In this document: positions 1-45,321 of the stretch, in pieces | Position numbering within the stretch: position 1 is the stretch's first letter | How the letters are laid out: each line of letters starts with the position of its first letter | IMG/VR virus record: IMGVR_UViG_3300021136_000017 | Span: 1-45,321 of that record | DNA length: 45,321 nt | Source of the DNA: a virus | Strand: one strand, 5' to 3' | Made by a program: the position numbers and the translations under genes | The notes under the pieces: generated by a model | Database searches by the model: none | Seen by the model: only the letters and a program-made list of their open reading frames with translations | What the model was told of the DNA's origin: nothing

Positions 1-1
1 T

Positions 2-3000
2 TTAGCTAATAGTAATGATTATATAGAAGCTTTTATATATGATGATTCTAATAATTTGTTAAATAGTGATTATAACTTAACAGATTATACATTACCTTCT
101 AATAGTAATAGTAATAATGGTACGTACACATCTATTAATTTAGATCCACAAACATATGTAAATAATTTAGGTTTTGATAGAGGAAGTATTAATGTTCAAT
201 ATAATTTTTTAAGAACATTATTTAATTCTTCTTTCGTTAATAACTACTGGATAAAACAAATTTCTTCTACTAGAACTGAATTATTACTTGCATCTCAAAA
301 TATTAGTGATTCTAATATATTAAATGGATTTAATTCATATCAAAGTTATGCTGCAAATAAAAATTATTTTTCTGATTTTTATTTAAATTTTGGTAATAAT
401 CAACTTATAATTGGAGTTAACGCGGCATACTCATCAGATTCAAGCGGAGCATATCTTTTAATAAAATTATATGAACCACTTCCATTAGATTTTGATATTA
501 AATCAACTTTATGGATTGTTGATAAAATTGCAGAATCTGCAAATTATAATGTTAATATTCAAATAGAAGTAGATGCTATTAATAATCAAAATAATTTAAG
601 AGGACCTAATTTTAAAATAGAAGTAAATCAAAAATTAGGTTTAACTACTCCATATTATAACTATAATAATTTATTATCAAGTCCTGTAACTTCATCATTT
701 CAAAAATTGATGAGTTATTATCAAGATCAATCAATAAATATAAATGTTGATTATTCTAATTTCTCTAATTTTATTCATTTTTCTAGTGCTACAGAAAGAA
801 TTAGTAATTTTGTTTATAAACTTGGATTAATTGAATCATATAATAGTCAAATACAATCTCAAAAATCTGTTACTGGTGGAAATTTAGTTGCTTCTTCTTC
901 TATTGGATTTTTAAGTCAATCGATAAATAATATAATAACTAATTTTGATAATTACGAATATTATTTATATTTTACTTCTGCATCCTTTGCATGGCCAAAA
1001 ACTAATAATACACAACCTTATACATTAGCGTCTGTTAATTCTACTGCTGGTTTAAATTGGTTAGGTAATTCTACAACTCAACCAGTAGGAAATAATATTT
1101 CTATTTTATATTCTGCTTCATATTATGATCTAACTAATAAAGATTTACTAACAAATTCTATTCCTAGATATTTACAAGATGATCCAAATAATATTCCGTA
1201 TTCTACTTTTGTATATATGATGGGTCAACATTTTGATAACATTTGGATATATTATAAAGATGTAACTAATAGATATAATAATACAAATAATCCTAACACG
1301 GGTGTGTCTATGGATCTTGTTGGAGATGCTTTAAGAGGGCTAGGAATGCATCTTTATACTAATTCTAATGTATCAGATAATTTATATTACTCTTTATTTG
1401 GGATTAACGCTAATGGTAATTTATTGCCTCCAACAGGATCGGAAAGAATTACAAATTTTGTAACATCTAGTATAGCTACTTTACCAGCTCAGACTATACA
1501 AAATGAAATATATAAAAGAATATACCATAATTTACCTTATTTGTTAAAAACAAAAGGTACTCATAGAGGATTAAAAGCTTTAATAGCATGTTATGGAATT
1601 CCTGAAAGCATTTTAACAGTTAATGAATTTGGAGGATATGATTCTTCTGTACAAGATGGTCTTTTAGAAATAAACAATTTAAAAGCTTATACAGTAACCA
1701 GTAGTTTACAAATATCAGCGTCTGTATTATCACCTTATATAAGTAATCAATATTATCAAACAAATAGAAGAATAAATTCTTCAAAAATAGAAATTGGATT
1801 TTCTCCAGCTGACTCTATTAATGCTTTTATTACTGGTTCTTTAGGATATTTTAATATAGATCAATTAATAGGTAATCCTAATGATCAATATTCTGCATCT
1901 TATCAAACTTTAGAAGCATTTAAAAATACTACATTTAGTACGTACGCAACATATCCTAATCATAGTATAGGAGAGTATATTCGAATGATCAAATTTTATA
2001 ACAATTCATTGTTTAAAATGATCAAAGATTTTGTGCCCGCTAGAGCAAATGTATCGACAGGAATTATTGTAAAACCACACATATTAGAAAGAAGTAAATA
2101 TGCTAGACATCAACCAACTGTAACATCAAGTTCTTTAGTGTCTGAAATAAGTGGAAGTAAAATAAGTGGATCTGATCCCTCTCTAATTAGTAAATCCACT
2201 GCATTTGTAAAAACAGAATATTCAACTTTAGGATTAATTCCAGTTTCGCATAGCGTAGGATTTGAAAAATTTACTGGGGAATTTAGTGGATCTAGTTTTA
2301 AATCTACTTACCATAACAAAAGTCAAATTGAAAAATCATATCAACCTTTTCAAAATTTAAATCTTGGATATACTCCTAGTCAAAGTATTAATTTTGGTGC
2401 ATTGTATCAAAATATTTCAAGTTCTATAAGATCTAATACTTTTTTTCATCTTGATTTTGGAGGAATTTTAAAAAATCAAGCTACAAACTATGGATATATT
2501 ACTCAATCCATAATACTGGGTAATTCTTATCAATCAAATCCAAATAGTCAATATGCTTATGTACAAGATTATAATTATAATTTAAGACGAAGTATAATTC
2601 CTAGATATAGTGGATCATTTTCAATGGCAAAAACCTATAATATTTATACTACTGGTAGTGGAAATTATGGAGGAGATATATCTTATGGTAATGATCCAAT
2701 GATAAATTATTATTCAAATAAAATAGGATTATTTACTCAAGTAGAAACTAGTTCATTTATTCCTGGTGAAATAAACGCTACACTAACTTATTTAGTAGAC
2801 GTATCTGGAGGATTGCAAGAATTAAATCAAAATAATACTCATTGGACAGATATACAAAATATATTTCTACAAGGTAGTACTGCGACTATTAAACAATTTG
2901 ATAATAAAAAATATGGTAATCAAAAAGCCACTGATGGAATAAAAACTATTTACAATAGTGGATATTCTTATTCTCCGCAATTGTATTTTGTTACTGGGGT

Positions 3001-4504
3001 TGATACACAATTATTTTTTACTTACACTGGTAATTCTGCAGTTTCTAATTTTATTGCGTGGAATCCATCTACAACCGATGTTCCAGCTTCTAATGCCTAT
3101 ATAAAAGGAGGAGGAGGTTCTCCTTATTATGCTCCAACTATTACAAGTGCTCCTACAAGAACTGGAAATATATATAATATATTTGGATCTTCTGGACCTT
3201 CTGTGGGTTATACACCAGGTACTGTTGGAGTTTCTTTTCCATATTACACTCCTACAGTTGCTGGAGTTAGTAGTTTTTCAACTAAATTTAGTTTAACGGT
3301 AACCTTGCCAGATCCTTTAACTCAAGGAGGTTCTACAGATACTGCTATATACGCTTATCAAGTATATTTAAATGGTAGTTTATTACCAGGAAGCTCTACA
3401 CAATTAATGAGTTTTAGTTCAACTTATACTGCAGCAGTGACTACTAATGCTTCAATAACTACATTAGGAGCTTTACCAGGAACAGTAACAGGATTATCTA
3501 ATTTAGGAGTAACAACTTTAAATTTAGTTGGCCCAATTAATATAAATGGTACTCCTATAGGATCTTCTAGTGATAATATAACATTGGCTTTGTGTCAATG
3601 GTATCAAGGATCATCAATTAGACAGGGTTATTTAGTCATATCAGGAAATGGACCTTTAGGAGGTATACCAACATCTATGACTAGTTATATAACTATTTAT
3701 GGAGCATCTGCAACTATTATAAGTAATCCGTCTCCATCTAAAACAACAACAGCATCTTCAAACTATTCAAAAACTTTTAATATTAATTATACAACTCCTG
3801 GTGTATCAATAACACCCGCAGATAAAGTATATTTTCAACTAATACAACAAAGTGTAACTACTGATAATTATATAGCTTATTTAAGTGTAGGATCATCTAA
3901 TAGTAGTTTAGGATTAAATACAGCTGCAATTGGAGCTGGAGGATATCCTTACGCAACCTCTAGTGTAGCTAATGGTAATTTTATATATGCCGCTTCAAAT
4001 AATACTGCTGGAACTTCTGGATCTCTTGTGCTAAGTCAAAATTTATCTAATTATTTGGGATACCAATTCGTTCCATATTTTGTGTCTGCATCAGTAGTAT
4101 ATTCAAGTAGTTTATATAGTATTTCAGCATCTTATGGAGATGTATCTTATGCTTTTCAACCTCAATTTGGAGATAGAATAGTTTTATCAGATGGAAGTAG
4201 AATAGAAAATCTAGATGTGGTTGGATACTCAGTTGATTCTAATAATAGAGTTAACATATCAGTGATACCAACAATATTAAGTAGCTGGGTATCAAATCCT
4301 AATAATATACTACAATTCTTATTATTAAGAAAATATGCTGATGAACAAAATGTTCAACTAACGTTTGTAAAAAAACCAGGACAAACTTCATATGGATTTT
4401 TAATACCTAATAATATTAATCCAGAAGTATTATTAAAAATTAATACTATACAATCACAAGTACAATCTCAAATATTATCTACACAGATAAATACAAATGG
4501 ATAA
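2..4504 (+). CDS. Large virion structural protein, probably tail/baseplate; 5' end outside window
   Basis: The reading frame is open to the left edge, so the true start lies outside and at least 1,500 residues are present. Composition is rich in Ser, Asn, Thr and Tyr, as in phage tail and fibre proteins, and no transmembrane segment is seen. At about nt 1510-1605 there is a motif reading YLLKTKGT, then RGLKAL and CYGIP. A 'KGT' followed by a helix and G is also typical of P2 gpI-type baseplate proteins, so a baseplate role is an inference by analogy. The C-terminal third is beta-rich and low in charge. It is first in a plus-strand structural block and 47 nt upstream of the next gene. Confidence 0.8.
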   Translation, partial: LANSNDYIEAFIYDDSNNLLNSDYNLTDYTLPSNSNSNNGTYTSINLDPQTYVNNLGFDRGSINVQYNFLRTLFNSSFVNNYWIKQISSTRTELLLASQNISDSNILNGFNSYQSYAANKNYFSDFYLNFGNNQLIIGVNAAYSSDSSGAYLLIKLYEPLPLDFDIKSTLWIVDKIAESANYNVNIQIEVDAINNQNNLRGPNFKIEVNQKLGLTTPYYNYNNLLSSPVTSSFQKLMSYYQDQSININVDYSNFSNFIHFSSATERISNFVYKLGLIESYNSQIQSQKSVTGGNLVASSSIGFLSQSINNIITNFDNYEYYLYFTSASFAWPKTNNTQPYTLASVNSTAGLNWLGNSTTQPVGNNISILYSASYYDLTNKDLLTNSIPRYLQDDPNNIPYSTFVYMMGQHFDNIWIYYKDVTNRYNNTNNPNTGVSMDLVGDALRGLGMHLYTNSNVSDNLYYSLFGINANGNLLPPTGSERITNFVTSSIATLPAQTIQNEIYKRIYHNLPYLLKTKGTHRGLKALIACYGIPESILTVNEFGGYDSSVQDGLLEINNLKAYTVTSSLQISASVLSPYISNQYYQTNRRINSSKIEIGFSPADSINAFITGSLGYFNIDQLIGNPNDQYSASYQTLEAFKNTTFSTYATYPNHSIGEYIRMIKFYNNSLFKMIKDFVPARANVSTGIIVKPHILERSKYARHQPTVTSSSLVSEISGSKISGSDPSLISKSTAFVKTEYSTLGLIPVSHSVGFEKFTGEFSGSSFKSTYHNKSQIEKSYQPFQNLNLGYTPSQSINFGALYQNISSSIRSNTFFHLDFGGILKNQATNYGYITQSIILGNSYQSNPNSQYAYVQDYNYNLRRSIIPRYSGSFSMAKTYNIYTTGSGNYGGDISYGNDPMINYYSNKIGLFTQVETSSFIPGEINATLTYLVDVSGGLQELNQNNTHWTDIQNIFLQGSTATIKQFDNKKYGNQKATDGIKTIYNSGYSYSPQLYFVTGVDTQLFFTYTGNSAVSNFIAWNPSTTDVPASNAYIKGGGGSPYYAPTITSAPTRTGNIYNIFGSSGPSVGYTPGTVGVSFPYYTPTVAGVSSFSTKFSLTVTLPDPLTQGGSTDTAIYAYQVYLNGSLLPGSSTQLMSFSSTYTAAVTTNASITTLGALPGTVTGLSNLGVTTLNLVGPININGTPIGSSSDNITLALCQWYQGSSIRQGYLVISGNGPLGGIPTSMTSYITIYGASATIISNPSPSKTTTASSNYSKTFNINYTTPGVSITPADKVYFQLIQQSVTTDNYIAYLSVGSSNSSLGLNTAAIGAGGYPYATSSVANGNFIYAASNNTAGTSGSLVLSQNLSNYLGYQFVPYFVSASVVYSSSLYSISASYGDVSYAFQPQFGDRIVLSDGSRIENLDVVGYSVDSNNRVNISVIPTILSSWVSNPNNILQFLLLRKYADEQNVQLTFVKKPGQTSYGFLIPNNINPEVLLKINTIQSQVQSQILSTQINTNG

Positions 4505-4521
4505 AGATTTTAAACTTTAAT

Positions 4522-4530
4522 ATATTTATA
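4522..4530 (+). promoter_or_regulatory. ATATTTATA motif, candidate late promoter element
   Basis: ATATTTATA lies 21 nt before the start codon at 4552. The same core occurs before the genes starting at 10100 and 11710 (plus) and at 12756, 16947, 17202 and 39090 (minus). T4 late promoters use the 8-mer TATAAATA, which is the reverse complement of the core here, so the parallel is suggestive only. The role is inferred from recurrence. Confidence 0.35.
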
Positions 4531-4551
4531 AACAGAAAAACACATTAAAAC

Positions 4552-5211
4552 ATGGCATATTTAAGTAATACTTCAGTCGTTATAGATGCTATTCTTACCA
4601 AAAAAGGTAGAGAATTACTAGCTAGAAACGATGGATCATTTAAAATCACTCAATTTTCTCTTTCAGATGATGAGGTAGATTACACGTTATACAATCCAAA
4701 TCATCCATCAGGATCTGCATTTTATGGAGAAGCAATTCAAAATATGCCAGTTATACAAGCTTTTCCAGAAGATAATGAAATTATGAAATATAGATTAGTA
4801 ACTTTACCAAGAGGTACTTCTCAATTACCAGTAGTTAGTATTGGATATAGTGTGATTACACTATCACAAGGAGCTTCAATTTCAATTACTCCTCAAACAT
4901 TAAATTATTTAGGAGCCACTTCTACTTATGAAACCGATGGATACACTTTTACTATCGGAGATGTTAGAACTACCAGCACTTTTACAGGAGTTGGAATTAA
5001 TTCAAACGCAGCTTCATCAGCGAATAGTACACAAACTTTAGGAACAAACGTAAGTCTAACTGTTATTGGTACTACACTGAATATGTCAGCTACAACTGTA
5101 AATACTTTATTTGGATCAAATACAACACTTTACACTTTGTTAACTGTAGTTGGTAGAGATTCCGGCGCTAGAATTACAGTTCCTGTACAGATAAATAAAG
5201 TATCATCTTAA
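4552..5211 (+). CDS. Conserved phage virion structural protein
   Basis: 219 residues. The first ~95 residues are charged and well structured (starting MAYLSNTSVVID, then TKKGRELLA, DGSFKITQFSLSDDEVDY and YNPNHPSG). The rest is a Ser/Thr-rich beta-type domain with repeated TT/ST steps. The N-terminal pattern is one I associate with conserved structural proteins of large environmental phages, but I cannot assign a position in the virion. It sits between two structural genes on the same strand, and the ATG is preceded by an A-rich leader without a Shine-Dalgarno sequence. Confidence 0.75.
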   Translation: MAYLSNTSVVIDAILTKKGRELLARNDGSFKITQFSLSDDEVDYTLYNPNHPSGSAFYGEAIQNMPVIQAFPEDNEIMKYRLVTLPRGTSQLPVVSIGYSVITLSQGASISITPQTLNYLGATSTYETDGYTFTIGDVRTTSTFTGVGINSNAASSANSTQTLGTNVSLTVIGTTLNMSATTVNTLFGSNTTLYTLLTVVGRDSGARITVPVQINKVSS

Positions 5212-5221
5212 AAATTAAAAT

Positions 5222-6283
5222 ATGTCATATACACCGCTAGCAGCGACTGATTTTGTAGTATCATCTGATGCAATTACTGCTCCTGCATGGAGTACTAATT
5301 CTCCTACGTTAACATCATTTTTTGCAGCTTCACAACCTTCATCTACTACTATTACATCTGATGCATTTTATTTAAATGTATATCAATTATCACAAGGCAC
5401 CACTGGAGCAGCTGTTCAATTTTCTATTGCGTATGGCCACGCCTTTGGATCAGGATCTCAATATTATAATCCTCTAGTTGCTGGAATTAGTCCATCATAT
5501 ACTACGTATAAACAATATAAAAATTTAGTATATGGTGCATTTGTAACAGGATCTCAAGGATTTAATTTTGGTGGTTTAGCAAATAATTCAAGGTATATTT
5601 ACGCAATAAATGTAGATAGAAATAGATATAAAGAAAGTTTATTACCTGGATCATTTAATTTAACTTTAACTGGTCCTGGAGGTACAATCACTTTATCAGA
5701 TAATAGTAATAATTCTAATGTTATAAATTATTTAGATTGTGGAAGAGTATTTGATATTGTATCAGGATCTAATGGATATGCTAGTGTTTCAACTCCAACC
5801 GGAGCTACAAAAGCTGGATACACAGCTTCTGGATCTTATGGATTTTTATTGCCTGATATAGGTACTATTATATTAAATCCAGGTGCATTGGCATTAGGAA
5901 GTTCATATGGAGGAGTAGGACTAATTGTAGATGAAACTTCAAATCCATCTACACCATATTCATCAACTAGCAATACTAGTTTATTTACGGCCATATCTTC
6001 AGGAGGAAGTTTTCAATTAAGTTCATATGAAACAATTTCTTCTGATTATATATTTGTAAGAATACAAAATTCACAATATAATTATTCTTCAAATCCTACA
6101 TTTACATCAGGATCTAATGGAGGATTAGTATATCCAATATTAGTTAATAGTCCGCAAACTTTTCCAACTACTATAGGATTGTATAATGATAATAATGATT
6201 TAGTGGCAGTGGCTAAAATGTCAGTGCCAATGGTAAAAGATTTTACTAAAGAAGCTTTAATAAGAGTTAAATTAGACTGGTAA
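5222..6283 (+). CDS. Virion structural protein with GLYN C-terminal motif
   Basis: 353 residues, Ser/Gly/Asn/Tyr-rich, with no membrane segment. The last 40 residues contain TTIGLYNDNNDLVAVAK followed by VPM and an (R/K)xD ending. The small protein at 11044-11433 ends with a closely similar segment (TTVGLYNEKNELLVVGK), so the two share a C-terminal module, perhaps for docking on a common virion partner. The start ATG follows an A-rich leader 10 nt after the previous stop, consistent with cotranscription in the structural block. The exact virion role is unknown. Confidence 0.75.
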   Translation: MSYTPLAATDFVVSSDAITAPAWSTNSPTLTSFFAASQPSSTTITSDAFYLNVYQLSQGTTGAAVQFSIAYGHAFGSGSQYYNPLVAGISPSYTTYKQYKNLVYGAFVTGSQGFNFGGLANNSRYIYAINVDRNRYKESLLPGSFNLTLTGPGGTITLSDNSNNSNVINYLDCGRVFDIVSGSNGYASVSTPTGATKAGYTASGSYGFLLPDIGTIILNPGALALGSSYGGVGLIVDETSNPSTPYSSTSNTSLFTAISSGGSFQLSSYETISSDYIFVRIQNSQYNYSSNPTFTSGSNGGLVYPILVNSPQTFPTTIGLYNDNNDLVAVAKMSVPMVKDFTKEALIRVKLDW

Positions 6284-6299
6284 TATTTTAATATAAAAA

Positions 6300-9200
6300 A
6301 TGAGTAGAGCTTTTAATACGATTAATTCATCGGACCGTTCTACAACTCCTATTAAATTACGTTATACTGCATCCTATAGTAGTGCTACATTTAGTAACTA
6401 TGGTATTTCTGTTCTAAGAGGAATTAATGGTCAAATAAATATAAGTGGATCTGTTCAACAGAGCACGCTAATTTATTACTCTGCGAAACAACTTTTTTAT
6501 TCTAATTTTACTACTGGATCTTATTTATCTACGGGTTCTAGTTTTGATAATTCTTTACAATCTAGTGCAGCTTCAGGAACTTTTGATGCTGATGTTAGAT
6601 ATTTTCCTACAGAATCAAATGCACAGATATCTGTACTTTCTATTCCAAGAAATGTTTTTGGAGAAAATATAGGACGAAATAGTTTTATTTTATCATCTTC
6701 TTTATATTATATATATGATGACGGAAATGGAAATGTGCTAGCTACTAGTGGCAGTTCTTTTGTTCATGTAGGTAATATTTTATACAATCAAGGAATAGTC
6801 ATAATAACAAACAAAGATTATTTAGGAATATTCCCTCCTGATTGTACATTAAGTGGATATGCAACTGAACAAATACCTAGTCCAAGTCCTACTCCGACTA
6901 TTTCAGTTACACCTAGCATAACTCCAACTATTTCAGTTACACCTAGTATAACTCCAACTATTTCAGTTACAGTATCAATTACTCCTAGTGTAACACCGAG
7001 TATTACTCCTAGTATAAGTAAAACACCTAGTGTTTCTGTTACTCCTAGTGTATCAACAACTCCTGGATTATCTCCTAGTATAACTCCTAGTATAACACCT
7101 AGTATATCTGTTACACCTAGCATAAGTATAACTCCTAGTGTAAGTATAACTCCTAGTGTATCTGTTACACCTAGTGTATCTATAACACCTAGTATTTCTG
7201 TTACTCCTAGTATTTCGGCTACTCCTAGTATATCAGTAACACCTAGCATATCAGTTACTATTAGTGTAACTCCTAGTATTTCTGTTACTCCTAGTGTATC
7301 AACAACTCCTGGATTATCTCCTAGTATAACTCCTAGTATAACACCTAGTGTTTCTATTACACCTAGTGTGAGTATAACTCCTACAGTTTCTATTACGCCT
7401 AGTGTAAGTAAAACACCTAGTGTAAGTATAACTCCTAGTGTATCTGTTACACCTAGTGTGAGTATAACTCCAACAGTTTCTATTACACCTAGTGTAAGTA
7501 TAACTCCTAGCATATCTGTTACCCCTAGTGTAACTCCTAGTATTTCTGTTACTCCTAGTGTAAGTCTTACACCGAGTATCTCAGCTACTCCTAGTGTTTC
7601 AATTACACCTAGCATAACTCCTAGTATATCAGTAACACCTAGCATATCAGTTACGCCTAGTGTATCAACAACTCCTGGATTATCTCCTAGTATAACTCCT
7701 AGTGTAACTCCTAGTATTTCTGTTACGCCTAGCATTTCAGTTACTCCTAGTGTAACTCCTAGTATATCAGTTACTCCTAGTGTAAGTAAAACTCCTAGTG
7801 TTTCAATTACTCCTAGTATTTCAGCTACTCCTAGTGTAACTCCTAGTGTATCTATAACACCTAGTGTATCGATTACACCTAGTGTAAGTATTACACCTAG
7901 TGTAAGTATAACACCTAGCGTATCTATTACCCCTAGTGTAACACCTAGTGTTTCAGTTACTCCTAGCATATCAGTTACTCCTAGTATTTCTGTTACACCT
8001 TCAGTATCTGTAACTCCTAGTATTTCAATTACACCTAGTGTAAGTGTAACTTCTAGCGTAAGTATAACTCCTAGTGTATCAGTTACTCCTAGTATTTCTG
8101 TTACTCCTAGTATTTCAATTACGCCTAGTATAACTCCTAGTGTTTCAGTTACTCCTAGTATTTCTGTTACACCTTCAGTATCAGTTACTCCTAGTGTAAG
8201 TAAAACTCCCAGTGTTTCAGTTACTCCTAGTGTAACACCTAGTATATCAGTAACACCTAGTGTATCAGTAACACCTTCTATATCTGTAACACCTAGTGTA
8301 AGTATAACACCTAGCATATCTGTTACCCCTAGTGTAACTCCTAGTATTTCTGTTACCCCTAGTATATCAGTAACACCTTCTATATCTGTAACGCCTAGTG
8401 TAAGTATAACTCCTAGTGTTTCAGTTACTCCTAGTATTTCTGTTACACCTTCAGTATCAGTTACTCCTAGTGTAAGTATAACTCCCAGTGTTTCAGTTAC
8501 TCCTAGTGTAACACCTAGTGTATCAGTAACACCTAGTGTATCAGTTACCCCTAGTGTTTCAGCTACTCCTAGTGTAAGTGTAACACCTAGTGTTTCAGTT
8601 ACTCCTAGTATTTCTGTTACTCCTAGTATATCAGTTACTCCTAGTATTTCAATTACACCTAGTGTAACACCCAGTGTTTCAGTTACTCCTAGCATATCAG
8701 TAACACCTAGTATATCAGTTACTCCTAGCGTATCTATTACACCTAGTGTAAGTGTAACTCCTAGTATATCAGTAACACCTAGTGTAAGTATAACACCTAG
8801 TGTAAGTATAACACCTAGTATATCTGTAACACCTAGTGTATCAGTTACTCCTAGCATATCAGTAACACCTAGTGTTTCTGTTACACCTAGTGTTTCTGTT
8901 ACACCTAGCATTTCAATTACGCCTAGTATATCAGTAACACCTAGTGTATCAGTTACTCCTAGTGTTTCTGTTACACCTAGCATTTCAATTACGCCTAGTA
9001 TATCAGTAACACCTAGTATATCAGTAACACCTAGCATTTCTATAACTCCTAGTATTTCAATTACACCTAGTGTAAGTGTAACGCCTGCAGTATCAGTTAC
9101 ACCTAGTATATCAGTAACGCCTGCAGTATCAGTTACACCTAGTATATCAGTAACGCCTGCAGTATCAGTTACACCTAGTGTTTCTGTTACACCTAGTATA

Positions 9201-10058
9201 TCAGTAACGCCTGCAGTAAGTATATCTCCTACTCCGAGTACTTCACCTCCTGCAAACTTTGCAAATACTATTTATTTAGCTACAAATGCATATGATTCTT
9301 GTAATGGAGCAACTGTGCCTGGTACACCTGACGCAAATGCGGGCACTGGCGGTACTACTACTGGAACTGGTGGTAATGCTCCTACTTTCTGTGCAAGCAC
9401 AACATTCACAAGTAGTACTTTTGCTACTTTAAATACAGGAGTATACTATATTCAATTTAATAGTTGTTCTCCTGGAGGAACTAAAGAATCACCAAGTTGT
9501 AATCCAGTATATTTAGCTATTAATGTTACTAATGGTAGTTCATTTGCTACAGTTAATACTGGATTTACACCAACTTGTGGAACATGTCCTCAACCATCAC
9601 CTACACCGTCGCCTAGTCCTACTCCAGCAGTAAGTAATACTCCAGCAGTATCAGTTACTCCAGCGGTAAGTAGTACACCTAGTATATCAGTTACTCCAGC
9701 GGTAAGTAGTACGCCTAGTATTTCAGTATCAGTAACTCCTGCAGTGTCAGCTACTCCTAGTGTAACACCTAGCCATTCTCCATCTGTATCAGTTACTCTA
9801 GCTAAAGGTTTACCACAATTACCTAGTAGTTCATCATGTACTCCAGGTGCTAATCTTAATATTTACTTAAATTCAACAGATAAAGCTACATATACAGCAA
9901 ATGGTGGATTCTTTGGAGTTGGAATGGTTGCTAGAAATTCATCAGGAACTCCTATAAATGGAATTATTTATGTATATGATATTAATGATGCTGTACAAAC
10001 TACATATACAATTGCAGCTAGTACTGGAGTAATGACTGCAAGAGGTCATCAATGTTAA
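6300..10058 (+). CDS. Fibre-like structural protein with ~790-residue TPS(I/V)S repeat stalk
   Basis: 1,252 residues in five parts. Residues 1-190 form a Ser/Tyr-rich globular domain ending in FPPDC. Residues ~196-983 are a low-complexity stalk of TPS(I/V)S(V/I)-type units of five to six residues, with a few TPS-only short units. Residues ~984-1100 are a Cys-containing domain, ~1101-1175 a second Pro/Ser stretch (TPAVS units), and ~1176-1252 a terminal Cys-containing domain. The layout suggests a virion anchor, a long flexible stalk and distal binding domains, as in tail or head fibres; that role is inferred. The start follows a short A-rich leader, and the gene lies between structural genes. 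No homology to a named fibre family was recognised. Confidence 0.8.
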   Translation: MSRAFNTINSSDRSTTPIKLRYTASYSSATFSNYGISVLRGINGQINISGSVQQSTLIYYSAKQLFYSNFTTGSYLSTGSSFDNSLQSSAASGTFDADVRYFPTESNAQISVLSIPRNVFGENIGRNSFILSSSLYYIYDDGNGNVLATSGSSFVHVGNILYNQGIVIITNKDYLGIFPPDCTLSGYATEQIPSPSPTPTISVTPSITPTISVTPSITPTISVTVSITPSVTPSITPSISKTPSVSVTPSVSTTPGLSPSITPSITPSISVTPSISITPSVSITPSVSVTPSVSITPSISVTPSISATPSISVTPSISVTISVTPSISVTPSVSTTPGLSPSITPSITPSVSITPSVSITPTVSITPSVSKTPSVSITPSVSVTPSVSITPTVSITPSVSITPSISVTPSVTPSISVTPSVSLTPSISATPSVSITPSITPSISVTPSISVTPSVSTTPGLSPSITPSVTPSISVTPSISVTPSVTPSISVTPSVSKTPSVSITPSISATPSVTPSVSITPSVSITPSVSITPSVSITPSVSITPSVTPSVSVTPSISVTPSISVTPSVSVTPSISITPSVSVTSSVSITPSVSVTPSISVTPSISITPSITPSVSVTPSISVTPSVSVTPSVSKTPSVSVTPSVTPSISVTPSVSVTPSISVTPSVSITPSISVTPSVTPSISVTPSISVTPSISVTPSVSITPSVSVTPSISVTPSVSVTPSVSITPSVSVTPSVTPSVSVTPSVSVTPSVSATPSVSVTPSVSVTPSISVTPSISVTPSISITPSVTPSVSVTPSISVTPSISVTPSVSITPSVSVTPSISVTPSVSITPSVSITPSISVTPSVSVTPSISVTPSVSVTPSVSVTPSISITPSISVTPSVSVTPSVSVTPSISITPSISVTPSISVTPSISITPSISITPSVSVTPAVSVTPSISVTPAVSVTPSISVTPAVSVTPSVSVTPSISVTPAVSISPTPSTSPPANFANTIYLATNAYDSCNGATVPGTPDANAGTGGTTTGTGGNAPTFCASTTFTSSTFATLNTGVYYIQFNSCSPGGTKESPSCNPVYLAINVTNGSSFATVNTGFTPTCGTCPQPSPTPSPSPTPAVSNTPAVSVTPAVSSTPSISVTPAVSSTPSISVSVTPAVSATPSVTPSHSPSVSVTLAKGLPQLPSSSSCTPGANLNIYLNSTDKATYTANGGFFGVGMVARNSSGTPINGIIYVYDINDAVQTTYTIAASTGVMTARGHQC
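6885..9246 (+). repeat. Tandem degenerate 15-18 bp repeat encoding TPS(I/V)S(V/I) stalk
   Basis: Over 100 copies of a unit of the type CCTAGTATTTCTGTTACT, with synonymous and I/V variation. Nearly every unit has CCTAG. A longer segment reading STTPGLSPSITPS occurs three times (about 7050, 7295 and 7662), so blocks of several units have been duplicated. The third positions vary between neighbouring units while the protein pattern holds, which suggests selection on the peptide. Confidence 0.95.
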
Positions 10059-10086
10059 TAATTAATAAATTAAATGAATATAAATT

Positions 10087-10095
10087 ATATTTATA
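10087..10095 (+). promoter_or_regulatory. ATATTTATA motif before gene at 10100
   Basis: Same nine bases as at 4522-4530 and 11689-11697. Here it is only 4 nt from the ATG, so if it is a -10 type element the transcript would be leaderless or would serve the next genes; it could also simply be an AT-rich leader. Confidence 0.25.
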
Positions 10096-10099
10096 ATAA

Positions 10100-11029
10100 A
10101 TGGCTAGATCGGTATTCATAGTATTAACAACTGCAGGAAATGACACTGGGCCTTTTAACTTGTATTCAAGTTATGATGGCTTTGTAACACCTTTTGAAAC
10201 TGGCATATCTAAAGCTGCTTTACAAGGCGGTTATTTATCTGTGTTAGTACCTAATGCTACCACAGTTATACAAGTTAGATCTACTGGAGTTTGTACAAAT
10301 TTTGTTAATATTTCTCTTATTACATATTCGCCTACTCCAAGTCCTACTCCAAGTGTAAGTATGACAGTTACGCCAAGTGTAACGCCAACAATAACACCTA
10401 CTGTATCTGCTACACCTAGTTTAACACCAACTGCTACACCTAGTATTACTCCTAGTATAACACCATCAGTTAGTAAAACACCCAGTGTTTCTGTTACACC
10501 TAGTGTATCAATAACTTCTGGTGTTTCTGTTACACCTACACCTAGTGTTTCTGTTACACCTAGCTTAAGTATAACACCTAGTCCAACACCTAGTACTAGT
10601 GCACCTAATGTAGCAACACTAACAATTTCATTTACAGCACCATCAATTGGAGGACCTACATTTAATGCGACTTTATCAAAAGCTCTAGGCTCAACTATTA
10701 GAATACAAAATTTATTAGTTACTGGATATAATGCAACTGGTTGTAATTTTGGTACTGATATAGATAGTTTCCAATTAAGCACAAATCCAATGTCAATAAG
10801 TTCAGGAAATACATTTAATTCTGCGGCTGGGGGATTTGAATCCAACTTAGCTAATAGATCATCTGTAAGATCACAACAAATTGGATTGATTGGTGGAAAC
10901 TATAATCAAATATCTATAGACCCAGGAACAGGAACATTTGTGACAGTAAATAGTGGAGGAACAATAGTAGTAGGATCTACAACTGTTACTATAACAGTTC
11001 AACCTTGTTCAACTGTAACTAGTTGGTAA
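10100..11029 (+). CDS. Short fibre-like structural protein with Pro/Ser/Thr stalk
   Basis: 309 residues with the same plan as its larger neighbour. Residues 1-75 are a small N-terminal domain (GPFNLYSSYDGF, then a CTNFVNISL segment). Residues ~77-168 are a TPS/SVTPS-type low-complexity stalk, and ~169-309 a beta-rich domain with a Cys pair (TGCNF near residue 214 and QPCST near the end). It is probably a virion decoration or fibre component related to the 6300-10058 product; this is inferred from architecture and position. It lies 14 nt upstream of the next structural gene. Confidence 0.7.
   Translation: MARSVFIVLTTAGNDTGPFNLYSSYDGFVTPFETGISKAALQGGYLSVLVPNATTVIQVRSTGVCTNFVNISLITYSPTPSPTPSVSMTVTPSVTPTITPTVSATPSLTPTATPSITPSITPSVSKTPSVSVTPSVSITSGVSVTPTPSVSVTPSLSITPSPTPSTSAPNVATLTISFTAPSIGGPTFNATLSKALGSTIRIQNLLVTGYNATGCNFGTDIDSFQLSTNPMSISSGNTFNSAAGGFESNLANRSSVRSQQIGLIGGNYNQISIDPGTGTFVTVNSGGTIVVGSTTVTITVQPCSTVTSW
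10327..10606 (+). repeat. Short TPS-type tandem repeat in fibre-like gene
   Basis: About 92 codons of Pro/Ser/Thr repeats, more irregular than those in the upstream gene, with CCTAGT again the usual Pro-Ser codon pair. Confidence 0.85.
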
Positions 11030-11043
11030 TAAAAAATTAAATC

Positions 11044-11433
11044 ATGGCATTTTCATACGTACCTTTTACTCTTACACTAGCAGCTGAATCTACAATCTAT
11101 CAGAATGAAGTAAGATGTCATGTATCAGAGAATGATTTTAATTATTCTTTGAATCCATCAATGTTTAATAGCGCTAGTTTTTCAACAGGATCCTATATAA
11201 TTTCTGGATCTCAGGGTCCATTTTTTACTCCATTAGGGTTCACAGGAAGTTATAACTATATAAGATCGGGTAAAATGCAAGATTCTGTAACTGGGTCAAG
11301 CTTTACGCCTTATGCAACTACCGTTGGATTATATAACGAAAAAAATGAATTACTAGTAGTTGGAAAACTAGCGACTCCGTATCCAATTCCTTCTAATACC
11401 GATATAACATTTATCATTAGATATGATTCTTAA
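11044..11433 (+). CDS. Small virion structural protein with GLYN C-terminal motif
   Basis: 129 residues. The C terminus carries TTVGLYNEKNELLVVGK, then a Pro-rich turn and a strand ending RYDS, matching the end of the 5222-6283 product (TTIGLYNDNNDLVAVAK). The N-terminal part has ESTIYQNEVRCHVSENDFNY and a Gly/Ser-rich SGSQGPFF segment. It is the last gene of the structural block and is separated by only 2 nt from the homing-endonuclease-like gene at 11436. The shared terminal module suggests the same binding partner as the 5222 product. Confidence 0.75.
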   Translation: MAFSYVPFTLTLAAESTIYQNEVRCHVSENDFNYSLNPSMFNSASFSTGSYIISGSQGPFFTPLGFTGSYNYIRSGKMQDSVTGSSFTPYATTVGLYNEKNELLVVGKLATPYPIPSNTDITFIIRYDS

Positions 11434-11435
11434 TT

Positions 11436-11687
11436 ATGGATTATCAAAAAATTTATGATAAAATAATAAAAAATGCAAAGTCTCAAAAAAGATTAAAAGG
11501 AGATGATAAACATTATGAAGGTCATCATATAATACCAAAATGTATGGGAGGTCAAGGATCTTCCTCTAATATAGATACGCAAGAAATTATTGATTCTACT
11601 GTATCTGCTGCTAATCATTTTAATGTATCTAGAAAAACTATTAGAAATTGGATAAATAAAAATTATTTAATTCGTTGGGATAGTTAA
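11436..11687 (+). CDS. Shrunken HNH homing endonuclease: HNH start fused to HTH tail
   Basis: 83 residues. The first ~40 (starting MDYQKIYDKII, then YEGHHIIPKCMGG) match the opening of HNH homing endonucleases that free-stand in phage genomes; the HH pair is at residues 30-31. The usual continuation of the HNH core (an N-L-V-x-L-T-x-x-E-H type segment) is missing. Instead, after residue ~45 comes a short helix-turn-helix of the NUMOD type (IIDSTVSAANHFNVSRKTIRNW in two parts). It therefore looks like an internally deleted enzyme keeping its start and its DNA-binding tail, and catalysis is doubtful. It is wedged directly behind a structural gene, as expected of an invading element. Confidence 0.7.
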   Translation: MDYQKIYDKIIKNAKSQKRLKGDDKHYEGHHIIPKCMGGQGSSSNIDTQEIIDSTVSAANHFNVSRKTIRNWINKNYLIRWDS

Positions 11688-11688
11688 G

Positions 11689-11697
11689 ATATTTATA
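11689..11697 (+). promoter_or_regulatory. ATATTTATA motif before SegE-like gene
   Basis: Identical to the motifs at 4522 and 10087, and 12 nt before the ATG at 11710. It is a candidate promoter element by recurrence only. Confidence 0.3.
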
Positions 11698-11709
11698 ATA
11701 AATTAGTCT

Positions 11710-12183
11710 ATGGGAAATTGGTTACACGAAGGGAAAGAGTACACAAAAATAAATGACTTCCCCGATACTGCAGTTGGCTTTGTTTATAAAGTTACTAACA
11801 CAAAATCCGGCAAATTCTACGTCGGTAAAAAGATCCTTAGGAATGTATTGACCAAAAAACTAACCAAGAAAGAAATTTCCGAATGGGTTAAACCTGGTAG
11901 GATTCCAAAGAAAAGAAAGGAAGTAAAAGAAAGTAATTGGACAGATTATTACGGTTCTAGTAAACTTGTAATGGAAGACATTAAACTCTTGGGTAAGGAC
12001 GCATTCACTAGAGAGATACTAAAGATCTGCACCGCAAAAAAACAAATGAGCTATTGGGAGACCTATTATCAAATGGTAATGGAAGTTTTAAGTGTGGATT
12101 CCTATAACGAAAATGTTTTAGGAAAGTTCTATCGTAGAGACGTGTCCCCCGCTGTCCCGGACTTACAGGACGATGAAGAATAG
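11710..12183 (+). CDS. SegE-like GIY-YIG endonuclease
   Basis: 157 residues. The GIY-YIG signature reads GFVY at residues 23-26 and YVG at 37-39, with the following KK. A downstream block (YYGSSK, then KDAFTREILKIC and a YWETYYQ helix with a Glu) matches the SegE-type nuclease domain of T4-like phages. It probably makes site-specific DNA breaks that spread its own gene. Base composition is visibly more GC-rich than the flanking structural genes, which suggests separate acquisition. It ends in TAG at 12181 and runs into a terminator hairpin shared with the convergent genes. Confidence 0.8.
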   Translation: MGNWLHEGKEYTKINDFPDTAVGFVYKVTNTKSGKFYVGKKILRNVLTKKLTKKEISEWVKPGRIPKKRKEVKESNWTDYYGSSKLVMEDIKLLGKDAFTREILKICTAKKQMSYWETYYQMVMEVLSVDSYNENVLGKFYRRDVSPAVPDLQDDEE

Positions 12184-12215
12184 AAATTGTAATTGAATAT
12201 ATAGAAAAAAGAAAA

Positions 12216-12234
12216 GGAGCTTCTAAAGAGCTCC
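12216..12234 (-). terminator. Hairpin terminator between convergent units
   Basis: GGAGCT, a 7-nt loop, then AGCTCC forms a 6-bp stem. Read on the minus strand it is followed by TTTTCTTTTTTC, a good intrinsic terminator for the 12756-12223 operon. On the plus strand the following bases include a run of seven T after five other bases, so it may work weakly in both directions. The stop codon of the minus-strand gene lies inside the loop. Confidence 0.8.
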
Positions 12235-12438
12235 ATTTAAGTTTTTTTGTTTATCTTTTATTAATGTCTTTAACATAGGAATTAAATAATAAGCCTCTTT
12301 ATCACCTTGATATAATTCCCCGAGTTTCTTTTTTAATTTACTAATTGAATAATCTTTCCATCTATCTTTAAACCAAATAATCATTTTTTGCTTATGATTA
12401 TCATCTTCTTTTAAAAGATCTACTAATTTTATTGCCAT
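12223..12438 (-). CDS. Small protein with capsid-targeting-like N terminus (MAIKLVDLLKED)
   Basis: 71 residues. The first 12 residues, MAIKLVDLLKED, are almost the same as those of the upstream gene (MAIKLTDLLKED), while the rest of the two proteins is unrelated: here a basic helical domain (WFKDRWKDYSISKLKKKL). A shared, detachable N-terminal tag ending in L-K-E resembles the T4 capsid-targeting sequence of internal proteins (MKTYQEFIAEA), which the prohead protease cuts after (L/I)-x-E. A basic body would suit DNA packaged in the head. This role is inferred. It is the second gene of a two-gene operon that ends at the hairpin. Confidence 0.7.
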   Translation of the reverse strand: MAIKLVDLLKEDDNHKQKMIIWFKDRWKDYSISKLKKKLGELYQGDKEAYYLIPMLKTLIKDKQKNLNGAL

Positions 12439-12444
12439 TTTTAC

Positions 12445-12756
12445 TTATTTAATTTTAATTGAATTAACAGCTGATTCTAGTTGTTTAATACAATCTTCTT
12501 TTTTAGTTATCGGTTTTTCTGTTTTATATAGAGTATCTCCATAAGATTCATGAAAAGAAGATTGACTTCTAAATCCAGTTGCAGGTAAAGTACCTGATGA
12601 ATATTTTTTTAGATATCCAGTAAATCCTGTTTTAGTTTGCACAATAACTCCAGCAATCTTAAAAGCTAGTTTATTTAATATCATAACATCTTTTATAAAA
12701 ACATTTTTTTCTTCTGTATTGTCTTCTTTTAAAAGATCTGTTAATTTTATTGCCAC
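12445..12756 (-). CDS. Small protein with capsid-targeting-like N terminus (GTG start)
   Basis: 103 residues starting at GTG; no ATG lies in frame at a suitable place, and the tag MAIKLTDLLKED supports this start. After the tag the body is basic (pI clearly high by Lys count), with TGFTGYLKKYSSG and a C-terminal helix. It is first in a two-gene operon with 12223-12438, 6 nt apart, and is preceded by GCATATTTATT 17 nt upstream. It is possibly an internal head protein, for the reasons given for its partner. Confidence 0.7.
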   Translation of the reverse strand: MAIKLTDLLKEDNTEEKNVFIKDVMILNKLAFKIAGVIVQTKTGFTGYLKKYSSGTLPATGFRSQSSFHESYGDTLYKTEKPITKKEDCIKQLESAVNSIKIK

Positions 12757-12772
12757 TGTAATTATTTTACTA

Positions 12773-12782
12773 ATAAATATGC
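12773..12782 (-). promoter_or_regulatory. GCATATTTAT motif, candidate late promoter element
   Basis: On the minus strand GCATATTTAT stands 16-17 nt before the GTG at 12756. The same ten bases occur at about the same distance before the genes at 17202 and 39090. Confidence 0.4.
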
Positions 12783-12835
12783 ATATTAATACATAAGACT
12801 TCTGTATTGGATGCCTTTATTGTAAGATCCAAGTA

Positions 12836-13837
12836 TTATTCATACATTAAACCTTTATGTTTTACCTCATCTAAAAATTCCGGTCTATTAGATAAATTAA
12901 ACGTATCGGGAAAAATCCAAGTATAAGGAATTTGTTTGGTTGGTTTTTTTGCGCCATGATTTATTGCTACATGTTTCCACCATAGGCAGCTTTTATCTTC
13001 TATGTTCAGATACTTCTGGGAAGTCATGGGGTTTAAAGGGTGATTGACTAATAGATCCATCTGATATAACCATTGGTCTGCGTATTTGTTCTGAGAGATA
13101 AACTCCCCATTTTCACTTATAAGATATTTAACTTTCCCGTTTAAATTCTGTCCACCGAAGATTTGATGTAGTCCATCAAAATGGCCTGTACCACCGAAAA
13201 GAATTGATTCTGGGTCCACTAGATGTGGATAACTCATTGCAATGTATCTAGCCGTATTTTTACAAGGATACAAAGGACTTCTAAATCCTTGGTGCTTTTT
13301 AAAATAAGCTTCAAGTATTTTAGCGAATCCCATCATTGTCCACGGTGTTGAATTATTTCCATTTTCTATGTCCTGTAAAAGGTAAGCAAGATCTTTGGCT
13401 GCTTTTGCAGGGCCATCCAAAATCCAATCTTTTACGTTAGTTCCCTTTGGATAATAGATTTGAAATAGATCGTTTCTTGCGTGTCTGTTTTGCGTAAAAT
13501 GTTGTCTTGTGGCTTCAATACCTTCATTTTTTAGTTTCATGAAAGTTCCCCAATGTTCGTTAGTAAAACTAAAAACAAGGGTATAAAACATTCTTAATTC
13601 GTTGTCTGTAACTTGCTGCATCACAGTGCAGTAGGGATGCTCAGCCCATAATAATCTATGACTAAAAATTTGATATTCATCTTTCAATAAACCATCGTCT
13701 CTTTGATCAAATTTTTGACAGAATTCAAAGAACTTTTCAATTCTTTGTTCCAAAGACCAGTCTTTCATCCAAGAATCTATAGGTTTTTTACCTTTGAATT
13801 CTACTTCGCAAGTCGATGGATATAGTATATCACTCAT
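12836..13837 (-). CDS. Phage protein, diverged paralogue of the 13839-15008 product; possible DNA-modification enzyme
   Basis: 333 residues, soluble, rich in aromatic residues. A central segment reads KDLAYLL, then GFRSPLY and YPHLVDPESILFGGTGH. The neighbour has the equivalent QDIAKFL, GLRAYRF and FPDFVDRESSFYYGKNA in the same order and spacing, so the two are paralogues. The all-helical layout with conserved Asp/Glu/Ser reminds me of the predicted amino acid:DNA transferase and glycosylase-like families of phage thymine hypermodification, but this is from memory and weak. It lies 1 nt after the upstream stop, third gene of the 15345-12836 unit. Confidence 0.6.
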   Translation of the reverse strand: MSDILYPSTCEVEFKGKKPIDSWMKDWSLEQRIEKFFEFCQKFDQRDDGLLKDEYQIFSHRLLWAEHPYCTVMQQVTDNELRMFYTLVFSFTNEHWGTFMKLKNEGIEATRQHFTQNRHARNDLFQIYYPKGTNVKDWILDGPAKAAKDLAYLLQDIENGNNSTPWTMMGFAKILEAYFKKHQGFRSPLYPCKNTARYIAMSYPHLVDPESILFGGTGHFDGLHQIFGGQNLNGKVKYLISENGEFISQNKYADQWLYQMDLLVNHPLNPMTSQKYLNIEDKSCLWWKHVAINHGAKKPTKQIPYTWIFPDTFNLSNRPEFLDEVKHKGLMYE

Positions 13838-13838
13838 A

Positions 13839-15008
13839 TTATTTGTATAGTTCGTTTACTTTTTCTTTGTATTGTTCTTCTGTAATTAGCAAAGATTTAA
13901 TCACTTTATCGTCGGATGGGTGCGCTGACATACCGTTAAAGCTTGGTACCAAACCAAGATCTAGCATTGCTTTTTGTCTACCGTAAGGGTGATCTTTAAT
14001 AGAAGAGCTATTCCAAACATGGTCAAAATCTAAATGATCATAGTCATGTCCTGGACGAACATAATTTTCAATCCATCTAATAAAATCACAAGCAATATCT
14101 TCAGCATTATATGGAAAACTACCAGTATCATCATAAATTTTTTTCATTGTAAGATCTAAGAAAGTTAGCTCATCCATCTTAGATGATTTAGTAGCTAAAT
14201 AACTAATACACTCTTTTGCATTTTTACCATAGTAAAATGAACTTTCTCTATCTACAAAATCTGGGAACCAATCTGCAATATCAGCAATAAATGCAGCATA
14301 TTGAAATCTATAAGCTCTTAATCCATTATCATAATTCCATTTAAACATGAAATCTCCTACTTCCCTTAATTTCTTTTTCTCACCTGATTCTAAAAATTTA
14401 GCTATATCTTGACAAAGTCTTGGAGCGAATTCGCATAAATAATAATCACCACCTCTTTTATAACTTTCTATAGGTTTTGGAAAACTAGGAAATTGATAAC
14501 CAACAGACGTATAAAATGGTCTAGATGCAGCTTTAATAACTTCTGTCATATCTTTAGTATTTTGAGCCTCGTACATATCAGTTAACAAAGTGTTGTAATA
14601 TCCTGATGGTTTCTTCGCATAATGAATTCCTGATCCAGTTATCCTATGAAATAGAAATAGATACAACCAATCTTCTAAATTAAAAATTTTCTGTTTCCCA
14701 GTCCACTGTTCTGTAATTTGTTTTCTTTGTGGAGTCATTATTCCAGCTTGCATTTTATGAAAATAAGGATGATCTTCACTATATCCATAGAATACATCAT
14801 TTATAATCTGAGAGAATCCAGCATACTTTCTTTCAACAACATCATATAATTCAACATGCTTCATTAAATCATCTTGAATAGATGTATCCGCGTGTTTAAT
14901 AATACCTAAATTACACTCAGCTTGTTGTATCGTTGCCATTTTAAAATATCTAAGAAATTCATCATAATATTTTGTTGGTGTAATAAATTTATTTGGTTTA
15001 GATTCCAT
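13839..15008 (-). CDS. Conserved phage protein, paralogue pair; possible DNA-modification enzyme
   Basis: 389 residues from the ATG at 15008 (MESKPNKFITPTKYYDEF). The frame stays open 51 codons further up, but that extension lies inside the upstream gene and looks non-coding. Motifs visible are HRITGSGIHYA (~155-165), TSVGYQFPSFPKP, RGGDYYLCEFAPRLCQDIA, REVGDFMFKWN and ADWFPDFVDRESSFYYGKNA. These are strongly conserved-looking and enzyme-like. I associate the pattern with uncharacterised T4-like phage proteins and, weakly, with predicted base-hypermodification enzymes. It overlaps the upstream gene by 11 nt (ATGGAATCTAA), which suggests translational coupling. Confidence 0.7.
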   Translation of the reverse strand: MESKPNKFITPTKYYDEFLRYFKMATIQQAECNLGIIKHADTSIQDDLMKHVELYDVVERKYAGFSQIINDVFYGYSEDHPYFHKMQAGIMTPQRKQITEQWTGKQKIFNLEDWLYLFLFHRITGSGIHYAKKPSGYYNTLLTDMYEAQNTKDMTEVIKAASRPFYTSVGYQFPSFPKPIESYKRGGDYYLCEFAPRLCQDIAKFLESGEKKKLREVGDFMFKWNYDNGLRAYRFQYAAFIADIADWFPDFVDRESSFYYGKNAKECISYLATKSSKMDELTFLDLTMKKIYDDTGSFPYNAEDIACDFIRWIENYVRPGHDYDHLDFDHVWNSSSIKDHPYGRQKAMLDLGLVPSFNGMSAHPSDDKVIKSLLITEEQYKEKVNELYK

Positions 15009-15345
15009 ATCGGTAATTTTTCTTTTCTTGTTTATGTGAGAAGGTTGTAATTTCTTGAGCAGCGATCTTCTTGAAAGTTTCTTCAACGGCTTGAGTATAA
15101 TATTCTGGGTCTGATTTAAGGGGACTTGTATTGTCAACCCATTCTTGTTTTGCATGTCCAAATCCTAAAATTTTAATGTATGAAGATCCTTCTTGTTTTA
15201 GCGCTATTTCTTTTGTTTTTTCTATTGCTTGTTCTAAAGATTCTGCTTCTACACAACAAACATAATCTCTGCAAATATTCCAATTATTAATAAAAAATCG
15301 ATCATCTTTATAATGAAGATAATATATTACATAAGGTCTTAACAT
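14998..15345 (-). CDS. Hypothetical protein, first gene of the paralogue-pair unit
   Basis: 115 residues: MLRPYVIYYLHYKDDRFF, a Cys pair in YVCCVEAESLEQAIEKTKEIA, and a Lys-rich end. An alpha/beta fold of the ferredoxin-like kind is possible from the strand-helix pattern. It starts at an AAATAAAAGTTATG leader typical of the non-late units here and overlaps the next gene by 11 nt. No family recognised. Confidence 0.7.
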   Translation of the reverse strand: MLRPYVIYYLHYKDDRFFINNWNICRDYVCCVEAESLEQAIEKTKEIALKQEGSSYIKILGFGHAKQEWVDNTSPLKSDPEYYTQAVEETFKKIAAQEITTFSHKQEKKNYRYGI

Positions 15346-15414
15346 AACTTTTATTTATATAAATGTAAAAAATTTTGGTGATTTAAAACAATATATCTTT
15401 CATGTTATAGCAAG

Positions 15415-15439
15415 AAAAAACCCCGGTGACTAGCCGAGG
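15415..15439 (-). terminator. Intrinsic terminator after the 17202-15472 operon
   Basis: On the minus strand CCTCGG, a 7-nt loop and CCGGGG form a 6-bp stem (one G-T pair) followed by TTTTTTC. It lies 33 nt after the stop of the 84-residue gene and 70 nt before the next start, so it closes the operon. Confidence 0.8.
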
Positions 15440-15471
15440 CTTTAAGCATTTTGAACATGTATGATTACGAA

Positions 15472-15726
15472 TTAATATTCTTTCTTGTATCTTATAAAAG
15501 CTTTTTTAACAAGGTTTAAGATTTCTTGTTCAGAGCCTTTACCTGATCTTAATATGTCGAATACACCAGATTCAATTTGCTGACCACCTTTTGTATTTTC
15601 CAATCCACGATAAGTAACAGGAAAATTTTCTCCGTCGTCTTTAAAACGTTTGGTTGTTTGAATACTGCTTTCTTTTTTTACAGGAAATTCTTCTAATAGA
15701 CTTTTTAATGTGATGTTCTTTTTCAT
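15472..15726 (-). CDS. Small protein with capsid-targeting-like N terminus
   Basis: 84 residues starting MKKNITLKSLLEEFPVKK: the pattern hydrophobic-x-x-L-L-E-E fits the tag seen in its operon partners (L-E-E at residues 11-13). The body is basic and polar (TTKRFKDDGENFPVTYRGLENT, in two parts), with a C-terminal helix. It is last in a four-gene operon that ends at the hairpin at 15415-15439. Start and upstream stop are 1 nt apart. It may be an internal head protein. Confidence 0.65.
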   Translation of the reverse strand: MKKNITLKSLLEEFPVKKESSIQTTKRFKDDGENFPVTYRGLENTKGGQQIESGVFDILRSGKGSEQEILNLVKKAFIRYKKEY

Positions 15727-15727
15727 T

Positions 15728-16129
15728 TTACCTGTGATGTTTTTGTTTTGCGTTATTTATATACATTGTTAATAAAGCTTCCGGACCATCTTGTAGGTTA
15801 CCGTCTGCTTGAGGATCTTTTACCTTTTTCTCTATAGCATGAACTGTTTCTATACAGTGTTTCTTGATAGTCCTGTCACTATGGCCAGCATCTACTAATT
15901 TACATATAACATCGTACAGTCTTGCTCCGCCTTCCTGCCAGAACTCACCCCTTATCATAACGTCGGCTTTATCGTAATCTACTCTGTCCCATTCTGGGTC
16001 GGCCTCCATTATGTAATACTTAGATGCGTAATCATTGTCGTAAGTATTACCGCCTTTTTCATCGTATTTAAACGTAGCACCAAATTTTTGTTCTGTGATG
16101 TATTTTACGATGTCAAAGTTATTTTTCAA
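15728..16129 (-). CDS. Capsid-targeting-like N terminus plus FWxxGG domain
   Basis: 133 residues starting MKNNFDIVKYITEQKFG (I-T-E at 11-13). The middle contains RGEFWQEGGARLYDVICKLVDAGHS, which matches HDRFWEVGGREISRAVENLLDDGFH of the upstream gene: both have FWxxGG then a helix ending in (A/D)G. The two proteins therefore share a domain as well as the N-terminal tag. No known family recognised. It lies 2 nt after the upstream stop in the operon 17202-15472. Confidence 0.65.
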   Translation of the reverse strand: MKNNFDIVKYITEQKFGATFKYDEKGGNTYDNDYASKYYIMEADPEWDRVDYDKADVMIRGEFWQEGGARLYDVICKLVDAGHSDRTIKKHCIETVHAIEKKVKDPQADGNLQDGPEALLTMYINNAKQKHHR

Positions 16130-16131
16130 GA

Positions 16132-16947
16132 TTACATTTGTTTAATGAACTCTATAATATCATTCATATGAAAACCATCATCTAATAAATTTTCTACTGC
16201 ACGTGAAATTTCTCTTCCTCCAACTTCCCAAAAGCGATCATGATATGGAATCTCATCATCGTATCCCGGTTCTTCTGCATCAAATTCTTCTAAATCGTCA
16301 GGATGTATAACACCCTTTATACCGCTTAATGCACCAGTACCATCTTGAGATAAGTCAGAATGTTTATAGTCTTCATCCATTTCTTCATGACTATTTTGAT
16401 CCATCCATTTTTTAATAATTGGATATATTGTTTCTGCGTACTCTTCAAAAGATCCAAATTCGTCTTGTTTTTCCGAGTAGATCATTTCTTGATCTGGATT
16501 TCTTTCTGCAAAAATAGCTTCTATGGGAGTACCTGGTTGATTATCCCATTTAGGAGTCGCAGCGAAGAACATATCTTGATCTGCACCTTGCTTGTCCCAA
16601 GTGATGATTCCTGGATACTCATAGTTAACTATGAATTCTCCAACTTGTTCTCCATCTATATCATGCATCCAAGCGTTATCTTTAACCTCTTGTTCGTGGT
16701 CTGCCTCAGGTTCTGCATAAATTTTATTAGGAGCTGGTTTTTTAGGGCCTAAATAAGTTTCATCTTCTCTTAGATCATTGGTATACCCTTTGAAAGTGTT
16801 TCCACCCCCAACTGGCATTAAATCTATATAGTTCTCATTGAGAGATCTATTAGATTTTTTCTTAGTCGAGGTTTTTTTAATTACTCCGTAAGGACCACTC
16901 TGGTTTTCTTTTAGAAATTTCTTAATGTTGAATTGATCTTGTGACAT
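16132..16947 (-). CDS. Acidic protein with capsid-targeting-like N terminus and FWxxGG domain
   Basis: 271 residues. It starts MSQDQFNIKKFLKENQSG (L-K-E at 12-14), followed by a basic linker with TKKKSNRSL, then a long acidic region rich in Asp/Glu, Trp and Pro. The end holds the FWEVGGREISRAVENLL domain shared with the next gene. A cleaved N-terminal tag followed by a basic stretch would suit a head-targeted protein. An ATATTTATTA motif precedes it. It is second in the four-gene operon. Confidence 0.65.
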   Translation of the reverse strand: MSQDQFNIKKFLKENQSGPYGVIKKTSTKKKSNRSLNENYIDLMPVGGGNTFKGYTNDLREDETYLGPKKPAPNKIYAEPEADHEQEVKDNAWMHDIDGEQVGEFIVNYEYPGIITWDKQGADQDMFFAATPKWDNQPGTPIEAIFAERNPDQEMIYSEKQDEFGSFEEYAETIYPIIKKWMDQNSHEEMDEDYKHSDLSQDGTGALSGIKGVIHPDDLEEFDAEEPGYDDEIPYHDRFWEVGGREISRAVENLLDDGFHMNDIIEFIKQM

Positions 16948-16965
16948 ATTGATATTTGTGTATAA

Positions 16966-16975
16966 TAATAAATAT
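16966..16975 (-). promoter_or_regulatory. ATATTTATTA motif before gene at 16947
   Basis: On the minus strand ATATTTATTA stands 18 nt before the ATG at 16947, overlapping the stop of the upstream gene. It differs from the other copies of the late-type motif by its last bases. Confidence 0.3.
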
Positions 16976-17202
16976 TAATTGTTTAGCCCTGATACTAGAT
17001 CATTTAGTTTCTTTCTTAAAGATTCTAAATTTGTGTGTAACTCTCCCTTAAATTCTTGATCTATTTGCATTTCTGCAATACGATTCTCCATGTCTTCAAC
17101 AAATTCAATGCACTGATTCGCCATTCCTTGAGGAGAAAAGTCTATACTATCATTAGCATACTCTCTCATTAACCACTTTTGTAAATCGTAAGATCCTTGC
17201 AT
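16975..17202 (-). CDS. Small acidic helical protein with capsid-targeting-like N terminus
   Basis: 75 residues, MQGSYDLQKWLMREYAND: L-x-x-W-L followed by M-R-E, a slightly irregular version of the tag. The rest is a two-helix, coiled-coil-like acidic domain (QCIEFVEDMENRIAEM, then LESLRKKLNDLVSGL). It is first gene of the four-gene operon and preceded at 17-18 nt by GCATATTTATA. Possibly an internal head protein or scaffold component. Confidence 0.65.
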   Translation of the reverse strand: MQGSYDLQKWLMREYANDSIDFSPQGMANQCIEFVEDMENRIAEMQIDQEFKGELHTNLESLRKKLNDLVSGLNN

Positions 17203-17219
17203 TTGAGTTTATTTGTACC

Positions 17220-17230
17220 TATAAATATGC
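17220..17230 (-). promoter_or_regulatory. GCATATTTATA motif, candidate late promoter element
   Basis: On the minus strand GCATATTTATA is 17 nt before the ATG at 17202; the same eleven bases occur before the gene starting at 39090. Confidence 0.4.
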
Positions 17231-17238
17231 GGATAATT

Positions 17239-17445
17239 CTATTTAATCCAATCTTCAAAGGCCCAAATTGTGGCTATTACAGGATCTTCTGTTTCCCCAT
17301 CAAATAAGAATTTCTTTGCAAAAGTTTCTACTTCCCACTTAAGACCCCATGCACTAGCTTCTACAAGAATTAACTCTATTTGTTCTTGTTCTTCTAGAGT
17401 TCTACCAATAAGTGGTACTTCATCATGTAATACTTGCAATTCCAT
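17239..17445 (-). CDS. Small conserved phage protein
   Basis: 68 residues: EEQEQIELILVEASAWGLKWEVETFAKKF then EDPVIATIWAFEDWIK. This helical pattern (E-A-x-x-x-G-L-x-x-E-V, then D-P-V) is one I have seen in small hypothetical proteins of many Bacteroidota phages; function unknown. It starts 2 nt after the stop of the lipoprotein gene and ends in TAG. Confidence 0.65.
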   Translation of the reverse strand: MELQVLHDEVPLIGRTLEEQEQIELILVEASAWGLKWEVETFAKKFLFDGETEDPVIATIWAFEDWIK

Positions 17446-17447
17446 AA

Positions 17448-17600
17448 TTAATCCGGTTGGTTAAATTTGTAATGTTGTTTTTTTATACCTTCCATTTTTC
17501 TAAAGTAGTCTTTATCATTTGTTGGGCAATGTCTATATGTTGTAATTACGCATGATTGTATGAACATAATTAGACTAATTAATACAATAATTTTTTTCAT
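17448..17600 (-). CDS. Small lipoprotein
   Basis: 50 residues from the ATG at 17600. MKKIIVLISLIMFIQSC is a classic lipoprotein signal with the lipobox Cys at residue 17, followed by a short polar tail with a second Cys (TTYRHCPTNDKDYF). A longer frame (to 17636) would add a non-signal-like extension, so the inner ATG is preferred. Phage lipoproteins of this size act in lysis (Rz1-like) or superinfection exclusion; no choice can be made here. Confidence 0.7.
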   Translation of the reverse strand: MKKIIVLISLIMFIQSCVITTYRHCPTNDKDYFRKMEGIKKQHYKFNQPD

Positions 17601-17610
17601 ATTTTTAATT

Positions 17611-17907
17611 TTAATGTGACATAGATGCATATCCACGTTGATTTAAGCTTTCAAATTTAAAATTTTTATCATTATACACTATCGAAGATGTAACAGCCCA
17701 AATAATTTCTCCTGTTTCGTTAATTATGATTGTTTTAATTGTTTCCAAAGGTAAAGATTTAATGTACGCAGTTGGTTTATAGATACTGGGTTTTCCTTGA
17801 TACATTCCAATTTTATTGGAAAATGTTCCGTTTTTGTAGAACACACTCAAGCTTTTGTTACCTTTACCGCTTTTTGTTAATTCTGAATAACCGCTTTGTT
17901 TTCTCAT
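17611..17907 (-). CDS. Hypothetical protein
   Basis: 98 residues, basic and Ser/Tyr-rich (MRKQSGYSELTKSGKGNKSL, then IYKPTAYIKSLPLETIKT and IIWAVTSSIVYND). No signal peptide or membrane helix. It starts 24 nt downstream of the 17936-17957 hairpin, so it is transcribed separately from the 18168 gene. No family recognised. Confidence 0.6.
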   Translation of the reverse strand: MRKQSGYSELTKSGKGNKSLSVFYKNGTFSNKIGMYQGKPSIYKPTAYIKSLPLETIKTIIINETGEIIWAVTSSIVYNDKNFKFESLNQRGYASMSH

Positions 17908-17930
17908 ATTTTTAATTTTTTAATTTACAT

Positions 17931-17957
17931 AAAAAGGGCCAGAGAATTCTCTAGCCC
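17931..17957 (-). terminator. Strong intrinsic terminator after the 17971-18168 gene
   Basis: On the minus strand GGGCTAGAG, loop AATT, CTCTGGCCC makes a 9-bp stem (one T-G pair), followed directly by TTTTT. It starts 13 nt after the stop. Confidence 0.9.
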
Positions 17958-17970
17958 AATTAATTAATTC

Positions 17971-18168
17971 TTACTGAACTGGTATTTTTGGTACCTCTGG
18001 TAAAGCTTGAATGATCGCTTGTGCATACACTAAGCTTCCATCTTTTAATGCTGCTACAGATACAGATCCAAAAGGTTGCCAATCTGATTGTACTGCGCTT
18101 TGTACTGATGCTGCTAATGCATCTCCACTAGCTGCAGTCAAAACGTGATAACTGATAATTTGTGCCAT
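17971..18168 (-). CDS. DUF1737-like small protein
   Basis: 65 residues: SYHVLTAASGDALAASV, DWQPFGSVSV and YAQAIIQ. The order 'Y-x-V-(L/V), a helix, W-Q-P-x-G, then Q-A' is the pattern of short DUF1737 proteins found in phages and bacteria, which are of unknown function. Single-gene unit closed by a strong terminator. Confidence 0.7.
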   Translation of the reverse strand: MAQIISYHVLTAASGDALAASVQSAVQSDWQPFGSVSVAALKDGSLVYAQAIIQALPEVPKIPVQ

Positions 18169-18219
18169 TTTTATTATTTGTTTGATTAAATATAATTGAT
18201 TTGATTATACGAATGTTAT

Positions 18220-18417
18220 TTAATTTTTGAGTGATCTACTATTTTTTTGTTCTACGTAATCTTTAAATACTAGATATCCACCGTAAATTAATGTTGCGAT
18301 TATTAACACCACAATCAAAAATAGTCCAATCGTGGAATAAGTAATGATCAAAATTTCGAATAAAAAGAAGCACACTACTGTTAGTAGAGTGACTAGTAAT
18401 GATTTAAATTTTTTCAT
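18220..18417 (-). CDS. Small two-helix membrane protein
   Basis: 65 residues with two hydrophobic helices separated by a short turn (about residues 7-27 and 31-51), a Lys start and a charged tail (KDYVEQKNSRS). Size and topology would suit a holin or a small inner-membrane protein, but no lysin is adjacent. No family recognised. Confidence 0.65.
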   Translation of the reverse strand: MKKFKSLLVTLLTVVCFFLFEILIITYSTIGLFLIVVLIIATLIYGGYLVFKDYVEQKNSRSLKN

Positions 18418-18472
18418 GTTATAATAATTTTTTTAGTAAGGATGAGGAGGTGATTGTATTTGTCTTGGAGTG

Positions 18473-19128
18473 TCATGATTGTAGTTCTAACCATGCTTTA
18501 GCAGTATTGAAAGCCATTAGTCTAAGATTACTTTTCATACTTCCGTTATTAGAAAATTCTTCGTCATTATTCCAAATAGAAGGTGCTTGTGGTAGTGGCA
18601 TCCAATGGGTTGGGTTAGGTAGAATTAAACTACTGTCTGTAATAGTGAAAAATGCATTATCTCCATCTGATGCATACCAAGCCTTATGTACTTGCTCTGT
18701 ATCTGCATCTTTTTTAATTCCAATCGCACTCTGTCCCAGTGTCTTAGTTCTTGGTTAGAGCTCCAGTGCTCATCAATCACGTCAGGAGGAATTGCTTTAA
18801 TAATCTGTTCAACTGTGAATATGGCTATCTCAAGAGCTTTTATATAGCTCTGGTCAACGTCAGCTAATGCGTCAAGAACCATTTGAGAGGCCTCGTGTTT
18901 AGCATTGCTCGGTGTCACGTCAGATCCAGTAAATTCTTGTGATGCTGCTTCGACCAATTCAAGAGCATTTTCAGATATCCAATTTCCCATGTTTACTCGA
19001 TCTTTAACAGTAACCCTATAATCGTTATGTGCACCAATTTCTGTAATGATACCGATGTCACCGACTTGATTAATACTACCTTCGTGATCAAGTACTTTTA
19101 CTTTATCGTTAAGTTGAAATTTTTTCAT
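18473..19128 (-). CDS. Hypothetical protein apparently completed by a -1 frameshift (HWMPLP C terminus)
   Basis: The zero frame from ATG 19128 gives 167 residues and stops at 18625, but its last ~27 residues look random. Slipping back one base at A AAA AAG (18709-18715, codons 138-140 are TTA AAA AAG) enters a frame open to TGA at 18473-18475. That frame encodes DADTEQVHKAWYAS, DGDNAFFTITDSS and PTHWMPLPQAPS; the HWMPLP signature is typical of DUF551 C termini. The joined product is about 218 residues. The N-terminal part begins MKKFQLNDKVKVLDHEG with an SH3/KOW-like strand pattern. The two options are programmed frameshifting and a one-base indel in the A run. Confidence 0.65.
18709..18715 (-). 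promoter_or_regulatory. Slippery heptamer A AAA AAG
   Basis: In zero-frame phasing the site reads TTA AAA AAG, so the heptamer is A AAA AAG, the same as in E. coli dnaX. It sits exactly where a -1 step joins two good coding frames. No convincing downstream stem was found by eye. Confidence 0.5.
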
Positions 19129-19133
19129 GTCAA

Positions 19134-19379
19134 TTATTTTTTAATCTTAAAGAATTTGTTAACAAAATCGCTACTGTTATCTTCGTAAGGCCCATCCCTT
19201 AGAAAAAGAAGTACAAACATCGCTAGCGTATTTAGTACGGGGCAAACGGTCATTAAAAAATCCGTTCTAGCGGGCTTAAGCACTTTAAAATAGCCCTTTT
19301 CGGAATAAGCAATTCTAAGCCAATTCCATACAAATAGTGTGCTTAGCAGATAAACTGCAATACAAATTAATAGTTCCAT
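19134..19379 (-). CDS. Small membrane protein
   Basis: 81 residues with two hydrophobic segments (about 2-22 and 43-61), an internal basic loop (SEKGYFKVLKPARTD) and a charged tail. It starts at an ATG following a T/A-rich leader. No family recognised; it lies 5 nt upstream of the frameshifted gene and is probably cotranscribed with it. Confidence 0.65.
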   Translation of the reverse strand: MELLICIAVYLLSTLFVWNWLRIAYSEKGYFKVLKPARTDFLMTVCPVLNTLAMFVLLFLRDGPYEDNSSDFVNKFFKIKK

Positions 19380-19480
19380 ATTTTTGTTTTTAAATGTTTT
19401 TAATTATCCCCGAAGGATACCGTACCGTATATACAAATATCCAATTTGGTACAAGCCAAAAATTGGGAATTTCTCCCGGT

Positions 19481-19906
19481 TTACTTTTGATCTACGGCCA
19501 AAATTTGTGGTTGTTCAAAAAATTTGTTAATAGCACCGTTAATGGTCGATTCTATTGTTCTCATGAACCTTCGTGTATCAGCGTCAATTCTGTCCAATTG
19601 AACTTGGTTGTTGTACTCGATAGAAAATTCGGCAGAATCGATATCCACAAAATCATTAGCATCAGCGTTATCAAAATCCTCTGCAATGTCTTTGTACACA
19701 GTCTCGATTAATTTTAACTGCAACTCCTTTGGAAGGGTGTACTCTACTGATTTTTCTTGGGCCGCAACGATCTCTTGTATTTCGGCCACCAATTGGTTAA
19801 CGATCACTAGCACGTTCTCTTTGCTGTAGATCGAAGGAAAGGCCTGGGTAATTGAAAGCTCTGTGGCAATTGCCAACTCTTGAATTTTGTCTAACGTGTT
19901 TTGCAT
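19481..19906 (-). CDS. Hypothetical acidic helical protein
   Basis: 141 residues, mostly helical and acidic, with no membrane segment. A segment rich in Asp (DIAEDFDNADANDFVDID) separates two amphipathic regions. It starts at a typical AAAAGTTATG leader. After the stop, on the minus strand, GGGA-GAAAT-TCCC is followed by AATTTTT (19465-19477), a weak terminator-like hairpin. No family recognised. Confidence 0.65.
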   Translation of the reverse strand: MQNTLDKIQELAIATELSITQAFPSIYSKENVLVIVNQLVAEIQEIVAAQEKSVEYTLPKELQLKLIETVYKDIAEDFDNADANDFVDIDSAEFSIEYNNQVQLDRIDADTRRFMRTIESTINGAINKFFEQPQILAVDQK

Positions 19907-19922
19907 AACTTTTATTTTTTTA

Positions 19923-20153
19923 TTATCTTAATAGGGTTATAAATGATCCAAAGTACTTATCAAACGTGTTAATGAGATTCTCGTAGTCACCCGACGTCAT
20001 CTCATCTTTAATTTGTTTACTATCTAAGCCGAGTTGTTTGGCGTAAGAGGACGCGTACCCAAGCAGCACGAATGCGTTTCCTTCTGGACCGGTAAGATCG
20101 ATCTCAACGTTACCTTCTAGTAGGTTTGCGTTTTCGAATAGTGGGTGCTTCAT
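19923..20153 (-). CDS. Conserved small phage protein
   Basis: 76 residues: EIDLTGPEGNAFVLLGYA, KQLGLDSKQIKDEM and SGDYENLINTFDKYFG. This arrangement is one I recognise from short conserved phage hypotheticals; function unknown. Separated by 3 nt from the gene upstream. Confidence 0.7.
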   Translation of the reverse strand: MKHPLFENANLLEGNVEIDLTGPEGNAFVLLGYASSYAKQLGLDSKQIKDEMTSGDYENLINTFDKYFGSFITLLR

Positions 20154-20156
20154 ATT

Positions 20157-20357
20157 TTAGGCTTTATTGATTTGGTTATATTTCTCTAAGCAGGATTTGC
20201 AACCTATGACCTCTGCGTCCTGTGCGTAATTAAACGACAATGCTGCAGTGCCACAAAGGTTGCCTTTGCCCGATTGGTAGATGTGCGCTGTATTTGACCA
20301 CACGTTGCCTTTGTTTCCAAACGGGTAAAAATTTGGTTTTAATTCTGATACTTTCAT
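20157..20357 (-). CDS. Small conserved phage protein with C-terminal CxxC
   Basis: 66 residues: MKVSELKPNFYPFGNKGNVW, HIYQ, LCGTAALSFNYA and GCKSCLEKY. The lone Cys near residue 35 and the CKSC pair, with His24, could bind a metal. It starts at an AATAAGTTATG leader and is followed 3 nt later by the 19923-20153 gene. Function unknown. Confidence 0.7.
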   Translation of the reverse strand: MKVSELKPNFYPFGNKGNVWSNTAHIYQSGKGNLCGTAALSFNYAQDAEVIGCKSCLEKYNQINKA

Positions 20358-20364
20358 AACTTAT

Positions 20365-20586
20365 TTATTTTATGTTTGATAACGGGTAAGCGTTAGCGAT
20401 AATGTTCTTGTCTATTGTGCTGTGTTCTCCTCTAAGTTCTAGTCTGGTTAATATAGCTTCTGTTTGAGCTTGTACATGTAGTTTAGCAAACTCTATCATC
20501 ATTTGATATACAAAAGCTCTTTCATTATCTTTTTGTATTATAAAATTAATTTCTGGTATAAACTCTTGTGCTGTATGTATATTCAT
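20365..20586 (-). CDS. Hypothetical protein
   Basis: 73 residues from ATG 20586 (MNIHTAQEFIPEINF). A longer frame to 20640 would run into the upstream gene. The chosen ATG overlaps the upstream TGA by 4 nt (ATGA), the usual mark of translational coupling. Helical with a Met/Tyr-rich segment (VYQMMIEFAKLH). No family recognised. Confidence 0.65.
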   Translation of the reverse strand: MNIHTAQEFIPEINFIIQKDNERAFVYQMMIEFAKLHVQAQTEAILTRLELRGEHSTIDKNIIANAYPLSNIK

Positions 20587-20783
20587 GGTGTTATAATTGC
20601 CCCTTTTATAAAATGATTTGTAACGTTTTCCTGTACGCAAACTGCACTGGTATTATTACAGTGCCCAAACGCTTTGTTGGCAATGTCTACGGCCTCTTGT
20701 TGATCGTCTGCAAACACTCCAATTACGTTCGGCTGGCCGTACGGTCTAGTCACTGCGTAATATTTAACTGTTATTGTTTCCAT
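20583..20783 (-). CDS. Hypothetical protein
   Basis: 66 residues: METITVKYYAVTRPYG, VFADDQQEAVDIANKAFG and a Cys-containing end. A strand-helix pattern like small ferredoxin-fold proteins. The ATG shares its A with the TAA of the upstream gene (TAATG), and its stop overlaps the next start by 4 nt. Confidence 0.65.
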   Translation of the reverse strand: METITVKYYAVTRPYGQPNVIGVFADDQQEAVDIANKAFGHCNNTSAVCVQENVTNHFIKGAIITP

Positions 20784-20947
20784 TAGTCTTCTGAAATTGA
20801 TTCTCCCAATTCGTCCTCTAAATAACTCTTAACTATATCGTAGGCAGTCGCACTGTCCAAATAATTGTATAACACGTACTCTGCTATCGGCGATAGATCT
20901 ACTTCGTACGCTTCTAATAACTCTACTACTTTTGCTCTTGTTGACAT
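20783..20947 (-). CDS. Small acidic protein (54 residues)
   Basis: ATG at 20947 after an AAATAAAAGTTATG leader; TAA at 20783-20785. The product begins MSTRAKVVELLEAYEVDLSP and ends in an acidic helix (LEDELGESISED). It is first gene of a coupled group with 20583-20783 and 20365-20586. Supported by the leader, the TAATG overlap and the lack of any competing frame. Confidence 0.65.
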   Translation of the reverse strand: MSTRAKVVELLEAYEVDLSPIAEYVLYNYLDSATAYDIVKSYLEDELGESISED

Positions 20948-20952
20948 AACTT

Positions 20953-21162
20953 TTATTTGTTTAAATCTAAGAAATTATTTTTAACCATTACCATTAAAGG
21001 AGTTTCTCTGGTACCGTGTATCCAATGAAACAACAGATCGTTCACTAGTTCTGCGATTAATGCTGGATCCTCTGTAATGTCCTGCAATGTGGTATCAAAC
21101 ATGTCCTCTACCTCTTGCGTTCTGTCTGTGTTGTTGGCGTCTAAGTAATAATTGATGTCCAT
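20953..21162 (-). CDS. Small acidic hypothetical protein
   Basis: 69 residues: MDINYYLDANNTDRTQEVED, ITEDPALIAELVNDLLFHW and a short basic end. Helical and acidic. It lies just downstream of the CTAG-dense intergenic element at 21199-21332 and just upstream of the 20947 start. No family recognised. Confidence 0.6.
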   Translation of the reverse strand: MDINYYLDANNTDRTQEVEDMFDTTLQDITEDPALIAELVNDLLFHWIHGTRETPLMVMVKNNFLDLNK

Positions 21163-21198
21163 AAGTTGTATATTTGGATATATTTTTTTGATGGTGCG

Positions 21199-21332
21199 AA
21201 AACTGGGGAATTCTCGGTGATGGGTTAAGTGAAGGGGCCCCCTAGGCCCCCTCGCTAGCTACAACAACCTAGTACTTTGCTGGACGCTAGCGCCTTGCTA
21301 GCGAGATGCTAGCAAGAAACTAGTGAGTCACT
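21199..21332. other. CTAG-dense, GC-rich folded intergenic element
   Basis: The 180-nt gap between two minus-strand genes contains seven CTAG tetramers within 82 bp (21242-21323). It also has a perfect 9-bp hairpin CTTGCTAGC-GAGAT-GCTAGCAAG (21294-21316), a GGGGCC-CCCTA-GGCCCC stem (21234-21250), and an 11-bp palindrome AGTGAGTCACT (21322-21332). At 21199-21215 it has AAAACTGGGGAATTCTC, found again near 24895. It is much more GC-rich than its surroundings. It may be a structured RNA, a terminator cluster or a protein-binding site; the strand is undecided. Confidence 0.6.
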
Positions 21333-21342
21333 TGCAAATTGC

Positions 21343-22149
21343 TTACGACGCGTACACATCTGCCAACTGCCACAGACCTTGGTTCAATACCATGTCCTGT
21401 ATTGGGTTGGTGATTGGGCGCGCTGTACGGTTGTTCATCTGGTACCCGCCTCTGATGATGTTCTCCTGTACCCTGTTGAATGTGTGCCATAGGGTATTGG
21501 GTGCATCGGCCTCTCTGCGTGGGTTCAATATCTCCATGATCTCGTAGTCCTCTGCTTGTCTGTCCTCTCCAATCCTTAACGCCAATGCTTCTATTGCAAA
21601 GGCGCGTCTGTCCTTAGCACTCATCTCTATACCTGTCCATCTGTTGATCTTCTCTACTGTACCGTTCAATCCCTCCATCTTCTGATCAATCATGTTCTGT
21701 ACTTCCTGTAGTGTATACTTGGTGTGTCTCTCTTTGAATCCGCCGAAGTCTCTGTCCTTAACCATCAAACCGTTTGAGCATACCAATCTGAATAGGCCCA
21801 TCTCAAAGTTAATTGGTCTGGATCCATCGTGGCTGTTCAACAGTACTACAGTAGGTCTTGCCTCTATTGCACCTGTTGTGTCCTTGATGTACAGATCAGG
21901 ATGCTGGAACTCTGTGATGTGTACGCCGTAATTCAATCTCAATGGCACCTTTGTCCTTGATTGTTTTGCGTTGGTTAACTTCCAACCCAATTGATCCATG
22001 TGGTTGATGATGTCCGTGGTTGGTGTGAACTTGTAACGGTTCAGATTGATGTACGATGCGGGCTCGGTAGCAAAAATTGCGGGTGCAAGTTCCTTTGCTT
22101 TCTTAAGGTCCAATACTTTAATTTCTGTAGGCTGTGATAACTTTGTCAT
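21343..22149 (-). CDS. DUF932 family protein
   Basis: 268 residues. Characteristic segments are VVLLNSHDGSRPINFEMGLFR, LVCSNGLMV and LWHTFNRVQENIIRGGY, which fit the DUF932 (phage/plasmid-like) family; full-length for that family. Its role is not settled; members occur beside replication and anti-defence genes on plasmids and phages. It starts at an AAAGTTATG leader and is more GC-rich than the structural genes. The CTAG-dense element follows its stop closely. Confidence 0.85.
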   Translation of the reverse strand: MTKLSQPTEIKVLDLKKAKELAPAIFATEPASYINLNRYKFTPTTDIINHMDQLGWKLTNAKQSRTKVPLRLNYGVHITEFQHPDLYIKDTTGAIEARPTVVLLNSHDGSRPINFEMGLFRLVCSNGLMVKDRDFGGFKERHTKYTLQEVQNMIDQKMEGLNGTVEKINRWTGIEMSAKDRRAFAIEALALRIGEDRQAEDYEIMEILNPRREADAPNTLWHTFNRVQENIIRGGYQMNNRTARPITNPIQDMVLNQGLWQLADVYAS

Positions 22150-22191
22150 AACTTTGATTTTTATAATTTATTTGTGATGTATAGTGCTCCT

Positions 22192-22229
22192 AAAAAAAGG
22201 AGACAAACACTAAGTGCACTGTCTCCTTT
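22192..22229 (-). terminator. Intrinsic terminator after HTH gene
   Basis: On the minus strand AAAGGAGACA, a 14-nt loop and TGTCTCCTTT form a 10-bp stem followed by a run of T. It lies 24 nt after the stop at 22253 and ~40 nt before the DUF932 start, separating the two units. Confidence 0.9.
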
Positions 22230-22252
22230 CTAACCAATAAATCCGCAACTAC

Positions 22253-22504
22253 TTAAACTGTTGCTAACTTCTCTGCATTAGAGATTCTACCACGAGTAAC
22301 GTCGTAAGCTTCATTGACGATGCGATCGTTGCTGTACTTACCGCTAATCACGTCTGATACGTGGGTAGTACTGTAGCCTGTCATATCGGCCACTTTGGTG
22401 ATATCACCTACTCTCAACTTACGGTTGATGCGGCTGATCTTTTGGGTGTACGACAATTTGTTGTACGTACTTGGTCTGTTGTTCTCTGTGAATGTAACGT
22501 TCAT
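22253..22504 (-). CDS. Helix-turn-helix DNA-binding protein
   Basis: 83 residues. The central part reads VADMTGYSTTHVSDVISGKYSN in two blocks: a helix, a turn at G-Y-S, and a recognition helix, like Cro/XRE-type folds. The N-terminal ~30 residues are basic. Probably a phage regulator. Starts at a TAAGTTATG leader and is a single-gene unit closed by a strong terminator. Confidence 0.7.
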   Translation of the reverse strand: MNVTFTENNRPSTYNKLSYTQKISRINRKLRVGDITKVADMTGYSTTHVSDVISGKYSNDRIVNEAYDVTRGRISNAEKLATV

Positions 22505-22565
22505 AACTTAAATTTCTAGTGTTGGCAATACTGCCTTTATGTAATTGAATAGGATATAAATATAA

Positions 22566-23231
22566 TCAATCCTGGATGCTGGAGAAATTTAAAATCTCGG
22601 TGTAGCGTACTGCGTACTCAACCACCTCAAATGTACACTCCAAAGAATATTTAGGATCTTCACCTGTGATGTCAAGCGAAATGTATTTTCCAAGTACTTC
22701 TTTGTCAATGTTACACGAATTAGGTACTTTTATTGGTTCTGTCTTCCACGCTGTATGAGATTCGATGCCAATCAACATGATCTTATTGGCGGCTAAATTA
22801 ACGATTCTGTACAATCCTTCAGACTGATAACCGGATCTAGAATTGCACATGATCTTGATGATAGAACCAAATCTAAGGGGTTTGGGTTCGAATTCGAAGT
22901 TAGGAAATTCCTCACGTAGCTTAGCTTTCCAATTCGAACACGCAGCTTTGTAAGCAGCTCTTGCAAATTTAGGATCCACTACCAAAGATTCAGAACATTT
23001 CAATTTGCCCTCGTACACGATCTCAAGATCAGCTTGATAGTAATCATTGCGTTGGCCGTTTTCCCAATCCACTTTGTAACGCGTTCCGCCGGTCCATAAA
23101 ATATAGGATTTTTTAATAGTACCATTCATGTAGTGAGGATTATCACTATCTATACCATTTGGATTATTAGGATATTGGTTTCTACCGTACTCTGATAATC
23201 TAACTATTGTACCAACTGCTAAAGGATTCAT
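22566..23231 (-). CDS. SH3/KOW-like protein with AACSxWK motif
   Basis: 221 residues. Residues ~1-75 have a strand-rich pattern (VGTIVRLSEYG, then TRYKVDWENGQRNDYY). Residues ~88-110 contain ARAAYKAACSNWKAKL and a following FPNFEF. The 43382-44329 product has the same order: VGDTVIGN, a WVDSD strand, then AAHSAACSEWKKKL and KFPDVF. The two are paralogues over this region. The second half is beta-rich with no known motif. Starts at an AATAAGTTATG leader. Confidence 0.7.
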   Translation of the reverse strand: MNPLAVGTIVRLSEYGRNQYPNNPNGIDSDNPHYMNGTIKKSYILWTGGTRYKVDWENGQRNDYYQADLEIVYEGKLKCSESLVVDPKFARAAYKAACSNWKAKLREEFPNFEFEPKPLRFGSIIKIMCNSRSGYQSEGLYRIVNLAANKIMLIGIESHTAWKTEPIKVPNSCNIDKEVLGKYISLDITGEDPKYSLECTFEVVEYAVRYTEILNFSSIQD

Positions 23232-23309
23232 AACTTATTTATTTTTATTACTGGGTGAATATATGAGGTGAGTTTTGACCCACCCCGTTTTGTTTAAATG
23301 ATGTAAATG

Positions 23310-23382
23310 TACACCTAGTCGGATTCGAACCGACACTGAATAGATTCTAAGTCTATTGCCTCTCCCGTTGGGCTACAGGTGC
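23310..23382 (-). tRNA. tRNA with UAG anticodon (reads CUA), type I, short variable loop
   Basis: Seventy-three bases fold as a full cloverleaf. The acceptor is GCACCTG/TAGGTGT with G-U at both ends, and the D-arm GCC/GGC. The anticodon stem is ATAGA/TCTAT around loop CTTAGAA, variable loop TCAGT, T-arm GTCGG-TTCGAAT-CCGAC and discriminator A. The anticodon (23347-23349 on the plus strand reads cta) is UAG, which decodes leucine CUA. The five-base variable loop is unlike leucine tRNAs, which have a long variable arm. CCA is not encoded. The body resembles Arg(UCU)-type phage tRNAs as I remember them, so its charging is uncertain. Confidence 0.9.
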
Positions 23383-23391
23383 TTGTATGCT

Positions 23392-23474
23392 GTGGAGGTA
23401 GGATTCGAATGTAAAGTAAGGCGCTTCTTAATAATACCTTTTGGATATCCTGCGCCTTACTAAGTTGCTAAGCA
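23392..23474 (-). other. tRNA 3'-end-like remnant and long hairpin
   Basis: Just upstream of the tRNA on the minus strand, TTCGAATCCTACCTCCACA looks like a T-loop, the 3' half of a T-stem and an acceptor end; the matching 5' parts are absent. Before it lies a perfect 10-bp inverted repeat AGTAAGGCGC/GCGCCTTACT (23415-23424 and 23452-23461) and a small hairpin GTTGC-TTA-GCAAC. The repeat could end transcription of the 23877-23479 gene or guide tRNA processing. Confidence 0.4.
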
Positions 23475-23478
23475 ACGA

Positions 23479-23877
23479 CTATTCTTCTTCATCGTATACG
23501 TCCGCGAATGGGTTGTACTGATCGTCAGCTGCTTCCAATTCCGCCAACATCTCTAACTCAGCTTCGCTCAATTCCTGATTCAGTGCGTCCTGTACCTTCT
23601 GTCTTTCTGGATACCAATACGCTCTGTATTCGTCGAACGTCATAAGATCGTTGGCAACTTTCTCTTCGTCCTTCCACATATCCAATGGACACAGACTGCA
23701 AAAATCACCATTGACAATAGCATTACCTTTGGTATCTACTTGTACGATGGTCACCCAACACTGCGGGTATTTGGCTTCGAACTTCTTACTCGCTGCTTGA
23801 ATATCATTACACATGTATGTCTTAGATAATACTGTGTTACCAAAACGATCAACGATAATTAACTTAGCTAATGGCAT
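23479..23877 (-). CDS. Hypothetical acidic protein, donor or twin of a duplicated segment
   Basis: 132 residues with a strand-rich start (KLIIVDRFGNTVLSK), a Cys cluster (FCSLCPLD) and an acidic end (YDEEE). The segment EKVANDLMTFDEYRAYWYPE (about residues 75-94) recurs almost unchanged in the 34057-34779 product, with near-identical DNA. It shares a 27-nt leader with the next upstream gene (23921-24166). No family recognised. Confidence 0.65.
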   Translation of the reverse strand: MPLAKLIIVDRFGNTVLSKTYMCNDIQAASKKFEAKYPQCWVTIVQVDTKGNAIVNGDFCSLCPLDMWKDEEKVANDLMTFDEYRAYWYPERQKVQDALNQELSEAELEMLAELEAADDQYNPFADVYDEEE

Positions 23878-23899
23878 AAATAAAAGTATTAAAATGTTA
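23873..23899 (-). repeat. 27-nt leader/start repeat, copy 1
   Basis: On the minus strand TAACATTTTAATAC followed by TTTTATTTATGCC covers the leader and first codons of the 23877 gene. It is identical to the copy at 24162-24188. It may carry a shared promoter or initiation signal. Confidence 0.6.
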
Positions 23900-23920
23900 A
23901 TAAAAATAATAGGAATTCAA

Positions 23921-24166
23921 TTACTTCTTCATAAGCTGAGGATAGCAATTCTCTTTAGTAACTTCCAATAGAACAGCTTCCCAATAAACGATATCATTTG
24001 GTTGAGCAGCTAATATTTGTTTAATACAGAATTTAGTATTCCTTAATGCAACTGTACCTTTCCACGCATTCCAACAATAGTCCCATCGATTAGATCCAAT
24101 ACCGTCAAGCATTTTATTAAAGATAGCTTTTGCAGTATCCTTAGGATTAAGCTGTTTTTTTGGCAT
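23921..24166 (-). CDS. Hypothetical protein
   Basis: 81 residues: MPKKQLNPKDTAKAIFNKML, WDYCWNAWKGTVALRNTKF and YWEAVLLEVTKENCY. Helical, Trp-rich and basic. It starts in the second copy of the 27-nt leader repeat. No family recognised; probably coexpressed with 23479-23877. Confidence 0.6.
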   Translation of the reverse strand: MPKKQLNPKDTAKAIFNKMLDGIGSNRWDYCWNAWKGTVALRNTKFCIKQILAAQPNDIVYWEAVLLEVTKENCYPQLMKK

Positions 24167-24188
24167 AAATAAAAGTATTAAAATGTTA
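24162..24188 (-). repeat. 27-nt leader/start repeat, copy 2
   Basis: Identical in all 27 positions to 23873-23899 and placed the same way over the start codon of its gene. Confidence 0.6.
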
Positions 24189-24237
24189 TAAATAATCTAC
24201 GAATGAGCACTGGTGAACTACAATCATTGGGTATTGT

Positions 24238-24591
24238 CTACGAATTGATTACCAACTCAGCAGTATGCGGCGTAAGGCCTGCTTGGATTAAATCAGCCTT
24301 CAACTGTCTAACGCGCATGTACTTACCGTTCTTAACTGCGTATTGCGCCTTGATCTCGTTAATAATATTGCTTTCTTTTCTGAACTGAGCCATGAAAGCG
24401 TTGGCCTGCAACAATTGCGGCCGATTCTTGGCGTGCATCAATATGCGTCTTCCTAAAAAATCCGTACACTCTACTGTCATACTGCCTGATTTGGGCTCGT
24501 GTAACTTACTGGCAGAGAACGCGTTATACACGGTTTGCTCTGTACGACTGGTATTGTATCTTAACTCGTTGAATTCCATTGCTTTATACAT
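24238..24591 (-). CDS. Hypothetical basic protein
   Basis: 117 residues from ATG 24591 (MYKAMEFNELRYNTSRTEQ); an ATG at 24579 is an alternative. The frame is open to a TTG at 24648, but the extra peptide is not protein-like. The body has TVECTDFLGRRILMHAKNR and a basic helical end (KYMRVRQLKADLIQAGLTP), possibly nucleic-acid binding. Ends in TAG. It follows the folded non-coding region at 24660-24960. Confidence 0.6.
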   Translation of the reverse strand: MYKAMEFNELRYNTSRTEQTVYNAFSASKLHEPKSGSMTVECTDFLGRRILMHAKNRPQLLQANAFMAQFRKESNIINEIKAQYAVKNGKYMRVRQLKADLIQAGLTPHTAELVINS

Positions 24592-24659
24592 AGTAGGCGG
24601 TTTTAGGTGTGGTGATGAATATAAGTAAATGTATAACAATCCTGTCAAAGTAAAAAATT

Positions 24660-24960
24660 TATTTTAAACCGCAACTGGTTGGAAATCAATGCTTTATCAC
24701 CAAACGTAAGCAGGGAGCGTTCATAACTGATTGGTTACCAATGGAGAATTTTAGAATCCAAGCAGGGTTGGAACGGGCGGGCCGTACCAAACAGATAAAA
24801 GACCATCGTATGGGGAGCTCATGGGCAGCTTTTACAACTTTTGGTTAGTTTGTATACGTATTTTTGGATATCGTTTGGTGGTGAGAACGTGTGTAAAACT
24901 GGGGATGGTTCTCCCCTTGGTAGCATCTGATCTTGAACAATTCTACTCTTTATGTGGGTG
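24660..24960. ncRNA. Candidate structured non-coding region, GC-rich
   Basis: The 365 nt between 24649 and 25013 hold no convincing frame. Instead there are several hairpins: ATTGG-TTA-CCAAT (24730-24742), TTGGAACGG-GCGGG-CCGTACCAA (24768-24790, 9 positions with one A-A mismatch), CCAT-CGT-ATGG (24803-24813) and GGGGA-TGGTTC-TCCCC (24901-24916). GC content is far above the AT-rich surroundings. It contains AAAACTGGGGA plus TTCTC, as in the 21199 element. It could be a structured RNA, a 5' leader of the 24591 gene or an origin-like site. Strand not decided; no known RNA family recognised. Confidence 0.45.
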
Positions 24961-25013
24961 GAATTTTACAACTAAAGAATTAGTTATCAAACTATAAATT
25001 TAGTTATAGACCT

Positions 25014-25199
25014 TTAATCCTTGTTTCCTTTCCAATACCAATCGTCTTGATTATAAAAGTGATTAGTCGATAAAATGACTGTTACTACCAATATAATACA
25101 TGTGATTGGATTGTAGACTAGTATACTACCTATGCAAGCAATTATAATAATCTTGTATAGAATACCTAAGATTGGATGTTCATTTTTGAATATATTCAT
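25014..25199 (-). CDS. Small membrane protein
   Basis: 61 residues: a charged start (MNIFKNEHP), about 34 hydrophobic residues that probably make two short helices (ILYKIIIIACIGSILVYN, then CIILVVTVIL), and a Trp/Asp-rich tail. No family recognised. It lies 4 nt after the upstream stop and is probably cotranscribed with 25204-25416. Confidence 0.6.
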   Translation of the reverse strand: MNIFKNEHPILGILYKIIIIACIGSILVYNPITCIILVVTVILSTNHFYNQDDWYWKGNKD

Positions 25200-25203
25200 A
25201 CGA

Positions 25204-25416
25204 CTAAGTTTTTAGTTTTACTCTTTTCTTTACGTTACTTGGCAACATCTTAACATACCTTCTAAAGTTACCTCTATTCCTATACACTGCATGAGGTGAA
25301 TTATATCCATCTATTCTCTTTAGATTAGGTATTTGAAATATAAGCTTATAACAGTGCATAGCACTTCTTATATCTTCAAATTCTAATGGACTTGTTTTAA
25401 GGTATATGTTAGGCAT
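25204..25416 (-). CDS. Small basic hypothetical protein
   Basis: 70 residues with a strongly basic second half (YRNRGNFRRYVKMLPSNVKK), suggesting RNA or DNA binding. First part helical (EFEDIRSAMHCYKLIFQI). Starts with a TAGTTATG leader. No family recognised. Confidence 0.6.
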   Translation of the reverse strand: MPNIYLKTSPLEFEDIRSAMHCYKLIFQIPNLKRIDGYNSPHAVYRNRGNFRRYVKMLPSNVKKRVKLKT

Positions 25417-25433
25417 AACTACTTTGTTATTTT

Positions 25434-25568
25434 TTATTCTCTATAGATATTACCACATTTCTTACATTGATAATCTATTCCTGTCCAATATTGTCCTATG
25501 CATATATAGTATTTCCTTCTACTATGGAATAAGATACAGATTAATCTTTTGATTGTGTATTTGAGCAT
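25434..25568 (-). CDS. 44-residue zinc-knuckle-like protein
   Basis: ATG at 25568, TAA at 25434-25436. The product starts MLKYTIKRLICILF and ends YQCKKCGNIYRE after YYICIGQYW. The C-x-x-C-G with nearby aromatic and Glu residues is typical of tiny phage zinc-ribbon proteins. It overlaps the end of the upstream 25541-25810 gene by 28 nt. The upstream part is less convincing, so the true start may lie further in. Confidence 0.5.
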   Translation of the reverse strand: MLKYTIKRLICILFHSRRKYYICIGQYWTGIDYQCKKCGNIYRE

Positions 25569-25810
25569 ATACCATGCTGTTTTAGGTGGGTTAAAATTCT
25601 AGCATACTTTGTTGACCAAATCCATGCTTGTTCTATTGCCTTATCCATTTCTTCTTGTGTATATGTCTTAGGTTCTTCTTTTTGGAGTTGTTTGGCTTTT
25701 ACTACACAATCTCTTAAAGCCATTCTATACCCTATTGAGGTATCAGATAAATCATTTTCTGCTTTCAATTCTTCTTTCATCCATTCTATTAACTTATCTA
25801 GGTTACTCAT
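25541..25810 (-). CDS. Small conserved phage protein
   Basis: 89 residues: LIEWMKEELKAENDL, ALRDCVVKAKQLQKEEPKT and YTQEEMDKAIEQAW. Helical and charged. The phrase CVVKAKQLQKEE is familiar from small proteins of environmental Bacteroidota phages; function unknown. Starts at a GAGTTATG leader. Confidence 0.65.
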   Translation of the reverse strand: MSNLDKLIEWMKEELKAENDLSDTSIGYRMALRDCVVKAKQLQKEEPKTYTQEEMDKAIEQAWIWSTKYARILTHLKQHGICSNTQSKD

Positions 25811-25824
25811 AACTCTTTTGTTTT

Positions 25825-26181
25825 TTATTTGGTTAGGGGTAAGTCAGATTCTAACTCTGCAATCCATTTGTCAATTAAATGTTGTTGTGCAGCTTTTCTA
25901 CCCCATTTAAGTTCACGCAATAAAACATCAAGTGGGTGTGCTGATGGTGCATCAAGTGGACTAACATTTTTTTGTTCAGCTTCTTTCTCATTAATATCAA
26001 TTAATCTGATATTAAGTATCTCAGCATAAGTTCTCATTGCTTTTAATTGGATAAGCAACAATCCTCTCTGCTCTCTATCAATTGTGTACCATCCTTCTGA
26101 TTCAGCGAATTTTTCTAACTTAGAAATCTTCTCATTCAGTTCTGTCTCTTCTTGTAGTAGTCTTTCAATAAATGTACTCAT
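25825..26181 (-). CDS. Conserved phage coiled-coil protein
   Basis: 118 residues: MSTFIERLLQEETELNEKIS, KLEKFAESEGWYTIDREQR and LLLIQLKAMRTYAEILNIRL, then a linker and a C-terminal helix (WGRKAAQQHLIDKWIAELE). The first part is a leucine-heptad coiled coil as in many small phage proteins of unknown function. The 28-nt repeated element at 26191-26218 stands directly before its start. Confidence 0.7.
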   Translation of the reverse strand: MSTFIERLLQEETELNEKISKLEKFAESEGWYTIDREQRGLLLIQLKAMRTYAEILNIRLIDINEKEAEQKNVSPLDAPSAHPLDVLLRELKWGRKAAQQHLIDKWIAELESDLPLTK

Positions 26182-26190
26182 GTGTTTTGT

Positions 26191-26218
26191 TATTCAGATA
26201 ACCCTGTCTATGGTTTTA
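26191..26218 (-). promoter_or_regulatory. 28-nt intergenic repeat, copy 1
   Basis: On the minus strand: TAAAACCATAGACAGG then GTTATCTGAATA. It matches 28154-28181 at 26 of 28 positions; both copies lie 10-11 nt before a start codon. A promoter or operator used by two units is likely. The differences are one A/G at each of two sites. Confidence 0.5.
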
Positions 26219-26413
26219 TATATTGATTAAATCTTTCTCTTTAGATAGTTCAAATGAATAATGTTCACTTGTTTGAACTCCACTTGCCGTTTTGTATAAT
26301 AACTCCCCATTTTTATAAACATAGATGGCTATTATAATTCTTGGTGTTTGTTCTCTTTCTGTTTTTAGATAAACAATATCACCTATTTCATATTCATTCT
26401 CTATTAACATCAT
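26216..26413 (-). CDS. Small hypothetical protein, SH3-like
   Basis: 65 residues, beta-rich: IGDIVYLKTEREQTPRI, IAIYVYKNGELLYKTAS and a short acidic end. The pattern 'G-D-x-V-x-L' followed by strands suggests a small SH3-like barrel. It overlaps the upstream gene by 4 nt (26410-26413), which indicates coupling. No named family. Confidence 0.6.
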   Translation of the reverse strand: MMLIENEYEIGDIVYLKTEREQTPRIIIAIYVYKNGELLYKTASGVQTSEHYSFELSKEKDLINI

Positions 26414-26961
26414 GATTGATTTTTTAATTCATTAATCTTTTTCAGTAATTCATCTTTAAAAATATAATGTCTGCCGTTTGAATTATTATGGTAGCATTGT
26501 ACATCCGTCCACTTTTCTAATTCTTCCAAGTGGTTGTTAGCTTTGTAGCCTTCGATGAATGCGTTAACCTTATCGTACATTCTTTCATTATGCTTTGTAG
26601 TCATTATATCTCTTTCTAAGTTCCAATAAAAATCATACGGCAACACTATTAGAAAATCTGATTTTAATTTATATTGTTCAATCATATCTTCATTTTCTAT
26701 TGAGAATGAAAAGTCCTTATAAACTATTGCAAACTTTCTATACGCATCTGCCATCTTCTCTATGGATGGGGAAGTAGGTTGTTCTTTAGCATCTGTTATA
26801 GTCCATCCTCTTTCTACTTCTTCTGTCTTTGGTTCAAGGGAGTTTAAGTAAATTCTTAAAAGTTCTTCCAATGAGTTATTAGCTTTGAGTTGTGCTATTT
26901 CTTTTTTGAGTGCATAAATTTCATTATTCAATAACCTTTGTCTTGTTCTATAAGACTGCAT
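26410..26961 (-). CDS. Modular hypothetical protein sharing segments with 28188-29156
   Basis: About 183 residues if started at ATG 26961 (MQSYRTRQRLLNNEIY); ATGs at 26973 and 27009 are alternatives, all overlapping the upstream gene. A coiled-coil start is followed by LLRIYLNSLEPKTEEVE, GWTITD, EQPTSPSIEKM and, near the end, EGYKANNHLEELEKW. The same phrases in the same order occur in the 28188-29156 product, and the DNA is almost identical over 40-50 bp blocks. Recombination between the two genes is likely. Function unknown. Confidence 0.65.
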   Translation of the reverse strand: MQSYRTRQRLLNNEIYALKKEIAQLKANNSLEELLRIYLNSLEPKTEEVERGWTITDAKEQPTSPSIEKMADAYRKFAIVYKDFSFSIENEDMIEQYKLKSDFLIVLPYDFYWNLERDIMTTKHNERMYDKVNAFIEGYKANNHLEELEKWTDVQCYHNNSNGRHYIFKDELLKKINELKNQS

Positions 26962-27271
26962 TACATCCCTCATTACTTTCGGTAGTTGGGATATATCTTG
27001 ATGAATCAAGTTCTTCGGGATAACTATATTTTGAAGTTATATCTTTAGCAAATTTTGCTTGTTCAACAAAAAATGGTTCATTGGTATAATCTTTCAATGC
27101 CCTTTCAAGTAGTATAGCTTTCCTGCCATTTTTCCAAGCTATATCAACTATTATTTCTAGTGGGTAATTCTTTATAGCGTGTTCTTTCCAATTATCACCA
27201 AATGTTGCGGTTATAAATGGCTTTTCAACATTAGATTCTATTTCTGTTATTATTTCTTTAAATGGTTTCAT
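26948..27271 (-). CDS. Hypothetical protein
   Basis: 107 residues: MKPFKEIITEIESNVEKPFI, FGDNWKEHAIKNYPLEI and IAWKNGRKAILLERALKDY. Mostly helical. It overlaps the following gene's start by 14 nt or more. The 27286-27317 hairpin stands before it and separates it from the 27723 gene. Confidence 0.65.
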   Translation of the reverse strand: MKPFKEIITEIESNVEKPFITATFGDNWKEHAIKNYPLEIIVDIAWKNGRKAILLERALKDYTNEPFFVEQAKFAKDITSKYSYPEELDSSRYIPTTESNEGCNAVL

Positions 27272-27285
27272 AATAATACTTTAGT

Positions 27286-27317
27286 AAGCACACTACCCAT
27301 TATTAGATAGTGTGCTT
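27286..27317 (-). terminator. 10-bp hairpin, terminator-like
   Basis: AAGCACACTA, a 12-nt loop and TAGTGTGCTT form a perfect 10-bp stem 7 nt after the stop at 27325. The following bases on the minus strand are only moderately T-rich (ACTAAAGTATTATT), so it is a weak terminator or an mRNA-stabilising stem. Confidence 0.6.
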
Positions 27318-27324
27318 TGATTGG

Positions 27325-27723
27325 TTAATTAACTCCTGTTGCTTCAATTCTTCCATCTCCTTCGCTGATAATAACAGAATCACCTTGCTTGAATCCTGCA
27401 TCTTTAAAATGTGGATTATCAATCAAATCTTGGTCTGTTAAGGTTGCATTAGCTGCCTTATGAGCAGCTTCTAATAATGATGATTCTCTTGCTGCATTTG
27501 TATAAGGTGTGTTGTCTACTTCATTACTTTGTTCAGGTTGGTCAGGAATTACTTCAGATAACAATCCATTAACGGCTCTGTATGGTTTTCCGTTATACCT
27601 AAATTCAAATCCACCATCTCGCATTGAAATAATAAACCTTTCTCCCTTATCGGTTAATAATACTATTGGAAGATAGACTCCTTCAAGTTGAAGGAGCCTG
27701 TCCTCTGTTACTGTTAATTTCAT
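27325..27723 (-). CDS. Hypothetical protein
   Basis: 132 residues. The N-terminal 70 are beta-rich (LTVTEDRLLQLEGVYLPIVL, FEFRYNGKPYRAV); then a polar linker (PDQPEQSNEVDN), a helix and a short C-terminal strand pair (DSVIISEGDGRIEATGVN). It is followed by the 27286 hairpin. No family recognised. Confidence 0.6.
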   Translation of the reverse strand: MKLTVTEDRLLQLEGVYLPIVLLTDKGERFIISMRDGGFEFRYNGKPYRAVNGLLSEVIPDQPEQSNEVDNTPYTNAARESSLLEAAHKAANATLTDQDLIDNPHFKDAGFKQGDSVIISEGDGRIEATGVN

Positions 27724-27725
27724 AA

Positions 27726-27842
27726 TTAAAGATTTATGCTTTTTAAATAGGTGATTACATCTCCATCAGAACATAATTTGATGGATGGATAGTTAAAGGC
27801 TTTTGCTGCCTTTTTTCTGTAAATGTCAAAAAGTGTTTTCAT
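27726..27842 (-). CDS. 38-residue hypothetical protein
   Basis: ATG 27842 shares its A with the TAA of the upstream gene (TAATG), and TAA is at 27726-27728. The product starts MKTLFDIYRKKAAKAFNYPS and ends in a short helix. The overlap and exact fit of the gap before the 27723 start support it as a real gene. Confidence 0.55.
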   Translation of the reverse strand: MKTLFDIYRKKAAKAFNYPSIKLCSDGDVITYLKSINL

Positions 27843-28144
27843 TATTGTTGGGTTTTAGTTACATAATTTGTGGCAATACTTTTAAAGTATTTTAATTGGT
27901 CAACACACTCTTTAAATGATTCAGGTTCTGTTAGAGTTGCAAAGAGTTCCATTGATTTTTGCATATCTTCTAATTTACTTAGCTTAGGTGTAGAACCATC
28001 ATAAGCTAATCCTGTTGACAATATACCCTCAACTACTTCTGCTCCTGTTTGGTCTACAATAACCTTTACATGAGGATTATAAGTTTTTCTTAGGTACATT
28101 ACTAGCGGTTTTGCTGCTTCAATTAATAACTGATTTGTTTCCAT
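27842..28144 (-). CDS. Hypothetical protein
   Basis: 100 residues: LLIEAAKPLVMYLRKTYNPH, VKVIVDQTGAEVVEGI, then an acidic helical half with a Cys (FKECVDQLKYFKSI). The first part, 'N-P-H-x-x-(V/I)-I-V-D', suggests a small alpha/beta domain like those seen in many Bacteroidota phages; function unknown. The 28-nt repeated element precedes its start. Confidence 0.65.
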   Translation of the reverse strand: METNQLLIEAAKPLVMYLRKTYNPHVKVIVDQTGAEVVEGILSTGLAYDGSTPKLSKLEDMQKSMELFATLTEPESFKECVDQLKYFKSIATNYVTKTQQ

Positions 28145-28153
28145 ATTATTTTG

Positions 28154-28181
28154 TATTCAGATAATCCTGTCTACGGTTTTA
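28154..28181 (-). promoter_or_regulatory. 28-nt intergenic repeat, copy 2
   Basis: On the minus strand: TAAAACCGTAGACAGG then ATTATCTGAATA, 26/28 identical to 26191-26218 and at the same distance from a start codon. Confidence 0.5.
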
Positions 28182-28187
28182 GTGTTT

Positions 28188-29156
28188 TTAGTTCTGCAAT
28201 TTTGTTTTTAGTTGGTAAAGTTTATTTATCAATTCTTGTGAATTAATATCAGTACCATAATGATAACGTTCTTCTCTCACCCACTTCTCTAATTCATCCA
28301 ATGAGTTATTAGCTTTGTAGCCTTCTTCCTTCCCTTTTATTAATCCTAATTCATAACTATAAATGTCTACCCATTGACTTATCTCTTTATCGAATGTTAG
28401 TTTAGATATTTTATCTTCCTTCTTTATGGATGGGGAAGGTTGTTCTTCTAATTCAATACCTGAATCTTTTAGGAATTGAATTGCTTGTTCTTTAGTTTTA
28501 ATATTACCCATAACAGTTTTTATAGCTTCTAATTGTTTATCAATTACTGTTCTGTCTGTTATAGTCCATCCTCTTTCTACTTCTTCTGTCTTTGGTTGTT
28601 CTAGTTTAGGGAAATCATCATTACATATTCCACATTGACTTATAAGTACATTAGGATGATTAGGACATAGTTTAAATCTTTCTTTAAGTTCTTCTGTCTT
28701 TGGTTGAAGGGAGTTTAAGTAAATTCTTAAAAGTTCTTCCTTAGTATGCTTAACACCTCTATAAAACCATTCGCCATCTTCCATACCACGATGGATATAA
28801 TCTTCTGTTGCGAACCACTCTGCAAACCCACACACTTCTTCCTCTGTATACATTATTGATTCTGATTGAAATGACTTATATCTTTTATATGCTTTAACTA
28901 AACTAGCATTTGGTTCAGGTGGATTAAGTAATACTTCTTCTAATTTTATAAAATCATCTTTATGTAAATAAATACTATTTACTTCTTCTGTTTGTGGTTG
29001 AATGGATTGGAGAAAACTTTTAAAAGTTTGTGCTGAATCTTTACCAAACTCAATTATAATATCATGATTTAAAGATGTTCTATAATCATACCCCGCATCA
29101 AAAGAACATCTCATCTCATCCTCTGAATACATCAATGCTTCTCTGTACTTACTCAT
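28188..29156 (-). CDS. Modular hypothetical protein with repeated segments
   Basis: 322 residues. It carries two copies of a P-K-T-E-E-(V/L) phrase, LLRIYLNSLQPKTEE, GWTITD, EEQPSPSIKKED and a terminal EGYKANNSLDELEKW. All of these match the 26410-26961 product. A Cys cluster in the middle (FKLCPNHPNVLISQCGICND) may bind zinc. The 'MYSEDEMRCSFDAGY' and 'MYTEEEVCGFAEW' phrases are internally related too. It appears built from shuffled short modules. Function unknown. It overlaps the upstream gene by 4 nt (ATGA). Confidence 0.65.
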   Translation of the reverse strand: MSKYREALMYSEDEMRCSFDAGYDYRTSLNHDIIIEFGKDSAQTFKSFLQSIQPQTEEVNSIYLHKDDFIKLEEVLLNPPEPNASLVKAYKRYKSFQSESIMYTEEEVCGFAEWFATEDYIHRGMEDGEWFYRGVKHTKEELLRIYLNSLQPKTEELKERFKLCPNHPNVLISQCGICNDDFPKLEQPKTEEVERGWTITDRTVIDKQLEAIKTVMGNIKTKEQAIQFLKDSGIELEEQPSPSIKKEDKISKLTFDKEISQWVDIYSYELGLIKGKEEGYKANNSLDELEKWVREERYHYGTDINSQELINKLYQLKTKLQN

Positions 29157-29362
29157 AATTTAAATTTTGGTTCTAAAAATACTGGGACTATTACAGCGTC
29201 ATCATAATCACAATCAAAATCAAAGGTGAATTCTGATTCACATGATGGACACTTTCCATTTTTATACCATCCGTAATTTGGATATTCATCTGATAATGGT
29301 TCAAATACAGTATCATGTTCAAATTCTATATTACAATTTGGACATATTATATCATAGGTCAT
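29153..29362 (-). CDS. Small zinc-ribbon protein
   Basis: 69 residues. CPNC at residues ~7-10 and CPSC at ~38-41 form a clear two-knuckle zinc ribbon with an acidic C-terminal half (FDFDCDYDDAVIV). Stop TGA overlaps the next gene's ATG (ATGA). Likely a small DNA/RNA- or protein-binding accessory factor. Confidence 0.7.
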   Translation of the reverse strand: MTYDIICPNCNIEFEHDTVFEPLSDEYPNYGWYKNGKCPSCESEFTFDFDCDYDDAVIVPVFLEPKFKL

Positions 29363-29375
29363 ATTATAGTTCTAT

Positions 29376-29690
29376 TTAATCTTCTTCACCTGAAAATGCG
29401 TATCTTATTATCATTGAGCCTTTACTTTCTGTATCTTTTGATGGACTAACCCATTGATCTCCTCCACCGTTTGTTCCTATTGGTATTATATCATAAATGA
29501 ATAAGTACTTTATATTTTTTTGGTGATGCGCATAATAATCTTCTTTTGTTCTTGTTATCCATTGTTGAAAGGTTTCTCCTGCTTTTAACATTCTTGATTT
29601 AACCATCCATATATGGAACTTACCATTTATTATCTGTGGATTTTCTTGTTCTTTAGCTTGTTGCGGAGTGTTTACGAATAGTACTTCCAT
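29376..29690 (-). CDS. Hypothetical protein
   Basis: 104 residues: a helix, FHIWMVKSRMLKAGETFQQW, then strands (IKYLFIYDIIPIGTNGGGDQW) and an acidic end (SGEED). No signal or membrane segment. It lies directly after the stop of the 29691 gene. No family recognised. Confidence 0.6.
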   Translation of the reverse strand: MEVLFVNTPQQAKEQENPQIINGKFHIWMVKSRMLKAGETFQQWITRTKEDYYAHHQKNIKYLFIYDIIPIGTNGGGDQWVSPSKDTESKGSMIIRYAFSGEED

Positions 29691-29939
29691 TTATTTATTA
29701 TACATTTCTTTATAGTATCCGATTCCTGTGTCGTATTCTTCTATTATATTTCCATTTCTACCCAACATATTACCATCAACCCAAGCTTCTATGATCTGGT
29801 CCCTTTCTGATAAAAGTTGGTAATTAATCTCTGTTGATATGAGTCTTATTACTTCAAATGGACTTATGTTTTCTGTTATCATTCTTTCCTCTAAAGTGTA
29901 AGTAAAACTCCTCAGCATTTGCATCGCTGTTATATTCAT
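29691..29939 (-). CDS. Small helical hypothetical protein
   Basis: 82 residues, MNITAMQMLRSFTYTLEERM, then a helix (EINYQLLSERDQIIEAW) and a Gly-rich turn. It starts at an AATAAGTTATG leader and is immediately followed by the 29376-29690 gene, so the two are probably coupled. No family recognised. Confidence 0.65.
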   Translation of the reverse strand: MNITAMQMLRSFTYTLEERMITENISPFEVIRLISTEINYQLLSERDQIIEAWVDGNMLGRNGNIIEEYDTGIGYYKEMYNK

Positions 29940-29954
29940 AACTTATTTATTTTA

Positions 29955-30566
29955 TTAGAGGTTTGTATAAGAACTTACACTCTTTGGTTTAACAATAAAT
30001 TTAATCTTTGTTATGTCGTCTGAGCTCCAATTCTTGGATCCAAGATCAAGACGTATAAAATCACACTCTGATAATATCATGGTTACAACTTCTTTTCCTG
30101 TGGCATCTAAGATCTTGACTCCTATGTTTAACTCTATATCTTTATGATTGTTTACATAGTTTATTAATCTGTGTTCCACATTAAAATCCGCAGACACAAC
30201 TTCATGTTCACTTTTTAGTATACCAGATACAGAATACAGTTCAAATTCAACAGGACTCCAACCAATTGGTCCGACGTTCCCTGCGGATCCATAATTCATT
30301 AAATTGGACATTGACTTCACAACATAAGGAGGAAGTCCAAGCATTTCTACTATCATAAATCTGTTTTTTGTTGGTTCAAATATTGGTTCAAAGTTATTAA
30401 TATTTATTTCGCTCCATTCTTTATGTTCGTTATCACCAACTAACTTATAGTACTTACCATTATTTTCCCAAATACAATTCCAATTTTCTTTTATTTGTGG
30501 ATTATCGGGGTATGCTCTACCTGATCCGTCGTAATTTAGATTTCCTTTTTTGATTTCTTTTTTCAT
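29955..30566 (-). CDS. Hypothetical protein
   Basis: 203 residues. N-terminal basic start (MKKEIKKGNLNYDGSG), then a beta-rich body (WNCIWENNGKYYKLVGDNEH, MIVEMLGLPPYVVKSMS, VKILDATGKEVVTMIL). It starts at an AATAAGTTATG leader. No signal peptide. No family recognised. Confidence 0.65.
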   Translation of the reverse strand: MKKEIKKGNLNYDGSGRAYPDNPQIKENWNCIWENNGKYYKLVGDNEHKEWSEININNFEPIFEPTKNRFMIVEMLGLPPYVVKSMSNLMNYGSAGNVGPIGWSPVEFELYSVSGILKSEHEVVSADFNVEHRLINYVNNHKDIELNIGVKILDATGKEVVTMILSECDFIRLDLGSKNWSSDDITKIKFIVKPKSVSSYTNL

Positions 30567-30569
30567 AAC

Positions 30570-30722
30570 TTATTTATTTAAATTAATTATTGACATTATT
30601 AAGTAAGCAATACCTAATACGATAATACAATAAGTTGATACTACTATTAATGAATACAATACAGATCCTGTTATAACAAGTCCCATTAACCAGCCTTCTA
30701 AGAATTGTCTTATTTTTTTCAT
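30570..30722 (-). CDS. Small membrane protein (50 residues)
   Basis: ATG at 30722, TAA at 30570-30572. MKKIRQFLEGWLMGLVITGS is followed by hydrophobic stretches (VLYSLIVVSTYCIIVLGIAY), which make one long or two short membrane helices. Its ATG overlaps the TGA of the upstream frame (ATGA), indicating coupling. Confidence 0.6.
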   Translation of the reverse strand: MKKIRQFLEGWLMGLVITGSVLYSLIVVSTYCIIVLGIAYLIMSIINLNK

Positions 30723-30910
30723 ATTTCTAATTTTTTGTAGTCTCTTCTTAGCTTTTCTATTTCTTGTTTAACTTCTTCTCAGTATTTCCTACAAGTAGAT
30801 GGTAATAATTTTCTAAATCCATCTAATATTTCATCTACTACCCATTCTGCATAATGTGTATAACCGTCAAACTTATTTATTAATTCTAACGCTTTTTCTT
30901 TAGGACTCAT
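30719..30910 (-). pseudogene. Small phage gene interrupted by one in-frame TGA
   Basis: ATG 30910 begins MSPKEKALELINKFDGY, continues to RKY, then TGA at 30779-30781 (codon 44), and the same frame goes on EEVKQEIEKLRRDYKKLEI to a TGA at 30719. In the related short phage proteins I remember, this position is Trp (Y-W-(Q/E)-(E/D)-V-K-Q-E-I), so TGG to TGA is a single change. The far stop still overlaps the next start as ATGA, which shows that the original gene was full length. TGA is used as a true stop elsewhere here, so a nonsense mutation is the simplest reading; Trp readthrough is possible. Confidence 0.6.
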
Positions 30911-31002
30911 AACTTTTTGTTTTTATTATCATGCTTAATTATTAACATTATTAGTAATACTAATATTAACAATAGAGTTGTTTGTGATATTTCTGTTATC
31001 AT
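30907..31002 (-). CDS. 31-residue single-helix membrane peptide
   Basis: ATG at 31002 and TGA at 30907-30909. MITEISQTT precedes a strongly hydrophobic helix (LLLILVLLIMLII) and a basic tail (KHDNKNKKL). The TGA overlaps the ATG of the next gene (ATGA). Position and overlaps support translation. Confidence 0.5.
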   Translation of the reverse strand: MITEISQTTLLLILVLLIMLIIKHDNKNKKL

Positions 31003-31003
31003 G

Positions 31004-31255
31004 CTATACAGTATCTTGTATTTCTTCTGGAATATCTAATTGATCCATGAATTCAGCATCACGTTCTCTACTCAATACTATCATTTCGTAATCATCATCA
31101 CCTATCATGTCAAAAGAAGGATCCGTTTCTAATTCTTTTACTAACATCGCAAGATCCATATCATCTGGCTCTTCTTCGTATAGACATTTATGCTTAAGTT
31201 TCATGTGATTAGTGTCCAACTCTTTAAAACATATAACTGCGTAATTAATTTTCAT
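31004..31255 (-). CDS. Acidic hypothetical protein
   Basis: 83 residues from ATG 31255 (MKINYAVICFKELDTN). The frame runs further up but would overlap the upstream gene by 50 nt. The product is a strand followed by a strongly acidic helical part (EEEPDDMDLAMLVKELE, MIGDDDYEMIV). It ends in TAG. It overlaps the upstream gene by 11 nt. No family recognised. Confidence 0.6.
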   Translation of the reverse strand: MKINYAVICFKELDTNHMKLKHKCLYEEEPDDMDLAMLVKELETDPSFDMIGDDDYEMIVLSRERDAEFMDQLDIPEEIQDTV

Positions 31256-31427
31256 GCTTAATAAATTGTTTATCGTCTTTAACTTCTTTATTTTCAATTT
31301 TAAAACATTTCTTGCATTGTTTTAATGTGTAAGCGTTTTTTTCTCCCGTTGTACTAACAGTAGTAACTTCTAAAAAACCCCAAACATGATCTTTGCATTC
31401 GCCTTTGGTTTTACGTACTTGAAACAT
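31245..31427 (-). CDS. Small protein with Cys pair (zinc-binding-like)
   Basis: 60 residues: GECKDHVWGFLEV, a polar strand, then LKQCKKCFKIENKEV. The C-x-x-C pair plus the earlier Cys and His (C-K-D-H) would make one zinc site. Overlaps the next gene by 11 nt. No family recognised. Confidence 0.6.
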   Translation of the reverse strand: MFQVRKTKGECKDHVWGFLEVTTVSTTGEKNAYTLKQCKKCFKIENKEVKDDKQFIKHEN

Positions 31428-31428
31428 A

Positions 31429-31782
31429 TTATAGGTAATTTTTTAAACTGTGTACTACTTGTTTAAAGAGAAAATCTTTAGATCTTTGTTCTATTGGTAA
31501 CTCATCATAGGGTACGAAGCAAGGATGTTCTTTCTTATCAGCGTCTTTAATTGGTCCGTATTTCCATCCATCCGCTTGCTTTTGCTTTAACCAGCTGTCA
31601 TGAGACGCTGAAGGACTAGCGTTTGGATTGACTAAATGAAATTCAACTCCTTTGATTGCAGAAGATTTCTGCCATTCTGGTGCATCTGTCCATTTTGGTT
31701 GACTATTATCTCCGATACTTTCACAAAATGCTTTATTAATTTCGTGCGCTACTTGAGCGATCTGTGCTACAGACATGTCCAT
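31429..31782 (-). CDS. RyR-domain protein
   Basis: 117 residues covering a full RyR domain: IAQVAHEINKAFCESIGD, WTDAPEWQKSSAIKGVEFHL, SASHDSWLKQKQADGWKYG and EHPCFVPYDELPIEQRSKD. These blocks are the classical signature, with the W-x-x-x-K-x-x-x-G-W-x-Y-G core. The domain is found in ryanodine receptors and in many phage proteins, where it is thought to bind nucleotide-like ligands. The phage role is unknown. Stop and next start are 1 nt apart. Confidence 0.85.
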   Translation of the reverse strand: MDMSVAQIAQVAHEINKAFCESIGDNSQPKWTDAPEWQKSSAIKGVEFHLVNPNASPSASHDSWLKQKQADGWKYGPIKDADKKEHPCFVPYDELPIEQRSKDFLFKQVVHSLKNYL

Positions 31783-31791
31783 GGTTATATA

Positions 31792-32436
31792 TTATTTATT
31801 TTTTGTTTTACCCATTTTTTTGTTAGATATTTTTGGCATTCCCCATGCACCTGGAGGGGTAGGTTCTATACGATCAATAAAATTGTATTCTTGTGCAGAA
31901 TCTGCTAGAGGTTTAATTTGTTCTCTAAGAGGATTCACTGGTTCTCCATTTTCAAATGTTTGTAGAATTGGTTCTACTTCTTTAATTTGTTCTGTTGTAG
32001 TGTCATATACAACTGGTTGAGGAATCGGTGCAACATTTTGTACAGGTATATAATCATTATTATTTAACTCTGGCATTAAATCTGCGTCCTTTTTATTATT
32101 ATCTTCTGTAATTAGTTCTGAGTAATAGTAAATAGTTATAGGTATAATAGGAGAAATAACTACCATTGACCAGAATTCTAATGTGAATCCAACTTGAATC
32201 CAATAGTATAATAGATTAATCAATGTAGAAACAACCGCAAAAAATACAGCTGTTCTTATTTTAGCTTCCATCGTAAAGATGAAGATACTTGTTTCTAAAC
32301 TAACAGCAAAAACATAAGACATAAGAAAGTCCCATTGATTACCTTTTGTTCGAGATATATTCTCAAATACCCATGCAGCATGAGTAACTTGCGTTAATAA
32401 CGCGAATACAATTACAAATCTTACTAACCTTATCAT
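31792..32436 (-). CDS. Membrane protein with cytoplasmic tail
   Basis: 214 residues. Four hydrophobic helices are visible in the first 110 residues (about 2-22, 38-56, 60-82, 86-107), then a ~105-residue polar tail with VQNVAPIPQPVVYDTT and a basic end (MPKISNKKMGKTKNK). A polytopic inner-membrane protein with an exposed tail. It reminds me of uncharacterised membrane proteins in Bacteroidota phages. Unknown function. Confidence 0.65.
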   Translation of the reverse strand: MIRLVRFVIVFALLTQVTHAAWVFENISRTKGNQWDFLMSYVFAVSLETSIFIFTMEAKIRTAVFFAVVSTLINLLYYWIQVGFTLEFWSMVVISPIIPITIYYYSELITEDNNKKDADLMPELNNNDYIPVQNVAPIPQPVVYDTTTEQIKEVEPILQTFENGEPVNPLREQIKPLADSAQEYNFIDRIEPTPPGAWGMPKISNKKMGKTKNK

Positions 32437-32453
32437 AATTTATTGTTTATTAT

Positions 32454-32738
32454 TTATTTTAAATGTTTCCAAAATTGATACCACTTTTTTTTCTTGATTG
32501 ATTTACAATCAGAAAATGAATTATTTGAAAAATCAACTTTATTTAAGTATTTTGAAGTTAATACATTTAAACAAACTTCGTGATATTCTTCTGGTATACC
32601 TTCGAAATCTGTTTGAATATTAACTATCATATCTATAGGTCCATCTAATGTATTGATCACAAAGTATTCTTTTAATTGTACTATTGTCGCTGATTTAACA
32701 CTAATATGATCTTTACCTAATTCATAGTTATCGGGCAT
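32454..32738 (-). CDS. Hypothetical protein
   Basis: 94 residues, beta-rich start (YFVINTLDGPIDMIVNIQ), helix, and a basic aromatic end (IKKKKWYQFWKHLK) that could associate with membranes or nucleic acid. It lies 17 nt before the 32436 gene. No family recognised. Confidence 0.6.
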   Translation of the reverse strand: MPDNYELGKDHISVKSATIVQLKEYFVINTLDGPIDMIVNIQTDFEGIPEEYHEVCLNVLTSKYLNKVDFSNNSFSDCKSIKKKKWYQFWKHLK

Positions 32739-32781
32739 ATCTTCTTAATTTCTAATTAAAAATAACAAATCTTTTGATTAA

Positions 32782-33099
32782 TTAGATATTTAAATCATCA
32801 GTGCGAGTAGGTTCTGAGAATTCAGGTGGAATTTGACTAAATGTTGAGTCTTCAAATTGACTATAATTAGGTTTAAATTTATCGTCATTAGAATCATCTA
32901 AAACAGGTAAATTTGCAACCATTTGATATGCATCAACTAATTTATTTAATGCTTCCTCAATAAAATCTGAGAGCTCAGGGTGATGTTTTGAAACAGGATG
33001 CTTATATACATAGCTATCGATCATGTCTGTGAATATAGCTAATCTATCCAATATTTCGTGATAATGATAACTGTCGAGTGGAATGTTTTTTTCTCTCAT
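32782..33099 (-). CDS. Hypothetical helical protein
   Basis: 105 residues: MREKNIPLDSYHYHEILDRL, TDMIDSYVYKHPVSKHHPEL and FIEEALNKLVDAYQM, then a disordered acidic tail with SQIPPEFSEPTRTDD. The phrase with H-P-(E/S) and 'D-F-I-E-E-A' is typical of helical phage hypotheticals. It overlaps the upstream gene by 56 nt, which is more than usual here. Confidence 0.6.
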   Translation of the reverse strand: MREKNIPLDSYHYHEILDRLAIFTDMIDSYVYKHPVSKHHPELSDFIEEALNKLVDAYQMVANLPVLDDSNDDKFKPNYSQFEDSTFSQIPPEFSEPTRTDDLNI

Positions 33100-33250
33100 T
33101 ACTTTTTTTTACTAGTGATCTTAATTTAGGTGATAACTTATGTTTTCTAAATTCACCTACTTTATATGATACTTTCCACCACCTTTTACGTATACTTACT
33201 CGCATAATCCACGAGGTTACATATAGTAAAATTGTATAGAAAATTTTCAT
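33044..33250 (-). CDS. Small membrane-anchored basic protein
   Basis: 68 residues from ATG 33250 (MKIFYTILLYVTSW), with one N-terminal hydrophobic helix followed by a strongly basic body (RKRWWKVSYKVGEFRKHKL). The end overlaps the next gene by 56 nt, so the last residues may be less constrained. No family recognised. Confidence 0.45.
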   Translation of the reverse strand: MKIFYTILLYVTSWIMRVSIRKRWWKVSYKVGEFRKHKLSPKLRSLVKKSNERKKHSTRQLSLSRNIG

Positions 33251-33252
33251 TT

Positions 33253-33489
33253 CTAATAGTAAGATTTTTCTATGCACCTTTCCAATCTTGCTTGAAGGCT
33301 GGCGATTTTAGATTGAGCTTCTATTAAATCGTTATTTACAGTAACGCTTGATTCTTTTTCTATTATGTTGGCAATTATATTTACAATTTCTCGAGGTCCA
33401 AACTGTGTTTTCCAATCTAATATTTCGCATATTTCATCTACTTGTTTCATGTAAATGTCGTACAGTTCTTCTCTTTTTACGCTAATCAT
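33253..33489 (-). CDS. Hypothetical helical protein
   Basis: 78 residues from ATG 33489 (MISVKREELYDIYMKQVD); an upstream ATG at 33513 would overlap denV more. LDWKTQFGPREIVNIIANII and a coiled-coil end (LIEAQSKIASLQARLERCI) suggest an elongated helical protein. It overlaps the denV stop by 8 nt. No family recognised. Confidence 0.6.
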   Translation of the reverse strand: MISVKREELYDIYMKQVDEICEILDWKTQFGPREIVNIIANIIEKESSVTVNNDLIEAQSKIASLQARLERCIEKSYY

Positions 33490-33895
33490 ACAGTAATTGT
33501 TTGTATTGATCAAATGTTATTAGTTCCCCTCGATATCTTATATTCTTCATGGTTAATGCTCGTTCTAATATCCTTTGTCGAATTAATTCTTTGGATATTT
33601 CTGTTGCTTCCCATGGGTTATATAAATATCTTTTAGATTCTAAAATTTCTGAATCAAACTCCATTTTAGGTTTAAATCCTCTATCTAATATCTCTTGTCT
33701 TAATGAATTAAATCTTTCGTGGGTGTATTGTAACTTATTAAAGAAAAATTTTACGTGACCATTCCCTAATGTAAACTCTTTAGGAGCTTTCTCATCATGT
33801 TTTGCCAATTTAAATACTCGTAATATCTCTCTATATTCTGCAATCAAATGAGAATCACACAATTTATTTGGAGGTATCGTATTTATTCGAGTCAT
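33482..33895 (-). CDS. denV: Pyrimidine dimer DNA glycosylase / endonuclease V
   Basis: 137 residues aligning along its length with T4 DenV. It starts MTRINTIPPNKLCDSHLIAEYREILRV in two parts: catalytic Thr2 (the amine nucleophile after Met removal), Arg3, His16, Arg22 and Glu23 stand at the same positions as in T4. Then comes LGNGHVKFFFNKL, the equivalent of the T4 LGAGHVTFFYDKL. The enzyme excises UV photodimers by glycosylase plus AP-lyase action. T4 DenV is 138 residues. The C-terminal third has diverged. Overlaps its neighbours on both sides. Confidence 0.95.
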   Translation of the reverse strand: MTRINTIPPNKLCDSHLIAEYREILRVFKLAKHDEKAPKEFTLGNGHVKFFFNKLQYTHERFNSLRQEILDRGFKPKMEFDSEILESKRYLYNPWEATEISKELIRQRILERALTMKNIRYRGELITFDQYKQLLYD

Positions 33896-34046
33896 ATATA
33901 TCTGTTATGGATATTTTAGGAATTCTATCCCAATGTCTAACAATGTGCATTTGTTTATTACAACTTTTGCATTTATATTTTTCATGTCTATACAAACGAT
34001 CTTTATTAGAATATACAGCGATCTCTATCCATTCATGTACATGCAA
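33864..34046 (-). CDS. Small protein with CxxC, possibly zinc-binding (TTG start)
   Basis: About 60 residues if translation begins at the TTG at 34046 (HVHEWIEIAVYSNKDRLYRH, then YKCKSCNKQMHIVRHW). An ATG at 34142 would overlap the upstream gene by 86 nt. The C-x-x-C with flanking His residues resembles small phage zinc proteins. It overlaps the denV start by 32 nt. The start is uncertain. Confidence 0.5.
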   Translation of the reverse strand: MHVHEWIEIAVYSNKDRLYRHEKYKCKSCNKQMHIVRHWDRIPKISITDIYDSNKYDTSK

Positions 34047-34056
34047 TATATCTTCT

Positions 34057-34779
34057 CTAATCCTTTTTAGCTTTTTTCCTAGTAGGAGTGGGTTTATCTT
34101 TAGTAACAGATTTCTTTTTAGGTTCGCTATTAGATTTTTCATTCTGTTTTTTTGTTTTTGATTTGCTTTTCTTTTTAGACTCTAAAATCTCATTTGTAAC
34201 TCGAGATACTTCTTCTTTTAATTCGCTATTTTGTAGATTATCATTTACAGATTGAACTACATTTATTAAATGAGCACGACGTTGTTCTTCATATTTGTGT
34301 TCTAAATAAGCAGCTTCTATTTCTTCTTCCTCTTTTCTACGAGCAGCTTCATCTTCAAGATCTTTTCTTAATTGTTCTATTTTTTTAGCAGCCTCTTGTG
34401 CGTCAACTTGACGAGTTTCTAACTCTTTAGATATATCAGTTTTCACCTTCGGTATTTCTGGGTACCAATACGCTCTGAGCTCGTCCTCGTCGAACGTCAT
34501 AAGATTGTTGGCAACTTTCTCTTTGTCTGGTAAAGATTCTAAATAATCAGACAAACTATTTATTGACTTACTTTTTTTCTTAATACTATGTAAAAATTTA
34601 GAAGCTTCACTTACTCTTTTAGTGTGTTTACAATCATCTATATTTTTAATACTACTTCTTATTTGAAGTCTTTCAATTTCTAAACGATTAGAAAAAATAG
34701 AAAAAATATTTTCGTAATAGAAAATAATTAATTGTGCTTTTAATTTTTGAATTAAATTAATTTTAAATTTTGTTTTCAT
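34057..34779 (-). CDS. Charged coiled-coil protein containing a duplicated segment
   Basis: 240 residues: basic N terminus, helical region, then EKVANNLMTFDE, DELRAYWYPE, a Lys/Glu-rich coiled coil (~125-200) and a Lys-rich tail with KSKTKKQNEK. The middle segment is nearly the same, in protein and in DNA (blocks at 34463-34477, 34487-34505, 34507-34522), as part of the 23479-23877 gene, and looks inserted. The tail resembles a nucleic-acid-binding tail. Function unknown. Confidence 0.65.
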   Translation of the reverse strand: MKTKFKINLIQKLKAQLIIFYYENIFSIFSNRLEIERLQIRSSIKNIDDCKHTKRVSEASKFLHSIKKKSKSINSLSDYLESLPDKEKVANNLMTFDEDELRAYWYPEIPKVKTDISKELETRQVDAQEAAKKIEQLRKDLEDEAARRKEEEEIEAAYLEHKYEEQRRAHLINVVQSVNDNLQNSELKEEVSRVTNEILESKKKSKSKTKKQNEKSNSEPKKKSVTKDKPTPTRKKAKKD

Positions 34780-34782
34780 TTT

Positions 34783-34974
34783 TTATTTAATTGGATTGTA
34801 CATTTTAAAACCTGACAAGAGGTTTATTTCTTTTATTATTGGATTAAGTGATTGTTTCCAAATTAAAACTTCTTTCTTTTGTCTTCCGTCAGGTTTTTTA
34901 TCGAACAATTCTTCTATTTCTAGAATAAGATGACCAACGGGTTTTCCACTCTTACTTAGTTTTTGTTTTGCCAC
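34783..34974 (-). CDS. Small basic hypothetical protein
   Basis: 63 residues: MAKQKLSKSGKPVGHLILEI, EELFDKKPDGRQKKEVLIW and a Pro/Ile-rich end. Strongly basic start. It lies 3 nt before the 34779 gene and overlaps the upstream gene by 23 nt. No family recognised. Confidence 0.6.
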   Translation of the reverse strand: MAKQKLSKSGKPVGHLILEIEELFDKKPDGRQKKEVLIWKQSLNPIIKEINLLSGFKMYNPIK

Positions 34975-35230
34975 GTTTTAATTGTTTTTCTGAAATTGTC
35001 ATTGTAGATTGTATAGATATTTCACTAGCTATTTTAATGAGCTTTTTATCTTCTTCATGATTAGGATTCACAACAATTTCTTCCTTTGGTTTAGATACTT
35101 TGTACTCAGATTTTGGTACGTACTTATAATATCCACTTCTAACTTTAGATTCGGCTTCTACATCATCTACTCTAACGATAGTTCCTACCTCCATGTTCTT
35201 TAGCTTTTTAATTGCTTTGATGCACTTCAT
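34952..35230 (-). CDS. Hypothetical basic protein, SH3/KOW-like start
   Basis: 92 residues: a short helix, MEVGTIVRVDDVEAESKVRS then GYYKYVPKSEYKV, followed by a polar, Lys/Glu-rich tail ending GKTKTK. 'V-G-T-I-V-R-V' and the repeated Tyr-Lys suggest a small SH3-like domain; such proteins are common in Bacteroidota phages. Overlaps the next gene by 23 nt. Confidence 0.6.
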   Translation of the reverse strand: MKCIKAIKKLKNMEVGTIVRVDDVEAESKVRSGYYKYVPKSEYKVSKPKEEIVVNPNHEEDKKLIKIASEISIQSTMTISEKQLKRGKTKTK

Positions 35231-35246
35231 TGGTTTATTTTTTGGT

Positions 35247-35513
35247 TTAAAATTTCTTTGCTATTTCTATAATGGCCAATTCGTCTTCTTTTGATAAACG
35301 ATTCCATTTTTTGTGTAATTTATTTAATGCGTCTTCAAATTCTGATTCTGATACTGACATTTGTTCTGTATATATACGATCACTATCTTTGATATATCCA
35401 TCTTCGATCAAACAATCAATGAGTTCATCAATTTCAGTACCACCACATTCAGATAAAAAATCGTTAATTGATACTTCCATTTCTTCACAAACATCATAAG
35501 TAAAATACGGCAT
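35247..35513 (-). CDS. Acidic hypothetical protein
   Basis: 88 residues, highly acidic and helical: MPYFTYDVCEEMEVSINDFL, ECGGTEIDELIDCLIEDGYI, ALNKLHKKWNRLSKEDE. Overall pI is low; three Cys are present but not in a metal-binding spacing. It resembles small DNA-mimic or adaptor proteins only in charge. No family recognised. Confidence 0.6.
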   Translation of the reverse strand: MPYFTYDVCEEMEVSINDFLSECGGTEIDELIDCLIEDGYIKDSDRIYTEQMSVSESEFEDALNKLHKKWNRLSKEDELAIIEIAKKF

Positions 35514-35524
35514 AATTTTTAATT

Positions 35525-35731
35525 TTAATTTCTTGTTGATTCTATAGCTGACATTATTCTAATAATTGTGTCTTCGTCTTTTACAATTTCACCATCATCA
35601 TCATAAATATCATAACTCATATATTGAGATTCTATGTTGATATCTTCCATCATAGCAACAGTATATTCTGTATTATTTTCAGTATCTTCTACATTATATA
35701 GGAAGTCCCTTTGCATTAGTGTTACTTTCAT
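35525..35731 (-). CDS. Small acidic hypothetical protein
   Basis: 68 residues: MKVTLMQRDFLYNVEDTENN, then MMEDINIESQYMSYDIYDDD and a helical end. Beta-type with acidic patches. It overlaps the upstream 35694-35873 gene by 38 nt. No family recognised. Confidence 0.55.
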   Translation of the reverse strand: MKVTLMQRDFLYNVEDTENNTEYTVAMMEDINIESQYMSYDIYDDDGEIVKDEDTIIRIMSAIESTRN

Positions 35732-35873
35732 GCTCTCTTTTTTCTTTAAGTTTTTTTAATCTATCTATTTTTTTCCAATAAGATTCTCTAACCTTAGCAC
35801 CCAACTCTGAATCGTTGGGTGTTTCTAAGATTAGTTTCATAGGTATCATAAGATGATTAGGTATTTGTATCAT
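35694..35873 (-). CDS. 59-residue hypothetical protein
   Basis: ATG at 35873, TAA at 35694-35696. The product reads MIQIPNHLMIPMKLILETPN, a charged helix (RESYWKKIDRLKKLKEKRE) and a short tail. The frame fits the gap before the 35731 start and shows a protein-like amphipathic helix. It is supported by position but has no known relatives that I can name. Confidence 0.55.
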   Translation of the reverse strand: MIQIPNHLMIPMKLILETPNDSELGAKVRESYWKKIDRLKKLKEKREHESNTNAKGLPI

Positions 35874-35876
35874 ATA

Positions 35877-36215
35877 CTAATAAGAATAAACTGTTGAATC
35901 TAAAAATGATTTTAAATCATTATCCAATTTTGAACGATCAAAGTTTGCTAACGAAGTTCTTAACGTAGCTTTAATAGCCTCTTTCTCGTCTCTATCTTTT
36001 GTTTTAAGATATTCAAAACGTAACTTAGTTACTTCTTGGCGTTTACCTTCCACATACGATTGAGTTTCTTCAAACACTGAACGTTCTGCATTTTGTTGTG
36101 CTTTACCAACAGTTTTTGTGTAGCCAACTCCGAACCATCCAAATGCTAACGAAAGCCCCATTATTAATATTACAAATCCAGCTAAAATTCCTAAACCGAT
36201 AAATACTTGTTTCAT
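35877..36215 (-). CDS. Membrane-anchored helical protein
   Basis: 112 residues. One N-terminal membrane helix (about 5-28, with GWFGVGY just after it) is followed by a soluble charged helical domain (EETQSYVEGKRQEVTKLRFE, KTKDRDEKEAIKATLR). The C terminus is therefore exposed on one side of the membrane. I have a general memory of such proteins in Flavobacteria and their phages; function unknown. It starts 12 nt after the lipoprotein stop. Confidence 0.65.
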   Translation of the reverse strand: MKQVFIGLGILAGFVILIMGLSLAFGWFGVGYTKTVGKAQQNAERSVFEETQSYVEGKRQEVTKLRFEYLKTKDRDEKEAIKATLRTSLANFDRSKLDNDLKSFLDSTVYSY

Positions 36216-36226
36216 ATATTTTTATA

Positions 36227-36721
36227 TTAATTAATTGTTAAAGGAAATGGTGATACTATAACATCAGGTTCAATGTACACTGGATGAGGTTGACCGTCTT
36301 TGTCTAATAATAATACCCATGTTCCTCGTGCATCTGCTGGCATGAATAAACCATTTGGTTCTGCTTGAGGTAAGATTAAACCATATTGACTTCCCTCATG
36401 ATATACTTTCTGTGGGTTCGAATATTGCGTTGCGTAAGGAATACCATAACCAATGCACTTACCAATAAAGATCAATTTACCAGTCATGTTGTTAAACAGA
36501 TATGCGTAATTAATTAACTTGTTATTATCCCTTAATTCGTAAATAGTTTTAAGGTTCTTCTTTTCTTGGTAATTAACAATCGCTGGCATACCAGTCTGTC
36601 TTTGACCTTCTTGTAAGATCTTCTCTTGTTTTTGTCTATCTATTTCATCAGCAGTTGGTTGTTCATACTTACAACTAACTAATGACATTACTAATACTAA
36701 TGCTAATAATACTTTTTTCAT
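36227..36721 (-). CDS. Lipoprotein
   Basis: 164 residues. MKKVLLALVLVMSLVSC is a clear lipoprotein signal with the lipid-bearing Cys at residue 17. After a polar linker (DEIDRQKQEKILQEGQRQ) comes a domain with LKTIYELRDNNKLINYAYLF, GKCIGYGIPYATQYSNP and PADARGTWVLLLDKDGQP. It should sit in the envelope during infection and may act in exclusion of other phages. Starts at a CAAGTTATG leader; the candidate RNA at 36755-36934 lies just upstream. Confidence 0.75.
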   Translation of the reverse strand: MKKVLLALVLVMSLVSCKYEQPTADEIDRQKQEKILQEGQRQTGMPAIVNYQEKKNLKTIYELRDNNKLINYAYLFNNMTGKLIFIGKCIGYGIPYATQYSNPQKVYHEGSQYGLILPQAEPNGLFMPADARGTWVLLLDKDGQPHPVYIEPDVIVSPFPLTIN

Positions 36722-36754
36722 AACTTGTTTTTTATTTTTTTGTTTTATATAATA

Positions 36755-36934
36755 AAAAGTGCCTTTCGTAAATATCCAAATAATACCTAAAATTCGATGA
36801 TGAGTTTTGAAGGTATTAATGATTGCGTTTTGAATCCTTGAATCTTAAACCTTGAAGTTCAGTGACGATATCAATGTCGGAGTTTAATGATGAATTTCAG
36901 CCTACTATTTTTCAATTTACTACTCGGCACTTTT
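36755..36934 (-). ncRNA. Candidate ~180-nt small RNA closed by a 9-bp stem
   Basis: In the 216-nt gap, AAAAGTGCC (36755-36763) and GGCACTTTT (36926-36934) are perfect complements that would close a domain of about 180 nt. An inner stem TAATACCT/AGGTATTA (36781-36788, 36811-36818) is 8 bp. On the minus strand the element ends GGCACTTTTTATT, like a terminator tail. No reading frame of note is present. No known family was recognised, and it could instead be a structured 5' leader of the lipoprotein gene. Confidence 0.45.
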
Positions 36935-36937
36935 AAT

Positions 36938-37390
36938 TTATTCTGTGTATCCTTTCAAATTTGTAGTCGCGTTAAAAGAATCTAATTCTTCTTGCAATGC
37001 TTCAATTTGATCTTGGATTTCTTTTGCTTTGGCCACTTTTTCTGCTTCAGAAAAATCAACTACATAAACAAAAGGCGTTGAATCTGCTCCACGATATGAT
37101 TGTTTTACAACACCTTCAGTTGTATTTAATCTATTGATATATCCTAAATAGGATTTCAATTCACCAATACGAAAGATCTTCTCTCTAATCGGTGCAGATG
37201 TGTTGTGAATCGCAGTCTTTAATTGAATTAAATTCTGCATTTGGGATTCTGCTAATACAGACAACTCTTTTGAATTGTAGTGTTTCTTGCTGTCTTTTTC
37301 TATTGTATTAGAGTTAGCCATCTTTTCTACAGTGGAGTTATACTCTGATACTTTTTTGTTTTTAAGCTTTAGTGCTTTTGCTAATTTCAT
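36938..37390 (-). CDS. DIP1984/septicolysin-like helical protein
   Basis: 150 residues: MKLAKALKLKNKKVSEYN, LIQLKTAIHNTSAPIREKI, GELKSYLGYINRLNTTEGVV and a coiled-coil end (EIQDQIEALQEELDSFNATT). The plan of an initial K-L-A-x-A-L helix, an 'L-x-x-x-I-x-x-T' segment and a coiled-coil end fits the DIP1984-like family, whose role is not known in phages. It starts at an ATAGTTATG leader. Confidence in the family name is modest. Confidence 0.6.
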   Translation of the reverse strand: MKLAKALKLKNKKVSEYNSTVEKMANSNTIEKDSKKHYNSKELSVLAESQMQNLIQLKTAIHNTSAPIREKIFRIGELKSYLGYINRLNTTEGVVKQSYRGADSTPFVYVVDFSEAEKVAKAKEIQDQIEALQEELDSFNATTNLKGYTE

Positions 37391-37454
37391 AACTATATTT
37401 TGATAATTGATTATAAGTAAATATACGTAATCCTTTTGAAATGGTAAAATTTAA

Positions 37455-38216
37455 TTATCTAGTATTGCCGATTTTTACAACACCGTTTTCGATAACTAAA
37501 TATTCTCCCGATGTTTCTTGTGTGTCAGTAAAATAATATCTATTTCCAGTTGCTTTACCTTTAATATCTATTTGGTCTTGTTTTGTATGTCCAACAATTT
37601 GAATAACATGCTTCTTTAATTCTCTGTCCAATTTACCAGCTTTCATTAAACTTCTTGGTCTAATCCAAATTGGTGATTGATGTTCATAATCTCCAAAACC
37701 CATCCTGTCTGCCGTATTAAACATAAATGATTGGGGTTTGTACTTAAACAAATCGTTAAGATCTGATACAAGATTCTCAATCTTCCATTCATTTATTCCA
37801 AATATGTCGTTCATAAACACTTCACTGACACCTGCGTGTGTGAATAAGAACTTATCAAATTGATAAGCCATTTGCATGTGATGCTTATTCTCTTCTAATA
37901 CAATATTAATGCTTGGAGCTAAGTTAATTTGATAACCTGAAGTTTTAGTGCCATCGATTCCACTAAAATACCCATAATCATGATTACCGATTAATAAGAT
38001 AACTTTCGTTTTATGTTGATCAGATTTTCCTGAATTTGTAAACGAAGTTTCTTTAAAATCAATAATCTCTTGAAAATTGTATATTTGTTCGGCTGCTGAA
38101 ATTTCGTATGAATCAAAATAATCACCTAAGAAAATAACTCTATCTGCATTTTCCATGTGAGTGATTAATTTCCATACAGATCTACCGTGTACGTCAGAGA
38201 TAATTACTGTTTTCAT
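37455..38216 (-). CDS. Calcineurin-like metallophosphoesterase
   Basis: 253 residues with all five metal-binding motifs in order: ISDVHGR (~6-12), FLGDYFDS (~30-37), LIGNHDYG (about 75-84), FTHAG and VGHTKQ. It is predicted to hydrolyse a phosphoester with two metal ions. The substrate cannot be told; phage relatives include protein phosphatases and nucleotide or RNA phosphoesterases. It is 4 nt upstream of the membrane protein gene. A second member lies at 42678-43340. Confidence 0.9.
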   Translation of the reverse strand: MKTVIISDVHGRSVWKLITHMENADRVIFLGDYFDSYEISAAEQIYNFQEIIDFKETSFTNSGKSDQHKTKVILLIGNHDYGYFSGIDGTKTSGYQINLAPSINIVLEENKHHMQMAYQFDKFLFTHAGVSEVFMNDIFGINEWKIENLVSDLNDLFKYKPQSFMFNTADRMGFGDYEHQSPIWIRPRSLMKAGKLDRELKKHVIQIVGHTKQDQIDIKGKATGNRYYFTDTQETSGEYLVIENGVVKIGNTR

Positions 38217-38220
38217 AATC

Positions 38221-38562
38221 TTAATTTTTCCATAATAACTGAACTAGTGTAATTACTATACACAGTCCTAAACAAATTGCCGTTTTTAAAGATATTTTCT
38301 CGTTGAATAAGAAGTAACTCATCAAAGAAAATACGACTAAACCAATGACGAATCCAAATATTCTTGATGGCCACACTTGACCGTTATAATACTCTACAAA
38401 ATAACCGACGCTTTTCATGAATAACATTGTACTTATCATTCCTGATAACCATGCTAACCATTGATTATTTTTTACAAATTCGTATCTAGTGGATCCTTGA
38501 AGTGCCACAAAAGATATTACTTGACCAATAAAAGAATATAAAATTGCTAGTGCTATTTTCAT
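38221..38562 (-). CDS. Small four-helix membrane protein (SMR-like)
   Basis: 113 residues with four hydrophobic helices (about 3-20, 33-52, 66-86, 92-110) and a short polar loop between helices 2 and 3. Size and topology match the small multidrug resistance / EamA fold, but no motif beyond that is clear. An unusual gene for a phage; cargo unknown. It starts at ATG 38562, just after the terminator of the 38620 unit. Confidence 0.65.
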   Translation of the reverse strand: MKIALAILYSFIGQVISFVALQGSTRYEFVKNNQWLAWLSGMISTMLFMKSVGYFVEYYNGQVWPSRIFGFVIGLVVFSLMSYFLFNEKISLKTAICLGLCIVITLVQLLWKN

Positions 38563-38581
38563 GATTTTTGTTACATAAAAA

Positions 38582-38599
38582 TGGCCTCGTTGGAGGCCA
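38582..38599 (-). terminator. Intrinsic terminator after the 38620-39090 gene
   Basis: On the minus strand TGGCCTC-CAAC-GAGGCCA forms a perfect 7-bp stem with a 4-nt loop and is followed by TTTTTATG. It starts 20 nt after the stop. Confidence 0.9.
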
Positions 38600-38619
38600 A
38601 ATTTAATTCTTTTATTTGA

Positions 38620-39090
38620 TTATTTTTTCTTTTTCTTTTTGGTCTCATTCATATACTTATGCATCATATCTCCACCAACTTCATCCATTCCCATTTCATG
38701 CTCTTCAGGCGCTTTTGATCCTTTTAATAGTAATTCCTTTATAGATTTTTTAATCTCAACCATTGCGTCCAAATACTCTTCTAATTGTTCAGCATCATCA
38801 GGAGAAAGTCCTTGTTTTAGTCTCTCTATTTCCATTCTTGATTCACTCATTCTACCCTCTCTCATTTTATTACCTTCACCTGATTTAAATGATTGCTCTG
38901 GATCGTATCCATAAGCTATTGCTTTGGTCATACCACAATGGGCGCACTTGGCTTTTTCTTTGCCAATTTTCTTCCACTCATGATGAGTATTATCAGGACA
39001 GATTTCGTCTTCTGATTCTTGTAAATTGGTATAATTTCCTCTAAAAGTATTTAGAGTATTCGCGTACGCTATTGGACTAATGTAATTCAT
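38620..39090 (-). CDS. Hypothetical protein with zinc pair and LQES site; late-type leader
   Basis: 156 residues: a polar start with NYTNLQESEDE (L-Q-E at 23-25, a possible prohead-protease site), then KAKCAHCGMTKAIAYG, an acidic helical half (LSPDDAEQLEEYLDAMVEIK) and a poly-Lys end. Cys24-like residues at the start of the domain (EICPD) and CAHC can form a zinc site. It is a single-gene unit, preceded by GCATATTTATA and closed by a strong terminator, as for the head-targeted candidates. The role is inferred from these signals. Confidence 0.6.
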   Translation of the reverse strand: MNYISPIAYANTLNTFRGNYTNLQESEDEICPDNTHHEWKKIGKEKAKCAHCGMTKAIAYGYDPEQSFKSGEGNKMREGRMSESRMEIERLKQGLSPDDAEQLEEYLDAMVEIKKSIKELLLKGSKAPEEHEMGMDEVGGDMMHKYMNETKKKKKK

Positions 39091-39106
39091 ATTGATTTAT
39101 TCTATC

Positions 39107-39117
39107 TATAAATATGC
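39107..39117 (-). promoter_or_regulatory. GCATATTTATA motif, candidate late promoter element
   Basis: Eleven bases identical to 17220-17230, 16 nt before the ATG at 39090 and overlapping the stop of the upstream gene. Confidence 0.4.
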
Positions 39118-39320
39118 TACTCATACACTGGAGATAGCTCTTTCAACTGTCTTGCCAATTCAGGATCTTTAATTATGTTTAATTCATAATCGGATTTTCC
39201 TGTTGCGGATATGATTCCACTGTATTTTTCAGCTGTTGAATGTTTAGGACATGTTGTTTTATATCCTAAAGCTACGCGTTTTGGGTGAATTTCTTCTTGA
39301 CATACTTTACACTTTGCCAT
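39117..39320 (-). CDS. Small zinc-finger protein
   Basis: 67 residues. MAKCKVCQEEIHPKRVALGY followed by KTTCPKH gives C-x-x-C ... C-x-x-H, one zinc site in the first 30 residues. The remainder is polar and helical (KDPELARQLKELSPVYE). Likely an accessory factor for nucleic acid or protein binding. It ends in TAG and is 16 nt after the RNA ligase stop. Confidence 0.7.
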   Translation of the reverse strand: MAKCKVCQEEIHPKRVALGYKTTCPKHSTAEKYSGIISATGKSDYELNIIKDPELARQLKELSPVYE

Positions 39321-39336
39321 ACTTTCATTTTACATT

Positions 39337-40497
39337 TTAGTGTGAATCTCCTACGTCTTTCTTTTCTGCATAGATGAGATAATCTGGGTTAATTACTTTT
39401 GCTACTTTACTTCTACCGCCTGACAGGTGTTTAATTACTATACCCTCCTCTGGAATTTTAGTATTTGGAATGAATTGATTCATCGCGTAAAAGTCTTGTA
39501 CTGATTTTCTCCACGGTCCTATAAATAAAATATCTACGTATGATAATCCCAATTCTTCAGAGATTATGTAATGAGTATCCTCTGTAGATTGGTATTTTCC
39601 ATTAATAGTTATATCGAATCCCTTAAACATTATTCCATTTAAACCATAATCATAATTTTGTTGTATCCCAGCTCCGTAGATCTCACCGTATAATACAAAA
39701 CCAGAACCAATGGAAGACGGTGTATGATCATGCTTTACATAATCCCACAACCTTTTTTTAATTCGATAATTAGCATCAATATCTCTCCATACATTTGTAT
39801 CATAAAATCCTTGAGAATCAGATCCTTTTTCTACATTATGAGAACCAACACAAAACTCGTACTCAATCCATTTGTCAGCGAATCCTAAAAATTTTAGAAT
39901 CTTGTCCCAAAATGATAGATTCTTTTTCTTTACAATTCCATATCTAGCATTAGTACCGTGAATCTTTCTGGTAATTTCAACCTCATCTTCGTCCTCTTTA
40001 AAAATACCTTCCACATTTTTAATGTTTGGAAACTTATAATAAATGTGAAAATTTGGGTTATCAGAATACCTAATTTTTCTACCACCTGATAATTGAATTG
40101 TTTTTACTGGAGGTTCAAATTTATAAATTCCTAATAACTCCATTAGATCTTCTCCCTCGTCCCAATAATAACCAATTCCTGTAGCGTATTGCTTTTTCAT
40201 TTGAGGAACGCTATCTAAATCCATGATCAAGCATTCACTGTATACACCTTTCAATTTAACTGTACGTACTCTATTACCTTTACGTAGATAGTTAGTAACA
40301 TTTAAAGATTCAGCTAAAGCTTCAGGAATTACTGCATCTGTTGTAGCAACAACAACGTGATCTCCTTTTGTGCTTGAACCTTTTTTAATTATACAAGACC
40401 ATCCACCTATGAATGCTTGTTCTATATTATCTGCTCCTGGAATTTGTATCACTTCTTTAATAACTCCGATAAAGCAAACACTATTTTCATTTTTCAT
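39337..40497 (-). CDS. RNA ligase, DRB0094-type
   Basis: 386 residues. Residues 1-130 form an OB-like N-terminal domain (ADNIEQAFIGGWSCI, GDHVVVATTDAVIP, LRKGNRVRTVKLKGVYSE), typical of the DRB0094 RNA ligase family. The nucleotidyltransferase core has motif I KIHGTN with the AMP-accepting Lys178. Then come CVGSHNV, GEIYGAG, FKGFDI, EEGIVIKH and KVAKVI, i.e. the remaining covalent-transferase motifs in order. It is predicted to seal RNA ends. The start ATG shares its A with the TAA of the upstream gene. A P-loop kinase and a phosphoesterase follow upstream at 42039-43340, which suggests end-healing partners. Confidence 0.9.
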   Translation of the reverse strand: MKNENSVCFIGVIKEVIQIPGADNIEQAFIGGWSCIIKKGSSTKGDHVVVATTDAVIPEALAESLNVTNYLRKGNRVRTVKLKGVYSECLIMDLDSVPQMKKQYATGIGYYWDEGEDLMELLGIYKFEPPVKTIQLSGGRKIRYSDNPNFHIYYKFPNIKNVEGIFKEDEDEVEITRKIHGTNARYGIVKKKNLSFWDKILKFLGFADKWIEYEFCVGSHNVEKGSDSQGFYDTNVWRDIDANYRIKKRLWDYVKHDHTPSSIGSGFVLYGEIYGAGIQQNYDYGLNGIMFKGFDITINGKYQSTEDTHYIISEELGLSYVDILFIGPWRKSVQDFYAMNQFIPNTKIPEEGIVIKHLSGGRSKVAKVINPDYLIYAEKKDVGDSH

Positions 40498-40712
40498 TAG
40501 TCTTCTATTTTAATTGACTTAATTTGCACATTAGTAATAGGCATTCTTCCAATAGTTACTTGTAACCCCCAACTTGGAATGAATGGGTTGGGACCAATGA
40601 ATTCACATTTTCCCACCCATTTTTTTCCTTTAGAATCTAACAATGATATTTTTTTACCTAAGAACTGATCTTTTAAAATTTCAACCATAGTATCTGTAAC
40701 TTGCATTGTCAT
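40497..40712 (-). CDS. Small SH3/Sm-like hypothetical protein
   Basis: 71 residues: an N-terminal helix (DTMVEILKDQFLGKKISL) then strands (KGKKWVGKCEFIGPNPF, GLQVTIGRMPITNVQIKS). It resembles a small barrel; no family named. Its stop overlaps the RNA ligase start by 1 nt (TAATG), so the two are coupled. Starts after AAGTTATG. Confidence 0.65.
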   Translation of the reverse strand: MTMQVTDTMVEILKDQFLGKKISLLDSKGKKWVGKCEFIGPNPFIPSWGLQVTIGRMPITNVQIKSIKIED

Positions 40713-40728
40713 AACTTAATAATTTATA

Positions 40729-41025
40729 CTATTCGTAAACAGTAACCACTTTTTCTTTTGGTTTTACTTCTGAACATGCTTCATCCCAATCTTCAAAATC
40801 TGTACCATGGTAACTACTATAATAACCTTCAACTTTAATGTATACATCATGATCTTCAAAGTGATATACAACCCACCAATCGCTACCTTGATCTTCACCA
40901 CCGTGAGATGCTATGTTATCTATTGAACCCAATCCTAATTCTTTTTGATCAAAATCTTCATAACCAAAAGATTCTACGCGTTCTAATTTACTTTTTAGTA
41001 CTTCTAAAATTTCTTGATAATTCAT
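40729..41025 (-). CDS. Hypothetical acidic protein
   Basis: 98 residues from ATG 41025 (MNYQEILEVLKSKLERVESF). The frame is open further up to 41058, but that extra peptide (FKNKKINV) is just the translated AAAAAATAAACG leader. The product has HFEDHDVYIKVEGYYSSYHG and ends KPKEKVVTVYE. The end resembles that of the upstream gene (RPTEKIVKVF), so the two may be distant paralogues. Function unknown. Confidence 0.65.
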   Translation of the reverse strand: MNYQEILEVLKSKLERVESFGYEDFDQKELGLGSIDNIASHGGEDQGSDWWVVYHFEDHDVYIKVEGYYSSYHGTDFEDWDEACSEVKPKEKVVTVYE

Positions 41026-41044
41026 AACGTTTATTTTTTTATTT

Positions 41045-41329
41045 TTAAATTGATACAAATACTTTAACTATTTTTTCTGTTGGTCTTACAAACTCAAATC
41101 CTACCATTCGATTATTGTTCCCGTAGGAATCTGTTCTTATTTCAAATTTGATAAAAAGATTATCTTCTATTTGAGGTATTGCGTATACCTCGTAATATAT
41201 GCCTTCTTCTCCTTGAGAACCTCCATCATCACTATCAATTTCATGAACAACTATTTTTTGTTCCATCTTAGATTTACGTCTAAAAAATTCTAGATCTTTT
41301 GTGATTTTATTTAATTCTGTGTAATTCAT
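41045..41329 (-). CDS. Hypothetical protein, possible paralogue of 40729-41025
   Basis: 94 residues: MNYTELNKITKDLEFFRRKS, VVHEIDSDDGGSQGEEGIYY, FIKFEIRTDSYGNNNRMVGF and an end VRPTEKIVKVFVSI. Start pattern 'M-N-Y', a strand with acidic and Gly-rich loop and the terminal P-x-E-K-(I/V)-V-x-V match the downstream gene. Unknown function. Overlaps the upstream gene by 23 nt. Confidence 0.6.
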   Translation of the reverse strand: MNYTELNKITKDLEFFRRKSKMEQKIVVHEIDSDDGGSQGEEGIYYEVYAIPQIEDNLFIKFEIRTDSYGNNNRMVGFEFVRPTEKIVKVFVSI

Positions 41330-42035
41330 TTTCTATTTTTTTAAAATAATTAAAATTTGGTTTGTGTAAATATACAAAATTCTGGATTATAAATAAAGCT
41401 TCCCAAATCGGTGCGTGATTTAATATGAATTTTTTTAACATGATTGAATAAGCTACTCTAAAATTCTTGTGTTTATATCTTTCGTACGCCATTACCATAA
41501 CTTCTTCTCTAACAAGATCACACTTTTCTTCAAAATCTAATGCATTAAATTTGTCTTCACTTACATCCACTTCTGCATCGTCCTTTAATACTTTAGTGTA
41601 TGTAGGAATCTCTTTTAAAAGAGTGTGATAATAATCATGAGGAGTTTTTAACGTGTTGTTAAAAAATTCTTCCGCGCTCATATCAAGATCACTACGTTTA
41701 TTGGGTTCGTGTACGGTATTCCAATACGCGTACAATTCATTAAACAATTCTAAATTTAATTTAGCTCCTTTTTTTAATAAGAATTGAATATCAAAAATAT
41801 GTTTTTCCCAATTAATATTCCATCCAATTGCGTGACTCATTTTTAGAGTAAGCAAAGTATCAGGACTTGCAATACCATCTAAATTACCAATGATTGGATT
41901 TAGTAAATACTCTGTACTTTTTGTACTTGATTTTGACCACTCTTTAATGTCTACTGCATAATCAGTATCTTTTGGATCTCTTGGAAAATCTGGAAAATGA
42001 TATTTAATTGCTGTACTTCCTATTAATAATGACAT
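41307..42035 (-). CDS. Nucleotidyltransferase-like protein
   Basis: 242 residues. MSLLIGSTAIKYHFPDFPRD then KDTDYAVD carry the G-S-x-A and D-x-D pattern of minimal nucleotidyltransferase folds (G6, S7; D-T-D near residue 23). The remainder is helical: LLTLKMSHAIGWNINWEKH, HDYYHTLLKEIP and a long C-terminal helical part. Predicted to transfer a nucleotide or to bind RNA ends; the substrate is not known. It is 3 nt from the stop of the P-loop kinase gene and may be part of the RNA repair cluster. Confidence 0.65.
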   Translation of the reverse strand: MSLLIGSTAIKYHFPDFPRDPKDTDYAVDIKEWSKSSTKSTEYLLNPIIGNLDGIASPDTLLTLKMSHAIGWNINWEKHIFDIQFLLKKGAKLNLELFNELYAYWNTVHEPNKRSDLDMSAEEFFNNTLKTPHDYYHTLLKEIPTYTKVLKDDAEVDVSEDKFNALDFEEKCDLVREEVMVMAYERYKHKNFRVAYSIMLKKFILNHAPIWEALFIIQNFVYLHKPNFNYFKKIENELHRIK

Positions 42036-42038
42036 TGA

Positions 42039-42452
42039 TTATAATTTTATTGAAAATCTATTTCTCATTTTATTTAATACATCATCTGGTACTCCATGAA
42101 TATTACTATTTCCATGTCTGTTCTCTACAATTAATGATACTACTCTATAATCGTACTTCTTTGCTAAATCAAAATAAGCTTCCATTTCCCATTCTTGGGT
42201 AAACGTATTAGATACCACAATTTCCGGATAATATTGAGGATTGTTTTGATTGTCTTGCATCCTTGTTTCTACTTCATTTCTGCACCATTCATGGGCTTCT
42301 TTTAATTTAGTAGCATCGAAATTGTAATTACTTTCTTTATCATAGAAAAATTTATCAGCTTCACAAACAGCGTAGCTAGACCATATAAAATTTGCGAATG
42401 ATGTTTTTCCTGATCCGGGAAGTCCTCTTAATAATACTAATACTTTGCTCAT
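42039..42452 (-). CDS. P-loop kinase, polynucleotide-kinase-like
   Basis: 137 residues. Walker A GLPGSGKTS at ~9-17, then an Asp-containing VCEADKFFYD (Walker-B/phosphate-acceptor region), HEWCRNEVETRM and a conserved VVSNTFTQEWEME strand with aromatic. This is the zeta-toxin/PNK/NEDD4BP2-like kinase arrangement, here short (one domain). It probably phosphorylates a 5' end or nucleotide and may act with the RNA ligase at 39337. It starts at ATG 42452 with ATAAATTATG. Confidence 0.75.
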   Translation of the reverse strand: MSKVLVLLRGLPGSGKTSFANFIWSSYAVCEADKFFYDKESNYNFDATKLKEAHEWCRNEVETRMQDNQNNPQYYPEIVVSNTFTQEWEMEAYFDLAKKYDYRVVSLIVENRHGNSNIHGVPDDVLNKMRNRFSIKL

Positions 42453-42466
42453 AATTTATTTTGTAT

Positions 42467-42676
42467 TTAGTTAACTTCAATGTTTTTTAATTCTACTTGT
42501 TCTCCTTGTATGTGACGATAAACTGTATTAAAGAATTCTCCCAATAACATGTAGTCTTCAGGTATCATGTGACAAAAATCGAAAGCAGGAATTACTCCAC
42601 TGATTTTACTTTGTGTAACAGTTTTCTTTTCTTTGTCGTACTCAAATATTGTGTAACCTCTAAAAATGTACTTCAT
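42467..42676 (-). CDS. Small hypothetical protein
   Basis: 69 residues: MKYIFRGYTIFEYDKEKKTV, then a helix with DFCHMIPEDYMLLGEFFNTV and a short polar end. Only one nt separates it from the metallophosphoesterase stop, so it is cotranscribed with it. No family recognised. Confidence 0.6.
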   Translation of the reverse strand: MKYIFRGYTIFEYDKEKKTVTQSKISGVIPAFDFCHMIPEDYMLLGEFFNTVYRHIQGEQVELKNIEVN

Positions 42677-42677
42677 A

Positions 42678-43340
42678 TTATTGATACCGTTCTATAATTT
42701 CGTGATGATCTTCTTCTAACAAAGATTTAATTGGACGCTTACGTAATAACGATAACACGTCTCTTAATTCGATGGGACTAAAATCGTTACCTTCAACTCC
42801 TACGTCCATCATTCTACCTTTACCTATACGTTGGTTTTTAGTTAAGTGAACGTGACCGTGTAAATGAATTGATCCTCTTGACATGTTATTCCAGCTCGCA
42901 ATAGGAAAATGCATTAATATAAAATTTTGTTCACATCGTTCGTTAAGTAAAGGAATTCCAATATTCCACTTAACACTTAGTTCTAAGTACTTATTTACAG
43001 AACTAAATAGCATTCGACAGTCTTCTCTGTTGCTTTCAATGTGGTGATCGTGATTACCGGTAATAATGTGAACGTTCTTACACACAATCTTATTTCTAAA
43101 CTTTTCAATCTGTTCAAATCCACCGAAACTCCAATCACCTAAGTGAAATAATATATCATTTTGACCAACTACTTTATTGATATTATCAACTAAAGTTTGG
43201 TTCATACGCTCTAAACTATCAAAATCTCTAAGAGTAGTTGCGTTGGTCCACTCAGTGGTCGCTTTACAAATGTTAGAATGATTGTAGTGAGTATCGCTAG
43301 TGAACCACAACTTTTGACCTTTTTCTAGTTTTAACTTCAT
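42678..43340 (-). CDS. Calcineurin-like metallophosphoesterase
   Basis: 220 residues with FTSDTHYNHSNI (~13-24), FHLGDWSFGG (~65-74), IITGNHDHH, HFPIASWN and LHGHVHLT. This is the full metal-binding set, and the D-x-H-x-x-H variant with N-H-D-H and H-G-H-x-H is that of phosphoesterases found in many phages. Substrate unknown. It sits close to the P-loop kinase and RNA ligase. The start follows an A-rich leader (AAATATG). Confidence 0.9.
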   Translation of the reverse strand: MKLKLEKGQKLWFTSDTHYNHSNICKATTEWTNATTLRDFDSLERMNQTLVDNINKVVGQNDILFHLGDWSFGGFEQIEKFRNKIVCKNVHIITGNHDHHIESNREDCRMLFSSVNKYLELSVKWNIGIPLLNERCEQNFILMHFPIASWNNMSRGSIHLHGHVHLTKNQRIGKGRMMDVGVEGNDFSPIELRDVLSLLRKRPIKSLLEEDHHEIIERYQ

Positions 43341-43381
43341 ATTTCTATTTAAGTGTTTTTAATATTGTTTAATAAGAATCA

Positions 43382-44329
43382 CTATTCATTAAAGTTGATA
43401 ACTAAATAATTGTATAATTCTTTGTCATGATTGGATTCATCAAACTTATCAGAGTTTTTCAATGATTCGAATGTACGTACAGCATTATGAATAATGTAAG
43501 AATTTGGATTCTGCTCAATGAATTCTTTTGCAAACTCAAACGCACTCATTGTCCACGCAGTATTAGCATTAGGTAATGGAATGAATATATGATCATAGTG
43601 CACTATTACTTTGTAAAAAACGGCGTATACAGTATCTCTACCAAATTTCTTTAAGGCTAATTCAATCGGTGTTAATTTAGGAAACACGTCTGGAAATTTA
43701 TCTTCCAATTTTTTCTTCCATTCAGAACAAGCTGCACTATGAGCTGCTTTAATAAAGGGAACATCAACTTCGTAATGTTCTTTAGTAGCTACTTCTTGCG
43801 CTTTTTTTCTTTTAGGTACTAAATCAAAACAATCAGAATCTACCCAAAATTGTCCACCGTATGTCCCTTTAATTTGAATATATCCATTACTGTTAATATT
43901 AATTATTGTACCTAACCAATTTTCAACTGTAACTTCATAGTGATCATTCGCCTTTGAATTACCAATTACTGTATCTCCTACTTTAAATTTTTTATTTGTG
44001 CTCATAACATTTATTTTATTTTCGTTTTTAAATTTGTACGTTTCTTTGTATCTACGAGGTCTTACTATTGTATATGTAGCTTTTCCATAATTGTCCACTA
44101 ACTTAACTAATTTTCCGTAACCAACGTCTTTGTACATGTATCCAGATCCAGGAACCAAGTTCGTAGACTGGTATCCACGATTTAGGTAGCTATCGAATGT
44201 TTCACCTGGACGATTGAGCTCGAATAAGAATTTTTGCATTTCTGAATAAGTAACTCTTTTATTTGGTTTACTCTCAATGAATCTAAATAGCAATTCTTTA
44301 TTAGTAACTTTGTGTAATTTCGTATTCAT
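43382..44329 (-). CDS. Apparent two-gene fusion: N-terminal domain plus AACSxWK protein
   Basis: 315 residues. Residues ~1-95 form one domain (TNKELLFRFIESKPNKRVT, YSEMQKFLFELNRPGETF, GKATYTIVRPRRYK). Residues 96-107 (FKNENKINVM) read like a translated A-rich leader: the DNA is the AAATAAATGTTATG start signal with an ATG at 44006 in the same frame. From there MSTNKKFKVGDTVIGN onwards matches the 22566-23231 protein, including AAHSAACSEWKKKL. So two neighbouring genes seem to have lost the stop between them; the second may still also start at 44006 (208 residues). Function unknown. Confidence 0.65.
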   Translation of the reverse strand: MNTKLHKVTNKELLFRFIESKPNKRVTYSEMQKFLFELNRPGETFDSYLNRGYQSTNLVPGSGYMYKDVGYGKLVKLVDNYGKATYTIVRPRRYKETYKFKNENKINVMSTNKKFKVGDTVIGNSKANDHYEVTVENWLGTIININSNGYIQIKGTYGGQFWVDSDCFDLVPKRKKAQEVATKEHYEVDVPFIKAAHSAACSEWKKKLEDKFPDVFPKLTPIELALKKFGRDTVYAVFYKVIVHYDHIFIPLPNANTAWTMSAFEFAKEFIEQNPNSYIIHNAVRTFESLKNSDKFDESNHDKELYNYLVINFNE

Positions 44330-44358
44330 AACTTTTATTTTATTTTAGTATTATTAAA

Positions 44359-45294
44359 TTATTCAGCAATTTCTGCTACTTGTTTTGTGGCATGATTATC
44401 GAAAAATTTATACGTATTAAGAGATTTTTCTTCTGCGCCAGAAGTCTGCCAATTGTACACGTCTTGAATGAAAGGTTCGAAGAACTTAGGTGTTAATTCG
44501 TACTCCATTTCTGTGGCGTAATTAGTAGGTTTTATTCTAACCAACATTTTACTTCTCTTCAACTCTTTTACAATTTCGAAAGAATCGATGTATGTATGAT
44601 CCCATTTTCCATATCCGTGCTCTAATCTTATTGATGCTGGTTCTTCATATAATTTATAATCTCCAAAAGTACCACGTTCAACATCAAAATCTCTCTTACA
44701 TTCGATTTTAGGTTTAAGCTCGCACTTAAAACCAACTTTTTTGTACTGTTCTATTTCTCCTTTAGCGATTAACATTTGAGTGTCATAAATAACGCGCTGT
44801 GTAGTATCAATCGCAGAATAATAAACTTGTTTAGCGCTACTATATTCTTTATACTCTTCGTACCACTTGTGCCACTCTGCTTCGATCGTAGGTAACAAGG
44901 CAGCTATTTCACCTAAGCACTTAAGATATTCTATATGTTCTGATTCGGTAGATTTACATCTACTTTCGTACCAACAAGTGTTAGTACGGAATCCGTACCA
45001 ACTTAATTCAACATAACCTGTACGATTTTCTTTTTTAAGTCTCCACGGCAATTCGTAGTACAATTCAATCTTAGCAGTGCTATAATTAGAATTTTCGTTA
45101 ATCGCAATTCTAATGTTCGTACCACTAAAAATAATTTTTTTAGCAATACCAATACTAACAAAAAAATTAGTTACTTTTTCTTGTAAGGTATTCAGTTGTT
45201 TTTCGTACACGTTGGTTTCGTATTCGATACAATCTGCTTTTTGAGATTCTAACTGTGCTTCTAAAGCTGTCAATGTGGTGTGTAATGTATTCAT
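44359..45294 (-). CDS. Hypothetical protein with N-terminal coiled coil
   Basis: 311 residues. A coiled coil (about residues 5-48: LTALEAQLESQKADC, EYETNVYEKQLNTLQEKV) precedes a mixed alpha/beta body with WYGFRTNTCWYESRC and IECKRDFDVERG. Cys are spaced irregularly. No signal, membrane segment or known family is seen. It starts at AAATAAAAGTTATG, and the C-terminal end is intact. It is the last gene before the right edge. Confidence 0.6.
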   Translation of the reverse strand: MNTLHTTLTALEAQLESQKADCIEYETNVYEKQLNTLQEKVTNFFVSIGIAKKIIFSGTNIRIAINENSNYSTAKIELYYELPWRLKKENRTGYVELSWYGFRTNTCWYESRCKSTESEHIEYLKCLGEIAALLPTIEAEWHKWYEEYKEYSSAKQVYYSAIDTTQRVIYDTQMLIAKGEIEQYKKVGFKCELKPKIECKRDFDVERGTFGDYKLYEEPASIRLEHGYGKWDHTYIDSFEIVKELKRSKMLVRIKPTNYATEMEYELTPKFFEPFIQDVYNWQTSGAEEKSLNTYKFFDNHATKQVAEIAE

Positions 45295-45310
45295 AACTTT
45301 TATTTATATA
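45295..45310 (-). promoter_or_regulatory. AAATAAAAGTT leader ending in ATG
   Basis: On the minus strand TATATAAATAAAAGTT immediately precedes the ATG at 45294. About 19 minus-strand units share A(A/T)AA(A/G)GTTATG-like leaders (for example before 15345, 19906, 20357, 20947, 22149, 23231, 29939, 30566, 36721, 44329). No Shine-Dalgarno sequence is present. It marks one class of start sites. Confidence 0.5.
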
Positions 45311-45321
45311 TTAAAAAAATG

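Follow-up and report, generated by a model that had tools for sequence, protein, structure and literature searches.

The window, a 45,321 nt stretch of viral DNA, derives from a freshwater virus of Bacteroidota-type bacteria in which, as in its cultured relative Flavobacterium phage immuto, T4-type capsid-targeting sequences probably form the N-terminal tags of exchangeable cargo proteins. The initial annotation had proposed that the products of six minus-strand genes are packed in the phage head. This is well supported by inference, from the protease found in related phages, the presence of tagged genes in the prohead core cluster and the exchange of different tags on one body. Further support comes from the recovery of T4 head proteins by the same sequence pattern, from an ADP-ribosyltransferase found at the same locus with the same kind of tag, and from late-type promoter elements.

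The tagged genes of the window

All six ORFs are present with their tags, and all six scored tags sit in two nearby operons. The proposed pattern, hydrophobic-x-x-hydrophobic-[LI]-x-E, is followed strictly by five of them; the sixth has L-M-R-E and fits only loosely, whilst its homologue in contig L030, beginning YDIQKWLLE, falls within the pattern. Tags were scored with a position profile trained on sister phages only, the window's virus being held out, and empirical P values were taken against null windows. This comparison of the N termini with those of related phages gave P < 0.004 for each of five tags.

12223..12438, minus strand: 71 aa tagged protein; tag MAIKLVDLLKED; basic body, pI 9.6; not in strain variant L004
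12406..12438, minus strand: tag of the 71 aa protein, residues 1-11; held-out P = 0.0005
12445..12756, minus strand: 103 aa tagged protein; GTG start; tag MAIKLTDLLKED; basic body, pI 9.4
12724..12756, minus strand: tag of the 103 aa protein, residues 1-11; held-out P = 0.0010
15472..15726, minus strand: 84 aa tagged protein; tag MKKNITLKSLLEEF; basic body, pI 9.5; held-out P = 0.0037
15728..16129, minus strand: 133 aa tagged protein; TTG start; tag MKNNFDIVKYITEQ; held-out P = 0.0023
16132..16947, minus strand: 271 aa tagged protein; tag MSQDQFNIKKFLKEN; acidic; no null window scored as high
16975..17202, minus strand: 75 aa protein with the looser tag MQGSYDLQKWLMREY; held-out P = 0.11
26948..27271, minus strand: possible seventh tagged protein, 107 aa; MKPFKEIITEIESN; held-out P = 0.0013

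Homologues were found for the 103 aa protein in a contig with the S77 prohead protease (G006), for the 84 aa protein in L030, L024 and L028, for the 133 aa protein, with VRE where the window tag has ITE, and for the 271 aa protein in L026, where the tag lacks the E. The bodies had been described as unlike one another, which holds in profile and blast searches, apart from a short C-terminal likeness between the 133 aa and 271 aa proteins. This likeness was spotted by eye, and is weakly supported by L026:7417-7701, which matches both. The claim that the bodies are unrelated to known internal proteins also stands, as none of the six had a credible PHROG or Pfam match; searches of PHROGs, Pfam and PADLOC returned nothing reliable. 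Neither the region nor the 271 aa protein had a match in annotated phages by megablast and tblastn. AlphaFold models of the 133 aa and 103 aa proteins were poor (pLDDT 41 and 57, respectively), and a fold search with the low-confidence model of the latter gave no match.

Protease, core cluster and proposed cargo in related phages

The proposal implied a gp21-like protease elsewhere in the genome. None is found in the window, which is a fragment, or in its 66.6 kb extension; among relatives, the cultured Flavobacterium phage immuto (host LMO8) has a T4-type prohead protease (Peptidase S77). Twelve further related contigs were searched, and ten encode it; the other two, of 64 and 23 kb, are incomplete. 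The protease is also encoded by L226, possibly part of the window's virus, which comes from a sample where a section of the window recurs as an identical copy.

Tagged genes are found inside the prohead core cluster in L017, L280 and L287, and the extra ORFs of this cluster are tagged in 4 of 19 cases, against 16 of 340 for downstream ORFs. The presence of several tagged genes there would also suit proteins that the tags direct to the prohead core as its building blocks, as are T4 gp67, gp68 and IPIII in assembly, rather than as injected effectors. This reading is possible but unlikely: most tagged proteins have no recognisable enzyme domain, and three of the window bodies share small size and a basic character with the T4 internal proteins (IPs), which co-purify with gp22 (PMC9026906), yet the bodies differ between near-identical strains, unlike core scaffold genes, and some of the cargo of relatives consists of enzymes. 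These comprise ADP-ribosyltransferase, zeta-toxin-like kinase and nucleotidyltransferase. In a close relative, the gene at the corresponding locus (L026:1577-2125) encodes a ModB-like ADP-ribosyltransferase behind the tag MAIKLADLLNE, matching phrog_832 (E = 2.5e-12) and T4 ModB (E = 8.6e-6).

Distribution and exchange of the tags, and their putative promoters

The capsid-targeting reading is further supported by the distribution of the pattern. In the 66.6 kb contig of the same virus, it lies within residues 1-20 of 9 of the 123 genes, a rate 3.4 times that inside proteins (P = 1.4e-3), and N-terminal enrichment is also found in immuto (3.7-fold, P = 4e-6) and G009 (4.0-fold, P = 2e-7), both of which have S77. 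There was none in crAss001, phi14:2 and phi38:1, phages without the S77 protease. S-PM2 and HTVC008M, T4-like phages with S77, showed no significant enrichment of the pattern, hence not every T4-like phage has the tag system. A search of T4 with this pattern recovers IPII, IPIII, Alt, gp24 and gp2, every one of them a head-associated protein.

In the clade as a whole, about 100 body clusters bear one or another of four tag types, and three of these types are all but missing from six control phages (36/1586 versus 1/1072, P = 2e-7). Each phage has roughly 10-20 tagged genes, far more than the window's six; candidate tagged products of immuto lie at positions 1803, 24569, 25061, 102294, 103366, 109856, 111184, 111675, 117631 and 118632 of its record. 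One body family, with 66-71% identity, bears three different tags, and one of its copies lies between the protease and scaffold genes. Other apparent mixed-tag families were lost under stricter clustering.

Both operons are preceded by the late-promoter-like element TATTTAT, and terminator-like hairpins lie at or after their ends:

12773..12779, minus strand: TATTTAT, preceding the 103 aa/71 aa operon
17221..17227, minus strand: TATTTAT, preceding the four-gene operon
16968..16974, minus strand: TATTTAT, preceding the 271 aa gene
15417..15443, minus strand: terminator-like hairpin 3' of the four-gene operon
12216..12234, minus strand: terminator-like hairpin at the end of the 71 aa gene; kept in L004, where the 71 aa gene is missing

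All three tagged leaders have the element ahead of them, compared with 4 of the 50 other leaders on the minus strand (P = 0.0015); it also precedes four of the five structural leaders, and in immuto it marks late genes (19/27 versus 6/58, P = 4e-8). In contigs other than G008, it gave no significant separation of tagged from all other genes. The tagged operons and structural genes of the window appear to have this late-promoter-like element in common, as a predicted promoter.

The pattern is short, is matched by about 2% of internal stretches and is not confined to head proteins. A terminase matches it, as does a conserved protein of the baseplate cluster, which in G002 lies to the left of the window; both matches were discarded as not being head cargo. 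These observations would suit tags that are amphipathic N-terminal helices of a generic kind, or that arise by chance, with a role outside the head such as binding RNA polymerase or each other; this is improbable, given that enrichment is seen only in S77-bearing phages, that different tags interchange on one body, that T4 head proteins are recovered and that the promoter elements are of a late type.

In strain variant L004, tagged cassettes are swapped relative to the window, with one junction at a tag, which supports exchangeable cargo; MAIKL tags of neighbouring genes are nearly identical as DNA, and the tag DNA of the 103 aa gene is nearly identical to that of the 71 aa gene. It is nevertheless very improbable that gene duplication, or recombination at a common gene-start cassette, left these similar starts behind with no targeting role, as different tag types interchange on one body and the tag amino acids are kept in distant phages such as L017 although the DNA differs.

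Proposed route into the head and comparison with known systems

Under the capsid-targeting reading, tag-bearing proteins would be made late in infection, from the promoter class of the structural genes, and the tag, probably an amphipathic helix, would bind to the scaffold core while the prohead assembles; the protein would thus be built into the prohead core and stay in the head. The S77 protease may then take off the tag at or near hydrophobic-x-E, which is the weakest step for the window's tags. Cleavage exactly at (L/I)-x-E, as initially annotated, would resemble that at the putative gp23 site, where hydrophobic-x-E is conserved in 68/68 and the following residue is mostly S, T, A or Q. 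The residues after the E in the window tags (D, D, E/F, Q, N and Y) are not small, and some homologues lack the E, so cutting at the named position is less certain and forms a weaker part of the reading. The bodies would be variable cargo exchanged between strains, partly via recombination where the tag DNA is almost the same. On the model of T4 IPI and Alt, at least some of the cargo may accompany the DNA into the next host, there to counter defences or help take over the cell; injection as effectors is plausible, and fits both what is established for T4 and the occurrence of an ADP-ribosyltransferase and a kinase among the cargo of relatives. The chances seem evenly balanced that this T4-like Bacteroidota phage clade has at least four unrelated, interchangeable head-entry tags which load about 10-20 proteins per virion, among them ADP-ribosyltransferases, zeta-toxin-like kinases and nucleotidyltransferases, as a fast-exchanged injected arsenal.

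Effectors packaged in the head are difficult to spot, as conservation is lacking in their bodies. A correct reading of the tags would offer an easy way to find, from sequence, the phage proteins that are injected; many of these have no assigned function and are likely to be aimed at host defences, and the phage group is aquatic, widespread and little studied. The exchange of unlike tags on one body would amount to an experiment by nature on which features the scaffold core recognises, and with immuto in culture this could be put to the test at once.

T4 IPI, IPII and IPIII have an N-terminal capsid-targeting sequence of 10-19 residues that ends near hydrophobic-x-E and is conserved on divergent bodies (PMC9026906, PMC3012670). 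The system described here resembles them in its short tag ending near such a motif, in the same tag being borne by unlike, strain-variable bodies, in the gp21-type protease of the phage group and in the small basic bodies of three of the six window proteins; it differs in its unrelated body sequences, in having at least four tag types and more tagged genes in each phage, in the enzymes that form part of the cargo in relatives, and in belonging to Bacteroidota-type phages. T4 Alt is an ADP-ribosyltransferase that is packed in the head and injected. It has a parallel in the tagged enzyme at the window's locus in L026; at 182 aa, however, this protein is short, and direct comparison matched it to T4 ModB rather than to Alt, while no ADP-ribosyltransferase was recognised in the window itself. 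The starts of T4 gp24, the shell vertex protein, and gp2, the DNA-end protector (MAKINELLRES and MAIFQIINES, respectively), closely resemble MAIKLxDLLKE, but unlike the bodies behind the window's tags, gp24 and gp2 are not variable cargo. Packaged multi-domain effectors (polyvalent proteins, PMC5512222) and ejected head proteins (SPN3US, PMC5694885) are an established theme; the passages searched of these two papers describe no shared, exchangeable tag of this kind at the N terminus. Compared with T4, a known trick seems here to have become wider and more modular.

The window's virus and its tagged genes

Six minus-strand ORFs in the window, described in the initial annotation as sharing an N-terminal tag, proved to be real genes with confirmed starts, two of them beginning with GTG or TTG. 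The 45,321-base virus record is identical across its length to part of a 66.6 kb contig, IMGVR_UViG_3300021138_001350, from the same virus, which extends it by 8.15 kb leftward and about 13 kb rightward; the left 8.15 kb, read from the sequences, appears to encode a contractile-tail baseplate (spike, gp25-like and gp6-like genes). Among cultured phages, DNA similarity places Flavobacterium phage vB_FspM_immuto (160 kb; immuto hereafter) nearest; its annotation lists a capsid assembly protein of gp20 type, a prohead core serine protease and gp23. Window features are:

6300-10058 (+), tail-region protein of 1252 aa, mostly SVTPSISVTPS repeats; the DNA is strongly repetitive
11710-12183 (+), gene named 'NAD synthetase' in relatives, which also matches homing-endonuclease families in PHROG and probably encodes a GIY-YIG protein; it adjoins the variable island
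12756-12223 (-), tagged operon, 103-aa and 71-aa genes
12836-15161 (-), two unassigned genes, flanked by the tagged operons and encoding about 333 and 390-440 aa, possibly acting in DNA base modification; in relatives an HhH-GPD glycosylase-like gene (L004:3967-4743) adjoins the pair, where the window has a 115-aa ORF (14998-15345)
17202-15472 (-), tagged operon, four genes
23309-23382 (-), single tRNA-Leu gene
26948-27271 (-), 107-aa ORF beginning MKPFKEIITEIESN, strongly resembling T4 MKTFKEFIKED/MKTYQEFIAEA; a possible seventh tagged protein, beyond the two operons
38620-39090 (-), 156-aa ORF, its GCATATTTATAG leader shared with the tagged operon at 17202, with L-Q-E-S at about residue 25; it may be a further late head protein

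In this virus TATTTAT precedes, by no more than 50 bases, four of five structural and all three tagged leaders, against 4 of 50 other minus-strand leaders (P=0.001 and 0.0015), a partly circular test as the motif was first noticed in the tagged leaders. The late/early test in immuto is independent: TATTTAT marks late regions (19/27 versus 6/58, P=4e-8), and precedes three of the seven tagged genes outside them (P=0.05). In most other contigs it is not significantly commoner before tagged genes than before all others.

Enrichment, exchange and turnover of tags

One fixed expression, hydrophobic-x-x-hydrophobic-[LI]-x-E, was counted in residues 1-20 and in an equal span inside proteins. N-terminal enrichment was 3.4-fold in the window's virus (P=1.4e-3), 3.7-fold in immuto (P=4e-6), 2.8-fold in T4 (P=4e-4) and, among related contigs, 4.0-fold in G009 (P=2e-7), 2.8-2.9-fold in G006 and G008 and 1.8-1.9-fold in G005 and G011. 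Phages without Peptidase S77, the T4-type prohead protease, gave 0.5 (crAss001), 1.3 (phi14:2) and 0.5 (phi38:1) in the same test; S77-bearing S-PM2 (1.0) and HTVC008M (1.8, not significant) showed little or no enrichment. With the window's virus held out and six sister phages as the sole training set, a profile gives P=0.0005, 0.0010, 0.0037 and 0.0023 for the 71-, 103-, 84- and 133-aa proteins and P=0.11 for the 75-aa protein; the 271-aa protein scores above every null window. One baseplate-cluster protein and one terminase also match the pattern, some homologues of the window's tagged proteins read VRE or have lost the E, and the residue following the E is non-small in all six window proteins; all these are weak points for packaging and processing of the T4 type.

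Four tag types (xIKLxxLLxE, FDLxKF, MQxLAGI and SQLxxxI) are spread over 102 body clusters, of which 78 are singletons; some chance matches are expected, most for type A. The last three together start 36 of 1586 clade genes and 1 of 1072 control genes, the patterns having been defined from this same clade. The clearest evidence of modularity is a single body, encoded at immuto 102294-102869 and 66-71% identical in contigs G011 and L280, which carries three different tag types (MKKSELVKLIKEEL, MDNFDLKKFLVENK and MAQFINEAKRWQQLAGIITE); a more distant G006 relative has yet another start, and the L280 copy lies between the protease and scaffold genes. Exchange is also seen in two further families. 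The strain variant L004, 98.7% identical to the window across the four-gene operon, lacks the 71-aa gene and has gained two other tagged genes, with one junction at a tag. Cassette gain and loss between these near-identical strains, with its junction in tag DNA, lies at L004:7003-8028, a possible recombination hot spot.

Prohead protease and core cluster

The gp21-like protease that the initial annotation invoked was found as Peptidase S77 in immuto, in ten related contigs (nine reached via the GIY-YIG gene bordering the tagged island, G005 via its MAIKL tag) and in contig L226, and was not seen in the window's exact virus. In L226, which also has gp22-like and gp23-like genes, the protease matches Pfam at E=2.3e-27 and the head maturation protease of PHROG at 6e-49; the contig comes from sample 3300021139, as does L018, which is identical to part of the window, and it may or may not belong to the same virus. 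A MAIKLKDLLKE-tagged gene lies between the protease and gp22/gp23 in a 213-kb contig, and L287 and L280 have genes tagged FNLKKYISE and LAGIITE in the gap from the protease gene to gp22. Extra ORFs in interrupted core clusters match the tag pattern in 4 of 19 cases; beyond gp23, on its downstream side, the figure is 16 of 340, though numbers are small. All 68 sequences have [VI]-x-E at the presumed gp23 cut site, consistent with a protease cutting after hydrophobic-x-E.

Tag enrichment, the link to S77 phages and core clusters, exchangeability and strain turnover are direct observations. Their best reading is T4-type core targeting with packaging, in which the tag would bind the scaffold core, the protein would be packaged in the head, the tag might then be cut off and some cargo would probably be injected.

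Cargo and comparison with T4

As initially proposed, the six bodies, three basic and small and three acidic, appear unrelated to known internal proteins, having no reliable match in PHROG, Pfam or PADLOC searches; the great majority of tagged bodies elsewhere likewise have none. At the same locus in the close relative L026, whose GIY-YIG neighbour is 85% identical, the tag MAIKLADLLNE precedes an ADP-ribosyltransferase (PHROG, 2.5e-12; T4 ModB, 8.6e-6) with visible R, S and E-x-E motifs; T4 ModB itself has no tag. Elsewhere, the bodies behind tags include zeta-toxin-like kinases, a histone H1-like protein, and cytidylyltransferase and deoxyribonucleotidase-like domains. A 127-aa tagged ORF at the same locus as the L026 gene, in another contig (L024:10733-11116, minus strand; MKLMSLLLEM) has no profile match, and its LYHGT...FVTND pattern recalls another ADP-ribosyltransferase class. 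In the Pelagibacter phage HTVC008M (106562-107224; L195:6562-7224) a zeta-toxin-like kinase has a tag-like start, MIPFILKEG, as in Bacteroidota phages, which suggests that the theme may extend to pelagiphages.

In T4 the same expression gives 15 matches against about five by chance, including IPII, IPIII, Alt, gp2 and gp24, the last annotated as cleaved by gp21; the starts of gp24 (MAKINELLRES) and gp2 (MAIFQIINES) are near MAIKLxDLLKE. In the IPIII tag, residues 4 and 7 serve mainly targeting and residues 8 and 10 processing, and Asp at residue 10 stops processing whilst targeting is kept (PMC9026906). As targeting and cutting are thus separable in T4, the targeting claim is independent of the cut. 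T-even internal proteins are diverse defence proteins with the tag as their sole common part (PMC3012670). T-even phages are thus far the known source of capsid-targeting tags with variable internal proteins; a comparably large set in Bacteroidota-type phages, with several unlike and interchangeable tags and enzyme cargo, was not found in the literature searched, most subscription journals lying outside its coverage.
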